Assembly (NCBI GenBank): GCA_903896545.1
Contig: CAITYF010000051.1
Location: 1 to 64,000, forward strand
Source: an uncultured Myxococcales bacterium
Lineage (GTDB): Bacteria; Myxococcota_A; UBA9042
Direction: 5' to 3'
DNA length: 64,000 nt
In this document: positions 1-64,000 of the stretch, one piece after another
Layout: the number at the start of each line of letters is the position of its first letter
Numbering within the stretch: position 1 is the first letter of the stretch
Notes under the pieces: model-generated
Database searches by the model: none
What the model saw: the letters and a program-made list of their open reading frames with translations, nothing else
What the model was told of the DNA's origin: nothing
Translations under genes and position numbers: made by a program

Positions 1-3
1 AAG

Positions 4-30
4 AACTGCCTGAAGTGAATTCAGGCAGTT
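4..30. terminator. Perfect inverted repeat hairpin (AACTGCCTGAA-GTGAA-TTCAGGCAGTT), likely intrinsic terminator
   Basis: 11-bp perfect stem, 5-nt loop, followed by TTTC; lies in non-coding DNA downstream of the minus-strand permease. Confidence 0.6.
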
Positions 31-134
31 TCACGCGTTTGCCAAGCCGCAGCCGCGGCTTGGACGGAGCGTGTCGGACGTTCTCCGACACACTCCTAGA
101 AAGCTTTTGTCCGACGCCCGGCGCTGTGGGGCAA

Positions 135-225
135 ACCTGTTGCCCTTTCAGAGGGGACTGCGAGCGCGGGCCGCCGGTGCCACGCCACAGTTCGGGGCGG
201 TTTGATCCCGAACTTCGGTCCGCGT
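135..225 (+). repeat. Copy A of a 91-bp dispersed intergenic element (copy B at 61617-61707)
   Basis: Same length as copy B; the last 57 bp align without gaps with 12 mismatches by eye; shared core GCGGTTTGATC[C/G]CGAACTTCGGT. Confidence 0.65.
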
Positions 226-235
226 ATTCCGTTCG

Positions 236-1657
236 TCAATCGTCGGCTGCCGCCCGCGTCCGCCAGAAGCGACTCTGGTGGGCGCGGTGCGCCAGCATCA
301 GCACCGTGCCGACGCCCATCAGCGCGAGAGCGAGTGCGACAGGTAGCACCTTGTCGGCCGAGTCGTCGCTACTTGGCCAGAGGATGAGGCCAATCAGCAT
401 CGCGAAGAGACTGAGCCCGCCCAGAAGCGGAGCCACGATGCGCAACGCAAATGTTCGCACTGTGCGCGCATCGCGGCGGAAGTGCCAAGCGCACGCGATG
501 CCCGTCAGGCCGTAGTAGAACGCGACGAGCAGGTTCAGCGCTTGCAGCGACGCTGCCACAACGGCCGTAGTCGCCTGCGTCAGTGCGACGTACCACACGA
601 CGGAAATCACGCCCATCCAGAGCGTCGCCCGCGAGGGAATCTGGTGCACCGGGTGAATCGTTGCGAAACCTTCGGGTAGCGCGCCTTTTTGCGCCATGGA
701 AAGCACCGTGCGCGCGGTTGGCAGGATGGTCGTCTGCGTCGCGGCAATGGCTGAAGTCAAGACGACGGCGTGCAGCAGCTTGTCCCACGGTCGGCCAAGA
801 ACCTGCGCGGCGAGCGCTGACAGCACGTCATCCTGGTGCGAAATAAGGAACCCCGGACCTGCCCAACTGAGCGCGGCAGTGCCCGTCACGACGAAGATGC
901 CCACGAGCGCGAGGGTGGAAAGCAAGGCAGCGCGGCCCGGCGTGCGTCTCGCGTCTTGCGTTTCTTCGTTCACGTTGAGGGCGCTGTCCCAGCCCCAATA
1001 GAGGAAGATCGCGATCCCCATCGCGTCCATCCAAGCGCGCGGGCTGAGTCCAGACGTCGTGAACCAGGCAAGCGCTGGCCTGACGCCGGCTGGTGTGGGC
1101 GCGAAGTAGACGGCGTGCAACATCAACGCCGCGAGGGTGAGGAGGACGGCGAGCTCCAGGACGAGCAGGAACGCCTGCAAATTGGCAGAAAACGTAATGC
1201 CGCGAAAGCAGATCCACGTCGTCGCCGCGAGCCACATGATGCCGATCGCGATGCTCAGCTGCGGATGGGCGGTGGCGGAAAGGCCGAAGAAGGCCAGTGA
1301 ATACTGCGCGGAGATTTGCGCGAGGCTGGCCATGACGACGATATCGGCGGCGATGATGGCCCAGCCGGTGAGCCAGCCAGCGGACGGCCCAAAAGCGCGG
1401 GTGACCCAGGCGAATGACGTGCCGCAGTCGGGATCGATGCGGTTGAACTGGTCAAAAGCGGTGGCGACGCACGCCATGGGCAGAAAGGCAAGGAGCAGCA
1501 TGGCCGGCATGTGGACGCCGGCGGACACCGTGACGAGGCCCAGCGCGGCAGCGAGGCTGTAGCCAGGCGCGGCGGATGCGATGCCAATGACGAGGACGCG
1601 GCCCAAGTCGAGCGCGCCGACGCGCAGGCCGGTGCGTGGTTGCGGCGGCTGGTTCAT
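236..1657 (-). CDS. APC-family amino acid permease
   Basis: 473 aa with about 12 hydrophobic segments; N-terminal APC-like GIASAAPGYSLAAALG; long ORF, 4-bp overlap with the upstream kinase gene. Confidence 0.85.
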   Translation of the reverse strand: MNQPPQPRTGLRVGALDLGRVLVIGIASAAPGYSLAAALGLVTVSAGVHMPAMLLLAFLPMACVATAFDQFNRIDPDCGTSFAWVTRAFGPSAGWLTGWAIIAADIVVMASLAQISAQYSLAFFGLSATAHPQLSIAIGIMWLAATTWICFRGITFSANLQAFLLVLELAVLLTLAALMLHAVYFAPTPAGVRPALAWFTTSGLSPRAWMDAMGIAIFLYWGWDSALNVNEETQDARRTPGRAALLSTLALVGIFVVTGTAALSWAGPGFLISHQDDVLSALAAQVLGRPWDKLLHAVVLTSAIAATQTTILPTARTVLSMAQKGALPEGFATIHPVHQIPSRATLWMGVISVVWYVALTQATTAVVAASLQALNLLVAFYYGLTGIACAWHFRRDARTVRTFALRIVAPLLGGLSLFAMLIGLILWPSSDDSADKVLPVALALALMGVGTVLMLAHRAHQSRFWRTRAAADD

Positions 1658-3777
1658 GCCTGAAAGGGCTGGCCGACGGCGGCGCGTAGGGCGGCGATCG
1701 CGGTGTCATGGCGACTCAGACCGAGAACGGCAAAGCACGCCGCGGCGTGTTCGACGTGGCTTAGCGCGGCAAACGGCTGCTGCGTTTCCAAGAACGCCTC
1801 GGCCTGGCGCATGTGCCATCTGCCGGTCCATTCCGTCGGGCCAAGCGCCTGCAGCAACTTGGCCGCGCGATTCAGCCATTGCGTCCGCCGCTCGCGTTGT
1901 CCGAGCGCGTGCGCCGCATCAGCGAGCATGAGCAGGGCACGCGCGGAGACCAATGTGTCGCCCAGTTCTTCGGCGCTCGCGAGCGCTTGCGAGGCCAGAA
2001 GCGCTGCGTGATCAGCCTGTTGCAGTCGCAATAGGGCCCCTGCGGCGACCAGGCGCAACGCTGCCAACGCACCAACGGCGTCGTCCGCTTGGGCCTCCGC
2101 GTGTCCGACGTGTGGGCTCACCGCCTCCCAAGCTTGTTCTGCTTGCCCTGCTGACGTGAGCGCCGCACCGTAGGCCGCAAAGAGCTCCAGCCGCAACGTT
2201 GGCCGTGTTTTCTCCGGCATGTGCGACAGCAACCGGGACAAACCGTGCGCTGCCCCGGCCGGATCGCCCGTCGCAGCGCGCAGTCGCGCCGCCGCGATGT
2301 TCAGGCGCAGTCGCGTCGGGTCGCCCGCGGTCAGCGACGCGTCGGCCATCACGCCTTGGGCCTCTGCCAGCGGACCGCGCGCTGCGGTCAGCCAGCCGGA
2401 AGCCAGAAGCCAGTCGATGCGCACGTTCAGCGCGGCTAGCCACGGTCCAGGCTCGGTTTGCGAAGTCAGCAGCGCCACGGCGCGTGCCAGGTGGTGATCC
2501 CGGGTGAGCGCGTTCTTGGCAGTCGCCGCGCTTTCTTGTGCCAACCGCGCAGCATCACGTAGGCGCCGCGCGGCCAGGTACAGCCGCGTCGCGTCTTCTC
2601 GCGTCGTTTCGCGCTTCTGCCCGCAGGTCTCGACCGCCATCGCGACGCGCGCACACACTTGGCGTCGTTGCCGCGGGGCCAAGCGCCGGAGCGCCGATTC
2701 TCGCGGTTGCGCCGACGCCCAGCGCCAGTCATCGCCGATGCCATCGACCTGCCCGCTGCGCTTCAGCTCCGCCAGCACGTCTGCGGGGGGCGTCGTGCCC
2801 AGCGCCTCGCGCAGCGCGCCGGGATAGCCCGACGGCAGCACGGCCAACACAGCCAACACCTGATCCGCGACGCTCAGCGGGTGCAGCGCCAGGCTCAGCA
2901 TCGGCACCGGCAGTTCTGAGCTCGTCTTGGACGTGTCGCCTGGATCGATATCCGGCATGCCCACCAGCGGTCCACGCAGGTTCGCCAGTCCCAGCGCCCG
3001 CAAAAGCGCATCGACAAAAACCGCCGCCGACGCAAAACGCTGGTTCGGTTGCGCCGCAAGACCGCGCAGCAGCGCCTCCCGCGCCTTCTGCGGCACGTTC
3101 AGTTCGTCGGGCAACTGCGGCGGATCCTCCGGGCGCTCGCGCGTCGGTCGGACGCCGGCCAGCAGCTCCACAGCCATCACGGCCAGCGCAAACTGGTCCG
3201 ACGCGGGCGTCGGCGGACCCAGCAACAACTCCGGCGCCAAATACGCCATCGTCCCGTGGCTGAGCGGTTCGTGCGCGCGTCCGTCCTGCTGCGACCGCGC
3301 CAGACCAAAATCCGCCAGCTTCGTCGCCAGCGCGCGCTTTTTCAGCATCACGTTTTCCGGCTTGACATCGCAGTGCACGACGCCGGCCTCGTGCGCCGTC
3401 GTCAACGCGGACGCGAGCTGTGCCAACCAGGTCGCCACCAGCCCGCGTGCGGGCGGATCGCCGCGCAGGTACTGGCGCAGCGAACCGCCGTCGACGTACT
3501 CCATCTCGATGTACGGCACACCGTCGACGTCGCCCAATCCGTGTACGGCAACGACGTGCGGATGCACCACGCGCGCCGCTGCGCGACCTTCCAGCAGCGT
3601 CTTCAGCGCCGCGCTTTCCACGTCCGTGACATGGTCCAGCACTTTGACCGCGACGTGTCGATCCAGCAGTTCATCGTGGGCCAAATACACGGTGCCCATG
3701 CCACCTTGACCCAGCACGCGTTCAATCCGCAGCGCGTGCGTGAGCTGATGGCCGGAACGCAAAGGGGCGTGGGACAT
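1654..3777 (-). CDS. Hanks-type Ser/Thr protein kinase with C-terminal TPR-like helical region
   Basis: Kinase motifs GQGGMGTVYLAHD, VAVKVL, HCDVKPENVM, DFGLAR, APELL; start chosen at MSHAPLRSGHQ rather than the longer ORF. Confidence 0.92.
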   Translation of the reverse strand: MSHAPLRSGHQLTHALRIERVLGQGGMGTVYLAHDELLDRHVAVKVLDHVTDVESAALKTLLEGRAAARVVHPHVVAVHGLGDVDGVPYIEMEYVDGGSLRQYLRGDPPARGLVATWLAQLASALTTAHEAGVVHCDVKPENVMLKKRALATKLADFGLARSQQDGRAHEPLSHGTMAYLAPELLLGPPTPASDQFALAVMAVELLAGVRPTRERPEDPPQLPDELNVPQKAREALLRGLAAQPNQRFASAAVFVDALLRALGLANLRGPLVGMPDIDPGDTSKTSSELPVPMLSLALHPLSVADQVLAVLAVLPSGYPGALREALGTTPPADVLAELKRSGQVDGIGDDWRWASAQPRESALRRLAPRQRRQVCARVAMAVETCGQKRETTREDATRLYLAARRLRDAARLAQESAATAKNALTRDHHLARAVALLTSQTEPGPWLAALNVRIDWLLASGWLTAARGPLAEAQGVMADASLTAGDPTRLRLNIAAARLRAATGDPAGAAHGLSRLLSHMPEKTRPTLRLELFAAYGAALTSAGQAEQAWEAVSPHVGHAEAQADDAVGALAALRLVAAGALLRLQQADHAALLASQALASAEELGDTLVSARALLMLADAAHALGQRERRTQWLNRAAKLLQALGPTEWTGRWHMRQAEAFLETQQPFAALSHVEHAAACFAVLGLSRHDTAIAALRAAVGQPFQA

Positions 3778-4143
3778 GCAACGACCTCCGACCTCGGAGT
3801 GTGCCACGGGCCGTCGCGGATGCAAAAGGTGGCTAAGCGGGACAGCCCACATCGTCAAATCGGTTGCGCGAGCCCTGCAATTCATTGCGATGAAGCTTTC
3901 CGCGAATGCCGCGTTCTTGAAGCAGTGGGCTGCCTTTGGTTCCGCGACGAGCGCGTGCGCAACATCCTGCCCCTGCGCAAGCCGCAGATCTGTAGGAAAT
4001 CGCCGCACTGTTGGATTTGTCTACACTCGGCGCGGTAATTCGCATTGGTTTTGAAAATTGTCGGGGATTTTCCCCGCCGCACTTCTCCTTCGCCTTCAAG
4101 CCCTTGGCGTAAAACATCGCCACTGGCACTGTGCGCGCGGACG

Positions 4144-4159
4144 TGGCACACTTCCTGCA
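4144..4159 (+). promoter_or_regulatory. Candidate sigma-54 promoter TGGCACACTTCCTGCA
   Basis: GG and GC with the 12-bp offset of the -24/-12 consensus TGGCAC-N5-TTGCA; about 50 bp upstream of the ATG at 4212. Confidence 0.35.
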
Positions 4160-4211
4160 TCATCACGGAGTGCGCCGGGTTCAGTCGCGGCCGCACGTGC
4201 AGGAGGGTAGG

Positions 4212-6659
4212 ATGAAGAAGTGTACCGGGTTTGCCTTTGCGCTGCTGGTTCTGGGTGCGTTCGCGCTAACGGGCTGCGGCTCCGACGAAGGCGTGACGGG
4301 AGGCGAGGGCATCGACGCGATCATCGGCGGCAGCGATACTGGCCAACTCGCCGATTCCAACACTGCGGAGGACGTCTACCTCGGCTGGGACGGCTTCACC
4401 GACTCTGACTGGTACACGAACGTCGACGGTTACGTCGGCTACGACGGCATGACAGATTCCGACTTCTACGTTGGCTACGACACCGGACCCATCGGCTGCA
4501 CCAGCGACTTCAACTGCCCATCCACGCCGTGCGCCAAAGGCGTCTGTGACCTGGCCATCCAGCAATGCGCCTTCTACAAAGCGCCGGACGGCACGCTGTG
4601 CGGTCCGCCCCCGACCCCCGTCAGTTGCATCGGTCAGGGCTTCTGCCAAAACGGCCAGTGCACGGCTGCGGGCACGTCGTGTGAAGACGGCGACCCGTGC
4701 ACCAACGATTACTGCGATCAGACCGGCAATTGCATGCACATCCCTTCACCCGGCTGCGGTGGCTGCAAGGGCGACTTCTCGTGCGATGACGCCAACCCGT
4801 GCACCTACGACATCTGCAACCCGGAAACCGGCACCTGTATGCACTCCACCATTCCGAACTGCGGCACCGCCGGCTGCGTTTCTGCATTCCAGTGCGAGGA
4901 CTACAACGACTGCACCGTCGACAATTGCGTATTCGCGCCCAACGGCGTTGGCCTTTGCGCGCACTCGGCCAACTTGAGCTATCCCGGCAAGTGCTGCGAC
5001 CCAACGTCGAGCGCGATTTTCTGCAACGACGGCAATTCGTGCACGTCAGACTACTGCTCGCCCAACTACCAGTGCATCTACCAGCCGATTCCCAACTGCG
5101 GCGGCGTCGGCTGCAAGTCGGACGCGGAGTGCAACGACAACATCAAGTGCTCGATCGACAAGTGCCAGCAGGACGCAACGGGCGCGGGAAAATGCACGCA
5201 TTACGGCGATCTCAGCCAAAAAGGCTTCTGCTGTGACCCGTACATGAACATGCAGACCTGCTTCGACGGCAACGACTGCACGTACGACCAGTGCGGCATG
5301 GACTATCAGTGCGCCTACGCGCCGATTCCGGGCTGTGGCACGACGGGCTGCAAGAGCAATCTGGAGTGCAATGACGGCAACGCCTGCACGCAGGACATGT
5401 GCTATGGCGGTCAGTGCAGCTACGGCGGCGTCGCGTGCGCGTCTCCGGACAAGTGCTTGGCCGCGTCGTGCGACCCGAAGACCGGGCAGTGCGTCTACAC
5501 GCCGATTCCGGGCTGCGGGACCACGGGTTGCAAAAGCAGCATCGAGTGCAACGACGGCAATGCCTGCACGCAGGACCAGTGCTCCGGCGGCCAGTGCACC
5601 TACAGCAGCATGACGTGCCTCTCGGCCGACCCGTGCATCGCGGCCGCCTGCGATCCGTTTAGCGGCCAGTGCATCTACTCGGCGATCCCCGGCTGCGTGA
5701 CGTCGGGCTGCACCAGCGACTTCATGTGCGACGACTACAACTTCTGCACGGTCGACGTCTGTTCGCTCAGCTCCAGCGGCCAAGGCACGTGCTACCACAA
5801 GTTTGACGCCACGCAGGCGCCTGGCTACTGCTGCGATCCGACGTCCAGCAGCATGCCGCCGTGCAGCGACGGCGATTCCTGCACGCAGGACATGTGTGGA
5901 CCGGAGTACCAGTGCCAGTTCTTGCCGATTCCTGGCTGCGTCTTCAAGTGCAAAGCCGACACGGATTGCGCCGGCGGCGACGTCTGCACGATCGCCAAGT
6001 GCGACGTGGCCAGCGGCGTGTGCCTCTACGGCTCCATCCCGAACTGCTGCAATCCGGCGTGGTGCGATGACGGCGACCCATGCACGAAGGACGGCTGCGA
6101 TGCGTCGAGCGGCGGCTGCACGTCCATGCCGATTCCGGGCTGCGTCAAGCCGTGCGATCCGCAGATGTGCAACGATTACAACCCGTGCACGACCGACCAG
6201 TGCGACAAGCTGGGCAACTGCCAGAACCTGCCGATTCCGGGCTGCGCCGTGCAATTCTGCAAGTCGGACATGGAGTGCCAGGACGCCGACCCGTGCACCA
6301 AGGACTACTGCGACTACGCGAGCTACACCTGCGCGCACATCTCGCCACCTGGCGGTTGCGGCGTCACGTTTTGCAAGACCAACGCGGAATGCAACGACTT
6401 CAATGCTTGCACCGGCGACTTGTGCCTGAACAACCAGTGCGCGCACAAGGACGTGACCTGCGACGACGGCAACCCGTGCACTGCGGACCAATGCTTGGCG
6501 ATGACGGGCGGCTGCAGCAACGCCGCGATTCCGGGCTGCATCGCGACGCCCTGCAAGGCGAGTGTGCCGTGCAATGACAACAATCCGTGCACAACGGACT
6601 CGTGCGTCAGTGGCTGGTGTAATTTCGCACAGATTCCCGGTTGTTTCGGATTCCCGTAG
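4212..6659 (+). CDS. Cysteine-rich repeat lipoprotein (CxDGxxCTxDxCxxxxGxC...IPGC units)
   Basis: MKKCTGFAFALLVLGAFALTGCGSDEG lipobox signal followed by many Cys/Asp repeat units ending in PIPGC; RBS AGGAGG upstream. Confidence 0.9.
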   Translation: MKKCTGFAFALLVLGAFALTGCGSDEGVTGGEGIDAIIGGSDTGQLADSNTAEDVYLGWDGFTDSDWYTNVDGYVGYDGMTDSDFYVGYDTGPIGCTSDFNCPSTPCAKGVCDLAIQQCAFYKAPDGTLCGPPPTPVSCIGQGFCQNGQCTAAGTSCEDGDPCTNDYCDQTGNCMHIPSPGCGGCKGDFSCDDANPCTYDICNPETGTCMHSTIPNCGTAGCVSAFQCEDYNDCTVDNCVFAPNGVGLCAHSANLSYPGKCCDPTSSAIFCNDGNSCTSDYCSPNYQCIYQPIPNCGGVGCKSDAECNDNIKCSIDKCQQDATGAGKCTHYGDLSQKGFCCDPYMNMQTCFDGNDCTYDQCGMDYQCAYAPIPGCGTTGCKSNLECNDGNACTQDMCYGGQCSYGGVACASPDKCLAASCDPKTGQCVYTPIPGCGTTGCKSSIECNDGNACTQDQCSGGQCTYSSMTCLSADPCIAAACDPFSGQCIYSAIPGCVTSGCTSDFMCDDYNFCTVDVCSLSSSGQGTCYHKFDATQAPGYCCDPTSSSMPPCSDGDSCTQDMCGPEYQCQFLPIPGCVFKCKADTDCAGGDVCTIAKCDVASGVCLYGSIPNCCNPAWCDDGDPCTKDGCDASSGGCTSMPIPGCVKPCDPQMCNDYNPCTTDQCDKLGNCQNLPIPGCAVQFCKSDMECQDADPCTKDYCDYASYTCAHISPPGGCGVTFCKTNAECNDFNACTGDLCLNNQCAHKDVTCDDGNPCTADQCLAMTGGCSNAAIPGCIATPCKASVPCNDNNPCTTDSCVSGWCNFAQIPGCFGFP

Positions 6660-6679
6660 GCCGAAGCGTTCGCCTACGG
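6654..6679 (+). terminator. Hairpin at end of Cys-rich gene (CCGTAGGC..GCCTACGG)
   Basis: 8-bp perfect stem, extendable with CGAA/TTCG, overlapping the stop codon of the 4212 CDS. Confidence 0.5.
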
Positions 6680-6711
6680 AGGTCGGGCGGTGAAGACCGC
6701 GGGAATTCCCG

Positions 6712-8754
6712 CTACTCCTCTTCCACCCGCGGCCTGTACGCCGCCGCCACCGTCTGCTGCACCTGCGCGGGCGTCGGCTCGTAGTGGCTCAGCTCCATCG
6801 CGAAGCTGCCCAGCCCGCCCGTCACGCTCTTGAGCATCGACTGGTACGACGTCACTTCCGCCAGCGGCGCGTGCGCCTTGATGGTCACCGTATCGCCGCT
6901 GCCCATGTCGGTGCCCAGCACCTTGCCGCGCCGACTCGACATGTCGCCGGTAATCGCGCCCATCTTGTCTTCCGGCACGACCACTTCCAGCGTCACGATC
7001 GGCTCCAAAAGCACCGGCCGCGCCTTCTGCAGCGCGTCGCGGAACGCGAACTTGCCCGCCGTCTTGAACGCGACTTCCTTGGAGTCCACCGGGTGGTACT
7101 TGCCGTCGGTCACCGTCACGCGGACGTCCTGCAGCGGGTAGCCGCCGACAAAGCCCTCGTCCAACAGTTCGCGCACGCCTTTTTCCACCGCCGGGATGTA
7201 CTGACCCGGAATCGCGCCGCCGACAACAGCATCTACAAATTCAAAGCCCGCGCCGCGCTCCAGCGGTTCCACCCTCAGCATCACTTCGCCGAACTGCCCG
7301 GCGCCGCCGGTCTGCCGCCGATGCCGGTAATGCCCGTCGGCGGAGGCCGTAATCGTCTCACGGTACGCGATCTTCGGCTGCTTTGTGTCGACTTCCAAAC
7401 CGCGGTGCTTCAGCTTTTCAAGAATCAGCCGCAGGTGCAGCTCACCCAGGCCGCGCACGACCATCTCGTGCGTCTGGCTGTCGTGGCTGACCGTGAACGT
7501 CGGGTCCTCCTCCACGATCTTGTGGAACGCGCCCGCGATCTTCGCCTCGTCGCCGCGCGTCTTGGGCGCCACGGCCAGTCCGTGCATCGGCGTCGGGTAG
7601 TTCAGCGGCTTCAGGTGCACGGAATCCAGCGCGTGGTCGTCGTGCAGCACGTCGCCTGCGTGGATTTCTTCCACTTTTGCGACAGCGCCGATGTCGCCCG
7701 CGACCAATTCCTCGCACTCCGGGTGGTCTTTGCCCTGCAGGTGAAACACGTGGCTCAACTTCACCGGCTTCTTGCTCGCGCCAATGTAGACCTGCGCGTT
7801 GCTCAGCGCGCGACCTTCATGCACGCGGAAATACGCAAGCTTGCCCACGAACGGATCCGTCGTCACCTTGAACACGTGCGCCAAAAGCGGCCGATTCACG
7901 TCGTTGTGGTACGCAAACGGCCGCTCGTCCGCGCCTTCACCGGTCAGGAACGGCCGCTCGTTGCCTTCGAGCGGATTCGGGCACCAGCGCTCGATGATGT
8001 CCAGCAATTCAGCAAGGCCCGTGCCGTTCTTGGCGTCGGTGAAGCAAATCGGGATGACGTGACCTTGGTCCAAGCACTTCTCAAACGGCGCGTGCAGCGC
8101 GTCGTAGTTCGGCTCTTCCCCGCCGAGGTACGTTTCCATCAGCGCTTCATCCACTTCCACGACCTGATCCAGAATCGCCGCGTGGAAGTCTACCACCGCG
8201 CCCAAGTCGCTTTCTCCCGCGTTGTTCAGCAGGCAGTCGATGACGCCCTTGCCGCCCTTGGTTGGCAAGTTGATGGGCAGGCACTCGCGCCCAAACGTGT
8301 CCTGAATCTGCTGGACCAGCGCCTTGAAGTCGACATCGGGCGCGTCGATCTTGTTCACGACGATCAGCCGCGGCCAATCTGCGCTGCGCGCCGCTTCCAT
8401 CATCCGCCGCGTCACGAGCTCCACGCCGGCCGAGGCATTGATGACCACGGCCACCGTTTCTACAGCGGGCAAGCAGGCGATCGCTTGACCGATCAAGTCC
8501 GCAGCTCCTGGTGTGTCGATCAAGTTCACCCGCCGCCCGGCGTGGTCAAAGTGTAGGACTGAGGCGTAGATCGAGTGTTTGTGTTCCTTCTCCTCTTTTT
8601 CAAAATCACTCACGCTCGTGCCGTCCTGCACCGAGCCTTTGCGCGTCACCGCGCCCGCCGCATGCAAAAGCGCGTCCACGAGCGTGGTCTTCCCCGCGCC
8701 CATGTGACCGACCAGAATCAGATTGCGAATGTCTTGTGTGGAAATTTTGGCCAT
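6712..8754 (-). CDS. Elongation factor G-like GTPase (EF-G paralogue)
   Basis: GHMGAGKTTL P-loop, DTPGAADL, NKID, and EF-G domain IV/V-like C-terminus; start at MAKISTQDIRN. Confidence 0.9.
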   Translation of the reverse strand: MAKISTQDIRNLILVGHMGAGKTTLVDALLHAAGAVTRKGSVQDGTSVSDFEKEEKEHKHSIYASVLHFDHAGRRVNLIDTPGAADLIGQAIACLPAVETVAVVINASAGVELVTRRMMEAARSADWPRLIVVNKIDAPDVDFKALVQQIQDTFGRECLPINLPTKGGKGVIDCLLNNAGESDLGAVVDFHAAILDQVVEVDEALMETYLGGEEPNYDALHAPFEKCLDQGHVIPICFTDAKNGTGLAELLDIIERWCPNPLEGNERPFLTGEGADERPFAYHNDVNRPLLAHVFKVTTDPFVGKLAYFRVHEGRALSNAQVYIGASKKPVKLSHVFHLQGKDHPECEELVAGDIGAVAKVEEIHAGDVLHDDHALDSVHLKPLNYPTPMHGLAVAPKTRGDEAKIAGAFHKIVEEDPTFTVSHDSQTHEMVVRGLGELHLRLILEKLKHRGLEVDTKQPKIAYRETITASADGHYRHRRQTGGAGQFGEVMLRVEPLERGAGFEFVDAVVGGAIPGQYIPAVEKGVRELLDEGFVGGYPLQDVRVTVTDGKYHPVDSKEVAFKTAGKFAFRDALQKARPVLLEPIVTLEVVVPEDKMGAITGDMSSRRGKVLGTDMGSGDTVTIKAHAPLAEVTSYQSMLKSVTGGLGSFAMELSHYEPTPAQVQQTVAAAYRPRVEEE

Positions 8755-8776
8755 ACGACACCTCACGTGTGAGGGG

Positions 8777-8788
8777 GACCGTACGGTC
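8777..8788. promoter_or_regulatory. Perfect 12-bp palindrome GACCGTACGGTC upstream of EF-G-like gene
   Basis: Perfect dyad 23 bp upstream of the start codon; resembles TetR-type operators. Confidence 0.35.
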
Positions 8789-9026
8789 GCGGCGTCGTCG
8801 TAGGCGCATGGCCGCTCGGTTCCCGGTAGAACCTTGCTGACAGTCCCAGACGGCGGCTGTCACGGGTCAGTATAGACCTGTGCAAGGGGGCGACAATGGA
8901 CGGGAAGGGCGTTGTGACGGAGGCGTGACGGAGTGTCTGAAAGTTGCGCCATTGCAGGCTTTTGCTTGCCGCCCACCGCAAAATCCGGTAGCCACGTTTG
9001 TGCGTTCTCCGCGCGCCAAGGTCCCC

Positions 9027-10106
9027 ATGCCCCCCGACGCCCACCACTTCCTCCACCGCCTCGACGAGCTGCACCTGCGCTTCCAGCTCCACTTCCTCGA
9101 CCACGTCCGCTTGACGCGCAATCTCCGCCAGCTTGACGCGCTGATTCTGGAAAGCCAGGCGTTGGCGTTGGACGCCGCGGAAGCCGCGCGACTGCTGCCG
9201 AACGACGACTGGACCCGTGTCTCGCTCGCGCAACAGCGACGTCTGGAAGTGTACGAGGACGCGCGTGGCGCGATTGCCCAAGCGCACGCTGTCGCCGGGC
9301 TGCGTGATCGCGAGGCGAGTCTGATGACCGCGCGTGGACGGCTGGTGTTGCACCGCTACGTGCGGCACTTTGCTGGTCAGACACGGCGAACGCGCGATCC
9401 GGGTCGGCTCAAGGAGATGATCGGCGACCTGTTGGCGCTCTGGAAGCACCTGGAGCCGCTGGCGACGCGCCTGCAGGTGCCGTCGGTCGCGGAAGAGGTC
9501 AGCGCGATAGGCCAGTTCATCGGATTCTTCCTCGCCGAGCAGGAGGAACTGACCAAAGCGTGGCAATCCGGGAGTCGCTTCGAGCAGGCGGAAGGGCTGG
9601 AGGAAGTCGTCGCGAACCTGCAGAGCGATTGGCAAGCCCTGGTGCTGAGTACGCCGCGCGAGCTGCGCCGCGTGGCGCTGTTGGATCGCTTGATTGCGAC
9701 GTTGGACCAAGCGCTGGAGCACCTGATGGCGCTGCGCCACGCGAACATGCCGGAAGAACTGGAAGTGCTGGTGCAACACGCGGCGGAACTGCTCGTCGCG
9801 TGGCAGGACGAGCGCGCGCTGACGGTCGCCGCCCAGGACAGCGCGCCGGTGGATGACGCCGCGCTGCACGCGTTGGGGCGGGACCTGTACGTCACCTGGC
9901 GGCAACAAATCGCGGGTGAAAAAGCCAAGCGCGACCGGCAGTGGCTGGCCGTGCACTGCGACCGCGTGGAAGAGGTTGAGCGGTTGCTGACGGCGCGTGC
10001 GGGAGGTCTGGAGAACGACGAACTGGCTTGGCTGCGCGACATTTTGGTGGCGATGGAGCGCAGCTACGACGGCGTGATTGCGGCGCAGGAAGACGCGCGG
10101 CAGTAG
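9027..10106 (+). CDS. Hypothetical helical protein
   Basis: Long ORF with coding-like composition, predominantly helical/charged; no recognised domain. Confidence 0.65.
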   Translation: MPPDAHHFLHRLDELHLRFQLHFLDHVRLTRNLRQLDALILESQALALDAAEAARLLPNDDWTRVSLAQQRRLEVYEDARGAIAQAHAVAGLRDREASLMTARGRLVLHRYVRHFAGQTRRTRDPGRLKEMIGDLLALWKHLEPLATRLQVPSVAEEVSAIGQFIGFFLAEQEELTKAWQSGSRFEQAEGLEEVVANLQSDWQALVLSTPRELRRVALLDRLIATLDQALEHLMALRHANMPEELEVLVQHAAELLVAWQDERALTVAAQDSAPVDDAALHALGRDLYVTWRQQIAGEKAKRDRQWLAVHCDRVEEVERLLTARAGGLENDELAWLRDILVAMERSYDGVIAAQEDARQ

Positions 10107-10197
10107 GCCGTGTAACCGCTGTGTCATGTGCCAATGGCGGCAAGCGCGGACCAGCGTAATACTCCTCTGGCCATCCAGATCGATGCGCGGAGGTGCG

Positions 10198-10701
10198 ATG
10201 TCGCAGCGCTTTTGCAGCCAGTGTGCCACTCCAGTCGCTGCGGGCATGCGTTTTTGCCCGGCATGCGCGGCTCCCATCACCTCGCACAGCGCGTCGTCCT
10301 TGCCATCGACAGCTGCGGCCAGAGCCGTCGACCAAGCCAGCGATTACCCTGACGACGGCACCGGCTGTCTGAACACGCTCGCCGTCCTCGCGCTGTTCCT
10401 CGGCGGCGTCGGTGTCATCATGTTCGGGCTGATGCTCGCAGGCTTGTCGCTTGGCCCCGGCACGCCGCAGCCGATCCTGACCGTCGCGGGGCTGGCATCC
10501 GCGGTGTTCGGTGTCGTGTTGATTCTGCTTGCCCGCCGCGCCGGTGGAGCCTGCCCCAAGTGTGGCAACTGGAACGCCCGGCAACTGGACGGCGAAGAAG
10601 GCCCGTCCAAACGCGATGCCAAGCTCTATCACTGTTCTGCGTGCGCGCACCGCTGGCGGGAAGGCGGCGAACCGCGGCCTACGCCCGACGATCCGGCCTG
10701 A
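10198..10701 (+). CDS. Zinc-ribbon membrane protein
   Basis: N-terminal CSQCATPVAAGMRFCPAC zinc ribbon, two hydrophobic segments, C-terminal CPKCGNW..CSAC second ribbon. Confidence 0.8.
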   Translation: MSQRFCSQCATPVAAGMRFCPACAAPITSHSASSLPSTAAARAVDQASDYPDDGTGCLNTLAVLALFLGGVGVIMFGLMLAGLSLGPGTPQPILTVAGLASAVFGVVLILLARRAGGACPKCGNWNARQLDGEEGPSKRDAKLYHCSACAHRWREGGEPRPTPDDPA

Positions 10702-11634
10702 CTACTGGCAAATCGGCGCGTTCCGCAGCGCTTTTTCCAGCTGCTCGATGCGCTTGGCCTGTTCCGTCAACTGCCGCTGTTGCACCTGCAGCGCCGCGAC
10801 GGACATGCTGAGGTACCCGTACAGATCCACCATGTCGCGCTTCGCGTCGACCGCTGGGCTGTTCGGCTGGTCATCGATGATGAAGCCCAGTTGCTGCGGC
10901 GCCTGCGGACCTGCGTCGCGGTACTTGTAGGTCGCCAGCTTCGTCGCCAGCAGTTCACTTTGCAGCTTGGCCACGTCGTTCGCGTCCAAATAGCGGATGT
11001 CGGTCTTCTTGGAACGACGCGAAATCGGGCAGCCGCCCGCGCCGGTCTTGGGATCCTTGTCCGCGCAAATGAGATGCTGCTGGCACGCGTTCACCAGGTC
11101 GCAGGTCACGGCGCCTGGCGCGCAGGCGTCGCCCTCTTTTTGCGTCGTGCACGCGGGCAAGCTCGGATCGGCCTTGGGACCGCTGCACACCGGCGCGCCG
11201 CAGGTCGTGTACCACTTCGTTGTTGCCGCCTTGCACGATCCGCCTGTGTTCATCACGACGCCCGCAGCATTGGCTTCGCAGCCGTTGCCGTAGTCTTTGC
11301 CGTCACAGCCGCAGATGGGGCCGTAGATCGCGGGACAGGCTTCGGGGCGCTTGGCGCACGTGCCTTTGCCGGTGCACTGGCCTTCCGGTGCTGAGCAGTA
11401 CGAACCCGCGCCGCAGGAAGTGTCGCCGACGGTGCAACCGGCCGAGGCGACGTCGGTGCCTGCCGTGACGTCAGTCGTCGCCGCGTCTGTGCCCGCGGTG
11501 GTGTCCGATCCGGCGATCTGGCTGTCTTCGCCCGCGCCGCTGTCCGCAGTGGCTTCGGTGCTACCACCGTCGAGCCAGCAGCCGCTCAAACCGAGGAGGG
11601 AAAGAGACGTGACGGTGAGAAAAAACGTACGCAT
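10702..11634 (-). CDS. Lipoprotein with Kazal-type domain and C-terminal S74/intramolecular-chaperone-like region
   Basis: Lipobox LLGLSGC; CPAIYGPICGCDGKDYGNGCEANAAG Kazal pattern; C-term SRRSKKTDIRYL...YKYRDAG...LGFIIDDQP..DLYGYLSMSVAALQVQQRQLTEQ as in S74 domains. Confidence 0.8.
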   Translation of the reverse strand: MRTFFLTVTSLSLLGLSGCWLDGGSTEATADSGAGEDSQIAGSDTTAGTDAATTDVTAGTDVASAGCTVGDTSCGAGSYCSAPEGQCTGKGTCAKRPEACPAIYGPICGCDGKDYGNGCEANAAGVVMNTGGSCKAATTKWYTTCGAPVCSGPKADPSLPACTTQKEGDACAPGAVTCDLVNACQQHLICADKDPKTGAGGCPISRRSKKTDIRYLDANDVAKLQSELLATKLATYKYRDAGPQAPQQLGFIIDDQPNSPAVDAKRDMVDLYGYLSMSVAALQVQQRQLTEQAKRIEQLEKALRNAPICQ

Positions 11635-11698
11635 GAGAACCTCCGTGCGATTGCACCCGCGGACAGGATAGGCGGATTTTGCACGGAAGCAAACGGGG

Positions 11699-12778
11699 TT
11701 AGGTCCGCAGCGCTGGATGGTTCTCGCGCAGCCACAGCACGGTGTCCGCCAGCGTTTGGTACGGCGGGCGCGACTTGTAGCCCAACTCGGACTCTGCGTA
11801 GCGCGATTGGATGTCCCACCAGTGACCGGCCATCTCGATGACCACCGGGTCCGGTAACGGCGACTTGCGCTTCTGCGGCAGCCGCGCGGTTGCCTCTTCC
11901 GCGACCGTCGCCAGCGACCACGCGAGACCCTGCGGAATCACACGCGTCGGCGCGGGCACGCCCGACACCTCCTGCAGCATGCGGAAAAACACTTCAATCG
12001 ACGTCGCCGTTCCGCCCAAGTGGTACACCGGACGCGCCGCCGGATGTCGCAGCGCGCGCACCAGCGCTGTCGCCGCGTCACGCACGTCGATGAAGTGCAT
12101 GCCGCCGTGGATGAGAAACGGAAACTTCCGCTGCAAGTGCTTGATCACGTTGCCGCTGGAGCGAAAACGGTGATCGCCGGGTCCGAGCATGACTGGTGGG
12201 CGCACCACAGTGAGCAAGACGCCGAGCTCGGCCGCCAAGAGCCGCGCCTGCTTTTCCGCTTGAATCTTGCTGTCGTAATACGGCCAATTTTTCACCGTCT
12301 GGTCGACGTACGGCGCGTCTTCCAATGCGACCTTTCCCGCGCGATTGAAGCAGGCGACAGTGCCAGAAGTCGATGAAAACACGATGCGACACTGGTGTTT
12401 GCCCGCCAAACGCACCAGCCGAAGCAGGCCCTGCACGTTTGTTTCGTACATGTCCTGCGGGTCGCGCCGCGCGTGCCGCACGATCGCCGCCAGGTGCAAG
12501 ATGCCGCCCAGCCCATTGAGTCGCGGGTCACGCAGCCAGGCATCGTCCCCGGTCACGCCGCCTTCAATCAGGTCAACGGGGCCAAGTGCCGCGGTCCAGT
12601 CCAGCTTCTGCCATTCCGCTGGATTGCGCACCAACACGCAGATGTGCGTCTCCGGCTCCAACACGCGCAGCGCTTGCAGCACGTGGCGGCCGAGAAAGCC
12701 TGTCGCGCCCGTGACGAGCACGGTGTGTCCACGACGCGCGTGGGGGCGATTCGCCTGTTTTTCTTCGTGCAAAGCCAT
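11699..12778 (-). CDS. Extended SDR / NAD-dependent epimerase-type oxidoreductase
   Basis: VTGATGFLGRHV Rossmann motif, YYDSK (YxxxK) catalytic motif; immediately downstream of the FAR-acyltransferase fusion. Confidence 0.88.
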   Translation of the reverse strand: MALHEEKQANRPHARRGHTVLVTGATGFLGRHVLQALRVLEPETHICVLVRNPAEWQKLDWTAALGPVDLIEGGVTGDDAWLRDPRLNGLGGILHLAAIVRHARRDPQDMYETNVQGLLRLVRLAGKHQCRIVFSSTSGTVACFNRAGKVALEDAPYVDQTVKNWPYYDSKIQAEKQARLLAAELGVLLTVVRPPVMLGPGDHRFRSSGNVIKHLQRKFPFLIHGGMHFIDVRDAATALVRALRHPAARPVYHLGGTATSIEVFFRMLQEVSGVPAPTRVIPQGLAWSLATVAEEATARLPQKRKSPLPDPVVIEMAGHWWDIQSRYAESELGYKSRPPYQTLADTVLWLRENHPALRT

Positions 12779-12779
12779 C

Positions 12780-15488
12780 TCAGGTTCCCGTCGCGCTTTC
12801 CGGCCACAGCGCTGTATTTGCGGTCAAATCCGTCAGCTCGGCGACGTAGTGGCCCAGCGACTGCGCGTTCTGCCCCCACGTGTGGCCCCATTGCGGGTGC
12901 GCGGTCAGAATTCCGCGCGACGTCAAGTCCGCGAAAGCGCTCTGCAAATGCGGCAGGAACGCCTGCGGCGCGTCAAAGAGCACCGTCTGCGCCGAACCGT
13001 GGCGCGGCGGCCATTCCGTCGGACCCAGCGCTTTGGCCACCGCGAGGTAATCGCGCACCACTGGGGCGAAGAGCGCGCCCAGAACCGCCTGCAAGCGCGG
13101 ATCCCGCAGCGATTCCAACTCCGCCGCTTCCACTTCCGCGAAGCCGTTTTGCGCGACGTAGTGCTGTACGGCGGGGTGATCCGGCCAGGTCGCCAGCGCG
13201 TCGCCGTAGAACCAGTGCTGCCAGTTGTAGCGCATGCAGAACTCCGCCGACTCCGTCAGCTCTGCTTCTGCCACCAACGGACTGTCCAGTACCACGCCGC
13301 CTCGAACTTCGATCGCCTCGCGCAGCCAGTCTTCATCCACGCCTTCCAGCGGATTTTGCGCCAGGAACGCGCGCAGGTGGTGCGTCGTCGTTGCCGTCAC
13401 GAACTGCAACTGCGCCATGATGTCGTGGCTAACGGCGCGCACGTCGCTCTGCATGTCCATCGGGACGGGCTCGCCGCACGCGATGTGGACGCGGCCCAAG
13501 TGCACTTTGCCGTCCACCATCTCCTTGGTCCAACGCAAAAGCGCTGCCAACTGCATCTCCGGCTTCTGCAGACCCGCCAGTTCGCGCAGGAGCGACGTTT
13601 CCTCCGGCACGCGGTCGTACGTGATCGCGATCGGCAGCATGGTGAAGCGCTCTCCGGTCGACTGCAGGCAGCGCAGAAGCCCCGTCCGTGGCGCCAAGAA
13701 CTGCCGACTGCGGCTGCGCTGACCCTCGATGAAGAACTGCAGCGTTTCGCGCTTCTCGACCAGATCGTGGACCTGGCGGGTGAGCGCCGCGTCCGCCTTG
13801 CCCTGACCGCGCTTCAAGTAAAACGCGTGCGTGTGGCGGAACAGTTCGCCCAGAATCGGCAGGCGGGAAAACTCCTCTGCCGCGGCAATGTGCGGAATCG
13901 CGATCCCCAGATCCGGGCGATCGAAGAACAAGTACGAGCAGAGCAAGAAGTCCATGTAAGACCGGTGATTGGGCACGAGCACCGGCAGCGTATTGGGCGG
14001 CAAGGCGCGAACCGCGGCCTCAAAACTCGGCCGATCAAACGTGACCTGCGTCGTGCACTGGCGCAGCGCCTTGCGGATCGCCAGCGCGAACGTGCGGATC
14101 GCCCAGTTGCCTTCCGGTTGCTGCGTGACCCAGAGCCAGTCCTGCTTGGCGTCTTTGTGCTGTTTGCCGCCAAACATCATCTGCGTGGCGTCCTTCTTCA
14201 TCAGATGACGGTAGACGCCGCGGCAAATCAGCTCGATGTACGCGTCGACAGTCCAGTGGACGTCGCCCGTCGCATCGGTGGAGCGGAAGTCAAACGTGTT
14301 GTGCGTGAAGTACGGAAACGCGCGGTTGAGGAATTTCAGCTTCTCGCCCACGCGCGTCGCCTGGCGGACTTTCTTGGGCTGATTCGCGACCTTCAGCCCG
14401 ATGCGCGCGACGCCCAGCGGCACGCGATGGTGGCGCATTTCTTCCAGCGCAAAGCGCTTGGACGGCGGGCCGATCCACTCGACTTCAGGCACGCGATCGA
14501 CAACGTGGCTCTGGAAGAAGCGCACGATGCCCGACACGGACTGTGAAGTCGTCGGATTTTGCGCCAGACCGGCGACGGCGTAACGGACGCGCATCGGGCG
14601 CTCGGCCTCTTGCAGGAAACACGTGTCGATCGTGCGCTTGGCGACGATGTCGCACGGGACGACGTCCAGCTTGCTCTGCGGATCGGCGACCAGCACGCGC
14701 AGGTGTCCGGTGCCAATCAGCGCGACAAAACCGGCAAAGGCCGCCGCCGAGTCGAGCCACCCCGGAAACGGGTGGTGCAAGCACGCGGAGACAACCGATG
14801 GGCGCACGATGGAAATCGGCACGTGCCCGCGCCGTTCGCTCAGCAGGTGTTCGGCGAGGCACTTTGTGAACGTGTAGGTATTCGGATGCCCCGTGACTTT
14901 CAGCAGCTCTTTCTCGTCCGCCGTCCCGTCCAGAATCGCCTGGTACGTCTCCGACGGCGAAATCGGCAGCGGCACCAGTTGTTCCAGCACCGGACCCTGA
15001 TTTTCACGCCACGGCGTCACGTACGCCGTCGACACGCTGACCATGTGCTTGAGCCGGATGCAGCGCTGCGCCAGCGCCAAGACGTTGAGCGCGGCCGTGA
15101 TGTTGGAATTCGCGGCTTCTGCCACCGGCAGGTCAAAATCCACCGATGCGGCGCAGTGGATAATGTGCGTCAGGCGCGTGGTCAGCAGTTTCTGATCGGC
15201 GCGGCTGATGTCGCAGTACGCGTGCGTCAGCTCGCCGTGGATCACGTGGCACCAAGCCGGCCAATCGTCGCCAAGGAGCTGAAAGCACGGTGATTCAACG
15301 ACGTCTTTGTCAAAACGCTGTTCGGCCGTGCGATCCTTCTTGCCGCGGATGAGCACGTAGACCTTTTCCAGGCCCAGCTCCTCCCGCCGCCGAATCAGCT
15401 CCGCCAGAACGACCTTACCGACAAAACCTGTCGCACCCGTCAACAGCAGGTGCGCGCCGTGCAAAGATGTGATCTTCAAGCCACTCAC
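12780..15488 (-). CDS. Fatty acyl-CoA reductase-like domain fused to DHAPAT/GPAT-like acyltransferase
   Basis: N-term LTGATGFVGKVVLAELIRR and YTFTK; C-term acyltransferase motifs NHRSYMD, FFIEGQRSRSR, LPIAITYDRVPEE. GTG start in a GTGA overlap with the AGPS-like gene. Confidence 0.88.
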   Translation of the reverse strand: MSGLKITSLHGAHLLLTGATGFVGKVVLAELIRRREELGLEKVYVLIRGKKDRTAEQRFDKDVVESPCFQLLGDDWPAWCHVIHGELTHAYCDISRADQKLLTTRLTHIIHCAASVDFDLPVAEAANSNITAALNVLALAQRCIRLKHMVSVSTAYVTPWRENQGPVLEQLVPLPISPSETYQAILDGTADEKELLKVTGHPNTYTFTKCLAEHLLSERRGHVPISIVRPSVVSACLHHPFPGWLDSAAAFAGFVALIGTGHLRVLVADPQSKLDVVPCDIVAKRTIDTCFLQEAERPMRVRYAVAGLAQNPTTSQSVSGIVRFFQSHVVDRVPEVEWIGPPSKRFALEEMRHHRVPLGVARIGLKVANQPKKVRQATRVGEKLKFLNRAFPYFTHNTFDFRSTDATGDVHWTVDAYIELICRGVYRHLMKKDATQMMFGGKQHKDAKQDWLWVTQQPEGNWAIRTFALAIRKALRQCTTQVTFDRPSFEAAVRALPPNTLPVLVPNHRSYMDFLLCSYLFFDRPDLGIAIPHIAAAEEFSRLPILGELFRHTHAFYLKRGQGKADAALTRQVHDLVEKRETLQFFIEGQRSRSRQFLAPRTGLLRCLQSTGERFTMLPIAITYDRVPEETSLLRELAGLQKPEMQLAALLRWTKEMVDGKVHLGRVHIACGEPVPMDMQSDVRAVSHDIMAQLQFVTATTTHHLRAFLAQNPLEGVDEDWLREAIEVRGGVVLDSPLVAEAELTESAEFCMRYNWQHWFYGDALATWPDHPAVQHYVAQNGFAEVEAAELESLRDPRLQAVLGALFAPVVRDYLAVAKALGPTEWPPRHGSAQTVLFDAPQAFLPHLQSAFADLTSRGILTAHPQWGHTWGQNAQSLGHYVAELTDLTANTALWPESATGT

Positions 15489-17506
15489 GCGGCACCTCCC
15501 TCTTTCTTGGCAGCGCGCGCGCGCTTGGTCGCTGCCGGCGCGGGCGTGGCACTAGCGGCTGCCGAATCCGGCGCTGCGGCTTGATTGCGGGCAGCAAAAA
15601 TATCAGACGGATCCAGCGCTTTCTTGGCCTCGATACGCCACGCCAGGCCGGCGTCACTCATGATCTTCGGCAGGTATTCCTGGCGCAGTTTGCCCACGCC
15701 GTGGTGGTGCGAAAGCGAGCCCCCTTGCGCCAAAATCTCATCACGCGCGATATTTTCAAGCTCGTGGTAGACCGCCGTCGGGTTCTGCACACCTTTGTAA
15801 TGAAACGCGAAATAGAAGTAGACGCACACGCCTGTCTCATAAATCTGCGTGACGCGACACGTAATGAACGGCGTGCCCGGCAAACCGCGCTTGGCGTGTT
15901 CGTCCCAAATCCGCTTCTTGACGCCTTCACACAGCGGAATCACCTGCGACCACGGCACGCTGGTCTCAAACGACTCGGCAAGCACCCAGTGCTTCATCAC
16001 AAAATCGCGGATGTACGCGATGCTGTAGGTCAGCTGATAGCCACGCGAACCGTTCTCCGCGCCGGCCTTCATGCCATTGTGCTTGGCGGCGATCGCGTAG
16101 ACCTTGGCCTCCTGGGCCGCGACGTCTTCTTTTGCGCCTTCAAAAACCAGCGTGCACGCGACCATCTGCGTCGGGTCAAAGCCTTTGATCTGCGTGACGA
16201 AAAGCTTCTCGATCTTGGACTTCTGCACGTGCCAGCCTTCCGACGCCGGCTTGAGCGCCTGGCCGAACTGGAACTGCAGGTTGTCCATCAAGCGCACGGA
16301 CGCGGGCCAATTGCCGGCGTGCGCCAATTCGTACATGAACGCGACGCCTTGGTCGAAGGTCGGGAAGAGAATGGAGCCGTAGTTCTGCGCTTCAGGAAGC
16401 GGAAACAGCTTGACGACGGCGCCGGTGATAATGCCGAGCGTGCCTTCCGAACCAAAGAGCCACTGCCGCGGGTCAATGCCCACCGACTCACGCGGTCCGA
16501 CGGACGAACGCTCGATTTTGCCTTGTGGCGTGATGACATGCACGTCGAGGACGAGGTCTTCGATGTTGCCGTAGCGGTTCTTTTTCATACCGGACGCGTT
16601 GGTCGCGATCCAGCCGCCCATGGTGCTGAATTCCACGCTGTCAGGCTCATGGCCCATCGTCCAACCGTAGCGGGCGAGGCTCGTGATGATGTGCCGTCCG
16701 ATTGCGCCCGCTTCGATGTACGCCATGCGATTGACGGGGTCGATCCAGCGGATCTTGTCCATGCGGCGCATGTCCACGGAAATAATCGTCCGCGTCTCGT
16801 TCTCAGGGCAGCGCAGCGCGTCGGTCACGTTGGTGCCGCCGCCAAACGGAATCAGCACCGCACCGTGTTTTTGCGCCGCCTGCACAAGCGCGATGACCTG
16901 CGCCTCTTCGGTCGGCCACACAACGAGATCGGGAATGCGTCCGAGTTTCGCGAACTTGATCGCGTACATTTCCTCTTGCGTTTGGCCATGACCGTGACGC
17001 AAACGCGTCGGGCCGTCGACGCTCCACTGATCCGGCGGCAGCAGCGCCGTGAGCGTCTCCTGCAAGGCGGCGTTGGTCACCGGCGCGGGAAAATCGGTCG
17101 GCGTCGGCCAGGAGCGAATATCCAGCGGATCGATTGTCACGCCCATGACGCCCTGCACCCACGGCAGCAGCGACGGCAAGCGCTGGTTGGACAGTTCGTA
17201 ACGCGTGCCGGTCAAATAGACGTCGCCGTTCGGCTTGGCCTCAAAAGCGGTGTCGGCAAAGCCCCACATGTCTGGACTTTCGGTCTCGTCCGCCGTGATC
17301 TGCAACGGTTCTGGCGTGAATCGGGTGTTGCCGCCGCGCGGCGTCGCCAGATCCTGCGGACGCAGGGAATCGACCCACTTGCGCGACTGCGCCAGCGCCG
17401 CGATACCCGTCTTGCCAATAGCTCCCAGCACGCGCTCGACCGCCATCTTGCCTCCCAAACCCTGTTCACGTTCCGCTGTCGGGGTCGCATCACCCGACGC
17501 GTTCAC
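15485..17506 (-). CDS. Alkyldihydroxyacetonephosphate synthase-like FAD-binding oxidase
   Basis: PFGGGTNVTDAL FAD/PCMH motif, EFSTMGGWIATNASGMKKNRYGNIEDL, C-terminal SHHHGVGKLRQEYLP characteristic of AGPS; 673 aa. Confidence 0.9.
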   Translation of the reverse strand: MNASGDATPTAEREQGLGGKMAVERVLGAIGKTGIAALAQSRKWVDSLRPQDLATPRGGNTRFTPEPLQITADETESPDMWGFADTAFEAKPNGDVYLTGTRYELSNQRLPSLLPWVQGVMGVTIDPLDIRSWPTPTDFPAPVTNAALQETLTALLPPDQWSVDGPTRLRHGHGQTQEEMYAIKFAKLGRIPDLVVWPTEEAQVIALVQAAQKHGAVLIPFGGGTNVTDALRCPENETRTIISVDMRRMDKIRWIDPVNRMAYIEAGAIGRHIITSLARYGWTMGHEPDSVEFSTMGGWIATNASGMKKNRYGNIEDLVLDVHVITPQGKIERSSVGPRESVGIDPRQWLFGSEGTLGIITGAVVKLFPLPEAQNYGSILFPTFDQGVAFMYELAHAGNWPASVRLMDNLQFQFGQALKPASEGWHVQKSKIEKLFVTQIKGFDPTQMVACTLVFEGAKEDVAAQEAKVYAIAAKHNGMKAGAENGSRGYQLTYSIAYIRDFVMKHWVLAESFETSVPWSQVIPLCEGVKKRIWDEHAKRGLPGTPFITCRVTQIYETGVCVYFYFAFHYKGVQNPTAVYHELENIARDEILAQGGSLSHHHGVGKLRQEYLPKIMSDAGLAWRIEAKKALDPSDIFAARNQAAAPDSAAASATPAPAATKRARAAKKEGGAA

Positions 17507-17757
17507 TTCGTTCTCGCTGTCCGCACACCGCTACCGACGTCGTTTCGTCGGCAAAGCGGGACAATTCCCGGACCTTTGCTGGACGGTCGACGTCGCTGTG
17601 GCACCGTCAGTCTAACTCAGACCAGTCCGGTCCGACAAGAGCGCCGACCAAGACCGCGGTATGCGGATTATTGTCACGGTTTGGTCGCGATCGCAAGCAG
17701 AGGCTCTAGGTCATGTCACTGTTGCGTCTGGGAACAGCGGTTCACGCTGTCGTTTGA

Positions 17758-18600
17758 CTACCGCCAACTGGGTGCGCCAGGACCGTCGACGAGGTCGACG
17801 AGTTCGCCGTGAATGACGCCATTGGATGCCAGCGTTCGACCCGCGAAAACGTGATGCGGCGTGCCATCGAAATCGGACAATTGCCCGCCAGCGGCGGTGA
17901 TGATCGCGCAGCCGCCGACCAAATCCCACGGTGCCAGTCCTGGCTCGTAAAACGCATCCAGACGACCAGCCGCGAGTTCGCACAAATCAAGCGCGGCTGC
18001 ACCCCCGCGTCGCACGCAATGGGCGCGTTCCAGCGCGCGGCCAAGCCAAGCGAGCAGTTGCGGCAGGCGTTGTCGCCGGTCGTAAGGAAAGCCGGTCGCT
18101 ACCAGCGCGCGCGACAGCGTCGTGACGCGGGAAACGGCGATGGGCAGGCCATTGCACGTCGCCGGAACGTGGACGCCGCCGACGAAGATCTCGCGGCGCG
18201 CGGGTGCGAGAACGACGCCGAGGACCGGAACGCCAAAGTGCAAAAGCCCGATGGACACGCAGAAGTTCAGGTGGCTATGGGCAAAGTTCGTCGTTCCGTC
18301 CAGCGGGTCCACGACCCAGCACCAAGGCAGACGCGCAACACCCTCCGCCATCGCCCGCGCGCCGTCGCGTCCGTCGGATTCCTCGGCGAGAAAGGCGTCT
18401 TTTGGGAAAGCAAAACGGAGTTCGGAGAGAATGGTTGCTTCCGATTCGCGGTCGGCGATCGTCACCAAATCAACCGGCGACTTCTCCTCGATTCGCTCCA
18501 ACTTCCCGTAGTGCCGCATCAGCACGGCGCCGGCTTGCTCGGCAGCGCGCAGCGCAATCTTGAGACGTGACTGGATTTCCTGAAGCGGAACGTCCGTCAT
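17758..18600 (-). CDS. Inositol monophosphatase family protein
   Basis: DLVTIADRESE, WVVDPLDGTTNFAHSHLNFCVSIG, WDLVGG motifs; ATGA overlap with the upstream SDR gene. Confidence 0.92.
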   Translation of the reverse strand: MTDVPLQEIQSRLKIALRAAEQAGAVLMRHYGKLERIEEKSPVDLVTIADRESEATILSELRFAFPKDAFLAEESDGRDGARAMAEGVARLPWCWVVDPLDGTTNFAHSHLNFCVSIGLLHFGVPVLGVVLAPARREIFVGGVHVPATCNGLPIAVSRVTTLSRALVATGFPYDRRQRLPQLLAWLGRALERAHCVRRGGAAALDLCELAAGRLDAFYEPGLAPWDLVGGCAIITAAGGQLSDFDGTPHHVFAGRTLASNGVIHGELVDLVDGPGAPSWR

Positions 18601-19436
18601 TTGCGGACCAACGCTTCGCTGACCGCCCACAGGCGGCTCGACAGCGCGTCGTCCTTCGCCGCGGCACTGGTCGGCGCGAGCTTGCGGAGAATGTAGTAGC
18701 CGCCGCTTTCGCCCTCGACCTCCGGGCTGGACGCGAGCCAGATGATGGTGTCCGCGCCTTGGATCGGCGTCACCATGAACGGCGTGGCAAAGATCGCCAC
18801 CAACTTGCCGCCTATGCTGCCGCTGGCGCTCCAGATGTTGGTCGCGACGACGCCGGGATGCAGGCAAGTCGCCGTTACTCCCGTGCCAGTGAGGCGTTTG
18901 GTCAGTTCGCGGGTAAACAGCACGTTGCACAGCTTGGAGTTGCCGTACGCCAGCATCTGCGACCATTTCTTGGTCATCGCCAAATCGTCGGGATCCAGGG
19001 CGGCTCGCTTGTGACCGCGCGACGCGACGCTCACGATGCGCGCAGGTGCGGACGCCTGCAACGTGGCGAGCAGTTCGGTCGTCAGCACGAAGTAGCCGAA
19101 GTGATTCAGCGCAATGGTGCGCTCCACGCCGTCCGCGTTCAGCTCGCGTGCGCCGTAAGCAGCGCCGGCGTTGTTCACCAAGATGTGCAGCTGCCCAAAC
19201 CTCGCCAGGAACGCTGCCGCTGCAGCTTTGCCGCCCGCGATCGTCGACAAATCCGCTGCCAGCGTCTCCACTTTCGCGCTGCCAGAACGCTCGCGGATCT
19301 CTGCCGCGGCCCGCTCCGGATCGCGGGACAGGCACACGACGGTCGCACCTTGCTTGGCCAAGTCGATCGCCGTTTCCTTACCGATACCCGAACTCGCTCC
19401 CGTCACGAGCGCGATTTTGCCAGCCAGATTCGCCAT
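18597..19436 (-). CDS. Short-chain dehydrogenase/reductase (retinol dehydrogenase-like)
   Basis: VTGASSGIGKETA, NNAGAAYG, YGNSK motifs. Confidence 0.92.
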   Translation of the reverse strand: MANLAGKIALVTGASSGIGKETAIDLAKQGATVVCLSRDPERAAAEIRERSGSAKVETLAADLSTIAGGKAAAAAFLARFGQLHILVNNAGAAYGARELNADGVERTIALNHFGYFVLTTELLATLQASAPARIVSVASRGHKRAALDPDDLAMTKKWSQMLAYGNSKLCNVLFTRELTKRLTGTGVTATCLHPGVVATNIWSASGSIGGKLVAIFATPFMVTPIQGADTIIWLASSPEVEGESGGYYILRKLAPTSAAAKDDALSSRLWAVSEALVRK

Positions 19437-19457
19437 CTTTTGTCTCCGTTTGTGGTT

Positions 19458-19973
19458 TTACGGCTGCGCCAGCAGGTCCCGCAGTCGCGGGCGCATTTGC
19501 GGCACAGCGCCGTCGCCTTTGATCGAACCTTGCATGCCGCGGCCGTTGCCTTTGCCGTCTGGACCGGGCAGGGCGATGAGTGGAATCAAGTCCGAGCGGT
19601 AGCCATCCGCCGCCAGCCGGTCGCGATCGCGATCTAGATCGAATTCAAGCAAGCGCAGGTTCGCAAACTCGTCGTCCAACTGCCCCGCCGCCGCTGCATC
19701 GTGAAAGCGCCGACACGGCTCGCACCACGTCGCGCCCACGTACACAAGCACGCGTCGACCGTCCGCCTTGGCGCGCGTCTGTTCAGCAACCACGTACGGC
19801 GCAATCGGCCCGTCACCGGGCGCGTTCACCAGATCAATGTGTGGCTTCGCCGCGGGCGCGACGTCCAACACCGGCTTTGCTGCGACCACCGGTGTCGTCT
19901 CCGGCACCGGTGCGGTGCGCTGACACGCCGCCACCGCCGTCAGGACCACTGCCATCCGCCACACATTCGCCAT
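19458..19973 (-). CDS. Thioredoxin-fold lipoprotein
   Basis: Lipobox VLTAVAAC; VYVGATWCEPCRRFHD (WCxxC) redox motif. Confidence 0.82.
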   Translation of the reverse strand: MANVWRMAVVLTAVAACQRTAPVPETTPVVAAKPVLDVAPAAKPHIDLVNAPGDGPIAPYVVAEQTRAKADGRRVLVYVGATWCEPCRRFHDAAAAGQLDDEFANLRLLEFDLDRDRDRLAADGYRSDLIPLIALPGPDGKGNGRGMQGSIKGDGAVPQMRPRLRDLLAQP

Positions 19974-20126
19974 CGTCGTCACTCCCACGCTCCGCTGAGT
20001 CTGCCGCAAGATGACGCTACCACGTCAATGCAGCCGCGCAAACGGGGTCTTTTGGCCCCAGCACGGTCGGCGCCGCTTGTCGCTCGGCCGTCGGCACGTT
20101 AGCGTGTACGGCTGGAGGACCGCCCG

Positions 20127-20975
20127 ATGCCCGGCATGCAACCCGCGATGTTGAAGCAGTTGAGCAAAGTGGCGTTCAAGGCGCATGCCATCAAATTGTC
20201 AGTAGACTGGCAGCAGCCCCAAGGCGAGGCAGGCAAGCAGTACGTCGACGCGTTTCAACCGTCCGAGCGTTCCGTGCCGCCCGATCCGTCCAAGCTCTTC
20301 GTGGCGGCATCCTCCAACAAGTACCACGTCGACCAGGTCAGCTCGATCGGCGGCAAGTTTGAGGCGTTCATTGACGGCGTCTGTGACGCGATTTGCAACG
20401 CCCACAATCTCTGGAAACTGCAGGCCAAGTTCGGCAACATTCAGGTGATGGCGGTCAGCGCGATCGGCGCGCCGGGTTGCTTGTCTGGACCGGATATCAA
20501 GCCGCTGATCCTGATGAGCGCGCCCAAGGCGACGCCGCAGGAACTCAAATATTCCAAAGCGGTCGCGACGGCGGTCGCCAAGTGTTGGAAGAATTGGCAG
20601 GACAACGTCGCGGTGCCGGGCCTCCCTTGGTATCCGGCTTTCGCCGCGTTCCCCGGGCCAATGGCGCCGCCGATGCCGAACGTGCCGGTTCCTCTGATCG
20701 CCTGTCCGTCGGCGATGCAGACAGAGATGACCGCGCCGCGGCTGAAGCAGGAGATGATCGACGCGCTGGGCGATTCCGACGCGCTGCATCACAAGGAATT
20801 GTTTGACGCGATTGCCCAAGGGCTGGCGGCGTCGTTTCTGGCGTGGCTGCCGCAGCAGCAGATTTCGCTGGTCATGGGCAAAGGGCCGATTCCGACCTTC
20901 GCGCCGCCGTTCGTGCCCGTTGGTCCGGTTGTCGGCGGTGACGTGATTTCCGTGCCGGGGCACTTGATGTCGTAG
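20127..20975 (+). CDS. Hypothetical protein
   Basis: 282-aa ORF with plausible start and coding composition; no family recognised. Confidence 0.65.
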   Translation: MPGMQPAMLKQLSKVAFKAHAIKLSVDWQQPQGEAGKQYVDAFQPSERSVPPDPSKLFVAASSNKYHVDQVSSIGGKFEAFIDGVCDAICNAHNLWKLQAKFGNIQVMAVSAIGAPGCLSGPDIKPLILMSAPKATPQELKYSKAVATAVAKCWKNWQDNVAVPGLPWYPAFAAFPGPMAPPMPNVPVPLIACPSAMQTEMTAPRLKQEMIDALGDSDALHHKELFDAIAQGLAASFLAWLPQQQISLVMGKGPIPTFAPPFVPVGPVVGGDVISVPGHLMS

Positions 20976-21071
20976 GCGCTTGCCGCCGTGACGTGCGCGT
21001 TCTTCACTGGACGGGCTCACACGCGCTGGGCATCATCGAACGCGCGGGCCCGTCGCGCCGTGTGATCCGAG

Positions 21072-22943
21072 ATGACCGATTCGCCCGGGCAAAACGCTCC
21101 ACAGCACCAACCGCGGTCGGCTCCGCATTTGCAGTCGATTGCGACGAACCTGCGGTGCAACCAGAATTGCCTGTACTGCAATCGACGCGAGGCGACAGAC
21201 GACCTCGCGGCAATCGCGCCAAAGGCGTTGCGCGCGGCGATTGAACGGGCGTTGGCGGCGGGCTCACAGGAAATTCGCCTGACGGGCGGCGAGCCGACGT
21301 TGCGTCGCGACCTGACCGAATTGGTGCAGTTTGCCAAAGCTGCAGGTGCGTCGCGCGTGTCCTTGGAGACGAACGCGACGCTGATTGACCTGGCACGAGC
21401 GCACGCGCTGGCTGCCGCAGGGCTGACGACCGCGCGCGTGAACCTCGTCGGACCGGACAGCAGGATCGACGCGGTCACGCAGGACGCAGGCGGTTGGGAA
21501 CGCACCATTCAGGGAACCCGCGCGCTGCTGCAAGCGGGTGTGACGGTCGAGATCGTGTGCGCGCTGACGCGTTCCACGCGGGACCTTGCCCCGCTCATGC
21601 CCGCGGCGTTGATCGCTGCGGTGGGCGACGTTGGGCGGCCGCAGACCATCGAGGCCGTGGTGCCGTGCGATGGACCGAACCCGACGGAGTGGCTCGACTA
21701 CCCCGCGGCTGCCGAAGTGCTGCGGGAGTTGGATCTGGCCTGCCGCGCACACGCCATTCCTCTGCGGCTGGCGCCAAATTCTGGACCGCCGCCTTGTATT
21801 TTCCCGCCGCGCCGCGGGTTGCCGCATCTCTACAAGTTGTCGCCGGGGGCGCGGCAAAGGCCAAATCATCAGCACGTCGCGGTGTGTCAGAGTTGTATCC
21901 TCGCCGATCGCTGTTCGGGGTTGGCGGCCGTGTACCTGCAGCATTTTCCGCCGCCGGAACTCCATCCGATCACCGACGAGAAAGCGAGGCGACGGTTGAG
22001 CATGCTGCGTCCCTTGCCTGAGCAAATTGCGCGCGAGTTGGTGGCCGAATCGATGACGGTAGGCGCAGATGGGAGGCCGACGTACGACGCGATCGTCCGC
22101 ATCAATTTCCACTGCAATCAAGCGTGTGCGTTCTGTTTTGTCTCGACGCATCTGCCACCGGCGACGGACGCTGCGATCGAAGCGGTGATTCGCGCCGCAG
22201 GTCAGCGCGGGTCGCGGATCGTGCTTTCAGGCGGCGAACCAACGCTGAATTCGCGGTTGACGGACTGGATTCGCCTCGCAACGCAGGTCTCCACGCTGCC
22301 GGTTTGCCTGCAGACAAACGCCGTGCGGCTGGATAACGCCGAACTGTGTCGCGCAGTGGTTCACGCAGGCGTTCGTCAAGCCTTTGTGTCGCTCCACGGC
22401 GCGACGCCCGCGGTCGGCGATGCAGTCACGGATACGTCAGGGACCTTTGTTCGCACGCTCGTCGGCTTGGACAACCTGTACGCGCACGCGGTCGAGCTTG
22501 TGCTCAACTTCGTCCTCTGTGAGGCCAACCTCCACGAGTTTCCCGCGTTCATTCGCCTCGTCGCGGCGCGCTGGCCAAAGGCGCTGGCCAACTATTCGTT
22601 CGTCGCGCCGTCGACGGATCTGGTCCCGAAAGAGACACGTCTCATTCCCAAGTATTCGGATATGCTGCCGGCGTTGAGTGAAGGACTCCGTTTGGCGCAA
22701 GAAATGGGCGTTCAAGTCGTCGGCTTCGAGTCGATGTGCGGCCTGCCGCTGTGTCTGCTGCCGGACACCTTTGATCGCGCGCAGCTGCAGCTCACCGCGA
22801 TTCCCGACGGGTTCGATGAAGGTGCGTTCGTCCGCGCGTCGGCGTGCACGCAGTGCGACTACAATACGCGCTGTTTCGGCTTGCGTCGTGGCTACGCCGA
22901 ACTCCACGGGACGGGCGAACTGCGCGCTATTCGCGGCTCTTGA
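21072..22943 (+). CDS. Tandem (duplicated) radical SAM protein
   Basis: Two radical SAM clusters (CNQNCLYCN, CNQACAFCF), two GGEPTL motifs and two C-terminal CxxCxxxxxC motifs (CQSCILADRCSGL / CTQCDYNTRCFGL). Confidence 0.93.
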   Translation: MTDSPGQNAPQHQPRSAPHLQSIATNLRCNQNCLYCNRREATDDLAAIAPKALRAAIERALAAGSQEIRLTGGEPTLRRDLTELVQFAKAAGASRVSLETNATLIDLARAHALAAAGLTTARVNLVGPDSRIDAVTQDAGGWERTIQGTRALLQAGVTVEIVCALTRSTRDLAPLMPAALIAAVGDVGRPQTIEAVVPCDGPNPTEWLDYPAAAEVLRELDLACRAHAIPLRLAPNSGPPPCIFPPRRGLPHLYKLSPGARQRPNHQHVAVCQSCILADRCSGLAAVYLQHFPPPELHPITDEKARRRLSMLRPLPEQIARELVAESMTVGADGRPTYDAIVRINFHCNQACAFCFVSTHLPPATDAAIEAVIRAAGQRGSRIVLSGGEPTLNSRLTDWIRLATQVSTLPVCLQTNAVRLDNAELCRAVVHAGVRQAFVSLHGATPAVGDAVTDTSGTFVRTLVGLDNLYAHAVELVLNFVLCEANLHEFPAFIRLVAARWPKALANYSFVAPSTDLVPKETRLIPKYSDMLPALSEGLRLAQEMGVQVVGFESMCGLPLCLLPDTFDRAQLQLTAIPDGFDEGAFVRASACTQCDYNTRCFGLRRGYAELHGTGELRAIRGS

Positions 22944-23000
22944 CTCCGCCGGCGCCCGCTCGCAGGCTGACGCCGCGCGTTGAATCGCGTGAGGCACCCG

Positions 23001-23588
23001 ATGGCCGCAAATTTCGCTTTCCTCTTCATGATGGCCATTTGGGCGGCGGCGGAACTCGCCCTCGTCGTTTGGATGCGCGCCACGGACCCAAGCGACCGTC
23101 ATCACGACAACGGCACACTGCCGCTTGTCATCGTCGCCATAGCCGCAGCGCTTGGCGGCGGCGCGTGGCTGACTTCGGCTGACATCGCCGCCTGGCCTGC
23201 ATCGTGGGTTCCCGCCTTGCGCTGGTTTGGAGCCAGCGCCATCGCCATCGGCCTCGCCATTCGGTGGACTGCCGTCTTTACACTTCGACACTACTTCACC
23301 GTCACGGTTGCGATTCGCGCCGACCACAAACTGGTCGATTGGGGCCTTTACCGCTACGTGCGCCACCCTTCTTACAGCGGCGCGATCGTGGCGCTCGCGG
23401 GACTGAGCTTGGGTTCGGGCGGTCCGCTGTCGGCGGCTGCAATCTTCTTGCCTATCCTATGGGCTGTGTTGCGGAGAATTGACGTGGAGGAACGGGCGCT
23501 TGGTGATGGCCTCGGCGCCGACTACGTTGCCTGGCGTGAACGCACCCCTCGGCTCGTCCCGCGCGTACCCCACAAGATTCCGCGCTAG
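23001..23588 (+). CDS. Isoprenylcysteine carboxyl methyltransferase-like integral membrane methyltransferase
   Basis: Multi-TM; GLYRYVRHPSYSGAIVALAGL and EERALGDGLGADYVAWRERTPRLVP motifs typical of ICMT/PEMT families. Confidence 0.82.
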   Translation: MAANFAFLFMMAIWAAAELALVVWMRATDPSDRHHDNGTLPLVIVAIAAALGGGAWLTSADIAAWPASWVPALRWFGASAIAIGLAIRWTAVFTLRHYFTVTVAIRADHKLVDWGLYRYVRHPSYSGAIVALAGLSLGSGGPLSAAAIFLPILWAVLRRIDVEERALGDGLGADYVAWRERTPRLVPRVPHKIPR

Positions 23589-23682
23589 CACGCTTTTGCT
23601 ACGCAAATAGAATTGACAGGTAGGGTAAACCGAAACGAGACTGCCCTTCACACGCCTACACGAAGGGCGTTGGCAGGTAGCT

Positions 23683-24594
23683 ATGAACGCAAAGGGGCAG
23701 TCGCGGTTTGAGCATCGCGGGATTCGTTGGCGGACGCTCGCAGCAGTGCTGGCGATGGTCGGCTGCGTGACTTGGGCACCGCGCGAAGCGCTGGCGGACT
23801 CCGCCGTCTCGCAGATGATGAACTATTCGGTGATGACTGGGCTCTTCCTCGAAGTCGGCAAAGCCGAATACTCGGGTGGCCATCACAACCCAGGCATGCC
23901 AATCGCGACGGGACTGCGCTACTACGAGCGTCAGGGCATCATCACCGGCACGATGACGGCGATCGCGATCATGGTCGCGGGTGCCGCTGCGGCGTCCAGC
24001 CCAAAGAGTCAGCGGTCGTGGGAAAGCGGCGGGTATCGCTACACGGAGACGACGTATCGGAGTGAGGCGGAGAAGGCTGCCATCATGGCAGGGTCAGCAG
24101 CCGGTGCGGGCGCCGCAGCTTCCTCCAAGAACCAGAGTTTTGACCTCGAAATCTTCTCGCGGAACCTCGGCGGAGACGTCAGCGGCTGGCGCATGAACGG
24201 GTACTTCGGCATCCCGTTTGCGGACCGCTTCATGTTCGAACTGGGCATGGGGGTTGGCTCCATCGACACGGCGATGAAAAAGAACGGACAGGACATCTAC
24301 GTTTCCTGGGGCTACGTCGGGATGCCGTTCCGGCTCAATTACGCCAACGAGATCTTCCTGTTGTTTCTGGAAACCCAATGGAACTGGATCGGTCACGCGC
24401 AGTCGTCCAAGGCCGATCCGTACATCGAACCGACCACCAACACGATGCTGCTCCGCTACGCTCCGGTGCTGCCGTGGAAGGTCGGCGTTTCGTCCAACCT
24501 TTTTGGCCGCCTGTTTGGCGAACTTGACGTGTCCACGCCCGGCATCTTGACCGGTTCGTTCGCGCTCAAGGCGGGGCTCGGCCTGCGATTTTGA
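23683..24594 (+). CDS. Hypothetical exported/outer-membrane protein
   Basis: N-terminal hydrophobic segment; C-terminal amphipathic strands ending in aromatic F (GLGLRF), beta-barrel-like. Confidence 0.7.
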   Translation: MNAKGQSRFEHRGIRWRTLAAVLAMVGCVTWAPREALADSAVSQMMNYSVMTGLFLEVGKAEYSGGHHNPGMPIATGLRYYERQGIITGTMTAIAIMVAGAAAASSPKSQRSWESGGYRYTETTYRSEAEKAAIMAGSAAGAGAAASSKNQSFDLEIFSRNLGGDVSGWRMNGYFGIPFADRFMFELGMGVGSIDTAMKKNGQDIYVSWGYVGMPFRLNYANEIFLLFLETQWNWIGHAQSSKADPYIEPTTNTMLLRYAPVLPWKVGVSSNLFGRLFGELDVSTPGILTGSFALKAGLGLRF

Positions 24595-24647
24595 GTGTTC
24601 GCACGCGTAACCGCCGTCCGCTTCGGCTGCTACCCAAAGGACTTCGG

Positions 24648-25448
24648 ATGTTCATTTCCTCGTCATCGTTCTGGACCACAAGCCGCCTGCGCGTCGTGCC
24701 TTTGTGGCTTTTGGCCGCGTGCCTGCTCTCTTCGCCCGCTGTCGCGCTTGATCGCGAAAACCGCGGCTTTGGCCTCGACCGTGCCTTCGCGGTCACCGGC
24801 GCCTACGGCTTTGGCAAGCGCGCCGGCGAGCCCGGTCAGTCGTTTGTGCTGCGCGCAGAGGGCGCCGGACTCTGGATGACCACGCCGCTCAACAACCGCG
24901 GCGGCATTGAAGGCGGCATGGAACTCGGCTACGACGGGTTCAAAGACACCAACCGTGACGCGGCGTTGTCTGGCTTCCTCTGGGATTTCTGGATGGGCTT
25001 CCCGATCACGCTCGTGGAGAAAGAAGAGGGCCACGAGATGCTCTTTACCAGCTCGCTTGCCCCCGGCATGGGGCTGAGCGGCCAGCACGCGTACGTCTAC
25101 ATCAAGGGCAAGATCGCCGCCAAGATAGTGCCCAAGGTCGCGATGGAATTGAACTACCAGTGGACGCCGTACACCGGCAGCGTGATCTGGGGCACCGACA
25201 CAGGCCCGCACTCTGGCTTTGCGATGGGCTTTTTGCGCTACGCGACCTACTACGCGCTCAACGAGGACATCTCGCTCATGGTCTACTTCGACTGGCGCCA
25301 GAGCAACATCGACGACCCGCGCACGACGACCGCCGACCAGGCGCTGCAGCAATTCACGTCCGAACCGTACTCGTCCAGCGCATTCCTGCCGATCACGCGC
25401 ACGCGTTGGGACAACAACTACCGCATCGGCTTTGGCGTAGCGTTCTAG
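24648..25448 (+). CDS. Hypothetical exported/outer-membrane protein
   Basis: Signal peptide (LLAACLLSSPAVALD), barrel-like alternating strands, C-term IGFGVAF. Confidence 0.7.
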   Translation: MFISSSSFWTTSRLRVVPLWLLAACLLSSPAVALDRENRGFGLDRAFAVTGAYGFGKRAGEPGQSFVLRAEGAGLWMTTPLNNRGGIEGGMELGYDGFKDTNRDAALSGFLWDFWMGFPITLVEKEEGHEMLFTSSLAPGMGLSGQHAYVYIKGKIAAKIVPKVAMELNYQWTPYTGSVIWGTDTGPHSGFAMGFLRYATYYALNEDISLMVYFDWRQSNIDDPRTTTADQALQQFTSEPYSSSAFLPITRTRWDNNYRIGFGVAF

Positions 25449-25478
25449 CACGTTTCGCGACTCAGTTTGGAGATCCAC

Positions 25479-26318
25479 ATGCGCATCACCCTATTTGCCG
25501 CACTTCTAGCCTGCACAACGACTTTGGCTGGTTGCATCGTGCCGGAACTCGACAACTACCCCGCGGATAAGTCCAAAGGGAGCGGCACGACCGTCATCGG
25601 CGAGGACATCGTTTCCGGCGACGGCAGCGGCGGCGGCGGTGGTGGTGGCGGCGGTGGCAGTTGCACCCCTGGCACCTATCAGGGCACGCTGACGTTCAAC
25701 GGCAATGGTGCGAGCGCTGGCTACAACGGGCAATGCACCATCAGCGGCAACGTGTACGTGCAAGCCACGGCGTCGTCCGCCGAGATGGAAGCCCTTCAGG
25801 GCATTCAGAGCATCTACGGGCAGCTCAGTTTGGCCGCGCCGCCTTCCGCGCAGAATCTGACGCTACCGAACCTGCAGATGGTCACCAGCGGCATCACCCT
25901 CGATACGGCCGGCAGCCTCCAGAACCTCGTGCTGCCCGCGCTCAAATCCTTGAGTTTCTTCACTTCGCAAAATAGCAGCACCATCGTGAGCATCGACGCC
26001 AGCGCGCTCAGCGACCCGATGCAGTCCGTATTCTTGGCGCAAAACGTCGTCTTGGAAGTGGTAAGTTTTGGCACCTCGCAGATCACTTCGAACATCATTT
26101 TGCAGAACAATCCAGCGCTGATCAGCGCGGCGTTCGCGAACCTTTCGTCGCTCGGTTCGCTCGGTGTGACGGGCAATGCCAAGTTGTCGCAGTTGCAGCT
26201 GGGCCAAGGGGCGCTGTCCATCGTCCAGACTTGGCAGGTGTGCGGCAATCCGGCGCTTGACCCGGCGTGGGTGACGGCGTTCAGGGCCGCGCATTCGAAC
26301 GAACAGCCTTGCAACTGA
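25479..26318 (+). CDS. Lipoprotein with polyglycine linker and receptor-L-domain-like repeats
   Basis: MRITLFAALLACTTTLAGC lipobox; GGGGGGGGGG linker; repeated LxLPxLxxVxxxIxLxxxxxLxxLxLPxL pattern. Confidence 0.72.
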   Translation: MRITLFAALLACTTTLAGCIVPELDNYPADKSKGSGTTVIGEDIVSGDGSGGGGGGGGGGSCTPGTYQGTLTFNGNGASAGYNGQCTISGNVYVQATASSAEMEALQGIQSIYGQLSLAAPPSAQNLTLPNLQMVTSGITLDTAGSLQNLVLPALKSLSFFTSQNSSTIVSIDASALSDPMQSVFLAQNVVLEVVSFGTSQITSNIILQNNPALISAAFANLSSLGSLGVTGNAKLSQLQLGQGALSIVQTWQVCGNPALDPAWVTAFRAAHSNEQPCN

Positions 26319-26440
26319 GACGCGGACCGTCGCCGTCTGCTGGTTGACGAGGGCGGCCCCGTCACGTTTTGGCGACAGCCTTCCCGCATGATGCGGAAGT
26401 TCTTGACCGGCGCGGTGCCGAGAGCGCAGGCTTTTGCACG

Positions 26441-27484
26441 ATGAGCAAGACCCGCCCCACGATTGTTGTCGACACGTACGGCGGAAGCGCTGCGCCCCAC
26501 GGCATCGTGGCTGCTGCTGCGCGAATGGCGCGGCAGGGCGTGGCGCGCGTCGTGCTGGTCGGCGACGTGCCGCGCATGCAGGAGCACTTGAGCCTGCTGC
26601 CGTACGACCCGATGACGCTCCGGCTCGTTGCGGCGCCTGCGACCTATCCCCGCGCACCGGGCGACACGCAAGCGCAGGCGCGCGCGGCGCGTCTGGGACT
26701 GCCCGTGGCGATGGAATTGCTGCGTTCTGGCGAGGCGGATGCGCTCCTGACAGCGAGCCCGCAAGCGTTGGTGCTGGAACTTGCGGAGACGCATCTGCTG
26801 AAGCTGCCCGGTGTGACGGCGGTCGCGGCTGCGGCGGTATTCCCCACGATGCCGCGCGCGTCGGGCGACGACCCGCTGGCGTTGCTGCTTGACGTGTCCG
26901 GACGGCGGGTGACTTCCGCCGAAGAACTCGTGGCGTTCGCCGTTCTCGGTTCGACCTACTCGCGCGTCGTGACGGGTGTGCCGCAACCGCACGTGGCGCT
27001 GCTGTCGACAGGTTCGGAGCCGACCGACGGTCCGCCGGACGTTGTGGAAGCGCACAAGCAGCTCAAGCGCACGGTTGGCCTGAAGTTCATGGGCAACATC
27101 ACGGCGACGGATCTCGCACGCGGACACGCCGACGTGGTCGTGGCGGACGGTCTTGTCGGGCACACCGTCCGCGGGCTGCTCGAAGGGCTGACGACGCTGA
27201 CGGTGGAAGCGGCGCGCTACGCGTGGCGGACCAAAGTGACGTGGCAACTGGGTCTGCGCCTTCTGGATCGCGGCGTGGGTATGTTGCGCAAGGTTTCTGA
27301 ATTCCAGCAGTATGGCGGAGCCCCCGTGCTCGGTTTGCAGGATCTGGTGTTGATTGCAAGCCCGGATTCGGCGGAAGTGGCTTTTGAAAATGCCGTGAAG
27401 TTGGCGACCCGCTGCACGCACCGCGACTTGCAGGGGGAACTCGCCGCCGCGATTGCTCGCCTGGACGGAAACCACGATGCCTGA
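26441..27484 (+). CDS. plsX: Phosphate acyltransferase PlsX-like
   Basis: IVVDTYGGSAAPHGIVAAAARMA; STGSEPTDGPPDVVEAHKQLK; NITATDLARGHADVVVADGLVGHTVRGLLEG match the PlsX layout. Confidence 0.8.
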   Translation: MSKTRPTIVVDTYGGSAAPHGIVAAAARMARQGVARVVLVGDVPRMQEHLSLLPYDPMTLRLVAAPATYPRAPGDTQAQARAARLGLPVAMELLRSGEADALLTASPQALVLELAETHLLKLPGVTAVAAAAVFPTMPRASGDDPLALLLDVSGRRVTSAEELVAFAVLGSTYSRVVTGVPQPHVALLSTGSEPTDGPPDVVEAHKQLKRTVGLKFMGNITATDLARGHADVVVADGLVGHTVRGLLEGLTTLTVEAARYAWRTKVTWQLGLRLLDRGVGMLRKVSEFQQYGGAPVLGLQDLVLIASPDSAEVAFENAVKLATRCTHRDLQGELAAAIARLDGNHDA

Positions 27485-28559
27485 GCGCAAACCCGAGGTG
27501 GTCTACCGCTGGGACCTCGACAAGACCTATCTCCAGACGGAATTCTCGACCGTGCGCGGGCTCCTGCAAGCCGCGGTCGAGGGCGCTCACCGCAAACGGG
27601 CGATCCCCGGCGTGCGCGCGCTCCTGCGTGGTCTGTCGCAGTCCCAAGAGACGCGCGTTGTTGTCGTTTCCGGCAGCCCGACCTGGATCCGTGGGCGCCT
27701 GGAAAAAATGTTCCAGCTTCACGGCATTCGCTGCGATCGCCTGGTGCTCAAGGACTTTGGCAGCGCGCTCAAGCGCGGGCGATTCTCCGCCATCAAATCG
27801 CAAGTGCCCTACAAGCTGCTCGCCCACTTGGAAACGCGGCTGTGGCTGCAAGGCCGCGGGGAAGCGGTGGGAGAAATCTGCTTTGGCGATGACGCCGAGG
27901 TTGACGCGCTCATTTACTGCCTCTACAGCGACGTCTGCACCGGGCGCGTCGGTGGCCCGCGCTTGGCGCGAATCCTGAAGGCATGCGGCGCGTACGACGA
28001 CGAAATCGCAGCAGTTCTGGGGCGCCTCCCGCTTCTGGGGCGCGACGACCCGGTGCAGCGGATCTTCATTCATCTGGAAGGTAATTCGCCGCCAGCGCGC
28101 TTTGGTGCCTATCGCGGACGCGTGCTTGCGACGTTCAACGCGCTGCAAATCGCCGTCAACTTGGCCGACGCGCAGCTCTGCGACGACTCGGTTGTCATCG
28201 CCGTTGCGGAGTCGCTGGTCAAAGAGGCGCGCGTGGACGCCCAGGACCTCGCGGGTACGCTCGAAGACGCCGTCCGCCGTGGCCTTTGCCGCCGCGACTA
28301 TGCCGTTCAAGTTGTGCAGACGCTGCTTCCGCGTTCCGCGGCTTTCGACGTCGGCTTCACCAAGCCATTTGCTGCGCGCGTGGTCGAACGTCTGTCCGCG
28401 CCGGTCCGTCCGCAACAGCGCCCCGTGCTGGAGCCATTGCCGTATGAGCAGCTCTTCGAGGCCGAGCAGGCCTTTGCCCGTGCCCGCAAGCTTGCCCGAC
28501 ACACCGCGAACCGGATTCCAGGACTCGCTGAATTCTTGAGCCCGCCGCAGGACGATTAG
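27477..28559 (+). CDS. App1-like / HAD-fold phosphatase (putative phosphatidate phosphatase)
   Basis: WDLDKTYL (DxDxT), VVVVSGSPTWIRGRLEKMF, LVLKDFG, ICFGDDAEVDALIY; start overlaps the plsX stop by 8 bp. Confidence 0.68.
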   Translation: MPERKPEVVYRWDLDKTYLQTEFSTVRGLLQAAVEGAHRKRAIPGVRALLRGLSQSQETRVVVVSGSPTWIRGRLEKMFQLHGIRCDRLVLKDFGSALKRGRFSAIKSQVPYKLLAHLETRLWLQGRGEAVGEICFGDDAEVDALIYCLYSDVCTGRVGGPRLARILKACGAYDDEIAAVLGRLPLLGRDDPVQRIFIHLEGNSPPARFGAYRGRVLATFNALQIAVNLADAQLCDDSVVIAVAESLVKEARVDAQDLAGTLEDAVRRGLCRRDYAVQVVQTLLPRSAAFDVGFTKPFAARVVERLSAPVRPQQRPVLEPLPYEQLFEAEQAFARARKLARHTANRIPGLAEFLSPPQDD

Positions 28560-28565
28560 CCGACC

Positions 28566-28961
28566 ATGACCAAATCTTCGCCGTTCCTTTTTCTCGCCGC
28601 GATTCTGGGCGCGCTGGCCGTCGTGCTGGGAGCGTTTGGCGCGCATGCGCTCAAGGATCGTATGACGCCGTACGAGCTCGGTATTTACGAAACCGCTGTG
28701 CGCTACCTCTTTTACCACGTGTTTGCGTTGGTCAGCGTGTACGTGCTTGGCGCCTTGGCACAGAGCCGAGGCGCGCCGCCGCCGAAAGCGTTGCGGACGT
28801 CCGGTTGGGCGTTTGTCATAGGAATCGCGCTATTTTGCGGCAGTTTAATGGCGATTGTCGCAACCGGAACGCGGCAATTTGGCCTGATGACGCCGTTTGG
28901 CGGCGTGGCGTTTATCGTAGGTTGGCTGACGTTGGCGCGGGCGGCGTGGGTGTTGCGCTAA
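28566..28961 (+). CDS. DUF423 family membrane protein
   Basis: LGALAVVLGAFGAHALKDRMTP..YETAVRYLFYHVFAL signature. Confidence 0.9.
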   Translation: MTKSSPFLFLAAILGALAVVLGAFGAHALKDRMTPYELGIYETAVRYLFYHVFALVSVYVLGALAQSRGAPPPKALRTSGWAFVIGIALFCGSLMAIVATGTRQFGLMTPFGGVAFIVGWLTLARAAWVLR

Positions 28962-29010
28962 AACACCACTCCAACAACACCGGGTCGGCCTTCGTCAGTG
29001 CTGCGGCGGG

Positions 29011-29478
29011 CTAGAAAACTGCGCCGACCGTAACCTGACCAAAAGCGCTCAGGTCCGTGTTCTGCCCCTGAAAGCCCAAATTTACGCCCAGGTACGGCAA
29101 GCCCAAGGACACGCGCGCGGCGCCGAAGACGCCGTAGATTCCCGTTGTGCCGAAGTTCTTCTGCACGCCGCCGAACGCACCACCGATGACGCGGAAGAAC
29201 GGCACGGAGACGATCGAGTAGCGCACTTCCAGATTCGCGGCCGGATTGAAGGACGCAAACGACGGCAGGTCAAAACGCACGCCGAAGCCTATCTTCGAAA
29301 AGATGTCGTCGATGCCGAGCTCCAGCGTCGCGCCGTAGTCGGTGCCAGCTTGGCCGGGAAAGCCGTGGTACGTGTGCGTACCGATGCCGCCATAGATCGC
29401 GCCGATGCCGGGAATGGCGAACGCGGGTAGGGCAAACAAACTCGTCAAAAGGGCGAAGAGCACGATGATGCGACGCAT
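29011..29478 (-). CDS. Hypothetical exported protein
   Basis: Signal peptide MRRIIVLFALLTSLFALPAFA, beta-rich C-terminus ending VTVGAVF. Confidence 0.68.
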   Translation of the reverse strand: MRRIIVLFALLTSLFALPAFAIPGIGAIYGGIGTHTYHGFPGQAGTDYGATLELGIDDIFSKIGFGVRFDLPSFASFNPAANLEVRYSIVSVPFFRVIGGAFGGVQKNFGTTGIYGVFGAARVSLGLPYLGVNLGFQGQNTDLSAFGQVTVGAVF

Positions 29479-29515
29479 GGGAAACCTCCAATTTCTCAGT
29501 ACCAGAAGCGCGCGT

Positions 29516-30541
29516 TCACCGCAAGAAATGTTCGACCCGGCGGTGACCGTGGCGAATGGCCTCGAAATCGGCCGGTGCGCGTTTGAGCGCGTGGTGTGCG
29601 GCGTCAAGCGCGGCGAATGGCGACAAATCCTGAGCAGCGAGCGCATCGACCACCGCGGCGATCGCGTCTTCAAGCGTTCCGGACGGTGGCAAAGCGAAAG
29701 CCGTGCGTAGCCCCGTCACGGCGCGGTGGGCAACGTCCAGTTTGCCCTCGATGCTGTGACCGGCGATGTGCGGTGTCACGAGGTCCGCGGTTTCCAGCAG
29801 CTCCGTGCGGGGCTTGGGCTCGCCCTCAAACGTGTCCACGGCCAGACCGCGCAACTGTCCCGAACGGCGCAGCGCCGCGGCCGCGCCTTCATCCAACACG
29901 CCGCCCCGCGCCGCATTCAGCACCACCGCGTCGGTCAAGTGCTGCAGACGACTGAACGACAACAAGTTCGTCGTCGCGTGCGGTCCATTTTCCACCTTGG
30001 GCACGTGCAGGGACACCGCGCCCCAGGGACCGTCGCGCAGCGCCTCGTCCAGGGTCAGCTTGCTGAACGCGCCTTCGCGCTCGCCGCGCGGCGGATCGCA
30101 AGCCGTCACCTGGAACCCGTTCTCCAGAAGCAGTTTCGTCACCGCTGTGCCCACAGCACCAACGCCGACGACCAGTACGCGTGGATTCTGAGGCGGTAAA
30201 CGACGGAGCGCCCACAGCACCCAATCCGCGACTGCGCGGGCATTGCCGCCGTGTCCCGTGTGCAGCGCCACGTTGTGGTTCGCTAGCGCCGCGGCGTCCA
30301 CATGATCCGTGCCCGATGAAAGTGTCGCCACCGACCGCAGCCGCGGCAGCGCCGACACCAGCTCCGCGCCAACGCGCGTCGCCGTTCGCAGCAAAAGCGC
30401 GTCAGCGTCGTGGACACGTGCCGTGTGCGCCGTCAGTTCGCGCGGGGCAAAAGGCAACAGCTCAAAGCCGTCCAGCCAGTGCAGTGGCAGCGCGTTGGCG
30501 TGCCCGGACAGCACCGCCGTGTCCACCAGTAGCCTTGGCAT
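29516..30541 (-). CDS. D-isomer-specific 2-hydroxyacid dehydrogenase, PdxB-like (4-phosphoerythronate dehydrogenase)
   Basis: TLSSGTDHVD, NARAVADWVLWAL, VVGVGAVGTAV, HVPKVENGPHATTNLLS; PdxB-like arrangement. Confidence 0.82.
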   Translation of the reverse strand: MPRLLVDTAVLSGHANALPLHWLDGFELLPFAPRELTAHTARVHDADALLLRTATRVGAELVSALPRLRSVATLSSGTDHVDAAALANHNVALHTGHGGNARAVADWVLWALRRLPPQNPRVLVVGVGAVGTAVTKLLLENGFQVTACDPPRGEREGAFSKLTLDEALRDGPWGAVSLHVPKVENGPHATTNLLSFSRLQHLTDAVVLNAARGGVLDEGAAAALRRSGQLRGLAVDTFEGEPKPRTELLETADLVTPHIAGHSIEGKLDVAHRAVTGLRTAFALPPSGTLEDAIAAVVDALAAQDLSPFAALDAAHHALKRAPADFEAIRHGHRRVEHFLR

Positions 30542-30973
30542 CTACGCGGGCTCCGGCGTGTCCGCCAGCTGCAGCAAGTGCTGCCATTCACCGTCGGTGA
30601 GCGGGATGACCGACAGCCGGTTCTCGCGGATCAGCTTGATCTCCGCCAGCGGCCCACCTTTGGCGTGTTCTTCGCGCATCGTCTGCAGCGTCACGGGCTG
30701 TCGCAGCGCCATGACGGGCGCGACCTTGACGGCGGACCAACGCAAGTCCTCCGTCGTCGGATCCTGAAACGCCGTTTCCACCACTTGCGCGATGCCCACC
30801 GCTTCTTTGCCGATGTTCGAGTGGTAAATCAGCACCCGATCGCCGCGTTCCATGGCCCGCATGTTGTTGCGCGCCGTGTAGTTGCGCACGCCATCCCAGG
30901 TCGCGACGCCGTCACGCAGCAGATTCTGCCAGGAAAAAGTGTCGGGTTCCGTCTTCATCAACCAATAGCGCAT
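30542..30973 (-). CDS. EVE domain-containing protein
   Basis: YWLMKTEPDTFSWQNLLRDGVATWDGVRNYTARNNMRAMERGDRVLIYHSN signature. Confidence 0.93.
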   Translation of the reverse strand: MRYWLMKTEPDTFSWQNLLRDGVATWDGVRNYTARNNMRAMERGDRVLIYHSNIGKEAVGIAQVVETAFQDPTTEDLRWSAVKVAPVMALRQPVTLQTMREEHAKGGPLAEIKLIRENRLSVIPLTDGEWQHLLQLADTPEPA

Positions 30974-31156
30974 CGTGTTCCTCTGGACCTGAAGCCGCGC
31001 GACGGTACGGCGTGGACGGGCAGCGCGCAAGGGCGCACTGCGTGACACGTGGGTAAAATCCCCGAAATCATGCGAAAAAGTTGCGATTGCGGCGAGCGGC
31101 GGAAGCCGTTATCCTGCCGACTCGGGGTCTGTCCGCGCTCACTTGCAGGATCGTTC

Positions 31157-33553
31157 ATGCGCTTGTTTCCACTTTCTGCGCCGCGACTCGTTTGGGTAGG
31201 CCTGCTCGTCGCGCTGGCGGCCGCGGCGTGTAGCACTTCCACTGGCAGTACCGGCGGCGGCTTCACCCTCCCCGACGTCAAGGTCGACACGGGCAAATCG
31301 GGCAGCGACAGCGAGGGATCGGAAGCGATCGTTGGCACGGATGGCGATGTCATCACGCTCAAAGACGCGTGCGTGGACCCGGAGAATTGCCTCCCCGACG
31401 GCACCGAGGGCGAGACGGATCAGGATGTCCAAAACGGCGGCGACAACGGCCCCGTTGACACCGGATCGACCTACACCGGTCCTGCGTGCACCAAGAATTC
31501 CGTCTGCGCCGGCTTGCCGGACACGCCGTACTGCGCAATCTCCAAGAACCAGTGCGTCCAGTGCCTTTTTGACACGAACTGCACGGACCCGCAGAAGTGC
31601 GTCGACTTCGCCTGCAAGACCATCTCCTGCACGCCGGGTGAAAAAAAGTGCAACGGCCTGTTCCTGGACATCTGCAACACCACGGGCAACGCCTTTGACA
31701 CGCAGGCTTGTCCGGATTCCAAGCCGTTCTGCCTGAACGATGACTGCCGCGTGTGCGACGCGGGCAAGTTGTACTGCGCGAAGTCGGACCCGTCGGTCAT
31801 CAACTTTGACGTCGTCATGAAGTGCAGCACGGATGGCGAATCGACAAGCGTCATCCACCAGTGCGCGGAAGGCCAGCAGTGCATGAACAACTCCTGCATG
31901 GTGTGCGTGCCTGGCTCGAAGTCGTGCGAAAACGGCGCGGCGGTCGAGTGCAAAGCAGACGGCTCCGGCTGGACCGTCACCAAGGACTGCGCGGGCAACG
32001 GCTGGGCGTGCGTCGGCGGCTTGTGCACGGACCCGTGCGCGGGTGACATCAAGGCCAACACCAACGTGGGCTGCGACTACTTCGCGGTCGACCTCGACAA
32101 CGTCTACATTCCCGACGGCAAGGGCGGCTACTTCGACGCGCAGAACGCGCAGTTCTCGGTCATCGTGTCCAACACCAAGCCGGCGCCGGCGACCGTGACG
32201 GTCATGGCGACGGACGACACGGGGCTGAAGCACGAGTCGAAGTATACGGTGCAGGGCAATGGCCTGAAGATTCTCAATCTGCCCGACCCGCTGTGGAAGA
32301 TTAAGCCGCTGAATCAGGATGGTACGGGCGTCACCAAGAACGTGTACCGCATCAAGTCGAACCAGCCCATCGTGGCGTATCAGTTCAACCCGCTGCAGGA
32401 TGTCGGCGTGTTTTCCAACGACGCGTCGCTGCTTTTGCCGTCCAATGGCTTGGGCCAGGAATACTGGGTGATGACCCGTGAGCAGTCCGTGGACGCGCTG
32501 AAAAGCTATTTCACCATCGTGGCGACGTCGGGCGGAACGACCAAGACGCACGTGACCATCGTGCTCTCTGCGCCGTCGGCGGCCGGTCCGAATCTGCCGG
32601 CGAAGAACGCGGGCGAAACGATGGAGCTGGATCTGGCCGAAGGCGAAGTGCTGAACGTCGAGAGTAACCAGATCGGCGCGGACATGACCGGCACGTGGAT
32701 CAAGGCGGACAAGCCGATCGCTGTTTTTGGCGGCTCTGAAGCGTCCAACTCGCCGAATACCGACCACTGCATCAATGGCACGTGTCAGTTCCAGGGATGG
32801 GCATGCAAGTCCAACGCGGATTGCCCGACGACGTGCTGCAGCGACCACATGGAAGAGCAACTCTTTCCGATCTCGTCGTGGGGCACGAGCTATCTGGCGA
32901 CCAAGGTGCAAAAGCGCGGTCAGGAAAAAGACGCGTGGCGCATTCTGGCCTCGCAGGACGGCACCACGGTGACGACCGATCCGCCGCAAGGTGCGATTCC
33001 TGTGCTGAACCAAGGGCAGTGGTACGAGTTTGAGTCCGATCAGGACTTCCTCATCAAGTCGGACAAGCCGGTGCTGGTGGGGCAGTTCATGGCGTCGTCG
33101 TTCGCGCCGGGTCCGAACGTGGACACGTGCACAGGCACGGCGGTCGGGCAAAAAGTCTGCGCGTACACGTGGAACGTGAAGGATTATCCGTGGACCTGCA
33201 GCAAGAACGCCGATTGCCCCAACATTGCCGAACCAGGCGACGCGCTCATCGGCGATCCGGACTTCTCGTTGTCGGTGTCGACCGACCGGTTTCTGGACGA
33301 CTACGTCTTTCTTGTGCCCAGCAACTACAAGGCGAACTACATCAACGTGATGGCACCGACGGGCGCGACCGCGACCTTGGACGGCGTTGCGCTCACCGGC
33401 TTCACGCAGTTTGTTCCGGGTTGGTCGGTGCTGCGTACGCCGATCGCGCCGGGATCGCACGCGCTGAAGTCGCCGCAGAAAGTGGGGCTGTTGGTGTACG
33501 GCTGGGCGGATTTTGTGAGCTACAGCTATCCGGGCGGCGCGTCGTTGAAGTGA
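31157..33553 (+). CDS. Cell-surface lipoprotein with IgGFc-binding-like domain
   Basis: Lipobox LAAAAC; Cys-rich N-terminus; VYRIKSNQPIVAYQFNPL..SNDASLLLPSNGLGQEYWVMT typical of the IgGFc_binding family. Confidence 0.82.
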   Translation: MRLFPLSAPRLVWVGLLVALAAAACSTSTGSTGGGFTLPDVKVDTGKSGSDSEGSEAIVGTDGDVITLKDACVDPENCLPDGTEGETDQDVQNGGDNGPVDTGSTYTGPACTKNSVCAGLPDTPYCAISKNQCVQCLFDTNCTDPQKCVDFACKTISCTPGEKKCNGLFLDICNTTGNAFDTQACPDSKPFCLNDDCRVCDAGKLYCAKSDPSVINFDVVMKCSTDGESTSVIHQCAEGQQCMNNSCMVCVPGSKSCENGAAVECKADGSGWTVTKDCAGNGWACVGGLCTDPCAGDIKANTNVGCDYFAVDLDNVYIPDGKGGYFDAQNAQFSVIVSNTKPAPATVTVMATDDTGLKHESKYTVQGNGLKILNLPDPLWKIKPLNQDGTGVTKNVYRIKSNQPIVAYQFNPLQDVGVFSNDASLLLPSNGLGQEYWVMTREQSVDALKSYFTIVATSGGTTKTHVTIVLSAPSAAGPNLPAKNAGETMELDLAEGEVLNVESNQIGADMTGTWIKADKPIAVFGGSEASNSPNTDHCINGTCQFQGWACKSNADCPTTCCSDHMEEQLFPISSWGTSYLATKVQKRGQEKDAWRILASQDGTTVTTDPPQGAIPVLNQGQWYEFESDQDFLIKSDKPVLVGQFMASSFAPGPNVDTCTGTAVGQKVCAYTWNVKDYPWTCSKNADCPNIAEPGDALIGDPDFSLSVSTDRFLDDYVFLVPSNYKANYINVMAPTGATATLDGVALTGFTQFVPGWSVLRTPIAPGSHALKSPQKVGLLVYGWADFVSYSYPGGASLK

Positions 33554-33648
33554 TGGCGATGGGCGGGTTTGCGCCTTCACCACATTCACGGCGAAATGAG
33601 CAAGATTTGGGCGGCTCCCGTCGCTGAAGCGCCGGGACCGGGTCTCCA

Positions 33649-33673
33649 ATCGCAAACGTCGGACGTTTGCGAT
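33649..33673. terminator. Perfect hairpin ATCGCAAACGT-CGG-ACGTTTGCGAT between convergent genes
   Basis: 11-bp perfect stem, 3-nt loop, in non-coding DNA between convergent CDS; no obvious U-tract. Confidence 0.45.
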
Positions 33674-33796
33674 CGAGCCGCGATGCGCGCCTCGGCGCGT
33701 TGCGTTGGGCCCCTGCCGCGGCTGGGCGTGGGGCTCCAGTTGTCGGCGTGGACACCGCGCGTTCGAAGCCGGCCCACTGGCCGATCGGCTTTGAGG

Positions 33797-34492
33797 TCAG
33801 CTCAAATTTTCCGACAACACCACCTGATTCGCTGCCGCCGGATCCAGTGCCAGCCGCGCCAGCGCCCCCGCCAGCCGCGCGTCCGTCGTGGATTTGTAGC
33901 GATCCCGCAGCGTTTTTGCGCCCAACGCGCCCAGGACCCCCAGCACGCCGTCGAGCGCCGTGCCGGCAAACGCCTCACTCGGTCGCTCTTCATCGCGCTG
34001 ACCCGTGATGATGCTCGGTCGCGCAATCGTCCACGGCACGCCCGCAGCGCGCACCGCTTCCTCGGCCTTCCAACGCCACTGCAGGTACGCGCCCTGCGCT
34101 TTGGGACCGGCGCCCAGCGACGACAAATAGACCACGCGGGTGACTGTGCCCGCTTTTGCGCTCGCGTCAGCCAGCAATTTGGGCAGCGCGAAGTCGACCG
34201 CCTCGTAGCTGTTCGCGGCCTCGCCTTGGGCCTTCATGCGCGAGCGGGTCGTACCCACACAGCAGAACGCCAGATCAACTTGCAGCCGCTGCAGCGTCGC
34301 CGTCATCGCGGTCAGATCCCACGGCGTCGTGTCCACTTCCGCGCCCAGCGCCGAGAAACTTTCCCGCCACTTCGCCAAATCGCGCGAATCCGGGCGCACG
34401 TGGGCAATCGTCGTGATGCCGCGCTTGCGCAAGTCGGCGACGAGCGCCTTCCCCGTGAAACCCGTCGCGCCGGTTACAAATGCTACGGTCAT
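33797..34492 (-). CDS. NAD(P)H-binding oxidoreductase (SDR-like)
   Basis: VAFVTGATGFTGKALVADLRKRG; VYLSSLGAGPKAQGAYLQWRWKAEEAVRAAGVPWTIARPSIITG. Confidence 0.9.
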   Translation of the reverse strand: MTVAFVTGATGFTGKALVADLRKRGITTIAHVRPDSRDLAKWRESFSALGAEVDTTPWDLTAMTATLQRLQVDLAFCCVGTTRSRMKAQGEAANSYEAVDFALPKLLADASAKAGTVTRVVYLSSLGAGPKAQGAYLQWRWKAEEAVRAAGVPWTIARPSIITGQRDEERPSEAFAGTALDGVLGVLGALGAKTLRDRYKSTTDARLAGALARLALDPAAANQVVLSENLS

Positions 34493-34500
34493 GAAAACTC

Positions 34501-36102
34501 CTACTTGTTGCACATCGTCAGCACGCTCGGCACGTCCGTCGGACTCGGCTGGCCCGGCGGTCCCTGCAGACGCACCGGCCACACGCCGTAGCGGGCGAGT
34601 TGCGGGTTCTTGCCATAAAACGCGCAGGTCTGGTGCACGTTGTGGTCGAAGTCCTTGCCGCGCCTCAGGATGACGACCGCGGTGTTGTCGGCCCACGCGA
34701 GCGCAAATTGCTGCGGATCGAGCGGCCGTACCTGCAGCCAGTCCGCCTGACGCTGCGTGAGCACGGCGATGTTGTTCTGCGCCAGAAGCTGCTCCGCGCT
34801 GGGCGCGTGCACCTGAATCGCCTGACTATCCAGCGCCCACTGCCGACCTGCCATCAGCATGCGACCGTCGGTCGACGGCATCTGCCGACCGTTCAACCAC
34901 CACGCCAGCCAGCCGCCCCACGGGTCGGGGTTGAACAGGCGCCCGTGTAGATCGCTCTCGACGAGAAACGGCGTTGCCGCAACGGGGAAGTTCTTCTGCA
35001 CCCAGTCGTTCTCCGGCCACACTTGCGGCACGCGACCGATCGTCCACCAGACACTCGCCGCGACGATGAATGCCAACAACGTGCGAACCGCGGCTGGCAG
35101 CGCAATGCGCGCCTCGCGGAACACGAAAAGGAGCGGCAACCACGTGAAGAAGGTCATACGCCGCGTGTGGAGGCTCTCGACGCTGGCGAGCAGCGCGGGC
35201 AGGGCGTTGGGAAACGCGGGCGACAGGCTTTTGCGGCGGATGAATGCGACGGCGATGACGGTCACAAGCAGCACGGCCAACGTGACGGGGACCCACGGCT
35301 GGATGCGCCAGACATCGGGAGCCCACGTCGGCGCCCACTCCTCTACAAGACCTTCCGCCACACGCGGCGAGCGCAGCGCGTACGGAATCAACCGCCAGCC
35401 GCACGGCTGCAGGAACACGGCGATGCCGGCAATCGCCGTTCGGGCGATCCACGGGCGATCCCACGGCGATTGACCGCTGCGCCAGCGCGTCCACGTGAGC
35501 CCCAGCGTGTGGAGTCCAATGAACGCCGGCGCGATGATCTGCGACGAGTGCGCTTGCGCCCAGACGATCAACAGCGCGGCAAACGCGAACCAGCGCCGCC
35601 TCGTCCACGGCGCCGCTTCCGCCAGCACGATGCCAAGCGTCACCAGCGCGAAGATCCAGCCGAGCACGTGCGGACGCGCTGCCGCGTGCGGCTGCGTGAC
35701 GAGCCACCAGATCGCCGTCGCCACCAGCGCCGCGGACCAACGCTGCGTCGCTTTCTGCACGATGTGCACGACCAGATACGCGGTCAGCGCGATCAGCGCA
35801 CCGCGGACTAAACGCAGCCCGGCAAATCCCAGCACGTTCATGACGCCTGCGAGCACGACTTGTGACAGCCACTCGTGCTGCATGTCGCCGCCGCGATCAT
35901 TCCAGATCAGCGGATCCGGCGTCGGCAGGAGCGTCCCGTGCGCCAGCATCCAGCGGCCGATCGACAGGTGCATCCACTCGTCACCTTCTTTCAACGGCCC
36001 CAAATTGCGCGCAAAAACGCCGATGACGAGCGCCCAAACGCCGAGGCGCGCAAGGCGTTCTGGCCAATTCAGCTCTTGCGGGTCACTGGATGGCACCGGC
36101 AT
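34501..36102 (-). CDS. Polytopic membrane protein, GT-C-like hypothetical
   Basis: About 10 hydrophobic segments; early acidic loop GDEWMHLSIGRWML and large C-terminal soluble domain. Confidence 0.75.
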   Translation of the reverse strand: MPVPSSDPQELNWPERLARLGVWALVIGVFARNLGPLKEGDEWMHLSIGRWMLAHGTLLPTPDPLIWNDRGGDMQHEWLSQVVLAGVMNVLGFAGLRLVRGALIALTAYLVVHIVQKATQRWSAALVATAIWWLVTQPHAAARPHVLGWIFALVTLGIVLAEAAPWTRRRWFAFAALLIVWAQAHSSQIIAPAFIGLHTLGLTWTRWRSGQSPWDRPWIARTAIAGIAVFLQPCGWRLIPYALRSPRVAEGLVEEWAPTWAPDVWRIQPWVPVTLAVLLVTVIAVAFIRRKSLSPAFPNALPALLASVESLHTRRMTFFTWLPLLFVFREARIALPAAVRTLLAFIVAASVWWTIGRVPQVWPENDWVQKNFPVAATPFLVESDLHGRLFNPDPWGGWLAWWLNGRQMPSTDGRMLMAGRQWALDSQAIQVHAPSAEQLLAQNNIAVLTQRQADWLQVRPLDPQQFALAWADNTAVVILRRGKDFDHNVHQTCAFYGKNPQLARYGVWPVRLQGPPGQPSPTDVPSVLTMCNK

Positions 36103-37264
36103 CTCGCAGCGCCGCTATCGCCGCGTCGTCGTAGCCAAAATCCGCGAGGACCGCGGCGGTGTCGTAGCCGCATTCCACGGACGTCCGCGTGTAGGCGGCG
36201 GGCGTCGCGGAAAAATGCACGGGCGATGCGACTTGCCGATGCACGCGGCCGTCTTCATCCGGTACAGCCACGACCATGTTGCGCGCCACCAACTGCGGGT
36301 GCTGCACGGCTTCACGCGGCGTCAGCACAGGCTCGACACAGCAGGGCACGTCGGCAAAGATTTCCCGCCACTCCGCTTGGGTGCGCGTGGCCAGAATCGC
36401 GGCGAGTTTGCTTTTGAGCGTCGCAATTTCCGTCGGCGTGCTGGCATCCACGTTTTCAAGATCTGGAGCGCCGATCGCGGCACAGAACATCGACCAGAAT
36501 TTTGGTTCCAGCGCGCCCATGGCCAGATAACGGCCGTCTGCCGTCGCGTAGTAATCGTAGACGCCGCCGCCGTTGAGCGGTTCCGTCGCCGGTCCGGCAT
36601 CGTGGTCGCCCTCCAGCGCGGCGGACACACTCAGCAGGTTCATCCACAGCGCGCCATCGGCCATCGAGACGTCGACAAACTGCCCTTCGCCCGTCTGCAG
36701 CCGGTGCACGACGGCAGCCAGAATGCCCGCCACCGCGCCAAAAGTACCGCCGCCAAAGTCGCCCGGCAGCGCGGCGTTCGGCGTCGGACCGTGCCCCGCG
36801 CGCCCTGTGTGATGGGCTACGCCCGCCGTCGCGAGGAAGTCGATGTCGTGACCTGGACGATCGCGCCACGGTCCAGTTTGCCCGTACGAGCTGATCGCGC
36901 ACCAGATCAGCCGCGGCTGCAGCACCCGCAGCGACGCGTAGCCCATCCCCAAGCGATCCAGCACACCGGGGCGAAACTGCTCGACGATCACGTCGTACTC
37001 GGCGATCAACTTGCGCACGACATCCAGCGCGCCGGGCGCCTTCAAGTTCAACGAGATTGAGCGCTTGTTGCGGTTCACCGCGCGCCACGCTGCGCCCTTC
37101 TCGCCTGAATCGAGGGGCGGCATCCAGCGCAGCAGATCGGGGCGGTCGGGAGCTTCGACGCGCAGCACGTCGGCGCCGTTGTCGGCTAGCCACTGTGTGG
37201 CCAGGGGACCCGGGTAGAGCGCTGTGAAATCGAGGATTTTGAGACCTGCGAGCGCTCCGGGCAT
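36083..37264 (-). CDS. CaiB/BaiF family CoA transferase (alpha-methylacyl-CoA racemase-like)
   Basis: GLKILDFTALYPGPLATQWLADNGADVLRVEAPDRPD; NRNKRSISLNLKAPGALDVVRKLI; GQTGPWRDRPGHDIDF. Confidence 0.94.
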   Translation of the reverse strand: MPGALAGLKILDFTALYPGPLATQWLADNGADVLRVEAPDRPDLLRWMPPLDSGEKGAAWRAVNRNKRSISLNLKAPGALDVVRKLIAEYDVIVEQFRPGVLDRLGMGYASLRVLQPRLIWCAISSYGQTGPWRDRPGHDIDFLATAGVAHHTGRAGHGPTPNAALPGDFGGGTFGAVAGILAAVVHRLQTGEGQFVDVSMADGALWMNLLSVSAALEGDHDAGPATEPLNGGGVYDYYATADGRYLAMGALEPKFWSMFCAAIGAPDLENVDASTPTEIATLKSKLAAILATRTQAEWREIFADVPCCVEPVLTPREAVQHPQLVARNMVVAVPDEDGRVHRQVASPVHFSATPAAYTRTSVECGYDTAAVLADFGYDDAAIAALRDAGAIQ

Positions 37265-37277
37265 GCGGAAGACCTAC

Positions 37278-38222
37278 TTAGTTTGTGGGGCTGCAATCCG
37301 TCGGCGTCCACACGGTCTGATCAATCTTGACCGCGGTGAACGTTGCGCCCATGCACACGGACTTGCCGCCGGTATCGGACTTGCAGCCGTACTTGAGGCC
37401 GCTCTCGCCCGCGAACGCGGTCAGGAGGCCGCCCAAGCTCTGCCACTTCTCACCACAAAGCGAGCAATCGCCGACGGGCAGCTTCGACGCGTCCGCGGGG
37501 CTGGGCTGCGGTGTAATGCAGACGTCGGAGGACTGACCGGGTGTGGTCTGGCACGTGCAGAGGTGGTCGAGCGCCGCGGCGCTGAACGAGCCCTCGACGA
37601 CGACGCCGTTGTCGATCGCGCTGCAATCCGTCTTGACGGTCGCTTTCAGCACCACGCCGCGGATCGGAATGGCGTGATCCGCGCCGATCTTCGGCGTCAC
37701 GTTCTGCAGGTAGCCACAATTCTTTGGATGTTCTTGGGATCCGGCGTAGACGTTCATCGAGCCGACGTCCGACAAATCCAAGCAGCAACCGTTGCGCGGG
37801 AAGTGAATCTTGGCCGCGGTCTGCTTCAACAGGCATGGCTTCTTGGTGTCGCCCACGCGCGCGCCGTTCGTCACCTCGACCTCGACATCGTCCTGCGTGA
37901 GCGCGGTGATCTTGACGACGAAGTTCAGTTCGTAGTTGTCGATGTCCATCTGCCAGAGGCTGTTGAGCACCGGGATCACCGCAAAGTCGGGATCGCCATC
38001 GACGTTGGTCAACTGCAACGTATTAAAGCGGAAAGTGTCGCCCACCTTCAGGCAGTCACAGCCCCCGGCCGCGTACGCTGGATCACAGGCTCCGGCAATC
38101 GGCCCGGCGTCGTCGGTCTTGAGCGGAATGTGATTCGCGGCCGAGTTGACGTCGTTCTCACACGCGGTGACGCCGAACACAGATGACAAAAAGACAACCA
38201 AAACGAGACTAAAACGCTGCAT
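37278..38222 (-). CDS. Hypothetical lipoprotein
   Basis: N-terminal lipobox-like VFLSSVFGVTAC; Cys pairs; exported composition. Confidence 0.75.
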   Translation of the reverse strand: MQRFSLVLVVFLSSVFGVTACENDVNSAANHIPLKTDDAGPIAGACDPAYAAGGCDCLKVGDTFRFNTLQLTNVDGDPDFAVIPVLNSLWQMDIDNYELNFVVKITALTQDDVEVEVTNGARVGDTKKPCLLKQTAAKIHFPRNGCCLDLSDVGSMNVYAGSQEHPKNCGYLQNVTPKIGADHAIPIRGVVLKATVKTDCSAIDNGVVVEGSFSAAALDHLCTCQTTPGQSSDVCITPQPSPADASKLPVGDCSLCGEKWQSLGGLLTAFAGESGLKYGCKSDTGGKSVCMGATFTAVKIDQTVWTPTDCSPTN

Positions 38223-38398
38223 GAACCCCCATTTGTCGTGACAGCAGCGCTGAGTGGCGCCGAAGCCCGCGACTTCCCCGCCGGGAAGCGTGGCACAGCC
38301 GATGGGGCTTCGTCAAAATGTCACCCGCTGGACGTGAAACGTTGGCGCTGGTACTGTCCTCGCGGGGGAACTCGCTACGGCGAGACGAGGGGAATGAA

Positions 38399-39892
38399 AT
38401 GGCAAAGTGTTTTGGTGACTTGCGTTTGCGTGCCGCGACTCTCGCGCTGCCGATCCTGAGCCTTGTGGCGCAAAACGCCTACGCGGGCGGCTTTGAAGTG
38501 CCCGACAACGGCGCGCAGTCAGTGGGGCGCGGTAACGCGTTTACTGCCAAAGCGGACGACCTGACCGCCTTGGCGCACAATCCGGGCGCCCTGATCAAGT
38601 CCAAGGGCGCGAACCTCCTCTACTCGCACAACGTGGTCCACGCGCCGCAGTCGTTTACGCGGCAAGTCTCGAACATGCCGTCCAAGCCGCTGCCGAACCT
38701 GCCCGAAGGCGGACGGGCGGATCCGTTCGCGACGCAGTCCAACAAGACGCCGTGGTTCGCGCTCGGCGGCATGCTGGTCGGCAGCTACGATTTTGGCTTG
38801 GAGAACTGGACCTTCGCTGCCGGCGTGTACGGTCCGAGCGCCGCCGGTCATCAGGAATGGGACGTCAACGGCGGTCAGCGCTGGATGTTGACGAAGATGG
38901 ACGCGCTGATGGTGTTCTACAGCCTCGCCGCAGCGTACGGCGTGCCCGACAAGTTCGGCATCGGCGTGACCGCGCAGGTCGTCAGCCAGCCGTCGACGGA
39001 AATGAGCCTCGTCGTGGACGGCGACAACGGCAGCCAACTGGCCCCGTACTACAAAGGATCGGAAATTGAGTCGACGCTCAAGCTCTCCGCGCCGCCCACG
39101 TTCTCGGCGATCGTCGGTGGCTGGTGGCGCCCCGTGGAAAACATCGAGATCGGCGCGTCGGGCCGCGTGATTCCGGTCAACTTGAACGGCAAAGGCAACT
39201 TTACGATCGCGACGACGCCGACGGGCGCCAAGTTCACGGAAGCCCAGTTGACCGTGCTCGGCAGCAGCGCCGCGCTCCAGTTGGTCCTGCCCGCGACCGC
39301 GCACGTTGGCATTCGTTACCGCGGCTTGGACAAGGCCGTCGAGTTGGCGGAAGGGGAGACGCCGACCACCAAGCCGCGCCCGGAGCGTTGGGACATCGAA
39401 CTCGACTTTGCGTATGAGGCGTGGTCGAAGCTGAAAGACTTCAACGTCGATCTGGAAGGTGAGATCCAGCTCTTCGCCAAAGCCAACGCGCAGGACGTCG
39501 TCGTCGCCAAACGCTGGAAGGACACGCTGTCGCTCCGCCTGGGCGGTTCGTACAATCTGCCAACCATTCCGGTTGGCTTCATGGCCGGTACGTTCGTCGA
39601 GTCGGGCGCTGTGCCGCACAACTACGAGAACCTCGACTTCCCGTCGTACAACCGTTTGGGTGTGAACGCGGGCGTGAAGGTCAAGGCCGGTCCGGTCGAC
39701 ATCATCGCCGCGTACAGCCACATCTTCCAGGAGACCCGCACGGTCGACGAAACCTACGCCAAGGTCTTTCAGCAGCGCCCCGTTGCGCCGTGCCCGGGTG
39801 GCTGCAAAGGCTACGACGGCGTTCCCGCCAACGCTGGCACGTTCACGTCGTCGTTTGACATCATCTCGGCGAGCGCGGCCATCAAGTTCTAA
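38399..39892 (+). CDS. OmpP1/FadL/TodX family outer-membrane transporter
   Basis: GGFEVPDNGAQSVGRGNAFTAKADDLTALAHNPGAL is the FadL N-terminus; C-term IISASAAIKF. Confidence 0.92.
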   Translation: MAKCFGDLRLRAATLALPILSLVAQNAYAGGFEVPDNGAQSVGRGNAFTAKADDLTALAHNPGALIKSKGANLLYSHNVVHAPQSFTRQVSNMPSKPLPNLPEGGRADPFATQSNKTPWFALGGMLVGSYDFGLENWTFAAGVYGPSAAGHQEWDVNGGQRWMLTKMDALMVFYSLAAAYGVPDKFGIGVTAQVVSQPSTEMSLVVDGDNGSQLAPYYKGSEIESTLKLSAPPTFSAIVGGWWRPVENIEIGASGRVIPVNLNGKGNFTIATTPTGAKFTEAQLTVLGSSAALQLVLPATAHVGIRYRGLDKAVELAEGETPTTKPRPERWDIELDFAYEAWSKLKDFNVDLEGEIQLFAKANAQDVVVAKRWKDTLSLRLGGSYNLPTIPVGFMAGTFVESGAVPHNYENLDFPSYNRLGVNAGVKVKAGPVDIIAAYSHIFQETRTVDETYAKVFQQRPVAPCPGGCKGYDGVPANAGTFTSSFDIISASAAIKF

Positions 39893-39982
39893 GCTGCGTT
39901 AGATCTTCGATTGCAAGCGGAATATTCAGCGCCACGTTGGGTTTGTTCCCGCGCGATAACCCGTTTGCCTTCAGGAGTCCTC

Positions 39983-40402
39983 ATGTCCACCTTCCTTCGC
40001 CTCTGTGTCGTCGCCTGCCTCGCCCTCCCACTTGCGGCGTGCGGTTCGTCCTGCTGCAACGGCCACAAAGCCAGCCACGATGAAGCGTTCAAGCGCATCA
40101 GCGCGGTCGACTTGAACAACAAGCTCATCGCCAAGGAAGCCATCTTCGTATTTGACGAGAACGGCGACGAACGCTTCAGCAAGGGGCACATCCCGACCGC
40201 GAAGCACCTGAAGGCCGACGAAGTCTCTGCGACGACGCTTCCCGCCGACAAAGCCGCGTTCCTCGTGTTCTACTGCGGCAGCGACAAGTGCACGGCCTGC
40301 CACCACGCCGCGGAAGCCGCCATCGCCTTGGGCTACACGAACGTGTGGATCATGCCGGAAGGTATCAAGGGCTGGGAAGAACAGAAGTTGCCGGTTGAGT
40401 AG
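39983..40402 (+). CDS. Rhodanese-like lipoprotein
   Basis: Lipobox LALPLAAC; DENGDERFSKGHIPTAKHL and FYCGSDKCTACHHAAEAAIALGYTNVWIMPEGIKGWEE. Confidence 0.88.
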   Translation: MSTFLRLCVVACLALPLAACGSSCCNGHKASHDEAFKRISAVDLNNKLIAKEAIFVFDENGDERFSKGHIPTAKHLKADEVSATTLPADKAAFLVFYCGSDKCTACHHAAEAAIALGYTNVWIMPEGIKGWEEQKLPVE

Positions 40403-40470
40403 CGCGCGAAATTCCTGAGCCACATTGGCCCAAACCGCCGGTCGTGTTACAACTGCGCGGCGGAGGGCAA

Positions 40471-41550
40471 GTGGCGCGCGTTACCTTGCAAAATATTGAA
40501 AAGTCGTACGGCGACGTACACGTGGTCAAGCGTCTGAATCTGGACGTGGCCGACGGTGAACTCGTTGTGCTTGTTGGCGCTTCCGGCTGCGGCAAGTCCA
40601 CGACGCTGCGCATGGTCGCGGGCCTGGAAACCATCACGTCGGGCGAGCTGCAATTCGACGGCAAGGTTGTGAATGACCTGTCGCCGCGGCAGCGCGATAT
40701 CGCGATGGTCTTCCAGAGTTACGCGCTCTATCCGCACATGACGGTGTTCGAGAACCTCGCGTTTGGTCTGCGTTTGCGCCAGATGCCGCAGGTGGAAATC
40801 GACAAGCGCGTGGGTGAAGCGGCGGCGCTGCTCGGTCTGAACGAACTGCTGGCGCGCAAGCCGGCGGCGCTATCGGGCGGTCAGCGCCAACGCGTGGCGA
40901 TGGGACGCGCGGTGGTGCGTGAGCCCTCGGCGTTTCTGTTTGACGAGCCGCTGTCCAATCTGGACGCGAAACTGCGCGTGCAGATGCGGCTGGAAATCGC
41001 CAAGCTCCATCAGCGCTTGGGCGCGACGATGCTGTACGTGACCCACGACCAGGTGGAAGCGATGACGCTGGCGGATCGCATCGCGGTCATGCACGAGGGC
41101 GTGCTGCAGCAGTGCGCGTCGCCCAATGAAATCTATGCGACGCCGAGCAATACCTACGTGGCGACGTTTATTGGCTCTCCGGCGATGAACCTGTGGCGCG
41201 TGCCGACGGCGCAGCAGACGAGCGCGGAAGTGGCCGTGTTGGGCGTCCGCCCGCAGGACTTGCTGCCGTGCGGTCAAGCGGACGCGACGGTGCAGCTGCG
41301 CGTGGAAGTGGTTGAGCCGCTCGGCGCGGACACGTTTGCGTACGGCGAAGCTGTGGATGAGCACGGGCGGTCGCTGTCGGACAAGGCGGCGCTGGCGGAC
41401 ACGGACGTGCACACGCGCGTGCGGGCGGAGTCGGCGAGCGTCGTGCGTCTGGACCCGCACACGGCGGTGCGTCCGGGTGAATTGCTGCCGCTGACGGCGG
41501 ATCCGGCGCGCATGCACAAGTTTGACCGGACCGGGAATCGCGTGAACTAG
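40471..41550 (+). CDS. Sugar ABC transporter ATP-binding protein (MalK/UgpC family)
   Basis: GASGCGKSTTLRMVAGLE, LSGGQRQRVAMGRAVVREPSAFLFDEPLSNLDAKLR; GTG start. Confidence 0.95.
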   Translation: MARVTLQNIEKSYGDVHVVKRLNLDVADGELVVLVGASGCGKSTTLRMVAGLETITSGELQFDGKVVNDLSPRQRDIAMVFQSYALYPHMTVFENLAFGLRLRQMPQVEIDKRVGEAAALLGLNELLARKPAALSGGQRQRVAMGRAVVREPSAFLFDEPLSNLDAKLRVQMRLEIAKLHQRLGATMLYVTHDQVEAMTLADRIAVMHEGVLQQCASPNEIYATPSNTYVATFIGSPAMNLWRVPTAQQTSAEVAVLGVRPQDLLPCGQADATVQLRVEVVEPLGADTFAYGEAVDEHGRSLSDKAALADTDVHTRVRAESASVVRLDPHTAVRPGELLPLTADPARMHKFDRTGNRVN

Positions 41551-41568
41551 AGGCTGGAGAGGGAACCC

Positions 41569-42867
41569 ATGAAGCGTTTGCTGTTGGTGATGGCGGTTTT
41601 GTTGGTGGCTGCTTGTGGCAAGAAAGACGCCGCGCAGGCGCCGGTCGCAGAGCCGAGCGGGCAGAAGGCGGAAGCCGTTGCCGCACCGGAAGCCGTGAGC
41701 AAGACGGCGGAACCTGCAGCGCCCGTCGCGCCCCAGACCGTGACACTGTGGCACAGCTACCGCGACGATGAACGCAAAGCGCTCGATACGCTCGTCGCCC
41801 AGTGGAACAAGCTGCAGCCCGGCGTGCAGATCCAGGCGCTCGCCGTGCCTTTTGACGCCATCATCGACAAATTCCAGGTCGCGACGCCCAACGGCAACGG
41901 TCCGGACCTCATCATCATGGCGCACGACAAAATCGGCCTGTGGGCGCGCGATGGCCTTTTGCAGCCGCTGGGCGACTTTGCGTCCAAAGACCGCTTGGGC
42001 CGCTTCCTGCCCAACACCGTCAAGCCGCTGGTTTTTGACAAGGCGATCTGGGGCTTGCCGCTCGCGTTCAAGTCCGTCGCGCTGTTCTACAACCGCAAGT
42101 TGGTGCCGGAGCCGCCCAAGACGCTGGCGCAGCTGATTGAAGTCGGCAAGGGCTTTACGTCGGAGAAAACGGAGAGCTTCGGTCTCGCGTACGACGCATC
42201 CGACCTCTATTTCCACGCGCCCTTCCTTTACGGTGAAGGTGGCAAGGTGTGGGACGAGGAGGCGAAAAAGATCACGATCGACACGCCGGAAGCCATCAAG
42301 GCTGCGGAACTCGTGCGCGATTTCTACACGAAGGCCAAGATTCTGCCCAAGGGCGTGAGCGGCTTCGTGGTCACCGCGATGTTCAACGACGGCAAGACGC
42401 CGTTCACGATCCAGGGTCCGTGGTTCATCAGCGAGATCGGCAAGGACATCGATTGGGGCGTCGCCGTCCTGCCGGAAATCGAGCCGGGCAAGCCGCTGCG
42501 GCCGTATCTCGGTTCGGAAGCCGTGCTGTTGACCAAGCAGTCGAAGGTGCGCGACGCGGCACTGAAGGTCATCGACTACCTGACGAGCGACGAGGCGGCG
42601 CTGACACGGCTGGAGCAGGGCCATCAGATGGTCGCCAACGTGAAGATCTACGAGAACCCGCGGTTGCTGGAAAAGCCCGTCGTGCGCGTGTTCCATGCGC
42701 AGGCGGAGACGTCCGTGCCGATGCCGACTGCCCTGGAGCCGTCGGTGGCGTGGGCGCCGTACAGCGCGGCGTTGCGGAAAATTATCTTCTCCGGTGCCGA
42801 TCCCAAGACCGCGCTGGCTGAGGCGCAGGCGACCGCCGATCAGGCCGTCGCGCGCCTGGGCAAGTAG
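41569..42867 (+). CDS. Sugar ABC transporter substrate-binding lipoprotein (MalE-like)
   Basis: Lipobox VLLVAAC; VTLWHSYRDDERKALDTLVAQWNK, PDLIIMAHDKIGLWARDGLL; operon context. Confidence 0.93.
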   Translation: MKRLLLVMAVLLVAACGKKDAAQAPVAEPSGQKAEAVAAPEAVSKTAEPAAPVAPQTVTLWHSYRDDERKALDTLVAQWNKLQPGVQIQALAVPFDAIIDKFQVATPNGNGPDLIIMAHDKIGLWARDGLLQPLGDFASKDRLGRFLPNTVKPLVFDKAIWGLPLAFKSVALFYNRKLVPEPPKTLAQLIEVGKGFTSEKTESFGLAYDASDLYFHAPFLYGEGGKVWDEEAKKITIDTPEAIKAAELVRDFYTKAKILPKGVSGFVVTAMFNDGKTPFTIQGPWFISEIGKDIDWGVAVLPEIEPGKPLRPYLGSEAVLLTKQSKVRDAALKVIDYLTSDEAALTRLEQGHQMVANVKIYENPRLLEKPVVRVFHAQAETSVPMPTALEPSVAWAPYSAALRKIIFSGADPKTALAEAQATADQAVARLGK

Positions 42868-42876
42868 GAGCGCGAG

Positions 42877-44634
42877 ATGGCGCACGCGCCGGTTGTCCCA
42901 CAGCCAAGTCGGGTGGCCTTCGCAGCGGCGACGCTCGTCGCGGCGGGCATTCTCGTTGCGGCATTGGCGGCGGGACACGGCGCGTTGGCCGAAAGCGCAG
43001 AGCAAGCGACGCGTCTTGTGCGTGCGGCGTCTCTGGCCGATGCAGCGGCGCACGCAGCGGCTGCCAATCAAAACGACGCTGCACAGCGCGACGCTGGGAT
43101 CGCGGAGCTGGCCAAGAAGCACGCGCCGCTGTTTTCCAGCATCGCGGTCATCGCGTCCGGCGGCGCCGATGAATTCGGCATCGAGCGCGGCAGCGGCGTG
43201 GTCTTTGCCAGTGAAAAGCTCGACGCGGCCGTCACAACTGCGCTTTTGGAAGCGGCCAAGTCGCGGGCAACGGCGGCCGAAGACGCGCTGCAGAAGAAAC
43301 AGCCGATGGACGGCGCGCGGCTTCTCGTTGCGCTGCCTGGCGAGACGCAGGCGATTGTCCAGCCGTTTCGCGCCGCGCAAAACAAGCCGGAAATCGGCGG
43401 TGCCGTGGCGCTCCTGCTGCGGCCGGTCGACGTGCCCTCCGTGCCGTTGCCGCTGTGGTTCCTGCCGCTGCTGGCCGCGCTTGTCGCGCTCGGCGCGCGG
43501 AAGCCGCTTGGTGAGCGTCTCGCGCCGACCGTCGCCTTGGCCGTGAGCGCCGCAGTGGCCATTTTGCTCCTGCCGCCGCTGCCGAGCGCTGGTTCATCAG
43601 GCATTCAGCTTCTGGCCGACGGGTGGCTGGTCCCCCACTCCGCGATTGGCGTCGTGAGCGCGGCAGGATCGACGTGGGTGCTCGGCGGCGCGCTGCTGCT
43701 GACCGTGCTTCTGGGGCCGACCGTCGCCGGGCTCGCGGCGATTCTGGGCGCGCTTCGCAAAGATCCCGTGCCGTACTTTTACGTCGGTCCGGCGCTCTTC
43801 GCGACCGGCGTGTTGGTCTTCGTGCCGTTTGCTGTCGGTGTCGGTCTGTCGTTCACCGGCCCCAGCGGTCAGTTCCTTGGGCTGGCGAATTATCAGGAAG
43901 TGGTCGAAACCGCGATGGACCCGCAGTCCGCCACGCACTTCGGTCGCACCTTGGCCATGACCGTCGCGTGGACGCTCACCAACGTCCTGCTCCACGTCAC
44001 GATTGGTCTGGCGCTCGCGCTCGTGCTCAATCAGCCCAAGCTGCGTGGCCGCGCGTACTACCGCTTGCTGCTGATTGTGCCGTGGGCGGTGCCGAGCTAC
44101 ATCACGGCGCTCACGTGGAAATGGCTCTTCAACACGCAATACGGCCCCATCAACGCGATGCTCGCGCTCTGCGGCGTCGGCCGCGTGGACTGGCTGGGCG
44201 ACTCCCTCGCCACCAACTTCACCGCCAATTTGCTCACCAACGTCTGGCTCGGCTTTCCGTTCATGATGGTCGTCTCGTTGGGCGCTTTGCAGTCCATTCC
44301 CGCCGACCTTTACGAAGCCGCCGACATCGACGGCGCCTCCGCCTGGCAAAAATTCCGTCACGTCACTTGGCCGCTTTTGCGCCCCGCGCTCTTCCCGGCC
44401 GTCATCATGGGCGTGATTTGGACGTTCAACGCGTTCAACGTCATCTACCTGGTCAGCGGTGGCGGTCCGGATCACAAGACGGACATCCTCATCACGGAAG
44501 CCTACTTCGCGTTCTCGGTGCTGCGCCGTCACGGCTTGGCGGCCGCGTACAGCGTGCTGATTTTCCTGCTGCTTCTGGGCTACACGCTCGTCACGCAGCG
44601 CCGGTCCAAGGCGACTGAGGCGGTGAACGGATGA
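42877..44634 (+). CDS. Sugar ABC transporter permease (MalF-like) with ~290-aa N-terminal extension
   Basis: C-terminal MalF-like permease (EAADIDGASAWQKFRHVTWPLLRPALFP EAA loop); N-term TM-extracytoplasmic-multi-TM extension. Confidence 0.92.
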   Translation: MAHAPVVPQPSRVAFAAATLVAAGILVAALAAGHGALAESAEQATRLVRAASLADAAAHAAAANQNDAAQRDAGIAELAKKHAPLFSSIAVIASGGADEFGIERGSGVVFASEKLDAAVTTALLEAAKSRATAAEDALQKKQPMDGARLLVALPGETQAIVQPFRAAQNKPEIGGAVALLLRPVDVPSVPLPLWFLPLLAALVALGARKPLGERLAPTVALAVSAAVAILLLPPLPSAGSSGIQLLADGWLVPHSAIGVVSAAGSTWVLGGALLLTVLLGPTVAGLAAILGALRKDPVPYFYVGPALFATGVLVFVPFAVGVGLSFTGPSGQFLGLANYQEVVETAMDPQSATHFGRTLAMTVAWTLTNVLLHVTIGLALALVLNQPKLRGRAYYRLLLIVPWAVPSYITALTWKWLFNTQYGPINAMLALCGVGRVDWLGDSLATNFTANLLTNVWLGFPFMMVVSLGALQSIPADLYEAADIDGASAWQKFRHVTWPLLRPALFPAVIMGVIWTFNAFNVIYLVSGGGPDHKTDILITEAYFAFSVLRRHGLAAAYSVLIFLLLLGYTLVTQRRSKATEAVNG

Positions 44635-45482
44635 GCGCGACGAAGAAAGGTTTTCCGCCTTGGGCCCTGCATTTCCTGCTCGTGCCCATCACCGTGGCGA
44701 CGCTCTATCCGGCGCTGTACGTCATCAAGTTGGCGCTGAGCGGCACGGGCGGCGCGTCGGCATCGCCTTGGCCGTGGCCGGAGACCTTTTCGCTCGATGC
44801 GTTCTCCGCGGTTGTCGGCCATAAAGGCAGCGATGGCTCGTGGCTTTTCGGCCGTCAGCTTGCCAACTCGCTCATCGTATCGCTCTCGACCACGGCGCTC
44901 GGCATCACGCTCGCCTGCACCGCTGCGTACGGCTTCGCCCGCTTCGAATTCCCCGGTCGCCGCGCCGGCATGCTTGGCTTTCTGGCCACGCAAATGTTTC
45001 CGGGCATCCTGACGATGATTCCGCTTTACGTGCTCATGCAGAAGCTGAACCTGCTCGATTCCATGCTGGGGCTGATTCTCGTGTACGCGACGACGACCGT
45101 GCCGTTTTGCACCTGGACGCTCAAAGGCTACTTCGACACGTTGCCCAAGGAAATTGAAGAGTCCGCCATCATCGACGGCGCGACGCGCTTGCAGATCTTC
45201 TGGCGCATCATTCTGCCGCTGTCCGCTCCCGCCATCGCGGTGACCGCTCTCTTCTCCTTCATGACTGCGTGGAACGAGTTTGTCCTCGCTTACACTTTCC
45301 TTTCGCGCGAGGCGGCTTACACGTTGCCCGTGCAAATTCGTGGCTACGTGGGCGACAAGGACGTACAGTGGGCGTTGTTCGCGGCGGCCTCGCTCGTCGT
45401 GTCCGCGCCCGTGATGGCGCTCTTTTATTCGCTGGAAAAGCAGCTCGTGGGCGGTCTGACGGCCGGCGGCGTCAAAGGCTAG
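44631..45482 (+). CDS. Sugar ABC transporter permease (MalG-like)
   Basis: KEIEESAIIDGATRLQIFWRIILPLSAPAIAVTALFSFMTAWNEF EAA loop; ATGA overlap with upstream permease. Confidence 0.95.
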   Translation: MSATKKGFPPWALHFLLVPITVATLYPALYVIKLALSGTGGASASPWPWPETFSLDAFSAVVGHKGSDGSWLFGRQLANSLIVSLSTTALGITLACTAAYGFARFEFPGRRAGMLGFLATQMFPGILTMIPLYVLMQKLNLLDSMLGLILVYATTTVPFCTWTLKGYFDTLPKEIEESAIIDGATRLQIFWRIILPLSAPAIAVTALFSFMTAWNEFVLAYTFLSREAAYTLPVQIRGYVGDKDVQWALFAAASLVVSAPVMALFYSLEKQLVGGLTAGGVKG

Positions 45483-46226
45483 GTGCAGCACGTGACAGAT
45501 TCTTCCAACACGCATTACGCTGGCCAGGACCTGGAAGCGCTGGCGGATCTGCCCCGTTACACTGGCTGGATTCTGGAGCAATTTCAGGATGAACTGCGCG
45601 GTCATGTGATTGAGGTCGGTGCCGGCATCGGCAATGTGGCGATCCGCTACGTCGACCGCGTGGAGAGTCTGCTCCTTGTCGAGCCGGCTGCGAACCTCTG
45701 CGAAAAACTGCGGATCCGCACCGTGGGTCTGAAGAACGTGGTCATCGCTGAGGCGTTGCTGCACGACGTTGCGCCGGAGCTCGTTGCCAAGCCTTTTGAC
45801 GCTGCGCTGATGGTGAACGTGCTGGAGCACATTCCGGACGACGTCGCGGTTCTGACCCGACTTTATGAAGTGTTGAAGCCCGGCGGGGCGCTCTGCATCT
45901 TTGTGCCCGCGGTGCCGGAGATTTACGGGTCGCTCGATGCGATTGTCGACCACGTCCGGCGTTACCGGCGCGCGGAATTGCAGGGCAAGCTGGAACAAGC
46001 GGGCTTTGTCGTGAAGCGTCTGAGTTATCTGGATACGCTGGGAATCGTGCCTTGGGTCGTCGCCGGCAAGATCCTGAAGCGCAAGAAGTACGACGCGCTC
46101 GGCGCCCAGGCGTATGACCGCGTCGGCGTGCCGGTGACGCGTGCGCTTGAAGCCGCGCTGAACCGGGTGCTGCCGCGGACGCCGATTGGCAAGAGCTTGG
46201 TGGCAGTCGCGGTCAAACCGGGTTAG
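45483..46226 (+). CDS. Class I SAM-dependent methyltransferase
   Basis: VIEVGAGIGNVAIRYVDR motif I; DAALMVNVLEHIPDDVAVLTRLYEVLKPGGALCIFVPA; GTG start abuts the upstream stop. Confidence 0.9.
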   Translation: MQHVTDSSNTHYAGQDLEALADLPRYTGWILEQFQDELRGHVIEVGAGIGNVAIRYVDRVESLLLVEPAANLCEKLRIRTVGLKNVVIAEALLHDVAPELVAKPFDAALMVNVLEHIPDDVAVLTRLYEVLKPGGALCIFVPAVPEIYGSLDAIVDHVRRYRRAELQGKLEQAGFVVKRLSYLDTLGIVPWVVAGKILKRKKYDALGAQAYDRVGVPVTRALEAALNRVLPRTPIGKSLVAVAVKPG

Positions 46227-46241
46227 CCCAAAAAGGTCCTC

Positions 46242-47195
46242 GTGTGCAAGCAGATGTTGCTGGTTCTTGGGTTGGTGCTCGCGGCGTGCAGTGATCCGGC
46301 CGTGCCGACGCCGCAAGCGCAGTTCACCAGTGGCGCGGACGACGCGGACACGGCCGCTGGGCTTGACGACACAGCGCTGGCTGAGGACGTCACTACCGAC
46401 GTGTGGGTGGAGCCCGCGGACCTGCCAGTGCTCGCTGACGCGCCGGTTGCAGACGACGTTGCCGACAGCGCGACGCCTGAAGACGTCTTCGTATTGCCCG
46501 ATGTGTTGCCGCCGCTCGACGTTCCGGTTGTCGCGGACGTGCCCACGACGCCCGATAGCGTCATGCCGCCGGACGTGGCGCCACCGGTCGACATCGTCGC
46601 GCTGCCCGACGTGCAACTCGCGGTCTGTGGCGATGGCGTCTGCACGCCAGGGCTCGAAAGCGAGGCGAACTGCGCCGCCGATTGCGCGCCGCCGACGTGG
46701 GCCGGATGTGCAGCGATTCCGTGCAGCGGCGCCCTCGCGACCTGCAAGGCCAGCAGCGGCTGTGCCAACGTCCTCGCTTGCGCCGCCTCCTGCACCACGG
46801 CGTCGTGCGTCCAGGCGTGCGCGACTTCGATCAGCTACAACACGCTCAGCGGTTGGCTCAAACCCGTCGTCACGTGCGCGATCAACGCTGGCTGCCTTGG
46901 CAGTTTTGACCCAGGACCCGGCGGCGGCCCCAACTCCTGTGGCAACGGCGCGTGCGACGGCGGCGAGACGCATCTGACGTGCCCCAAGGACTGCGGCTTT
47001 CCTGTATCCGCCAATGAGCAGTGTCAGGTGCAGAACTGCCCGAACTCGTACGCGGCCTGCGCCGGTGACAAGGCGTGTGTCGCGGCCGCCACTTGCTACA
47101 ACCAATACGGCAATGTCTGGGGCTGCGCGAGCACGAATCAGGCCGCGTACGCGCTCAACACGCTCATCCAGTGCATTTACAGCCAGTGCAAGTAG
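46242..47195 (+). CDS. Cys-rich lipoprotein with Asp/Pro-rich linker
   Basis: Lipobox LGLVLAAC; acidic low-complexity linker; repeated CGDGVCTPGLESEANCAADC / CGNGACDGGETHLTCPKDC units. Confidence 0.85.
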   Translation: MCKQMLLVLGLVLAACSDPAVPTPQAQFTSGADDADTAAGLDDTALAEDVTTDVWVEPADLPVLADAPVADDVADSATPEDVFVLPDVLPPLDVPVVADVPTTPDSVMPPDVAPPVDIVALPDVQLAVCGDGVCTPGLESEANCAADCAPPTWAGCAAIPCSGALATCKASSGCANVLACAASCTTASCVQACATSISYNTLSGWLKPVVTCAINAGCLGSFDPGPGGGPNSCGNGACDGGETHLTCPKDCGFPVSANEQCQVQNCPNSYAACAGDKACVAAATCYNQYGNVWGCASTNQAAYALNTLIQCIYSQCK

Positions 47196-47304
47196 CTGGA
47201 CGATTCACGAGTCCACATGCTGCATACGCCGATTCCGACCGCTGCACGGGTTGCTTCCTCGCGACGATTTCCGGTTGAATCGTTCCGGTCAGGCGAAGGC
47301 GCCC

Positions 47305-49176
47305 TTACGGCGTCCCTTCTGACTTCGCGAACGCGATGAACCAACGAATCCAGCTGACCGGCACGGAGAACCGCGCTTCCATTGTCGAGCCGTTGAGGCC
47401 CACGCCCCAAGTGGGCGACTCCTCGATCGCCGCCAACTGCTTCAATTGCGGCGCCAGCTTTGGCGGCACAAACTCTTGAACCGCCTGCAGCAGCGGCGCC
47501 ACATGCAAGTAGAAGAGCTGCGACGCGTGCGCCGGTGCCGCCGCCAGTGCGCGCTTGTACGTCGTGAGGTTGGCCAGCCCGTCCGACTGCCCCGCCGCCA
47601 CGCGCCGCGCCTGTTGCAGCGCATTGGGGCCCATCGCCAGCAGCACCGCGTTCGGCAGGACGCACAGCGCGGCATTGTACTCGTTGCCCAGCAGCGCCTG
47701 CGCGATGCGGACCCGCGGATCCGGGAACGCCTTCCAGTCCACCGCCAGCGTCAGCGTGTCGCAGTGGAGCGTGCCTTCATCGAGCACGCTCTGCGTCAGC
47801 TTCACCGTCGGCGGCAACTTCGCCGTGAGCGCCGCCAGCACGGGCTTGAAGCTGTCCTCCTTCAGCGCCTGCCGCAGGATCCGATAGCCCTCTCCCGTGT
47901 CCACGTCGGCTCCCTTGGGCGCTGCCTTGCCTTTGCCCTTGGCTGCTTTCTTGGGCTTCTTGCCTTTGAGCTCGGCGTCGGCCTTCTTTTTGTCCTGCGC
48001 CTCCGCGTAGTCAATCATCACGGAAAACAGCTGCCGCGCGAGGCGCGAACCTGTGGAGACGGCCAACTTGCCGTCCTTGTAGCCACTCACCGCCAGCAGG
48101 CCAAACGCCGCATCGCCGTCGACAAAGAATGCAAACGCACCGTCGCCCTTTGCCTGGTCCATCATCGCGTTGTAGTCGGCCATCGTCGCCAAGGCGCCGG
48201 GCTTATCCAGATTCAGTAGCGAGCCGACAAACGACAGCGTCTGGCCAAAGAACGCGCGCTTGGCCGCCTGATCCTCGTTGGCCAGAATCACCGCGTAGCT
48301 CGACTTGGGCAGATACGCCGCCACCGGCGCCACTTCGCGACCGCGTCCCGCCGTCAGCAACTGCTCCAACGACGTGCTGGGCACAGCCGTCGCGCGGTAG
48401 CCGAGGACCGCCTGTCCGCCACGCAGGTCGACGAAAATCTCCAGCGCGTCCATCTCCTCGGCGAACTTGCGCAGCATGCCGACGTACAAGTCGAGTACGC
48501 CCTTCATCGTGTCGTGGCTGACTTCACCGGCCGACTTGGCCGCCGCGTCGGTCATGATGTCGTCGAGTTTGGCAAAGCCCGCCTGGACTTCGGGCTCGTA
48601 CGCGTGCACGGCGTTGCGGACGTCAACGCCAATGGAGAGGAGGCCAGGACCTTTGTTGGCCAGCACGCCGCTGCCGAGCCACGTCTGCACCTTGGCGAAC
48701 CGCGCGGGGTCCAGCGCGAAAATCGCATAGCCCGGCACCGTGTCGACGTAGACCGTCTGCGGTCCAACCTGCAGCACCAGCGTGTGACCTTGGCCCGCGC
48801 CGACGTTGCCCGCTGCGTCCGCGAACTGGATGACGTCCTTCACGGGTATGGCGAGCACGCTGCCTTGTTCACGCTTGCCCTGCGGCGCGTCAAACAGAAG
48901 TGCGCGGATCGGCCGGGTCGTGTCCAGCCAGGCGGCGTCCTTGAAGCCGAACGCGGTCACCGCCTGATTCAACGCAGGAAGCGCCATCGCCGAGGGCTTG
49001 ACCGGCTTGCCCGTCCATTCCACCACGAGGTCGGCGGCCACAAGGCCGTCCGCGAGGCTCGATATCGACACCCAGGCGAGGAGGTCGTCCGGATCGGCGG
49101 CAAAAGCCGACGTGGAAAAGGTCAGGAGGAAAAGGCTGGCAATAGGAGCCAGCAAACGACGAAGGGCAAAGGTCAT
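47305..49176 (-). CDS. Hypothetical exported protein
   Basis: Signal peptide MTFALRRLLAPIASLFLLTFSTSAFAA; 624-aa body; start picked over the longer ORF. Confidence 0.8.
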   Translation of the reverse strand: MTFALRRLLAPIASLFLLTFSTSAFAADPDDLLAWVSISSLADGLVAADLVVEWTGKPVKPSAMALPALNQAVTAFGFKDAAWLDTTRPIRALLFDAPQGKREQGSVLAIPVKDVIQFADAAGNVGAGQGHTLVLQVGPQTVYVDTVPGYAIFALDPARFAKVQTWLGSGVLANKGPGLLSIGVDVRNAVHAYEPEVQAGFAKLDDIMTDAAAKSAGEVSHDTMKGVLDLYVGMLRKFAEEMDALEIFVDLRGGQAVLGYRATAVPSTSLEQLLTAGRGREVAPVAAYLPKSSYAVILANEDQAAKRAFFGQTLSFVGSLLNLDKPGALATMADYNAMMDQAKGDGAFAFFVDGDAAFGLLAVSGYKDGKLAVSTGSRLARQLFSVMIDYAEAQDKKKADAELKGKKPKKAAKGKGKAAPKGADVDTGEGYRILRQALKEDSFKPVLAALTAKLPPTVKLTQSVLDEGTLHCDTLTLAVDWKAFPDPRVRIAQALLGNEYNAALCVLPNAVLLAMGPNALQQARRVAAGQSDGLANLTTYKRALAAAPAHASQLFYLHVAPLLQAVQEFVPPKLAPQLKQLAAIEESPTWGVGLNGSTMEARFSVPVSWIRWFIAFAKSEGTP

Positions 49177-49432
49177 GGCCGGCTCGCAAGTGCGTGGATT
49201 CGCGGTGTGCAAAGGTAGCGGATTGTGTGGGTGGCGGGAAGGGGCGTAACGACGCTCCGCGGTCTGGCCAAACTTTTTTCGCACCTCGCCGCGGCAAAAC
49301 TTGCGCACGCACGAATACTCATTTGTGCGAGCGATGGGGTTCATTTCTCGCGGGGCAAAACTTGACGATCAGTCTATGGACTCGTAGGGTTTGCTCGGTA
49401 CTGAGGCACGATACAACCAGCAGGAGGGACAC

Positions 49433-49780
49433 ATGGCATCGGGGAACGATCTGGCATGGGTTACGGAAGCACGGCGGTTGGCCAAGTTGGCAACCGACCT
49501 CAAGTTGAAACTGCCGACCGGTCTGAAGGCCGACCAAATCGGCAAGGACGCGGACCAGACGCAGGCGGAGTTGGACGAGTTGGACTCGATCCGCCGTTCG
49601 CTGAGCGCGAAGATCAACGCGAAGGATGCGTCGGTCCGGAAGTTGCGCGACGACATCAAGCGGTTGCGTCTGGGCGTGAAGGCCGAGTACGGCGATAACT
49701 CCGACGAATACGAAAAGGTCGGCGGCACGCGGGCGTCCGAGCGCAAGAAGCCTGCTGCGAAGAAAGTAGCGGCCCCGTAG
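49433..49780 (+). CDS. Small helical protein with Lys/Ala/Pro-rich C-terminal tail
   Basis: RBS-like GGAGGG before ATG; coiled-coil-like body and ERKKPAAKKVAAP tail. Confidence 0.72.
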   Translation: MASGNDLAWVTEARRLAKLATDLKLKLPTGLKADQIGKDADQTQAELDELDSIRRSLSAKINAKDASVRKLRDDIKRLRLGVKAEYGDNSDEYEKVGGTRASERKKPAAKKVAAP

Positions 49781-49781
49781 C

Positions 49782-49970
49782 TTGGACAGAGGCGTCTGTC
49801 CGTTGGACACGCACGTCTGTCCAACGGACAGAGCCGTCTGTCCGTCATCCGGTCGCTCCCGTCCAATGGACAGACGCGACAAATTCAAGTCCGGAGCCGT
49901 CTGTCCAAGCTTTAGGTGCGCTTGTCCGAACTCTTGGCGTGTCTGTCCAAGCTCTCGGCGTCTCTGTCCG
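49782..49970. repeat. 21-bp-period array with palindromic unit TTGGACAGANNCGTCTGTCCR (9 registers, partly degenerate)
   Basis: GTCTGTCC-type cores end at 49801, 49822, 49843, 49864, 49906, 49927, 49948 and 49969; every offset is a multiple of 21 bp. GGACA cores at 49784, 49805, 49826, 49868 share the same phase. Confidence 0.88.
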
Positions 49971-50263
49971 AGCAAACCTTCCTCGCAGAGTTACAAAGGC
50001 GCCGGGCCAAGAAGCTCGGCGCGTGGACACCGGCAGTGGACAAGCTCGCGCGCGACGTGTGGCGCGAGTACGGCCAACCGGCCAAGGCGCGGCAGTACGA
50101 GCGCGTGCGGCTGGAGGCGGAGGGGGCGCGGCTGGTGGAAGAGGCTTATGGCCTGACCGAAGCGGAAGTGCGCCTCTTGTGGGAGACCGCGCCGCCGCGG
50201 ATGCCGGCGTCGCCACCGGAGTGGCTGAAAGTGGCCGGGCAGGGCGGGGTGGTGCCAGCTTAA
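49916..50263 (+). pseudogene. Possible remnant of a DNA methyltransferase-like C-terminus (or small orphan ORF)
   Basis: EEAYGLTEAEVRLLWETAPPRMP resembles C-termini of some class I DNA methyltransferases; N-terminus is made of the 21-bp repeats. Confidence 0.3.
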
Positions 50264-51648
50264 CCACGACCGCAGCAAACCTTGTACTTCCTACCGCTGC
50301 CACACGGGCACCGCTCATTGCGGCCGGGCTTGGCCTCGGCGCGGACTGTGCCTTGCGGTGGCCCTCCGGGGCGGTGCTGCCGCAAGAGGGCGTAGGAGTG
50401 GTCGGGTCGCCACGGAACGACCCAGTGGTCCATGAAGGACTTGGGCAGGTAGAGGTCGTCCAGGTCCGCTTGCGCGAGCCAGATACACGAGGCGATCATG
50501 AAGGGCAGGTAGTCCGACTGCTTGCAGTCGCCGTTCATCATCGTCGCGCTCGCGTGGGCGATCGATTCAGGCACCGAGTCCGGATCCGGATAGCGCTTGG
50601 CCAACTCGCCGCCGAGGATCGCGCACAGACGGTGCACATGCGTCCTGCCCATCTCCAGATGGAACTTGACGGCCCCTTCGTGGTGCTCGATGGTCCTGGT
50701 CATCACCTCCGCGAGCGGCGCGTGGATCTCCGCCATCCCGTCGGGCCACTTCGTTTCTGGCTGCTTGGCGAGGATGAGCTTCAGGATTTCAGCGCGAAGC
50801 GACCGGTGACGCATGGCCATCGTCAGGAGGCCATACACGGCAGTCAAGTAGTCCTCGAAGGCCTGCGCCTCGCGAAACGCCTGCTTGAAGGCGGGCAAGA
50901 GCGGCTTGCCGATGCGACCCACGGCCCACGCCGCGCGCAAAGTGGCGCCCATCACGCCGCCAGACGTCAGGAGGTAAGGAATGGAGACCGGCTTGTTGCC
51001 CAACCAGCCATGGTCCTTGCCCGTTTCCGCAAGCACAGTGTAGGCGATGGTGCAGCCCCAGAAGGATTCATGCATCGCTTCCAACGACTTCTCGCAACGT
51101 TTTACAGGCATGGTCAGCCAGACGTCCGCCGTGCCGAACATCTCAAAGCAGAACTCCAGCCATGGGCCGATCTGGCAGCCGTACGTGTCCGCCATGACCG
51201 GCAACCACGCAACGAGCACCTGCACATCCTCGCGGGTCATGTCGGCGCCCCGCTTGAAGAGCCGCTGGAGAAACTGGGTTTGCCGACTTTGCGGCACGCG
51301 CTGCTCGGCGACAGCCTCTCGGTGACGCTGCTTCAGCACACGCACCACCAAACTCGCCACCTGCGTCGCTGGCAGCGGATGCGTGCCCGTTGGGACCATG
51401 CCGCGGCCCAGACACGTGACAAACTGCGCATCGCGGGTCACGACCAGCCACGGCCCGTCGTTCTGAAGGTCCAAACCGAGCGCGATCCGGCCGTCGCCGG
51501 GCGGCAAGGTCGCCGCAGCCAGCACGCCCGTCAGTAGCGCCGGGTCCTCGTAGAGTTGCAGGGCAAACTCCAGCTCCGCGCCGTCGGTGCGCTCGGCCGC
51601 CCGTTCCAAAAAGTGCTGGTGTCGCAACCTCTGATCGGCGTCCAACAT
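50260..51648 (-). CDS. SEC-C motif-containing protein
   Basis: C-terminal RNERCPCGSGRKYKVCCGRG zinc motif; 462-aa coding-like ORF. Confidence 0.85.
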   Translation of the reverse strand: MLDADQRLRHQHFLERAAERTDGAELEFALQLYEDPALLTGVLAAATLPPGDGRIALGLDLQNDGPWLVVTRDAQFVTCLGRGMVPTGTHPLPATQVASLVVRVLKQRHREAVAEQRVPQSRQTQFLQRLFKRGADMTREDVQVLVAWLPVMADTYGCQIGPWLEFCFEMFGTADVWLTMPVKRCEKSLEAMHESFWGCTIAYTVLAETGKDHGWLGNKPVSIPYLLTSGGVMGATLRAAWAVGRIGKPLLPAFKQAFREAQAFEDYLTAVYGLLTMAMRHRSLRAEILKLILAKQPETKWPDGMAEIHAPLAEVMTRTIEHHEGAVKFHLEMGRTHVHRLCAILGGELAKRYPDPDSVPESIAHASATMMNGDCKQSDYLPFMIASCIWLAQADLDDLYLPKSFMDHWVVPWRPDHSYALLRQHRPGGPPQGTVRAEAKPGRNERCPCGSGRKYKVCCGRG

Positions 51649-51993
51649 GGGAAGTGAGGCCTCCGCAGGTTCGTAGCAATAGGCGTATGTTTACAGTAAC
51701 CGGCAGCGATCGCCAAGTGCCCGCGGCCGTCGCCTGCCCGCCCTCGCCCGGAAGGGCGAAACGCGCGCACCGAGCCGTTCGAGCCGCACCGCCGTCCGCC
51801 TCCGCAAGCGCCGTCGCAGACGTGAGCGTTCCGAAATCAACAAGCGCCCTGACTGGGCGCGCGTTAGGTCTTGGGACCGGGAAAAGCACCCCGAACAAAT
51901 TTGCGAGAAGCGCGGGCTCAGGGCCATTGCACGCAAGCCTGGCCTAACGGCGCCGTCAAGCAGTGAATCCGACGCGCGCGGCCGCTCGTTCGC

Positions 51994-54240
51994 TCACTTC
52001 AACTCAATCTGCCGCAACAACGTCCGCACCTGCTCGTCAATCGCCGCCAGCTTCACCTGGCCTTCTACAAGCTTCTTGGCCACTTCCGCCTGCTTGGTCG
52101 CCGTCGTCGCCAACTGCCCGATCAACTTCTTGCGCAGATCCGCCGCGACCGGACCCAATGGCAGCGAGTCGAGGTTGCCCTGAATGCGCTGTCCGTCCGC
52201 GTCCAGAATCTGCTGCTGCCGCGCGAGCGTCTCCTGTTCGCGTTGCAGTTGCGCGCGCTGCTCTTGCGCCGCCAGAAGCTCGCGGATGGGCCCCGCGACC
52301 GCGTCCACGAGGTTCTTGCCCTGCAAGTAGTAGCGGAACGCGTCCAGCACTTGCGACGTCAGGCCCATCTCCACCATTTCAATCGGCGTCTCCTGCACCA
52401 GCTTGGCCTCGGCCTTGCCCTTGGCGGGAATTTCCACCGGTAGGTAGACGTCCGAGCCCGCACGCACCAGATCCTTGGGCGGATCGGCCAGATCCATGCC
52501 GGAAAACAGCGGCAGCTTGATGTACGCGAGGCTCGGCTTGTCGCGGTTGGACTCCAGCTTGACCGTGCGGGTCGCCACGCGCTTGCCCTGAATCGTGATG
52601 CGCCCGTCGATGATCTTGGCCAGATGCAGCTGGTCGACGCGCGCGTCCTGTTGCAGGTTCAGCGCGAAGCCGCCTTCCTTGGCGTACGGCACGAAGGCGG
52701 TCTCGTCCTTGGCCACGCGACCGATGAAGCCTTCGCCGGCAAACGTGTCGTCGACGTAGAGCGTGATGGGGCCGCCTTCAATCGTGGAATCCTTGCCGTT
52801 CTTCAACATGACGGCGCGAAACGGCGACTCGCCGGATTGCGGGTCGCGAAACAGGAAGATGTCCTTGCCATCGATCTTGCGCGAGACGATGTTGATGAGC
52901 GCGGCGGAGCGATCCGGTACTGTGATCGGCGTGGTCGCCTCGTACGCGTAGAGCGCGCCGACTTCGCGACCTTGCACCAGGGCCTGGGCTGAGCGCTGCA
53001 TGGCGTCCCGCCGCGACTGTTCCTGCTGGCGGCGTGCCTGATCCTGCGCCTGCGCGCGTTGTGCCTGCATTCGCGAAGCGTTGGCCATCGCCTGATCGCG
53101 CGCGACGACTTCGCCTTCCTCGTCACCCGCGTCCATGAACATCTTGGTCGCTGCCGATGGCGCAAATGCCCCAGCGACGCTCCGCTTCGCCACGGAATCC
53201 CGGGCATTGCGGCGGTTACCCTTTACGCGTTCCATTGAGCCGCCGCCAGAACCGCTCGCAGCCTCCAGGCGGACGCCGCCGCCATACTCAGCGGCCGCAG
53301 GTGCCGGCGGTGGCGCAGGTGCATAGCCGACGTCTGGCTCAGGCGGTGCTTCGGCGACGTCGGGCAGGCGCGACGACAAATCCGGACGCTCGACGTTATG
53401 CGGCGTGTGTAGATTGTACTTGAACGACAGCGGCGACCCGACGACCAGCGTCAGGTTCACGTCATTCCACGGCTCGCCCGACACGTTGTCGACGACCGCC
53501 CAGCCTTGCAGTTGAATCCCTTTGCCCGCTTCCACCCACGCGCGGTACGCCGGCCGCCACACCGGCACTTCGTGGATGTAGCTGATGATGAGGTCGTGGC
53601 TCTCATCGCCCGCGAGCCGCACCGTCACGCTCACCGGCTTCCAGGCACCATCGGACTTGGAAATGTCCAGCGACTGCTGCAAACCAACGGACAGGGTTTT
53701 GTCGCCAATGGTCAGCCGCGTGATCTTGCTCACCGCGATGTTCTGCAGCTGATCCTCGTTGGCCATCAGCGTCAGCATCGGCTCGGAGCTCACCTGCTCA
53801 CCGCCGGCGTTCACGTAATGCCGCTGCGTCGTTTCCACGCCGACGACGCGCCCGTGCATCGAGCCTTCATCGCTGTCGATCTCGACTTCCGCGCCGCGCA
53901 GCACCGCGAGCAGGCCCAGCATTCCCGTCGCGTTCCGCACCTGCGGCGGCAATTCCTGCGCCAAGCGATCGCCCGACCGTTCCACCGGCAGCGACGCCGA
54001 CGACGGCGTGCCGCCCGACAGATCCAGGACCGACAGCGACTTCAGGACGTCGTTCACCTGATCGGGCCGCACGCGCAGTTCGACTTCCTTGCCGTGCAGC
54101 TTGCCGCGCCGCTCAAAATAGCCGACGCCGTTTTGGTAGAGCACGACCTTGGTCACGGGCAATTCGCGCTTGGGTTCGACCATTTGTTGCATGGGAATGC
54201 AAGCGGGCAGGCCAAGAGCGAGCAGAGCGAGGCGGCGCAT
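51994..54240 (-). CDS. DUF4139-type exported protein
   Basis: Lipobox-like MRRLALLALGLPAC; VTKVVLYQNGVGYFERRGKLHGKEVELRVRPDQVNDVLKSLSVLDLSGG; VPVWRPAYRAWV; Gln/Arg-rich middle region. Confidence 0.82.
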   Translation of the reverse strand: MRRLALLALGLPACIPMQQMVEPKRELPVTKVVLYQNGVGYFERRGKLHGKEVELRVRPDQVNDVLKSLSVLDLSGGTPSSASLPVERSGDRLAQELPPQVRNATGMLGLLAVLRGAEVEIDSDEGSMHGRVVGVETTQRHYVNAGGEQVSSEPMLTLMANEDQLQNIAVSKITRLTIGDKTLSVGLQQSLDISKSDGAWKPVSVTVRLAGDESHDLIISYIHEVPVWRPAYRAWVEAGKGIQLQGWAVVDNVSGEPWNDVNLTLVVGSPLSFKYNLHTPHNVERPDLSSRLPDVAEAPPEPDVGYAPAPPPAPAAAEYGGGVRLEAASGSGGGSMERVKGNRRNARDSVAKRSVAGAFAPSAATKMFMDAGDEEGEVVARDQAMANASRMQAQRAQAQDQARRQQEQSRRDAMQRSAQALVQGREVGALYAYEATTPITVPDRSAALINIVSRKIDGKDIFLFRDPQSGESPFRAVMLKNGKDSTIEGGPITLYVDDTFAGEGFIGRVAKDETAFVPYAKEGGFALNLQQDARVDQLHLAKIIDGRITIQGKRVATRTVKLESNRDKPSLAYIKLPLFSGMDLADPPKDLVRAGSDVYLPVEIPAKGKAEAKLVQETPIEMVEMGLTSQVLDAFRYYLQGKNLVDAVAGPIRELLAAQEQRAQLQREQETLARQQQILDADGQRIQGNLDSLPLGPVAADLRKKLIGQLATTATKQAEVAKKLVEGQVKLAAIDEQVRTLLRQIELK

Positions 54241-54305
54241 GGGGACTCCAAGTCGCGCGGGCGAGGGCGCGTGCAGTGGAGTGTAAACCTGTGTGGCGTT
54301 GTGGG

Positions 54306-55583
54306 CTACATATCCGAAGCGCCGCGCGAATTGCGCCAGACGATTGCGCCCACACACGCGGCGGTGAAGACCGCGGACCCCAAAAGCGTGGCCAAAATGG
54401 GCGTGATGGAACCGTGGGCGCTGTCGTACATCTTGCCGATCACGAGTTCTTGGACGACCGAGCCGGCCGAGCCGATGCCCGAAATGATGCCGGACGCGCG
54501 AACCGCACCGCGGCCGCCGCCAACGTCCATCGCGCCCGCGCCGGTCAGAAGCGCGTCGGGGCCGTAAAGCGTGAAGCCGATGAGGCCGATGGACACGGCG
54601 AAGCCCGTGACGCTCTGCGCGCCGATGGTGAAGAGGAGCAAAGTGGCCGCGCAGACGCCGAGCACCATGATGAAGCTGACAAGGGCGCGGCGGCCGTGGA
54701 ACAGCTTGTCCGACAGCCAGCCGGTCGCGACGACGCCGACGATGCCGCAGAGGTCAAAAAGTGTGGAAACGTAGCCGGCGTCGTCGCCCTTCAAGTGCAG
54801 GTTCTTCTCGAGGAAGAAGGGTGCCCAGCTCCACAGCGCGTAGCGGATGAACTTCATCCCGAAGTAGGCGAACCCGATCAGGAGGACGGTAGTCCACGTG
54901 TTGCGCGACCACTTGGGTGTCGCGTTTCCGCCACTGCTTGCGGGATTCTCGTCGTCGACGATGCCGGGTAAGCCAACGTCTTCGGGGCGATTGCGCTGCC
55001 AGAGGAAGACGACGATGCCGACGCCGGCGAGGACCAGAGCGCCCGACCAGAACGCGAAGCGAAAGCCGTGGCGCGGCAACATCCACGCGGCAAACGCGGC
55101 CGCGGCGACGCCTCCGACCTGGAAGTTGGTCGCCCACACGCCCATGACCGTGCCGCGCTCCTCGCGCCGGAACCACGCCGCCATCGTGCCGATGCTGTTG
55201 GACCAGCCGGTGGCTTGGGCGACGCCGTTGACGAACATCAGCGCGATGAACCAGAGCAGGCTGTCGGTGAAGCCGAACGCGATGCTGCACGCGATGCTGA
55301 GCGTGATGCCACCCAGCAACATCTTGCGCGGACCCAAGCGCGGTCCGATGGCGCCGGATGTAAACTGTCCGAGCGTGTAGGCCAGGAGGTAGGCGGCGTA
55401 GACCGCGGCGAGGTCGGTTGCTTGCCAGTGCAACTCGCGGCCGATTTCCGCCTTGGCGATGGAGTAGGGGCGACGGCAGAAGTAGTAGCCCGCGTAGCAG
55501 AGCCACGTGCTGACGAAGATGCGCCAGCGCCAAGAACGGAGCGCAGGCGGGAGCGGGCTGAGTGTGGAGGCGGCGGTCGTCAC
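54306..55583 (-). CDS. MFS transporter, UhpC/GlpT (organophosphate:Pi antiporter)-like
   Basis: WRIFVSTWLCYAGYYFCRRPYSIAKAEIGRELHW; GPRLGPRKMLLGGITLS; NGVAQATGWSNSIGTMAAWFRREERGTVMGVWATNFQVGG. ORF upstream runs through the tRNA, so a GTG start at 55583 was chosen. Confidence 0.88.
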   Translation of the reverse strand: MTTAASTLSPLPPALRSWRWRIFVSTWLCYAGYYFCRRPYSIAKAEIGRELHWQATDLAAVYAAYLLAYTLGQFTSGAIGPRLGPRKMLLGGITLSIACSIAFGFTDSLLWFIALMFVNGVAQATGWSNSIGTMAAWFRREERGTVMGVWATNFQVGGVAAAAFAAWMLPRHGFRFAFWSGALVLAGVGIVVFLWQRNRPEDVGLPGIVDDENPASSGGNATPKWSRNTWTTVLLIGFAYFGMKFIRYALWSWAPFFLEKNLHLKGDDAGYVSTLFDLCGIVGVVATGWLSDKLFHGRRALVSFIMVLGVCAATLLLFTIGAQSVTGFAVSIGLIGFTLYGPDALLTGAGAMDVGGGRGAVRASGIISGIGSAGSVVQELVIGKMYDSAHGSITPILATLLGSAVFTAACVGAIVWRNSRGASDM

Positions 55584-55648
55584 GCAGTCGATTCTGAACG
55601 AGCATGCGCAAAAGCGACAGCGCCGCGAGGCACACGCGACAAAAACGC

Positions 55649-55672
55649 CAAAGGCCCCGTGAGGGGCCTTTG
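55649..55672 (-). terminator. Intrinsic terminator hairpin CAAAGGCCCC-GTGA-GGGGCCTTTG
   Basis: 10-bp perfect GC-rich stem with A/T-flanked ends, immediately 3' of the tRNA. Confidence 0.78.
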
Positions 55673-55705
55673 AGGCAAGCGATAAAGCTTCAAGGTTCGG
55701 GTGCT

Positions 55706-55781
55706 TGGTGGAGCCAATGGGGATCGAACCCATGACCCCCTGAATGCCATTCAGGTACTCTCCCAGCTGAGCTATGACCCC
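55706..55781 (-). tRNA. tRNA-Ala (anticodon GGC)
   Basis: Reverse complement GGGGTCATAGCTCAGCTGGGAGAGTACCTGAATGGCATTCAGGGGGTCATGGGTTCGATCCCCATTGGCTCCACCA; cloverleaf pairs, loop A-T-GGC-A-T, encoded CCA. Confidence 0.95.
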
Positions 55782-55862
55782 GATGTACCAGAACCTTGGC
55801 CAAGCGCACGCGGCGTTTGACGGCCAAGATGGTAGCAAGGTCACGCTCTCGTTGCAAGAGGC

Positions 55863-58800
55863 TCATTTCACGCAGCGCACGCGGAAGCTGTTGGTGTTGG
55901 TGCTGCCTTCCGACTTGCCTTCGCTGAAATAAACGCTCCAAATTTCGGAGGTTGAGCCGCCTGCGCCGGGCGTTGCCCAGAACCAGTCCGAAGGCGTGTT
56001 GGGAAAGATCGTGCTGTTGATGGCGGGGCCGCTGACGGTGCGATCGATGATCGTGCGGAGCTCGACGATGGTGGGGACGCGCCAGTCGGTTTCGCCGTTC
56101 ACCAAGAGCGCGCCGCAGTAGGTGGGGCCAGCAGGTGACGGGATCGCCGGGCTGAAATCCTGCTGCCACTTGAGTCCGGTCCACGCGTCGATCACGATCC
56201 CATTGGCGGCGGTGAACCGCGGCTTGGGTGGCGTGGCCGTGGTGCCGCGCACGCAGCGCACGTGGTTCATCGTCGTCATCTGCGCGGGCTGCTGCGTGCC
56301 GATGACAAAACTCACGCTCCACGCGTTGCCGGTGCCGTTCGCCAGAGGCGTCGCGCTCCAATACGCCAGCGTCACGTTGGTCTGCAGCAAGTTTGACGTC
56401 GCCGGATTGGACTTGGTGAAGTCGATGAGCGTGTTGAGCTCCGCCAAGGTCGGCAAGCGCCAGTCGGTTTGACCGCCGAGGTTCAACGCGACGCACTTCA
56501 GCACGGCGTCGTTCCAGTTGGCCTTGTCGTTCGCCGGGCTGGGCTGTTGCCACGTCAGGCCCGTGGCGTCGTCCGCGACCATGCCGCCGCCGATGTCGGT
56601 CAGGCTGGCGAGGGAGAGCGGCGAGGCGCCCCAAACGGGGATGTCGGCCGCGCAGACGGTCCCTGCGCCACTTGGCGTGCTCACGTAACCGGGCGAACAC
56701 GTGCAAGCGCCGCTGCTACAGACCGCACCGTAGCCGCAAGCAGTGCCGTCAGCCATGTCGGTGTGGAAGCAGCCGTTCTGGCTGAAGTCGCAGATGTCCG
56801 CGGTGCAAGGGTTGCTGTCGTCGCAGTCGCTGAGGTTCAAGCCGACGCACGTGCCGGAAGCCGCGCACGTCGCGTTGCCCCAGAGATCGGTGCGCGCAAG
56901 TCGCACGTTGCCGTTGACGATGCTGGAGAACGCGAAGCCGTCCATGAGCGCGATCGCTGACGCATCCGCCGCTGCCGTCTGGTGCGTCCAAAGTTGGTTC
57001 CCATCGACGTCGGTGCGCATCTGAAAGCTCGGAATTGCGCCGCCCGTCAGCAGAAGCCCGTTGGGGAGCGCGAGCAGCGCCGTGGGTGCGAGCACGCCCG
57101 CGTAGCCGCGCGCCCAGAGCAAGGTGCCGTCCAGACTCATGGATGCGATCCCCGTCGCTGTCCCCACCGCGAAGCCATCCGCCTGAACCGCCAACGGCAC
57201 GACGCTGCCCGCGTTCAGCGTGTCCAGCGCTTGCTCCCAAACGCCATTCCCGGCTTCATCCGTCCGCGCCAGCCAAATCTTCTCCGCGCTGCCCGGCGTC
57301 GCGATGGTGCCTGCGACGACACAACCGCCGGGAATCGCCGCCACGCGGTGCGCCACGCGCGCCTTGCCCCCGCCGTTCCAGGTCTTCTGCCACTGCTGAT
57401 CGCCCGTCAGCGAGGTCTTGATGAGCATCGCGTCTGGCGTCGCCGTGCCGTTGCTCCGCGTCAGTCCGGCGAGCACGTAGCCGTCGTTGACCGCAACAAG
57501 TCCGTTGACCCACTCGTCCGCCGACGTGCCCAATTCCGCGAAGACCGTCTGCGTGCCCAACGCGTCGGTGACGAGGAGGAACGGGTTTTCCTGATTGCTG
57601 TCCGACGCGACCGATCCCGCCACCGCGTAGCCCGCGCCCGCGTTGACGACCGCCGCGACTTGTCCTGCGTACGAACCGAGGCTGAACGTCTTGTCCCAGA
57701 GCACCGCGCCCGTCGCGTCCGTGTGCAGCAAGCGGGCGTTGCCCGGATACGCGCCTTTGGTCGTCGCGGTGACGGTGAACCCGCCGCCGCCGGTGGTGAC
57801 CGCTGCAACCGCCGAATTGCCGCCGTTGGTGGTGATGACCTTGTCAAAAAGCTTGTCGCCGCCGCCGCCGCACGATCCAGCGTTACACGTCTGCGCGGCG
57901 ATGCACGCTTGACCATCGCTGCAATCGGAGCCGTTCGCCAGGTCCTTCCACCAGCAGCCCGCCGTGCCCTGGCCGCAGAGGTCGGCGGAGCAGGCGTTGC
58001 CGTCTTCGCAGTCGTTGGTGAAGCCGGCGCACGGACCGGAAGCGGCGCAGGTGGCGTTGCCCCAGAGGTCGGTGACTTGGAGCCAGGCGCCGGTGCTGCC
58101 TGCCTTGTCGATGGCCCCGCCCGCCAGCCAAAGTCGATTCTCGTGGGCAACGACGGCTCCGCCGAATCCGCTGCCGAACGTGACGCTGTACGTCGTATTG
58201 CCCCACGCATCCAAGCGCACCAAGCTCGTGAGGTTTACCCCGCCGACGTCCTGACTGTCACCGGTTGCGGCGAAGCCGTCGCCCACGGCGCTGATACTTC
58301 GGAAACCATTTTGCACGACGCTCCACGTGCGGTCCCAGAGCACGTTGCCGTCGTCGTCGACGCGCACGAGCCAGGCGGACTGTCCGTTCGCGCCTTTGCC
58401 ATACCCGCCAGCGAGGTAACCGCCAGTCGTGGACAATCCGGTGAGGAACGAGTCGTCGCCGTCGCTCGCGCCATAGGTCCGCTGCCACAACGTGTTGCCG
58501 TCGTTGTCCAGTCGGGTGATCAGGCCGTCGAGTTGGACGTTGGAATTCGTCCCGATCGCGACGAACCCGCCGTTTGCAGCGCTCACCGAGACGAAATACT
58601 GATCGAACTTCGAGGCGACCGTATGCGACCAGCTCACTTTGCCTGCGGCGTCGACGCGCACGACAACGCCGCGCATACCGGGACTTGTCGTGTTGCCGAC
58701 CGCGACAAAACCATCGCCATCGACAGCGACGTCTGCCAAGAATGCTTCTCCGTTGTTCGAGAACAGCGTGCTCCACACTTGCTTGCCGGCCAAGTCGACT

Positions 58801-59843
58801 TTCACCAGCCAAGCCTGACTGAGGCCCGGTGTTTCCGAGGCGTTCGTTCCCACGACGACGTACCCATCTGTGACGCCGACGACGCCTTGCGCGGAGCCCG
58901 AACCGGGTTTGCCGTAGACGTTATCCCAGACGACGACGCCGTTCTTGTCGGTCTTGCGCACCCAGAAGTCCGATTTGTACGTGTTCGGCGCGAAGTTCGC
59001 GTACTTCGCCCCGACAGCGATCGCCCCATCGCTGACCGGCAACACCGCGTTGAAGACATCACCGTTTGCTCCCACGGTCTTCGTCCACAACCCCTCGCTC
59101 CCCGTGCACGTCGTCTGCACGCACACGTCGCCCACCGTGCACGCGTTCCCGTCGTCGCACGTCGTGCCGGCTTTCACCACCGTGTTCACGCAGCCCATCG
59201 ACGCGTTGCAGCTGTCGTTCGTACACACGTTGCCGTCGTCACACGACTTCGTCGCGCCGGTGCAGACGCCGCCCAGGCACGCGTCGTTCTCGGTGCATTT
59301 CTTGCCGTCGTCGCACGCCCATCCGTCGACTTTGCTGCTGGCCACACACTTGCCGGTCGCCGAGTCGCACTTTTGCGTCGCGCACGGCAGTTCCTCGCAA
59401 GCGACGCCTGCGCACAAATCCGCGTCTGGAGCGTCCATTTCCGCGTCAAACGTGTCTGAAACATCTGCTTCAACGTCAGAAGAAGCTACTTCTGCGTCCA
59501 AAGTATCTTCGTTGGCGTCCGAGGAGCCTGTGTCCGCATCCGCGGAATCTTCCACGGCGTCAGAAGAACCTGCTTCTGCGTCCAAAGAAGTTTCTTCTGC
59601 GTCCAAAGAAGCGCCGTCGCCTGCCGTGGAATCTATTTTTGTGTCCAAATCTGCGGAATCGACGTCAAAAACCGCCAAATCACCCAAAACCGTGTCAGTG
59701 CCTGCGTCCTCGGCATCCAGCGCGTCCACGGCGGCATCGGCGCCTGCGTCGGCGGCGTCGGTGGGAAAGGCGTCCTTGGGCGGCACGGGAATCGTGCACG
59801 CGGTCGCAAAAACGGCACAGAGGAAGAGCGCGCGTGCTTGCAT
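55863..59843 (-). CDS. Large lipoprotein: Asp/Ser-rich linker, Cys-rich modules, beta-propeller-like repeats, two C-terminal DUF1566 (Lcl-type) domains
   Basis: Lipobox CAVFATAC; CDDGNACTVGDVC-type modules; repeated WxxTxG..G..V.xTxDGGY/F segments; two copies of LTWQ/LKWQ...TDWRxPTxxEL...VRCV. Confidence 0.88.
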   Translation of the reverse strand: MQARALFLCAVFATACTIPVPPKDAFPTDAADAGADAAVDALDAEDAGTDTVLGDLAVFDVDSADLDTKIDSTAGDGASLDAEETSLDAEAGSSDAVEDSADADTGSSDANEDTLDAEVASSDVEADVSDTFDAEMDAPDADLCAGVACEELPCATQKCDSATGKCVASSKVDGWACDDGKKCTENDACLGGVCTGATKSCDDGNVCTNDSCNASMGCVNTVVKAGTTCDDGNACTVGDVCVQTTCTGSEGLWTKTVGANGDVFNAVLPVSDGAIAVGAKYANFAPNTYKSDFWVRKTDKNGVVVWDNVYGKPGSGSAQGVVGVTDGYVVVGTNASETPGLSQAWLVKVDLAGKQVWSTLFSNNGEAFLADVAVDGDGFVAVGNTTSPGMRGVVVRVDAAGKVSWSHTVASKFDQYFVSVSAANGGFVAIGTNSNVQLDGLITRLDNDGNTLWQRTYGASDGDDSFLTGLSTTGGYLAGGYGKGANGQSAWLVRVDDDGNVLWDRTWSVVQNGFRSISAVGDGFAATGDSQDVGGVNLTSLVRLDAWGNTTYSVTFGSGFGGAVVAHENRLWLAGGAIDKAGSTGAWLQVTDLWGNATCAASGPCAGFTNDCEDGNACSADLCGQGTAGCWWKDLANGSDCSDGQACIAAQTCNAGSCGGGGDKLFDKVITTNGGNSAVAAVTTGGGGFTVTATTKGAYPGNARLLHTDATGAVLWDKTFSLGSYAGQVAAVVNAGAGYAVAGSVASDSNQENPFLLVTDALGTQTVFAELGTSADEWVNGLVAVNDGYVLAGLTRSNGTATPDAMLIKTSLTGDQQWQKTWNGGGKARVAHRVAAIPGGCVVAGTIATPGSAEKIWLARTDEAGNGVWEQALDTLNAGSVVPLAVQADGFAVGTATGIASMSLDGTLLWARGYAGVLAPTALLALPNGLLLTGGAIPSFQMRTDVDGNQLWTHQTAAADASAIALMDGFAFSSIVNGNVRLARTDLWGNATCAASGTCVGLNLSDCDDSNPCTADICDFSQNGCFHTDMADGTACGYGAVCSSGACTCSPGYVSTPSGAGTVCAADIPVWGASPLSLASLTDIGGGMVADDATGLTWQQPSPANDKANWNDAVLKCVALNLGGQTDWRLPTLAELNTLIDFTKSNPATSNLLQTNVTLAYWSATPLANGTGNAWSVSFVIGTQQPAQMTTMNHVRCVRGTTATPPKPRFTAANGIVIDAWTGLKWQQDFSPAIPSPAGPTYCGALLVNGETDWRVPTIVELRTIIDRTVSGPAINSTIFPNTPSDWFWATPGAGGSTSEIWSVYFSEGKSEGSTNTNSFRVRCVK

Positions 59844-60955
59844 TAGAACCGCCCCGCGAGCGCAAAACCGCCCACATTCGGCACCAAGGAGACCTGCGCG
59901 TTGCCCGACGTCGCCAGCAGGTACGAGCCCACGCCGACCGTCGCCACGCCCACGCCCAGCAGCGCCCAGCCCGAACTTTGCAGCGTGCCAATCGACTGCG
60001 CGCGGCTCGTCGCGTCGTCAAACGTCACGCTGCCGTGGACCACTTGCCCGTCGTAGTTCAGATCCGCGTTGAACTGGCTTTCCTGCATCTTGCCCACGAT
60101 CAGGAGCACCGCGCCCGTCACCGCGACCACGCCGCCCGCGCTCAGCGTCCAAATGCCTGCCGTGCGTCGCGCATTGGGCTTCTCTTTCGGCGGCGGTAGC
60201 GTGAATGTCTTGTTGGGCCTCACCAGCAGTTCCGGCTTCGTCTCGACCGGCTGCGGCTTCTGTTCAACCGGTTCCGGCGGCTTCTCAACCGGCGCCACAA
60301 CCACGCGTTTCCCCGCCAGCGCGTCCAGCATCGCTTGCGCCTCGGCGCGATCCGGGGCGTTGCCCGGCGCGCGTCCCAAGTATTCTTTCAGCCACGTCGT
60401 CGCTTGCTGGTGATCCTCGCTCTCCTTCGCCGCGCGCGCCGCCTTCAGCAGAATCGCCAGCCGATCCTCGCGCAGGCGCCACGCTTCACCGTAGGCCGCC
60501 GCTGCCACGCTCCACTCGCCGCGTTTTGCCGACCGATCACCCGCCTGAACCTTTTCATCTGACCGCACGCCGTCGAATTCAGTCAGGTAGACCTTGGCCT
60601 TGGCCACGCGCGTCGGATCGGCGTTTTCCATGGCGACAAACTGCCGGTAGTGCTCCTCAGCGCGCTCGCGTTGCCCCGCCGATTGCTCCGCGCGTGCTGC
60701 ACCGTAGAGGTAATTCGGCTCGGACGCGTCGGTATGCCACGCCTCCAGGTACGCCGCGGCCGCGCGATCCATGTCGCCCGCTTCAAAGGCCTTCGCCGCT
60801 TGTTGGGCCAGCGCCACCGCGGTCTTCTTGCCGTCAATCGCCCAGGCAGGCAACGCGAGAGCCACCAACAGCACGATCAGCAGCGCGCGCAAACGCCGCA
60901 GAATCCGCAGCGGATTTTCATTCGTTCGCTGCTGGTTGTGCGGCATTGGACTCAC
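59843..60955 (-). CDS. TPR-like repeat membrane-anchored protein
   Basis: AAKAFEAGDMDRAAAAYLEAWHTDASEPNYLYGAARAEQSAGQRERAEEHYRQF TPR-type pattern; Pro/Glu-rich linker and C-terminal TM segments. Confidence 0.82.
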   Translation of the reverse strand: MSPMPHNQQRTNENPLRILRRLRALLIVLLVALALPAWAIDGKKTAVALAQQAAKAFEAGDMDRAAAAYLEAWHTDASEPNYLYGAARAEQSAGQRERAEEHYRQFVAMENADPTRVAKAKVYLTEFDGVRSDEKVQAGDRSAKRGEWSVAAAAYGEAWRLREDRLAILLKAARAAKESEDHQQATTWLKEYLGRAPGNAPDRAEAQAMLDALAGKRVVVAPVEKPPEPVEQKPQPVETKPELLVRPNKTFTLPPPKEKPNARRTAGIWTLSAGGVVAVTGAVLLIVGKMQESQFNADLNYDGQVVHGSVTFDDATSRAQSIGTLQSSGWALLGVGVATVGVGSYLLATSGNAQVSLVPNVGGFALAGRF

Positions 60956-61078
60956 GCAGGCAGTCTAGGGCTCGCCGCGCGGCAACGTCAACGGAAGAAC
61001 GCGGTTGACGTTGCTGCCCCGCTTCCTTACGCTGCAAAGGCGACGTCGCCCCCCAGTCGACTGCAAAGACAATTCAGC

Positions 61079-61552
61079 ATGAGCACCCGCGACGATCAGC
61101 CACGGTCCGAGACAGCCATTCGCCCGACGACGGCCGAGGCGATGTCGATTACCGGCAACCATCGCATGACCGGACCGATTGAACGTCGCCACTCGCGTCG
61201 CGTGACGGTCGACCTGTTCGTGCAGGAAAACGACGGCGAACGCACGTGGATGCACCCGGCGACCAACCTGAGCGCGTCGGGCATCTTCATCGAGAGCCAC
61301 TCGTACTCGCTGCGCAACGCGGTGGAACGGCAGTTCATCGACCTGCAGTTTCAGTTGCCCGACAAATCGCCGCCGATTCGAGCGCGTGGGCAAGTTCTGG
61401 GCGCGCGCCGAGTCCGCGGATTTTCCCACGGTTTGGCCGTGCGCTTCCTGGAACTGTCTGACGCCGATCGCGACCGTCTGGCGGAATTCGTCTCGCGGCG
61501 TCTCGCTGCCGGTGATGGCGAAGGCCCAGAGGATCAGGCCGCGCCGACGTAA
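61079..61552 (+). CDS. PilZ domain-containing protein
   Basis: ERRHSRRVTVDLFVQ..NLSASGIFIES pattern (RxxxR and [D/N]xSxxG). Confidence 0.85.
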   Translation: MSTRDDQPRSETAIRPTTAEAMSITGNHRMTGPIERRHSRRVTVDLFVQENDGERTWMHPATNLSASGIFIESHSYSLRNAVERQFIDLQFQLPDKSPPIRARGQVLGARRVRGFSHGLAVRFLELSDADRDRLAEFVSRRLAAGDGEGPEDQAAPT

Positions 61553-61616
61553 ACGGCGACGTTTGTCCAACACTCAACATGCTGACCTCAGTCCAACACC
61601 AACGCTCGTCGGTTAG

Positions 61617-61707
61617 ACCTGTCGCATTTCAGACTTGGACCGCGAGCGCGCACCTCCGGTGGCACGCCGCGGTTGGATGCGGTTTGATCGCGAACTTCGG
61701 TGAGCGT
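61617..61707 (+). repeat. Copy B of a 91-bp dispersed intergenic element (copy A at 135-225)
   Basis: Same-length alignment to copy A; identical stretches GCGAGCGCG, GCGGTTTGATC, CGAACTTCGGT. Confidence 0.65.
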
Positions 61708-61836
61708 GTGTCGGGGCGATTTTGCCCGGTTGGACGCCGCTTCAGTGGTTGCCGTGAGGGCGGCTTACGCCTAGACTCCGGCCGCCGTTAGCGGGACGTC
61801 GCCCACGGCATCGGCCGCGAAGCGCGAGAGGTTGCC

Positions 61837-62733
61837 ATGAATTCCAGTGTCCATCGCGTCCCGGAACACGTCGTGCTCGGCGTCATCGGCGGCAGCGGCT
61901 TGTACGAAATGCCCGGCCTGGAGCGCGTGCGTGAAGTGCGCGTCTCCACCCCGTTCGGCGACCCGTCCGACGCGCTGATCGAAGGTTGGCTCGGCTCGCA
62001 ACAGCTGTTTTTCCTGCCGCGTCACGGGCGCGGGCACCGTTTTACGCCAACGGAAGTGCCGTATCAGGCCAACATCTGGGCGCTCAAAAGCGTCGGCGTG
62101 ACGGACATTGTCTCCGTCAGCGCCGTCGGTTCGATGCGCGAGGACATTCACCCAGGCGACATGGTGCTGGTCGACCAGTTCATCGACCGCACGGTGTCGC
62201 GTCCGCGGACTTTTTTCGATCGCGGCGTCGTGGCGCACGTGGGCTTCTCGGATCCCGTCAGCCACCGCGTTCACGCGGCGTTGAAGCGCGCCTGTGAGAA
62301 GGTCCACGTGCGTCACCACAACAACGGCGCGTACGTCTGCATCGAAGGTCCGCAGTTTTCAACCCGCGCGGAATCGCACACGTTCCGCACGTGGCCGGGC
62401 GTCGCGGTCATTGGCATGACGAATCTGCCGGAAGCGCGCTTGGCGCGTGAAGCCGAGATTCCGTATGCGACGCTTGCCTTGGCGACCGACTACGATTGCT
62501 GGCATGAAGCGCACGACGCGGTCACGGTCGAGCAGGTCATCGCGACTTTGCACGCCAACATTGCAAACGCGCAGAAGATTATCCGCGCTATCGCCGCCGA
62601 TCCGCCGCACGGGCCGTGTCCGTCGCAAGAAGCGCTGAAGTTCGCCGTGATGACGGCGCCTGCTGTGATTCCCGCCGAAGCGCGTCAGCGCCTGGCTTTG
62701 TTCCTCGACAAGTACCTTCCGCCGAAAGGCTAA
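61837..62733 (+). CDS. S-methyl-5'-thioadenosine phosphorylase
   Basis: VLGVIGGSGLYEMPGL, FLPRHGRGHRFTPTEVPYQANIWALKSVGV, YVCIEGPQFSTRAESHTFRTW, GMTNLPEARLAREAEIPYATLALATDYDCW. Confidence 0.95.
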   Translation: MNSSVHRVPEHVVLGVIGGSGLYEMPGLERVREVRVSTPFGDPSDALIEGWLGSQQLFFLPRHGRGHRFTPTEVPYQANIWALKSVGVTDIVSVSAVGSMREDIHPGDMVLVDQFIDRTVSRPRTFFDRGVVAHVGFSDPVSHRVHAALKRACEKVHVRHHNNGAYVCIEGPQFSTRAESHTFRTWPGVAVIGMTNLPEARLAREAEIPYATLALATDYDCWHEAHDAVTVEQVIATLHANIANAQKIIRAIAADPPHGPCPSQEALKFAVMTAPAVIPAEARQRLALFLDKYLPPKG

Positions 62734-62745
62734 GTGGAGTTTCCC

Positions 62746-63681
62746 ATGCGTCTGCTCGTCGTTGGCTCCGTCGCCTACGATTCTGTCGAAACCGCTTACG
62801 GCAAGGTCGATCGCGCCTTGGGTGGTTCGGCTACGTTTTTTGCCATGGCGTCGTCTTTGCTCGCGCCCACGCACGTCGTGGCTGTTGTGGGCGAGGATTT
62901 TCGTCCGACCGATCTGGAGCGCCTGAAAAAGCGCGGCGTCGACACGTCGGGCATTGAGATCGTGCCGGGCGAGACGTTCCGCTGGGGCGGCGTCTACTCC
63001 AAGCACTTTGAGACGCGCTCGACGCTCTTCACCGAGCTCAACGTGTTCTCCGACTTCAAGCCGAACGTCCCGCAGCAGCACCGTTCCGCCGAGCTGGTGT
63101 TCCTCGCGAACATTCACCCCGCGCTGCAGTATGACGTGCTGGATCAGGTCGAGAAGCCGAAATTCGTCGCGCTGGACACGATGAACTTCTGGATTTCCGG
63201 CGAGCGTGAAGCGCTGGTCAAGGTGCTCGGTCGCATCGACGCGCTGTTCCTGAACGACGAGGAAGCCTACGCGCTTTCCGGCGTGGGCAACCTGCTTTTG
63301 GCGGCGCGCGAGATTCAGAAAATGGGGCCGAAGACCGTCGTCATCAAGCGTGGCGAACACGGTGCGGTTCTCTTCCACGGTGACACGATTCGTCACACGC
63401 CGGCGCTTTTGCTCGACACGGTGCGCGATCCGACCGGTGCAGGCGACACGTTCGCGGGCGGCTTCATGGGCTACCTCGCGACGCAGCCGGAAATCAACGT
63501 GACGGCGCTGGAAGGCGCGATGGTCATGGGTACGCTGGCGGCTTCAGTGAGCGTGGAAGACTTCAGCGTGGACGCGCTGGAACGCGCCGACCTGCGCTAC
63601 ATCCTGAATCGCCAGAAGACGCTGCAGCAGCTGTCGCTCCGTGCGGAACTGGATGAAGCGGCGCTACTCAAAGGTCGCTAG
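62746..63681 (+). CDS. PfkB family carbohydrate kinase
   Basis: LGGSATFFAMASSLL, DTVRDPTGAGDTFAGGFMGYLA (PfkB signature 2). Confidence 0.94.
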   Translation: MRLLVVGSVAYDSVETAYGKVDRALGGSATFFAMASSLLAPTHVVAVVGEDFRPTDLERLKKRGVDTSGIEIVPGETFRWGGVYSKHFETRSTLFTELNVFSDFKPNVPQQHRSAELVFLANIHPALQYDVLDQVEKPKFVALDTMNFWISGEREALVKVLGRIDALFLNDEEAYALSGVGNLLLAAREIQKMGPKTVVIKRGEHGAVLFHGDTIRHTPALLLDTVRDPTGAGDTFAGGFMGYLATQPEINVTALEGAMVMGTLAASVSVEDFSVDALERADLRYILNRQKTLQQLSLRAELDEAALLKGR

Positions 63682-63693
63682 TGGAGGCTGAAG

Positions 63694-64000
63694 ATGGCTG
63701 GAAACACGCAGACGACGCCAAAATGGCTGGACTTGCTGAGCAATCCGCAGGTCTCCCAAGCCATGGGGCGGCTCGTGCGGCTGCGTGCGCCCAAGCCGGT
63801 GCTTCAGGCGGCGATTCGGACGTTTTGTAAGATCTACGACGTCGATCTGGGTGAAGCAGAGCGTTCGCTGAGCGATTTTGCGACGTTTCAGGAGTTCTTC
63901 ACGCGGCGGCTCAAGCCCGGCGCGCGGGAGGTCGACCACTCTGCGGGCGTGCTGCCGTCGCCTTCAGACGGCGTACTGTCGATCAGCGGATCGTTGGCCA
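63694..64000 (+). CDS. psd: Phosphatidylserine decarboxylase (partial, runs off the window)
   Basis: MAGNTQTTPKWLDLLSNPQVSQ...FATFQEFFTRRLKPGAREVDHSAGVLPSPSDGVLSISGSLA matches the Psd N-terminal region. Confidence 0.88.
   Translation, partial: MAGNTQTTPKWLDLLSNPQVSQAMGRLVRLRAPKPVLQAAIRTFCKIYDVDLGEAERSLSDFATFQEFFTRRLKPGAREVDHSAGVLPSPSDGVLSISGSLA

Follow-up and report, generated by a model that had tools for sequence, protein, structure and literature searches.

The window analysed here, a 64,000-nucleotide stretch of DNA from an uncultured Myxococcales bacterium, carries at positions 11699 to 17506 three tightly packed, co-directional genes, which an initial annotation had read as a compact ether-lipid operon. 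The predicted products were an alkylglycerone-phosphate (alkyl-DHAP) synthase (AGPS), a fusion of a fatty acyl reductase (FAR) with an acyltransferase (AT), and an extended SDR. Re-examination of the locus found this span to be exact and verified both junctions: on the coding strand, a GTGA at 15488-15485 forms a 4-base stop/start overlap between agps and the fusion gene, and a single base (12779) separates the fusion gene from the SDR gene. In Pfam searches, FAD_binding_4 and FAD-oxidase_C were matched by the first product, NAD_binding_4 and Acyltransferase by the second, and Epimerase by the third, with every score well in excess of the cut-off. The parts are arranged as follows:

15485..17506, minus strand: agps, alkylglycerone-phosphate (alkyl-DHAP) synthase, 673 aa, GTG start (ORF, Pfam and phmmer)
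16508..16933, minus strand: FAD_binding_4 domain of AGPS, residues 192-333 (Pfam PF01565, 121 bits)
15590..16399, minus strand: FAD-oxidase_C domain of AGPS with the HHH motif, residues 370-639 (Pfam PF02913, 145 bits)
12780..15488, minus strand: FAR-acyltransferase fusion, 902 aa, GTG start (Pfam; fused in 22 other loci, split in a few)
14637..15443, minus strand: fatty acyl reductase domain (NAD_binding_4) of the fusion, residues 16-284 (Pfam, 205 bits)
13623..13985, minus strand: PlsB/GNPAT-type acyltransferase domain of the fusion, residues 502-622 (PF01553, 74.5 bits)
11699..12778, minus strand: extended SDR, ElbE-like, 359 aa, ATG start (Epimerase, 94.5 bits; tree)

A scan for promoters and terminators at the operon yielded promoters no better than chance and no clear operon ends. 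Elsewhere in the window, an elongation factor G gene (6712-8766, minus strand; 882 bits to the EF-G model) showed no link to the operon, and positions 21072-22943 (plus strand) encode a 623-aa protein with two radical SAM domains, a MoaA-like one followed by an HxsC-like one, for which no equivalog match was obtained.

AGPS loci were compared within a sample of 284 genomes of the phylum Myxococcota. The order and orientation of AGPS, FAR-AT and SDR are kept in 19 genomes from five families, the window's genome included, and the operon proteins of the 18 others show identities down to about 42-55%. As the same genes recur in the same order and orientation in 18 other genomes, the three-gene arrangement is not due to chance. 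At variant loci, AGPS is followed by a stand-alone acyltransferase (L122), by a stand-alone FAR (L123, L124) or by the SDR, with FAR located elsewhere (L129), and a further locus (L132) harbors a FAR-SDR fusion. This recombination of FAR, AT and SDR as neighbors or fusions around AGPS supports a role in a shared pathway. Two genomes of one genus (L127, L128) carry a gene for a sulfatase-TPR protein after AGPS instead of FAR, acyltransferase or SDR, and in one genome (L126) the gene after AGPS encodes a sulfotransferase-family protein.

The three-gene layout is already known and not new. In Myxococcus xanthus, MXAN_1676-1674 encode AGPS, a FAR1-like plus GNPAT-like fusion, and an NAD-dependent epimerase/dehydratase-type protein; this operon was studied by Curtis 2006, Lorenzen 2014 and Gallego-Garcia 2019 and was reviewed in 2022 (PMC9131029). 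The window operon shows the layout described there, with AGPS, FAR-acyltransferase fusion and SDR genes adjacent and co-directional, and it is thus another case of a known type. The two genomes agree in the kind and order of the three genes and in a CarF homolog encoded elsewhere, but M. xanthus has an elb operon in addition, whereas no ElbD was detected in the window's genome.

The third gene indeed encodes an extended SDR, with an Epimerase match of 94.5 bits and intact Rossmann and YxxxK motifs, and its best NCBIfam model is HpnA (167 bits, below cut-off). The closest relatives of this SDR outside such operons are the elbD-adjacent SDRs of three genomes (33-37% identity), two of which show 37% identity and about 200 bits; other SDRs fetched from the window's own genome score at most 58 bits. 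A quick maximum-likelihood tree with three ElbE rows joined the operon SDRs and the elbD-adjacent SDRs at an SH-aLRT of 96 and separated them from 29 further SDRs encoded in these genomes. MXAN_1674, ElbA and ElbE have been noted to share a broad family (PMC9131029).

For this SDR, we favor a predicted role in reducing the ketone of alkyl-DHAP. A possible, though less likely, alternative is that it reduces fatty aldehydes, carrying the two-electron reduction by FAR on to the alcohol, with an unlinked enzyme acting on alkyl-DHAP. This would fit the occurrence of the same SDR type at elbD, where a FAR domain is present but AGPS is missing, the direct joining of FAR to this SDR type in one genome (L132), and the observation that M. 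xanthus ElbD is tied to the i15:0 aldehyde, while fatty alcohol was not detected (PMC9131029). On the other hand, the SDR comes after AGPS in L129, where FAR is located elsewhere, and an aldehyde reductase would leave the operon without an enzyme for alkyl-DHAP reduction. Upstream of the operon and on the same (minus) strand lie genes for an inositol-monophosphatase-like protein (17758-18570) and a classical SDR (18597-19436), both of which recur beside AGPS in some relatives; the classical SDR is an alternative candidate for the reduction of alkyl-DHAP.

The second gene had been read as a FAR-like reductase joined to a GPAT/DHAPAT-like acyltransferase, and both its Pfam domains and its invariant motifs bear this out. 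The top PDB match of the FAR domain is the fatty acyl-CoA reductase 7eoz, and its YxxxK motif (Y205, K209) is invariant in 22 other fused homologs, which also keep TGxxGxxG wherever the respective columns are present (two rows are gapped). No match to Sterile, the C-terminal FAR domain of Pfam, was found in the window's fusion protein. In the acyltransferase part, the blocks H508-x4-D513 and EGxRSR are invariant in the same 22 homologs. The matches of this domain in the PDB comprise only glycerol-3-phosphate and 1-acyl-glycerol-3-phosphate acyltransferases, with no GNPAT among them, and together with the PlsB/GPAT models these are the closest matches of the domain, as would be expected if it were a glycerol-3-phosphate acyltransferase, the operon fed diacyl or wax/neutral lipids, and AGPS obtained acyl-DHAP from another enzyme. 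We consider this unlikely, since its scores of 105-111 bits against the NCBIfam PlsB models fall far short of the cut-offs (>600), the domain is fixed beside AGPS in five families, and the genome encodes a separate PlsB-like protein that reaches 411 bits to the PlsB model, compared to 111 bits for the fused domain. Given this separate, housekeeping PlsB-like protein, the role of general acyltransferase probably does not fall to the fused domain. We retain DHAP as its putative acceptor.

The evidence is strongest for the first gene. Using phmmer against the PDB, its product matched guinea-pig AGPS (entry 4bby) with 586 bits (E = 1e-174). The score to the Dictyostelium enzyme was 302 bits, and non-AGPS chains, including D-lactate dehydrogenase and glycolate oxidase, scored at most 95 bits. 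Both motifs highlighted by the initial annotation, SHHHGVGKLRQEYLP and PFGGGTNV, are present in the protein. Identity to the guinea-pig enzyme amounts to 47% over 566 aligned residues; in common columns the window protein is 47% identical to the guinea-pig enzyme, compared to 31% between guinea pig and Dictyostelium. All AGPS active-site residues examined (guinea-pig numbering: H300, D303, T309, R419, R515, Y578 and HHH615-617) are kept in the window protein and are invariant in 31 homologs. Neither a grouping with glycolate/lactate oxidases nor a loss of catalytic residues was thus observed, and the identification as AGPS stands. The reading as a generic glycolate/lactate-type FAD-linked oxidase in a cluster not devoted to ether lipids, to which the Pfam domains common to AGPS and glycolate oxidase and the nearest NCBIfam model (GlcD, 142 bits; cut-off, 568) might point, is ruled out for the protein itself by the AGPS score of 586 bits and the complete set of active-site residues including Y578, R515 and HHH, which leaves it exceedingly improbable as an account of the cluster. 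Hence, AGPS identity is strongly supported at the sequence level, and acyl-to-alkyl exchange is the predicted activity.

AGPS, FAR, a PlsB-type acyltransferase and an SDR, with intact motifs and a conserved gene order, are what can be read directly from the DNA. On this basis, the locus very likely represents an MXAN_1676-1674-type operon for ether lipids that acts in the pathway proposed here. The FAR domain would produce a fatty aldehyde or alcohol from acyl-CoA or acyl-ACP, and the fused acyltransferase would place an acyl chain onto the sn-1 hydroxyl of DHAP, a role that we infer from the need of AGPS for acyl-DHAP. AGPS is then predicted, with strong support from homology and residues, to form alkyl-DHAP by replacing the acyl chain with the fatty alcohol. 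Reduction of the ketone by the SDR would give alkyl-glycerol-3-phosphate, although, less likely, the SDR may finish the aldehyde-to-alcohol reduction instead. Alkyl-glycerol-3-phosphate would subsequently pass to the normal phospholipid enzymes to form plasmanyl lipids, which an unlinked CarF homolog may convert to plasmalogens using O2.

A search of the genome for a CarF/TMEM189 desaturase, as suggested by the initial annotation, found such a relative with the nine essential histidines on another contig than the operon. This 238-aa PF10520 protein matched only one NCBIfam family, the CarF plasmanylethanolamine desaturase (249.7 bits, E = 3e-74), at a score below the 500-bit equivalog cut-off, and no relatives of CarF were found in the PDB. 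Nine histidines, the number that CarF requires (PMC9131029), are conserved in at least 69 of 70 homologs. Its residue H102 would be the equivalent of the animal-type histidine H113 of M. xanthus, because one divergent homolog has arginine at this position, the residue given for plants (PMC9131029). The description of the cassette as O2-independent-looking fits the steps of the operon itself but does not extend to the CarF step, as CarF is described as an oxygen-dependent desaturase (PMC9304148). Kazal-domain proteins are encoded next to both the AGPS operon (10702-11634, minus strand) and the CarF homolog (upstream, L134:6789-7940), and the one on the operon side is conserved within the genus as well as in another genus of the family.

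Among the 284 genomes, 77 encode PF10520 proteins, and these genomes span at least two classes, a wider spread than the near-restriction of CarF to Cystobacterineae reported for 27 genomes (PMC9304148). AGPS and CarF are associated in the sample as a whole (20/32, p = 8e-6), with the signal coming from the window's family; outside this family, the association is not significant (p = 0.34). In 21 of the 60 CarF genomes tested for ElbD (family f33 and others), neither AGPS nor ElbD was present, so that these genomes have either another ether-lipid route or desaturases that act on something else.

Compared to the animal peroxisomal pathway (GNPAT, FAR1, AGPS and AGNPR/PexRAP, followed by PEDS1/TMEM189), the window operon shares the enzyme classes for the predicted acyl-DHAP formation, fatty alcohol supply and acyl-to-alkyl exchange, and the genome also encodes a PEDS1/CarF-type desaturase. 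The operon differs in that the genes form a single bacterial operon, FAR is fused to the acyltransferase, and the reductase is an extended, ElbE/HpnA-like SDR unlike PexRAP, which is a classical SDR. The myxobacterial elb operon (ElbD, ElbE) resembles the window operon in its FAR domain, acyltransferase domain and adjacent ElbE-type SDR. However, ElbD has additional acyl-CoA synthetase (ACS) and ACP domains and an acyltransferase described as AGPAT-like, and the elb operon contains no AGPS.

To locate ElbD, ElbD-type proteins (FAR-ACS-ACP-AT, 1611-1660 aa) were identified in four genomes, and the FAR part of one of them served as the query against 87 genomes that are not independent of one another, namely the 22 of the window's family plus 65 selected on their completeness and on whether they carry CarF or AGPS. 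No ElbD (about 1600 aa) was found in the window's genome, an absence that is not absolute in a 94.75% complete draft of 272 contigs, and none was found in the other operon-bearing genomes of the family. A second strong NAD_binding_4 protein in the window's genome (contig C132) was rejected as ElbD and turned out to be a single-domain SDR. As no ElbD was found, the operon is probably the only alkyl-ether route of this organism. ElbD was detected in 1 of 30 AGPS genomes compared to 27 of 57 others (Fisher p of about 1e-5, without phylogenetic correction); among the ElbD calls, those for G099 and G218 are based on frames about 800 aa long and that for G063 on a contig-edge fragment, and the AGPS call for G258 was deduced from an operon cut by the contig end. 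AGPS was found in 10 families, compared to 9 for ElbD; two families contain both, as does one genome, and the sole ElbD genome of the window's family (G070) has CarF but no AGPS. This near-exclusion agrees with the counts of a Black Sea survey from 2025, in which 120 and 121 of 347 Myxococcota MAGs had AGPS and ElbD homologs, respectively, and a smaller subset held two or more of the screened genes (PMC11868695).

AGPS and ElbD thus look like alternative modules that share FAR and ElbE-type SDR parts. We tentatively propose, as an idea of slightly less than even probability, that an AGPS operon of the animal type may be the sole ether-lipid route in many Myxococcota that lie outside the Myxococcus group and may supply an animal-type CarF there, resulting in an aerobic plasmalogen pathway without ElbD. 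AGPS and ElbD may then be interchangeable, rarely coexisting modules with FAR and an ElbE-type SDR in common, which would point to a common intermediate. A non-exhaustive literature search turned up no statement of an ElbD-free setting with CarF, of the exclusion between AGPS and ElbD, or of the link to ElbE.

Whether aerobic bacteria use the animal-like acyl-DHAP/AGPS route has been called an important question (PMC9131029). In M. xanthus, deletion of MXAN_1676 lowered ether lipids only slightly, a minor effect attributed to the dominance of ElbD (PMC9131029), and ElbD thereby masks the answer in this species. Lineages with the operon and CarF but without ElbD are natural knock-outs for answering it. 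The common ElbE-type SDR gives a lead on what the AGPS and ElbD routes share, and the similarity of the bacterial AGPS to its mammalian counterpart is relevant to the source from which animals acquired this pathway.
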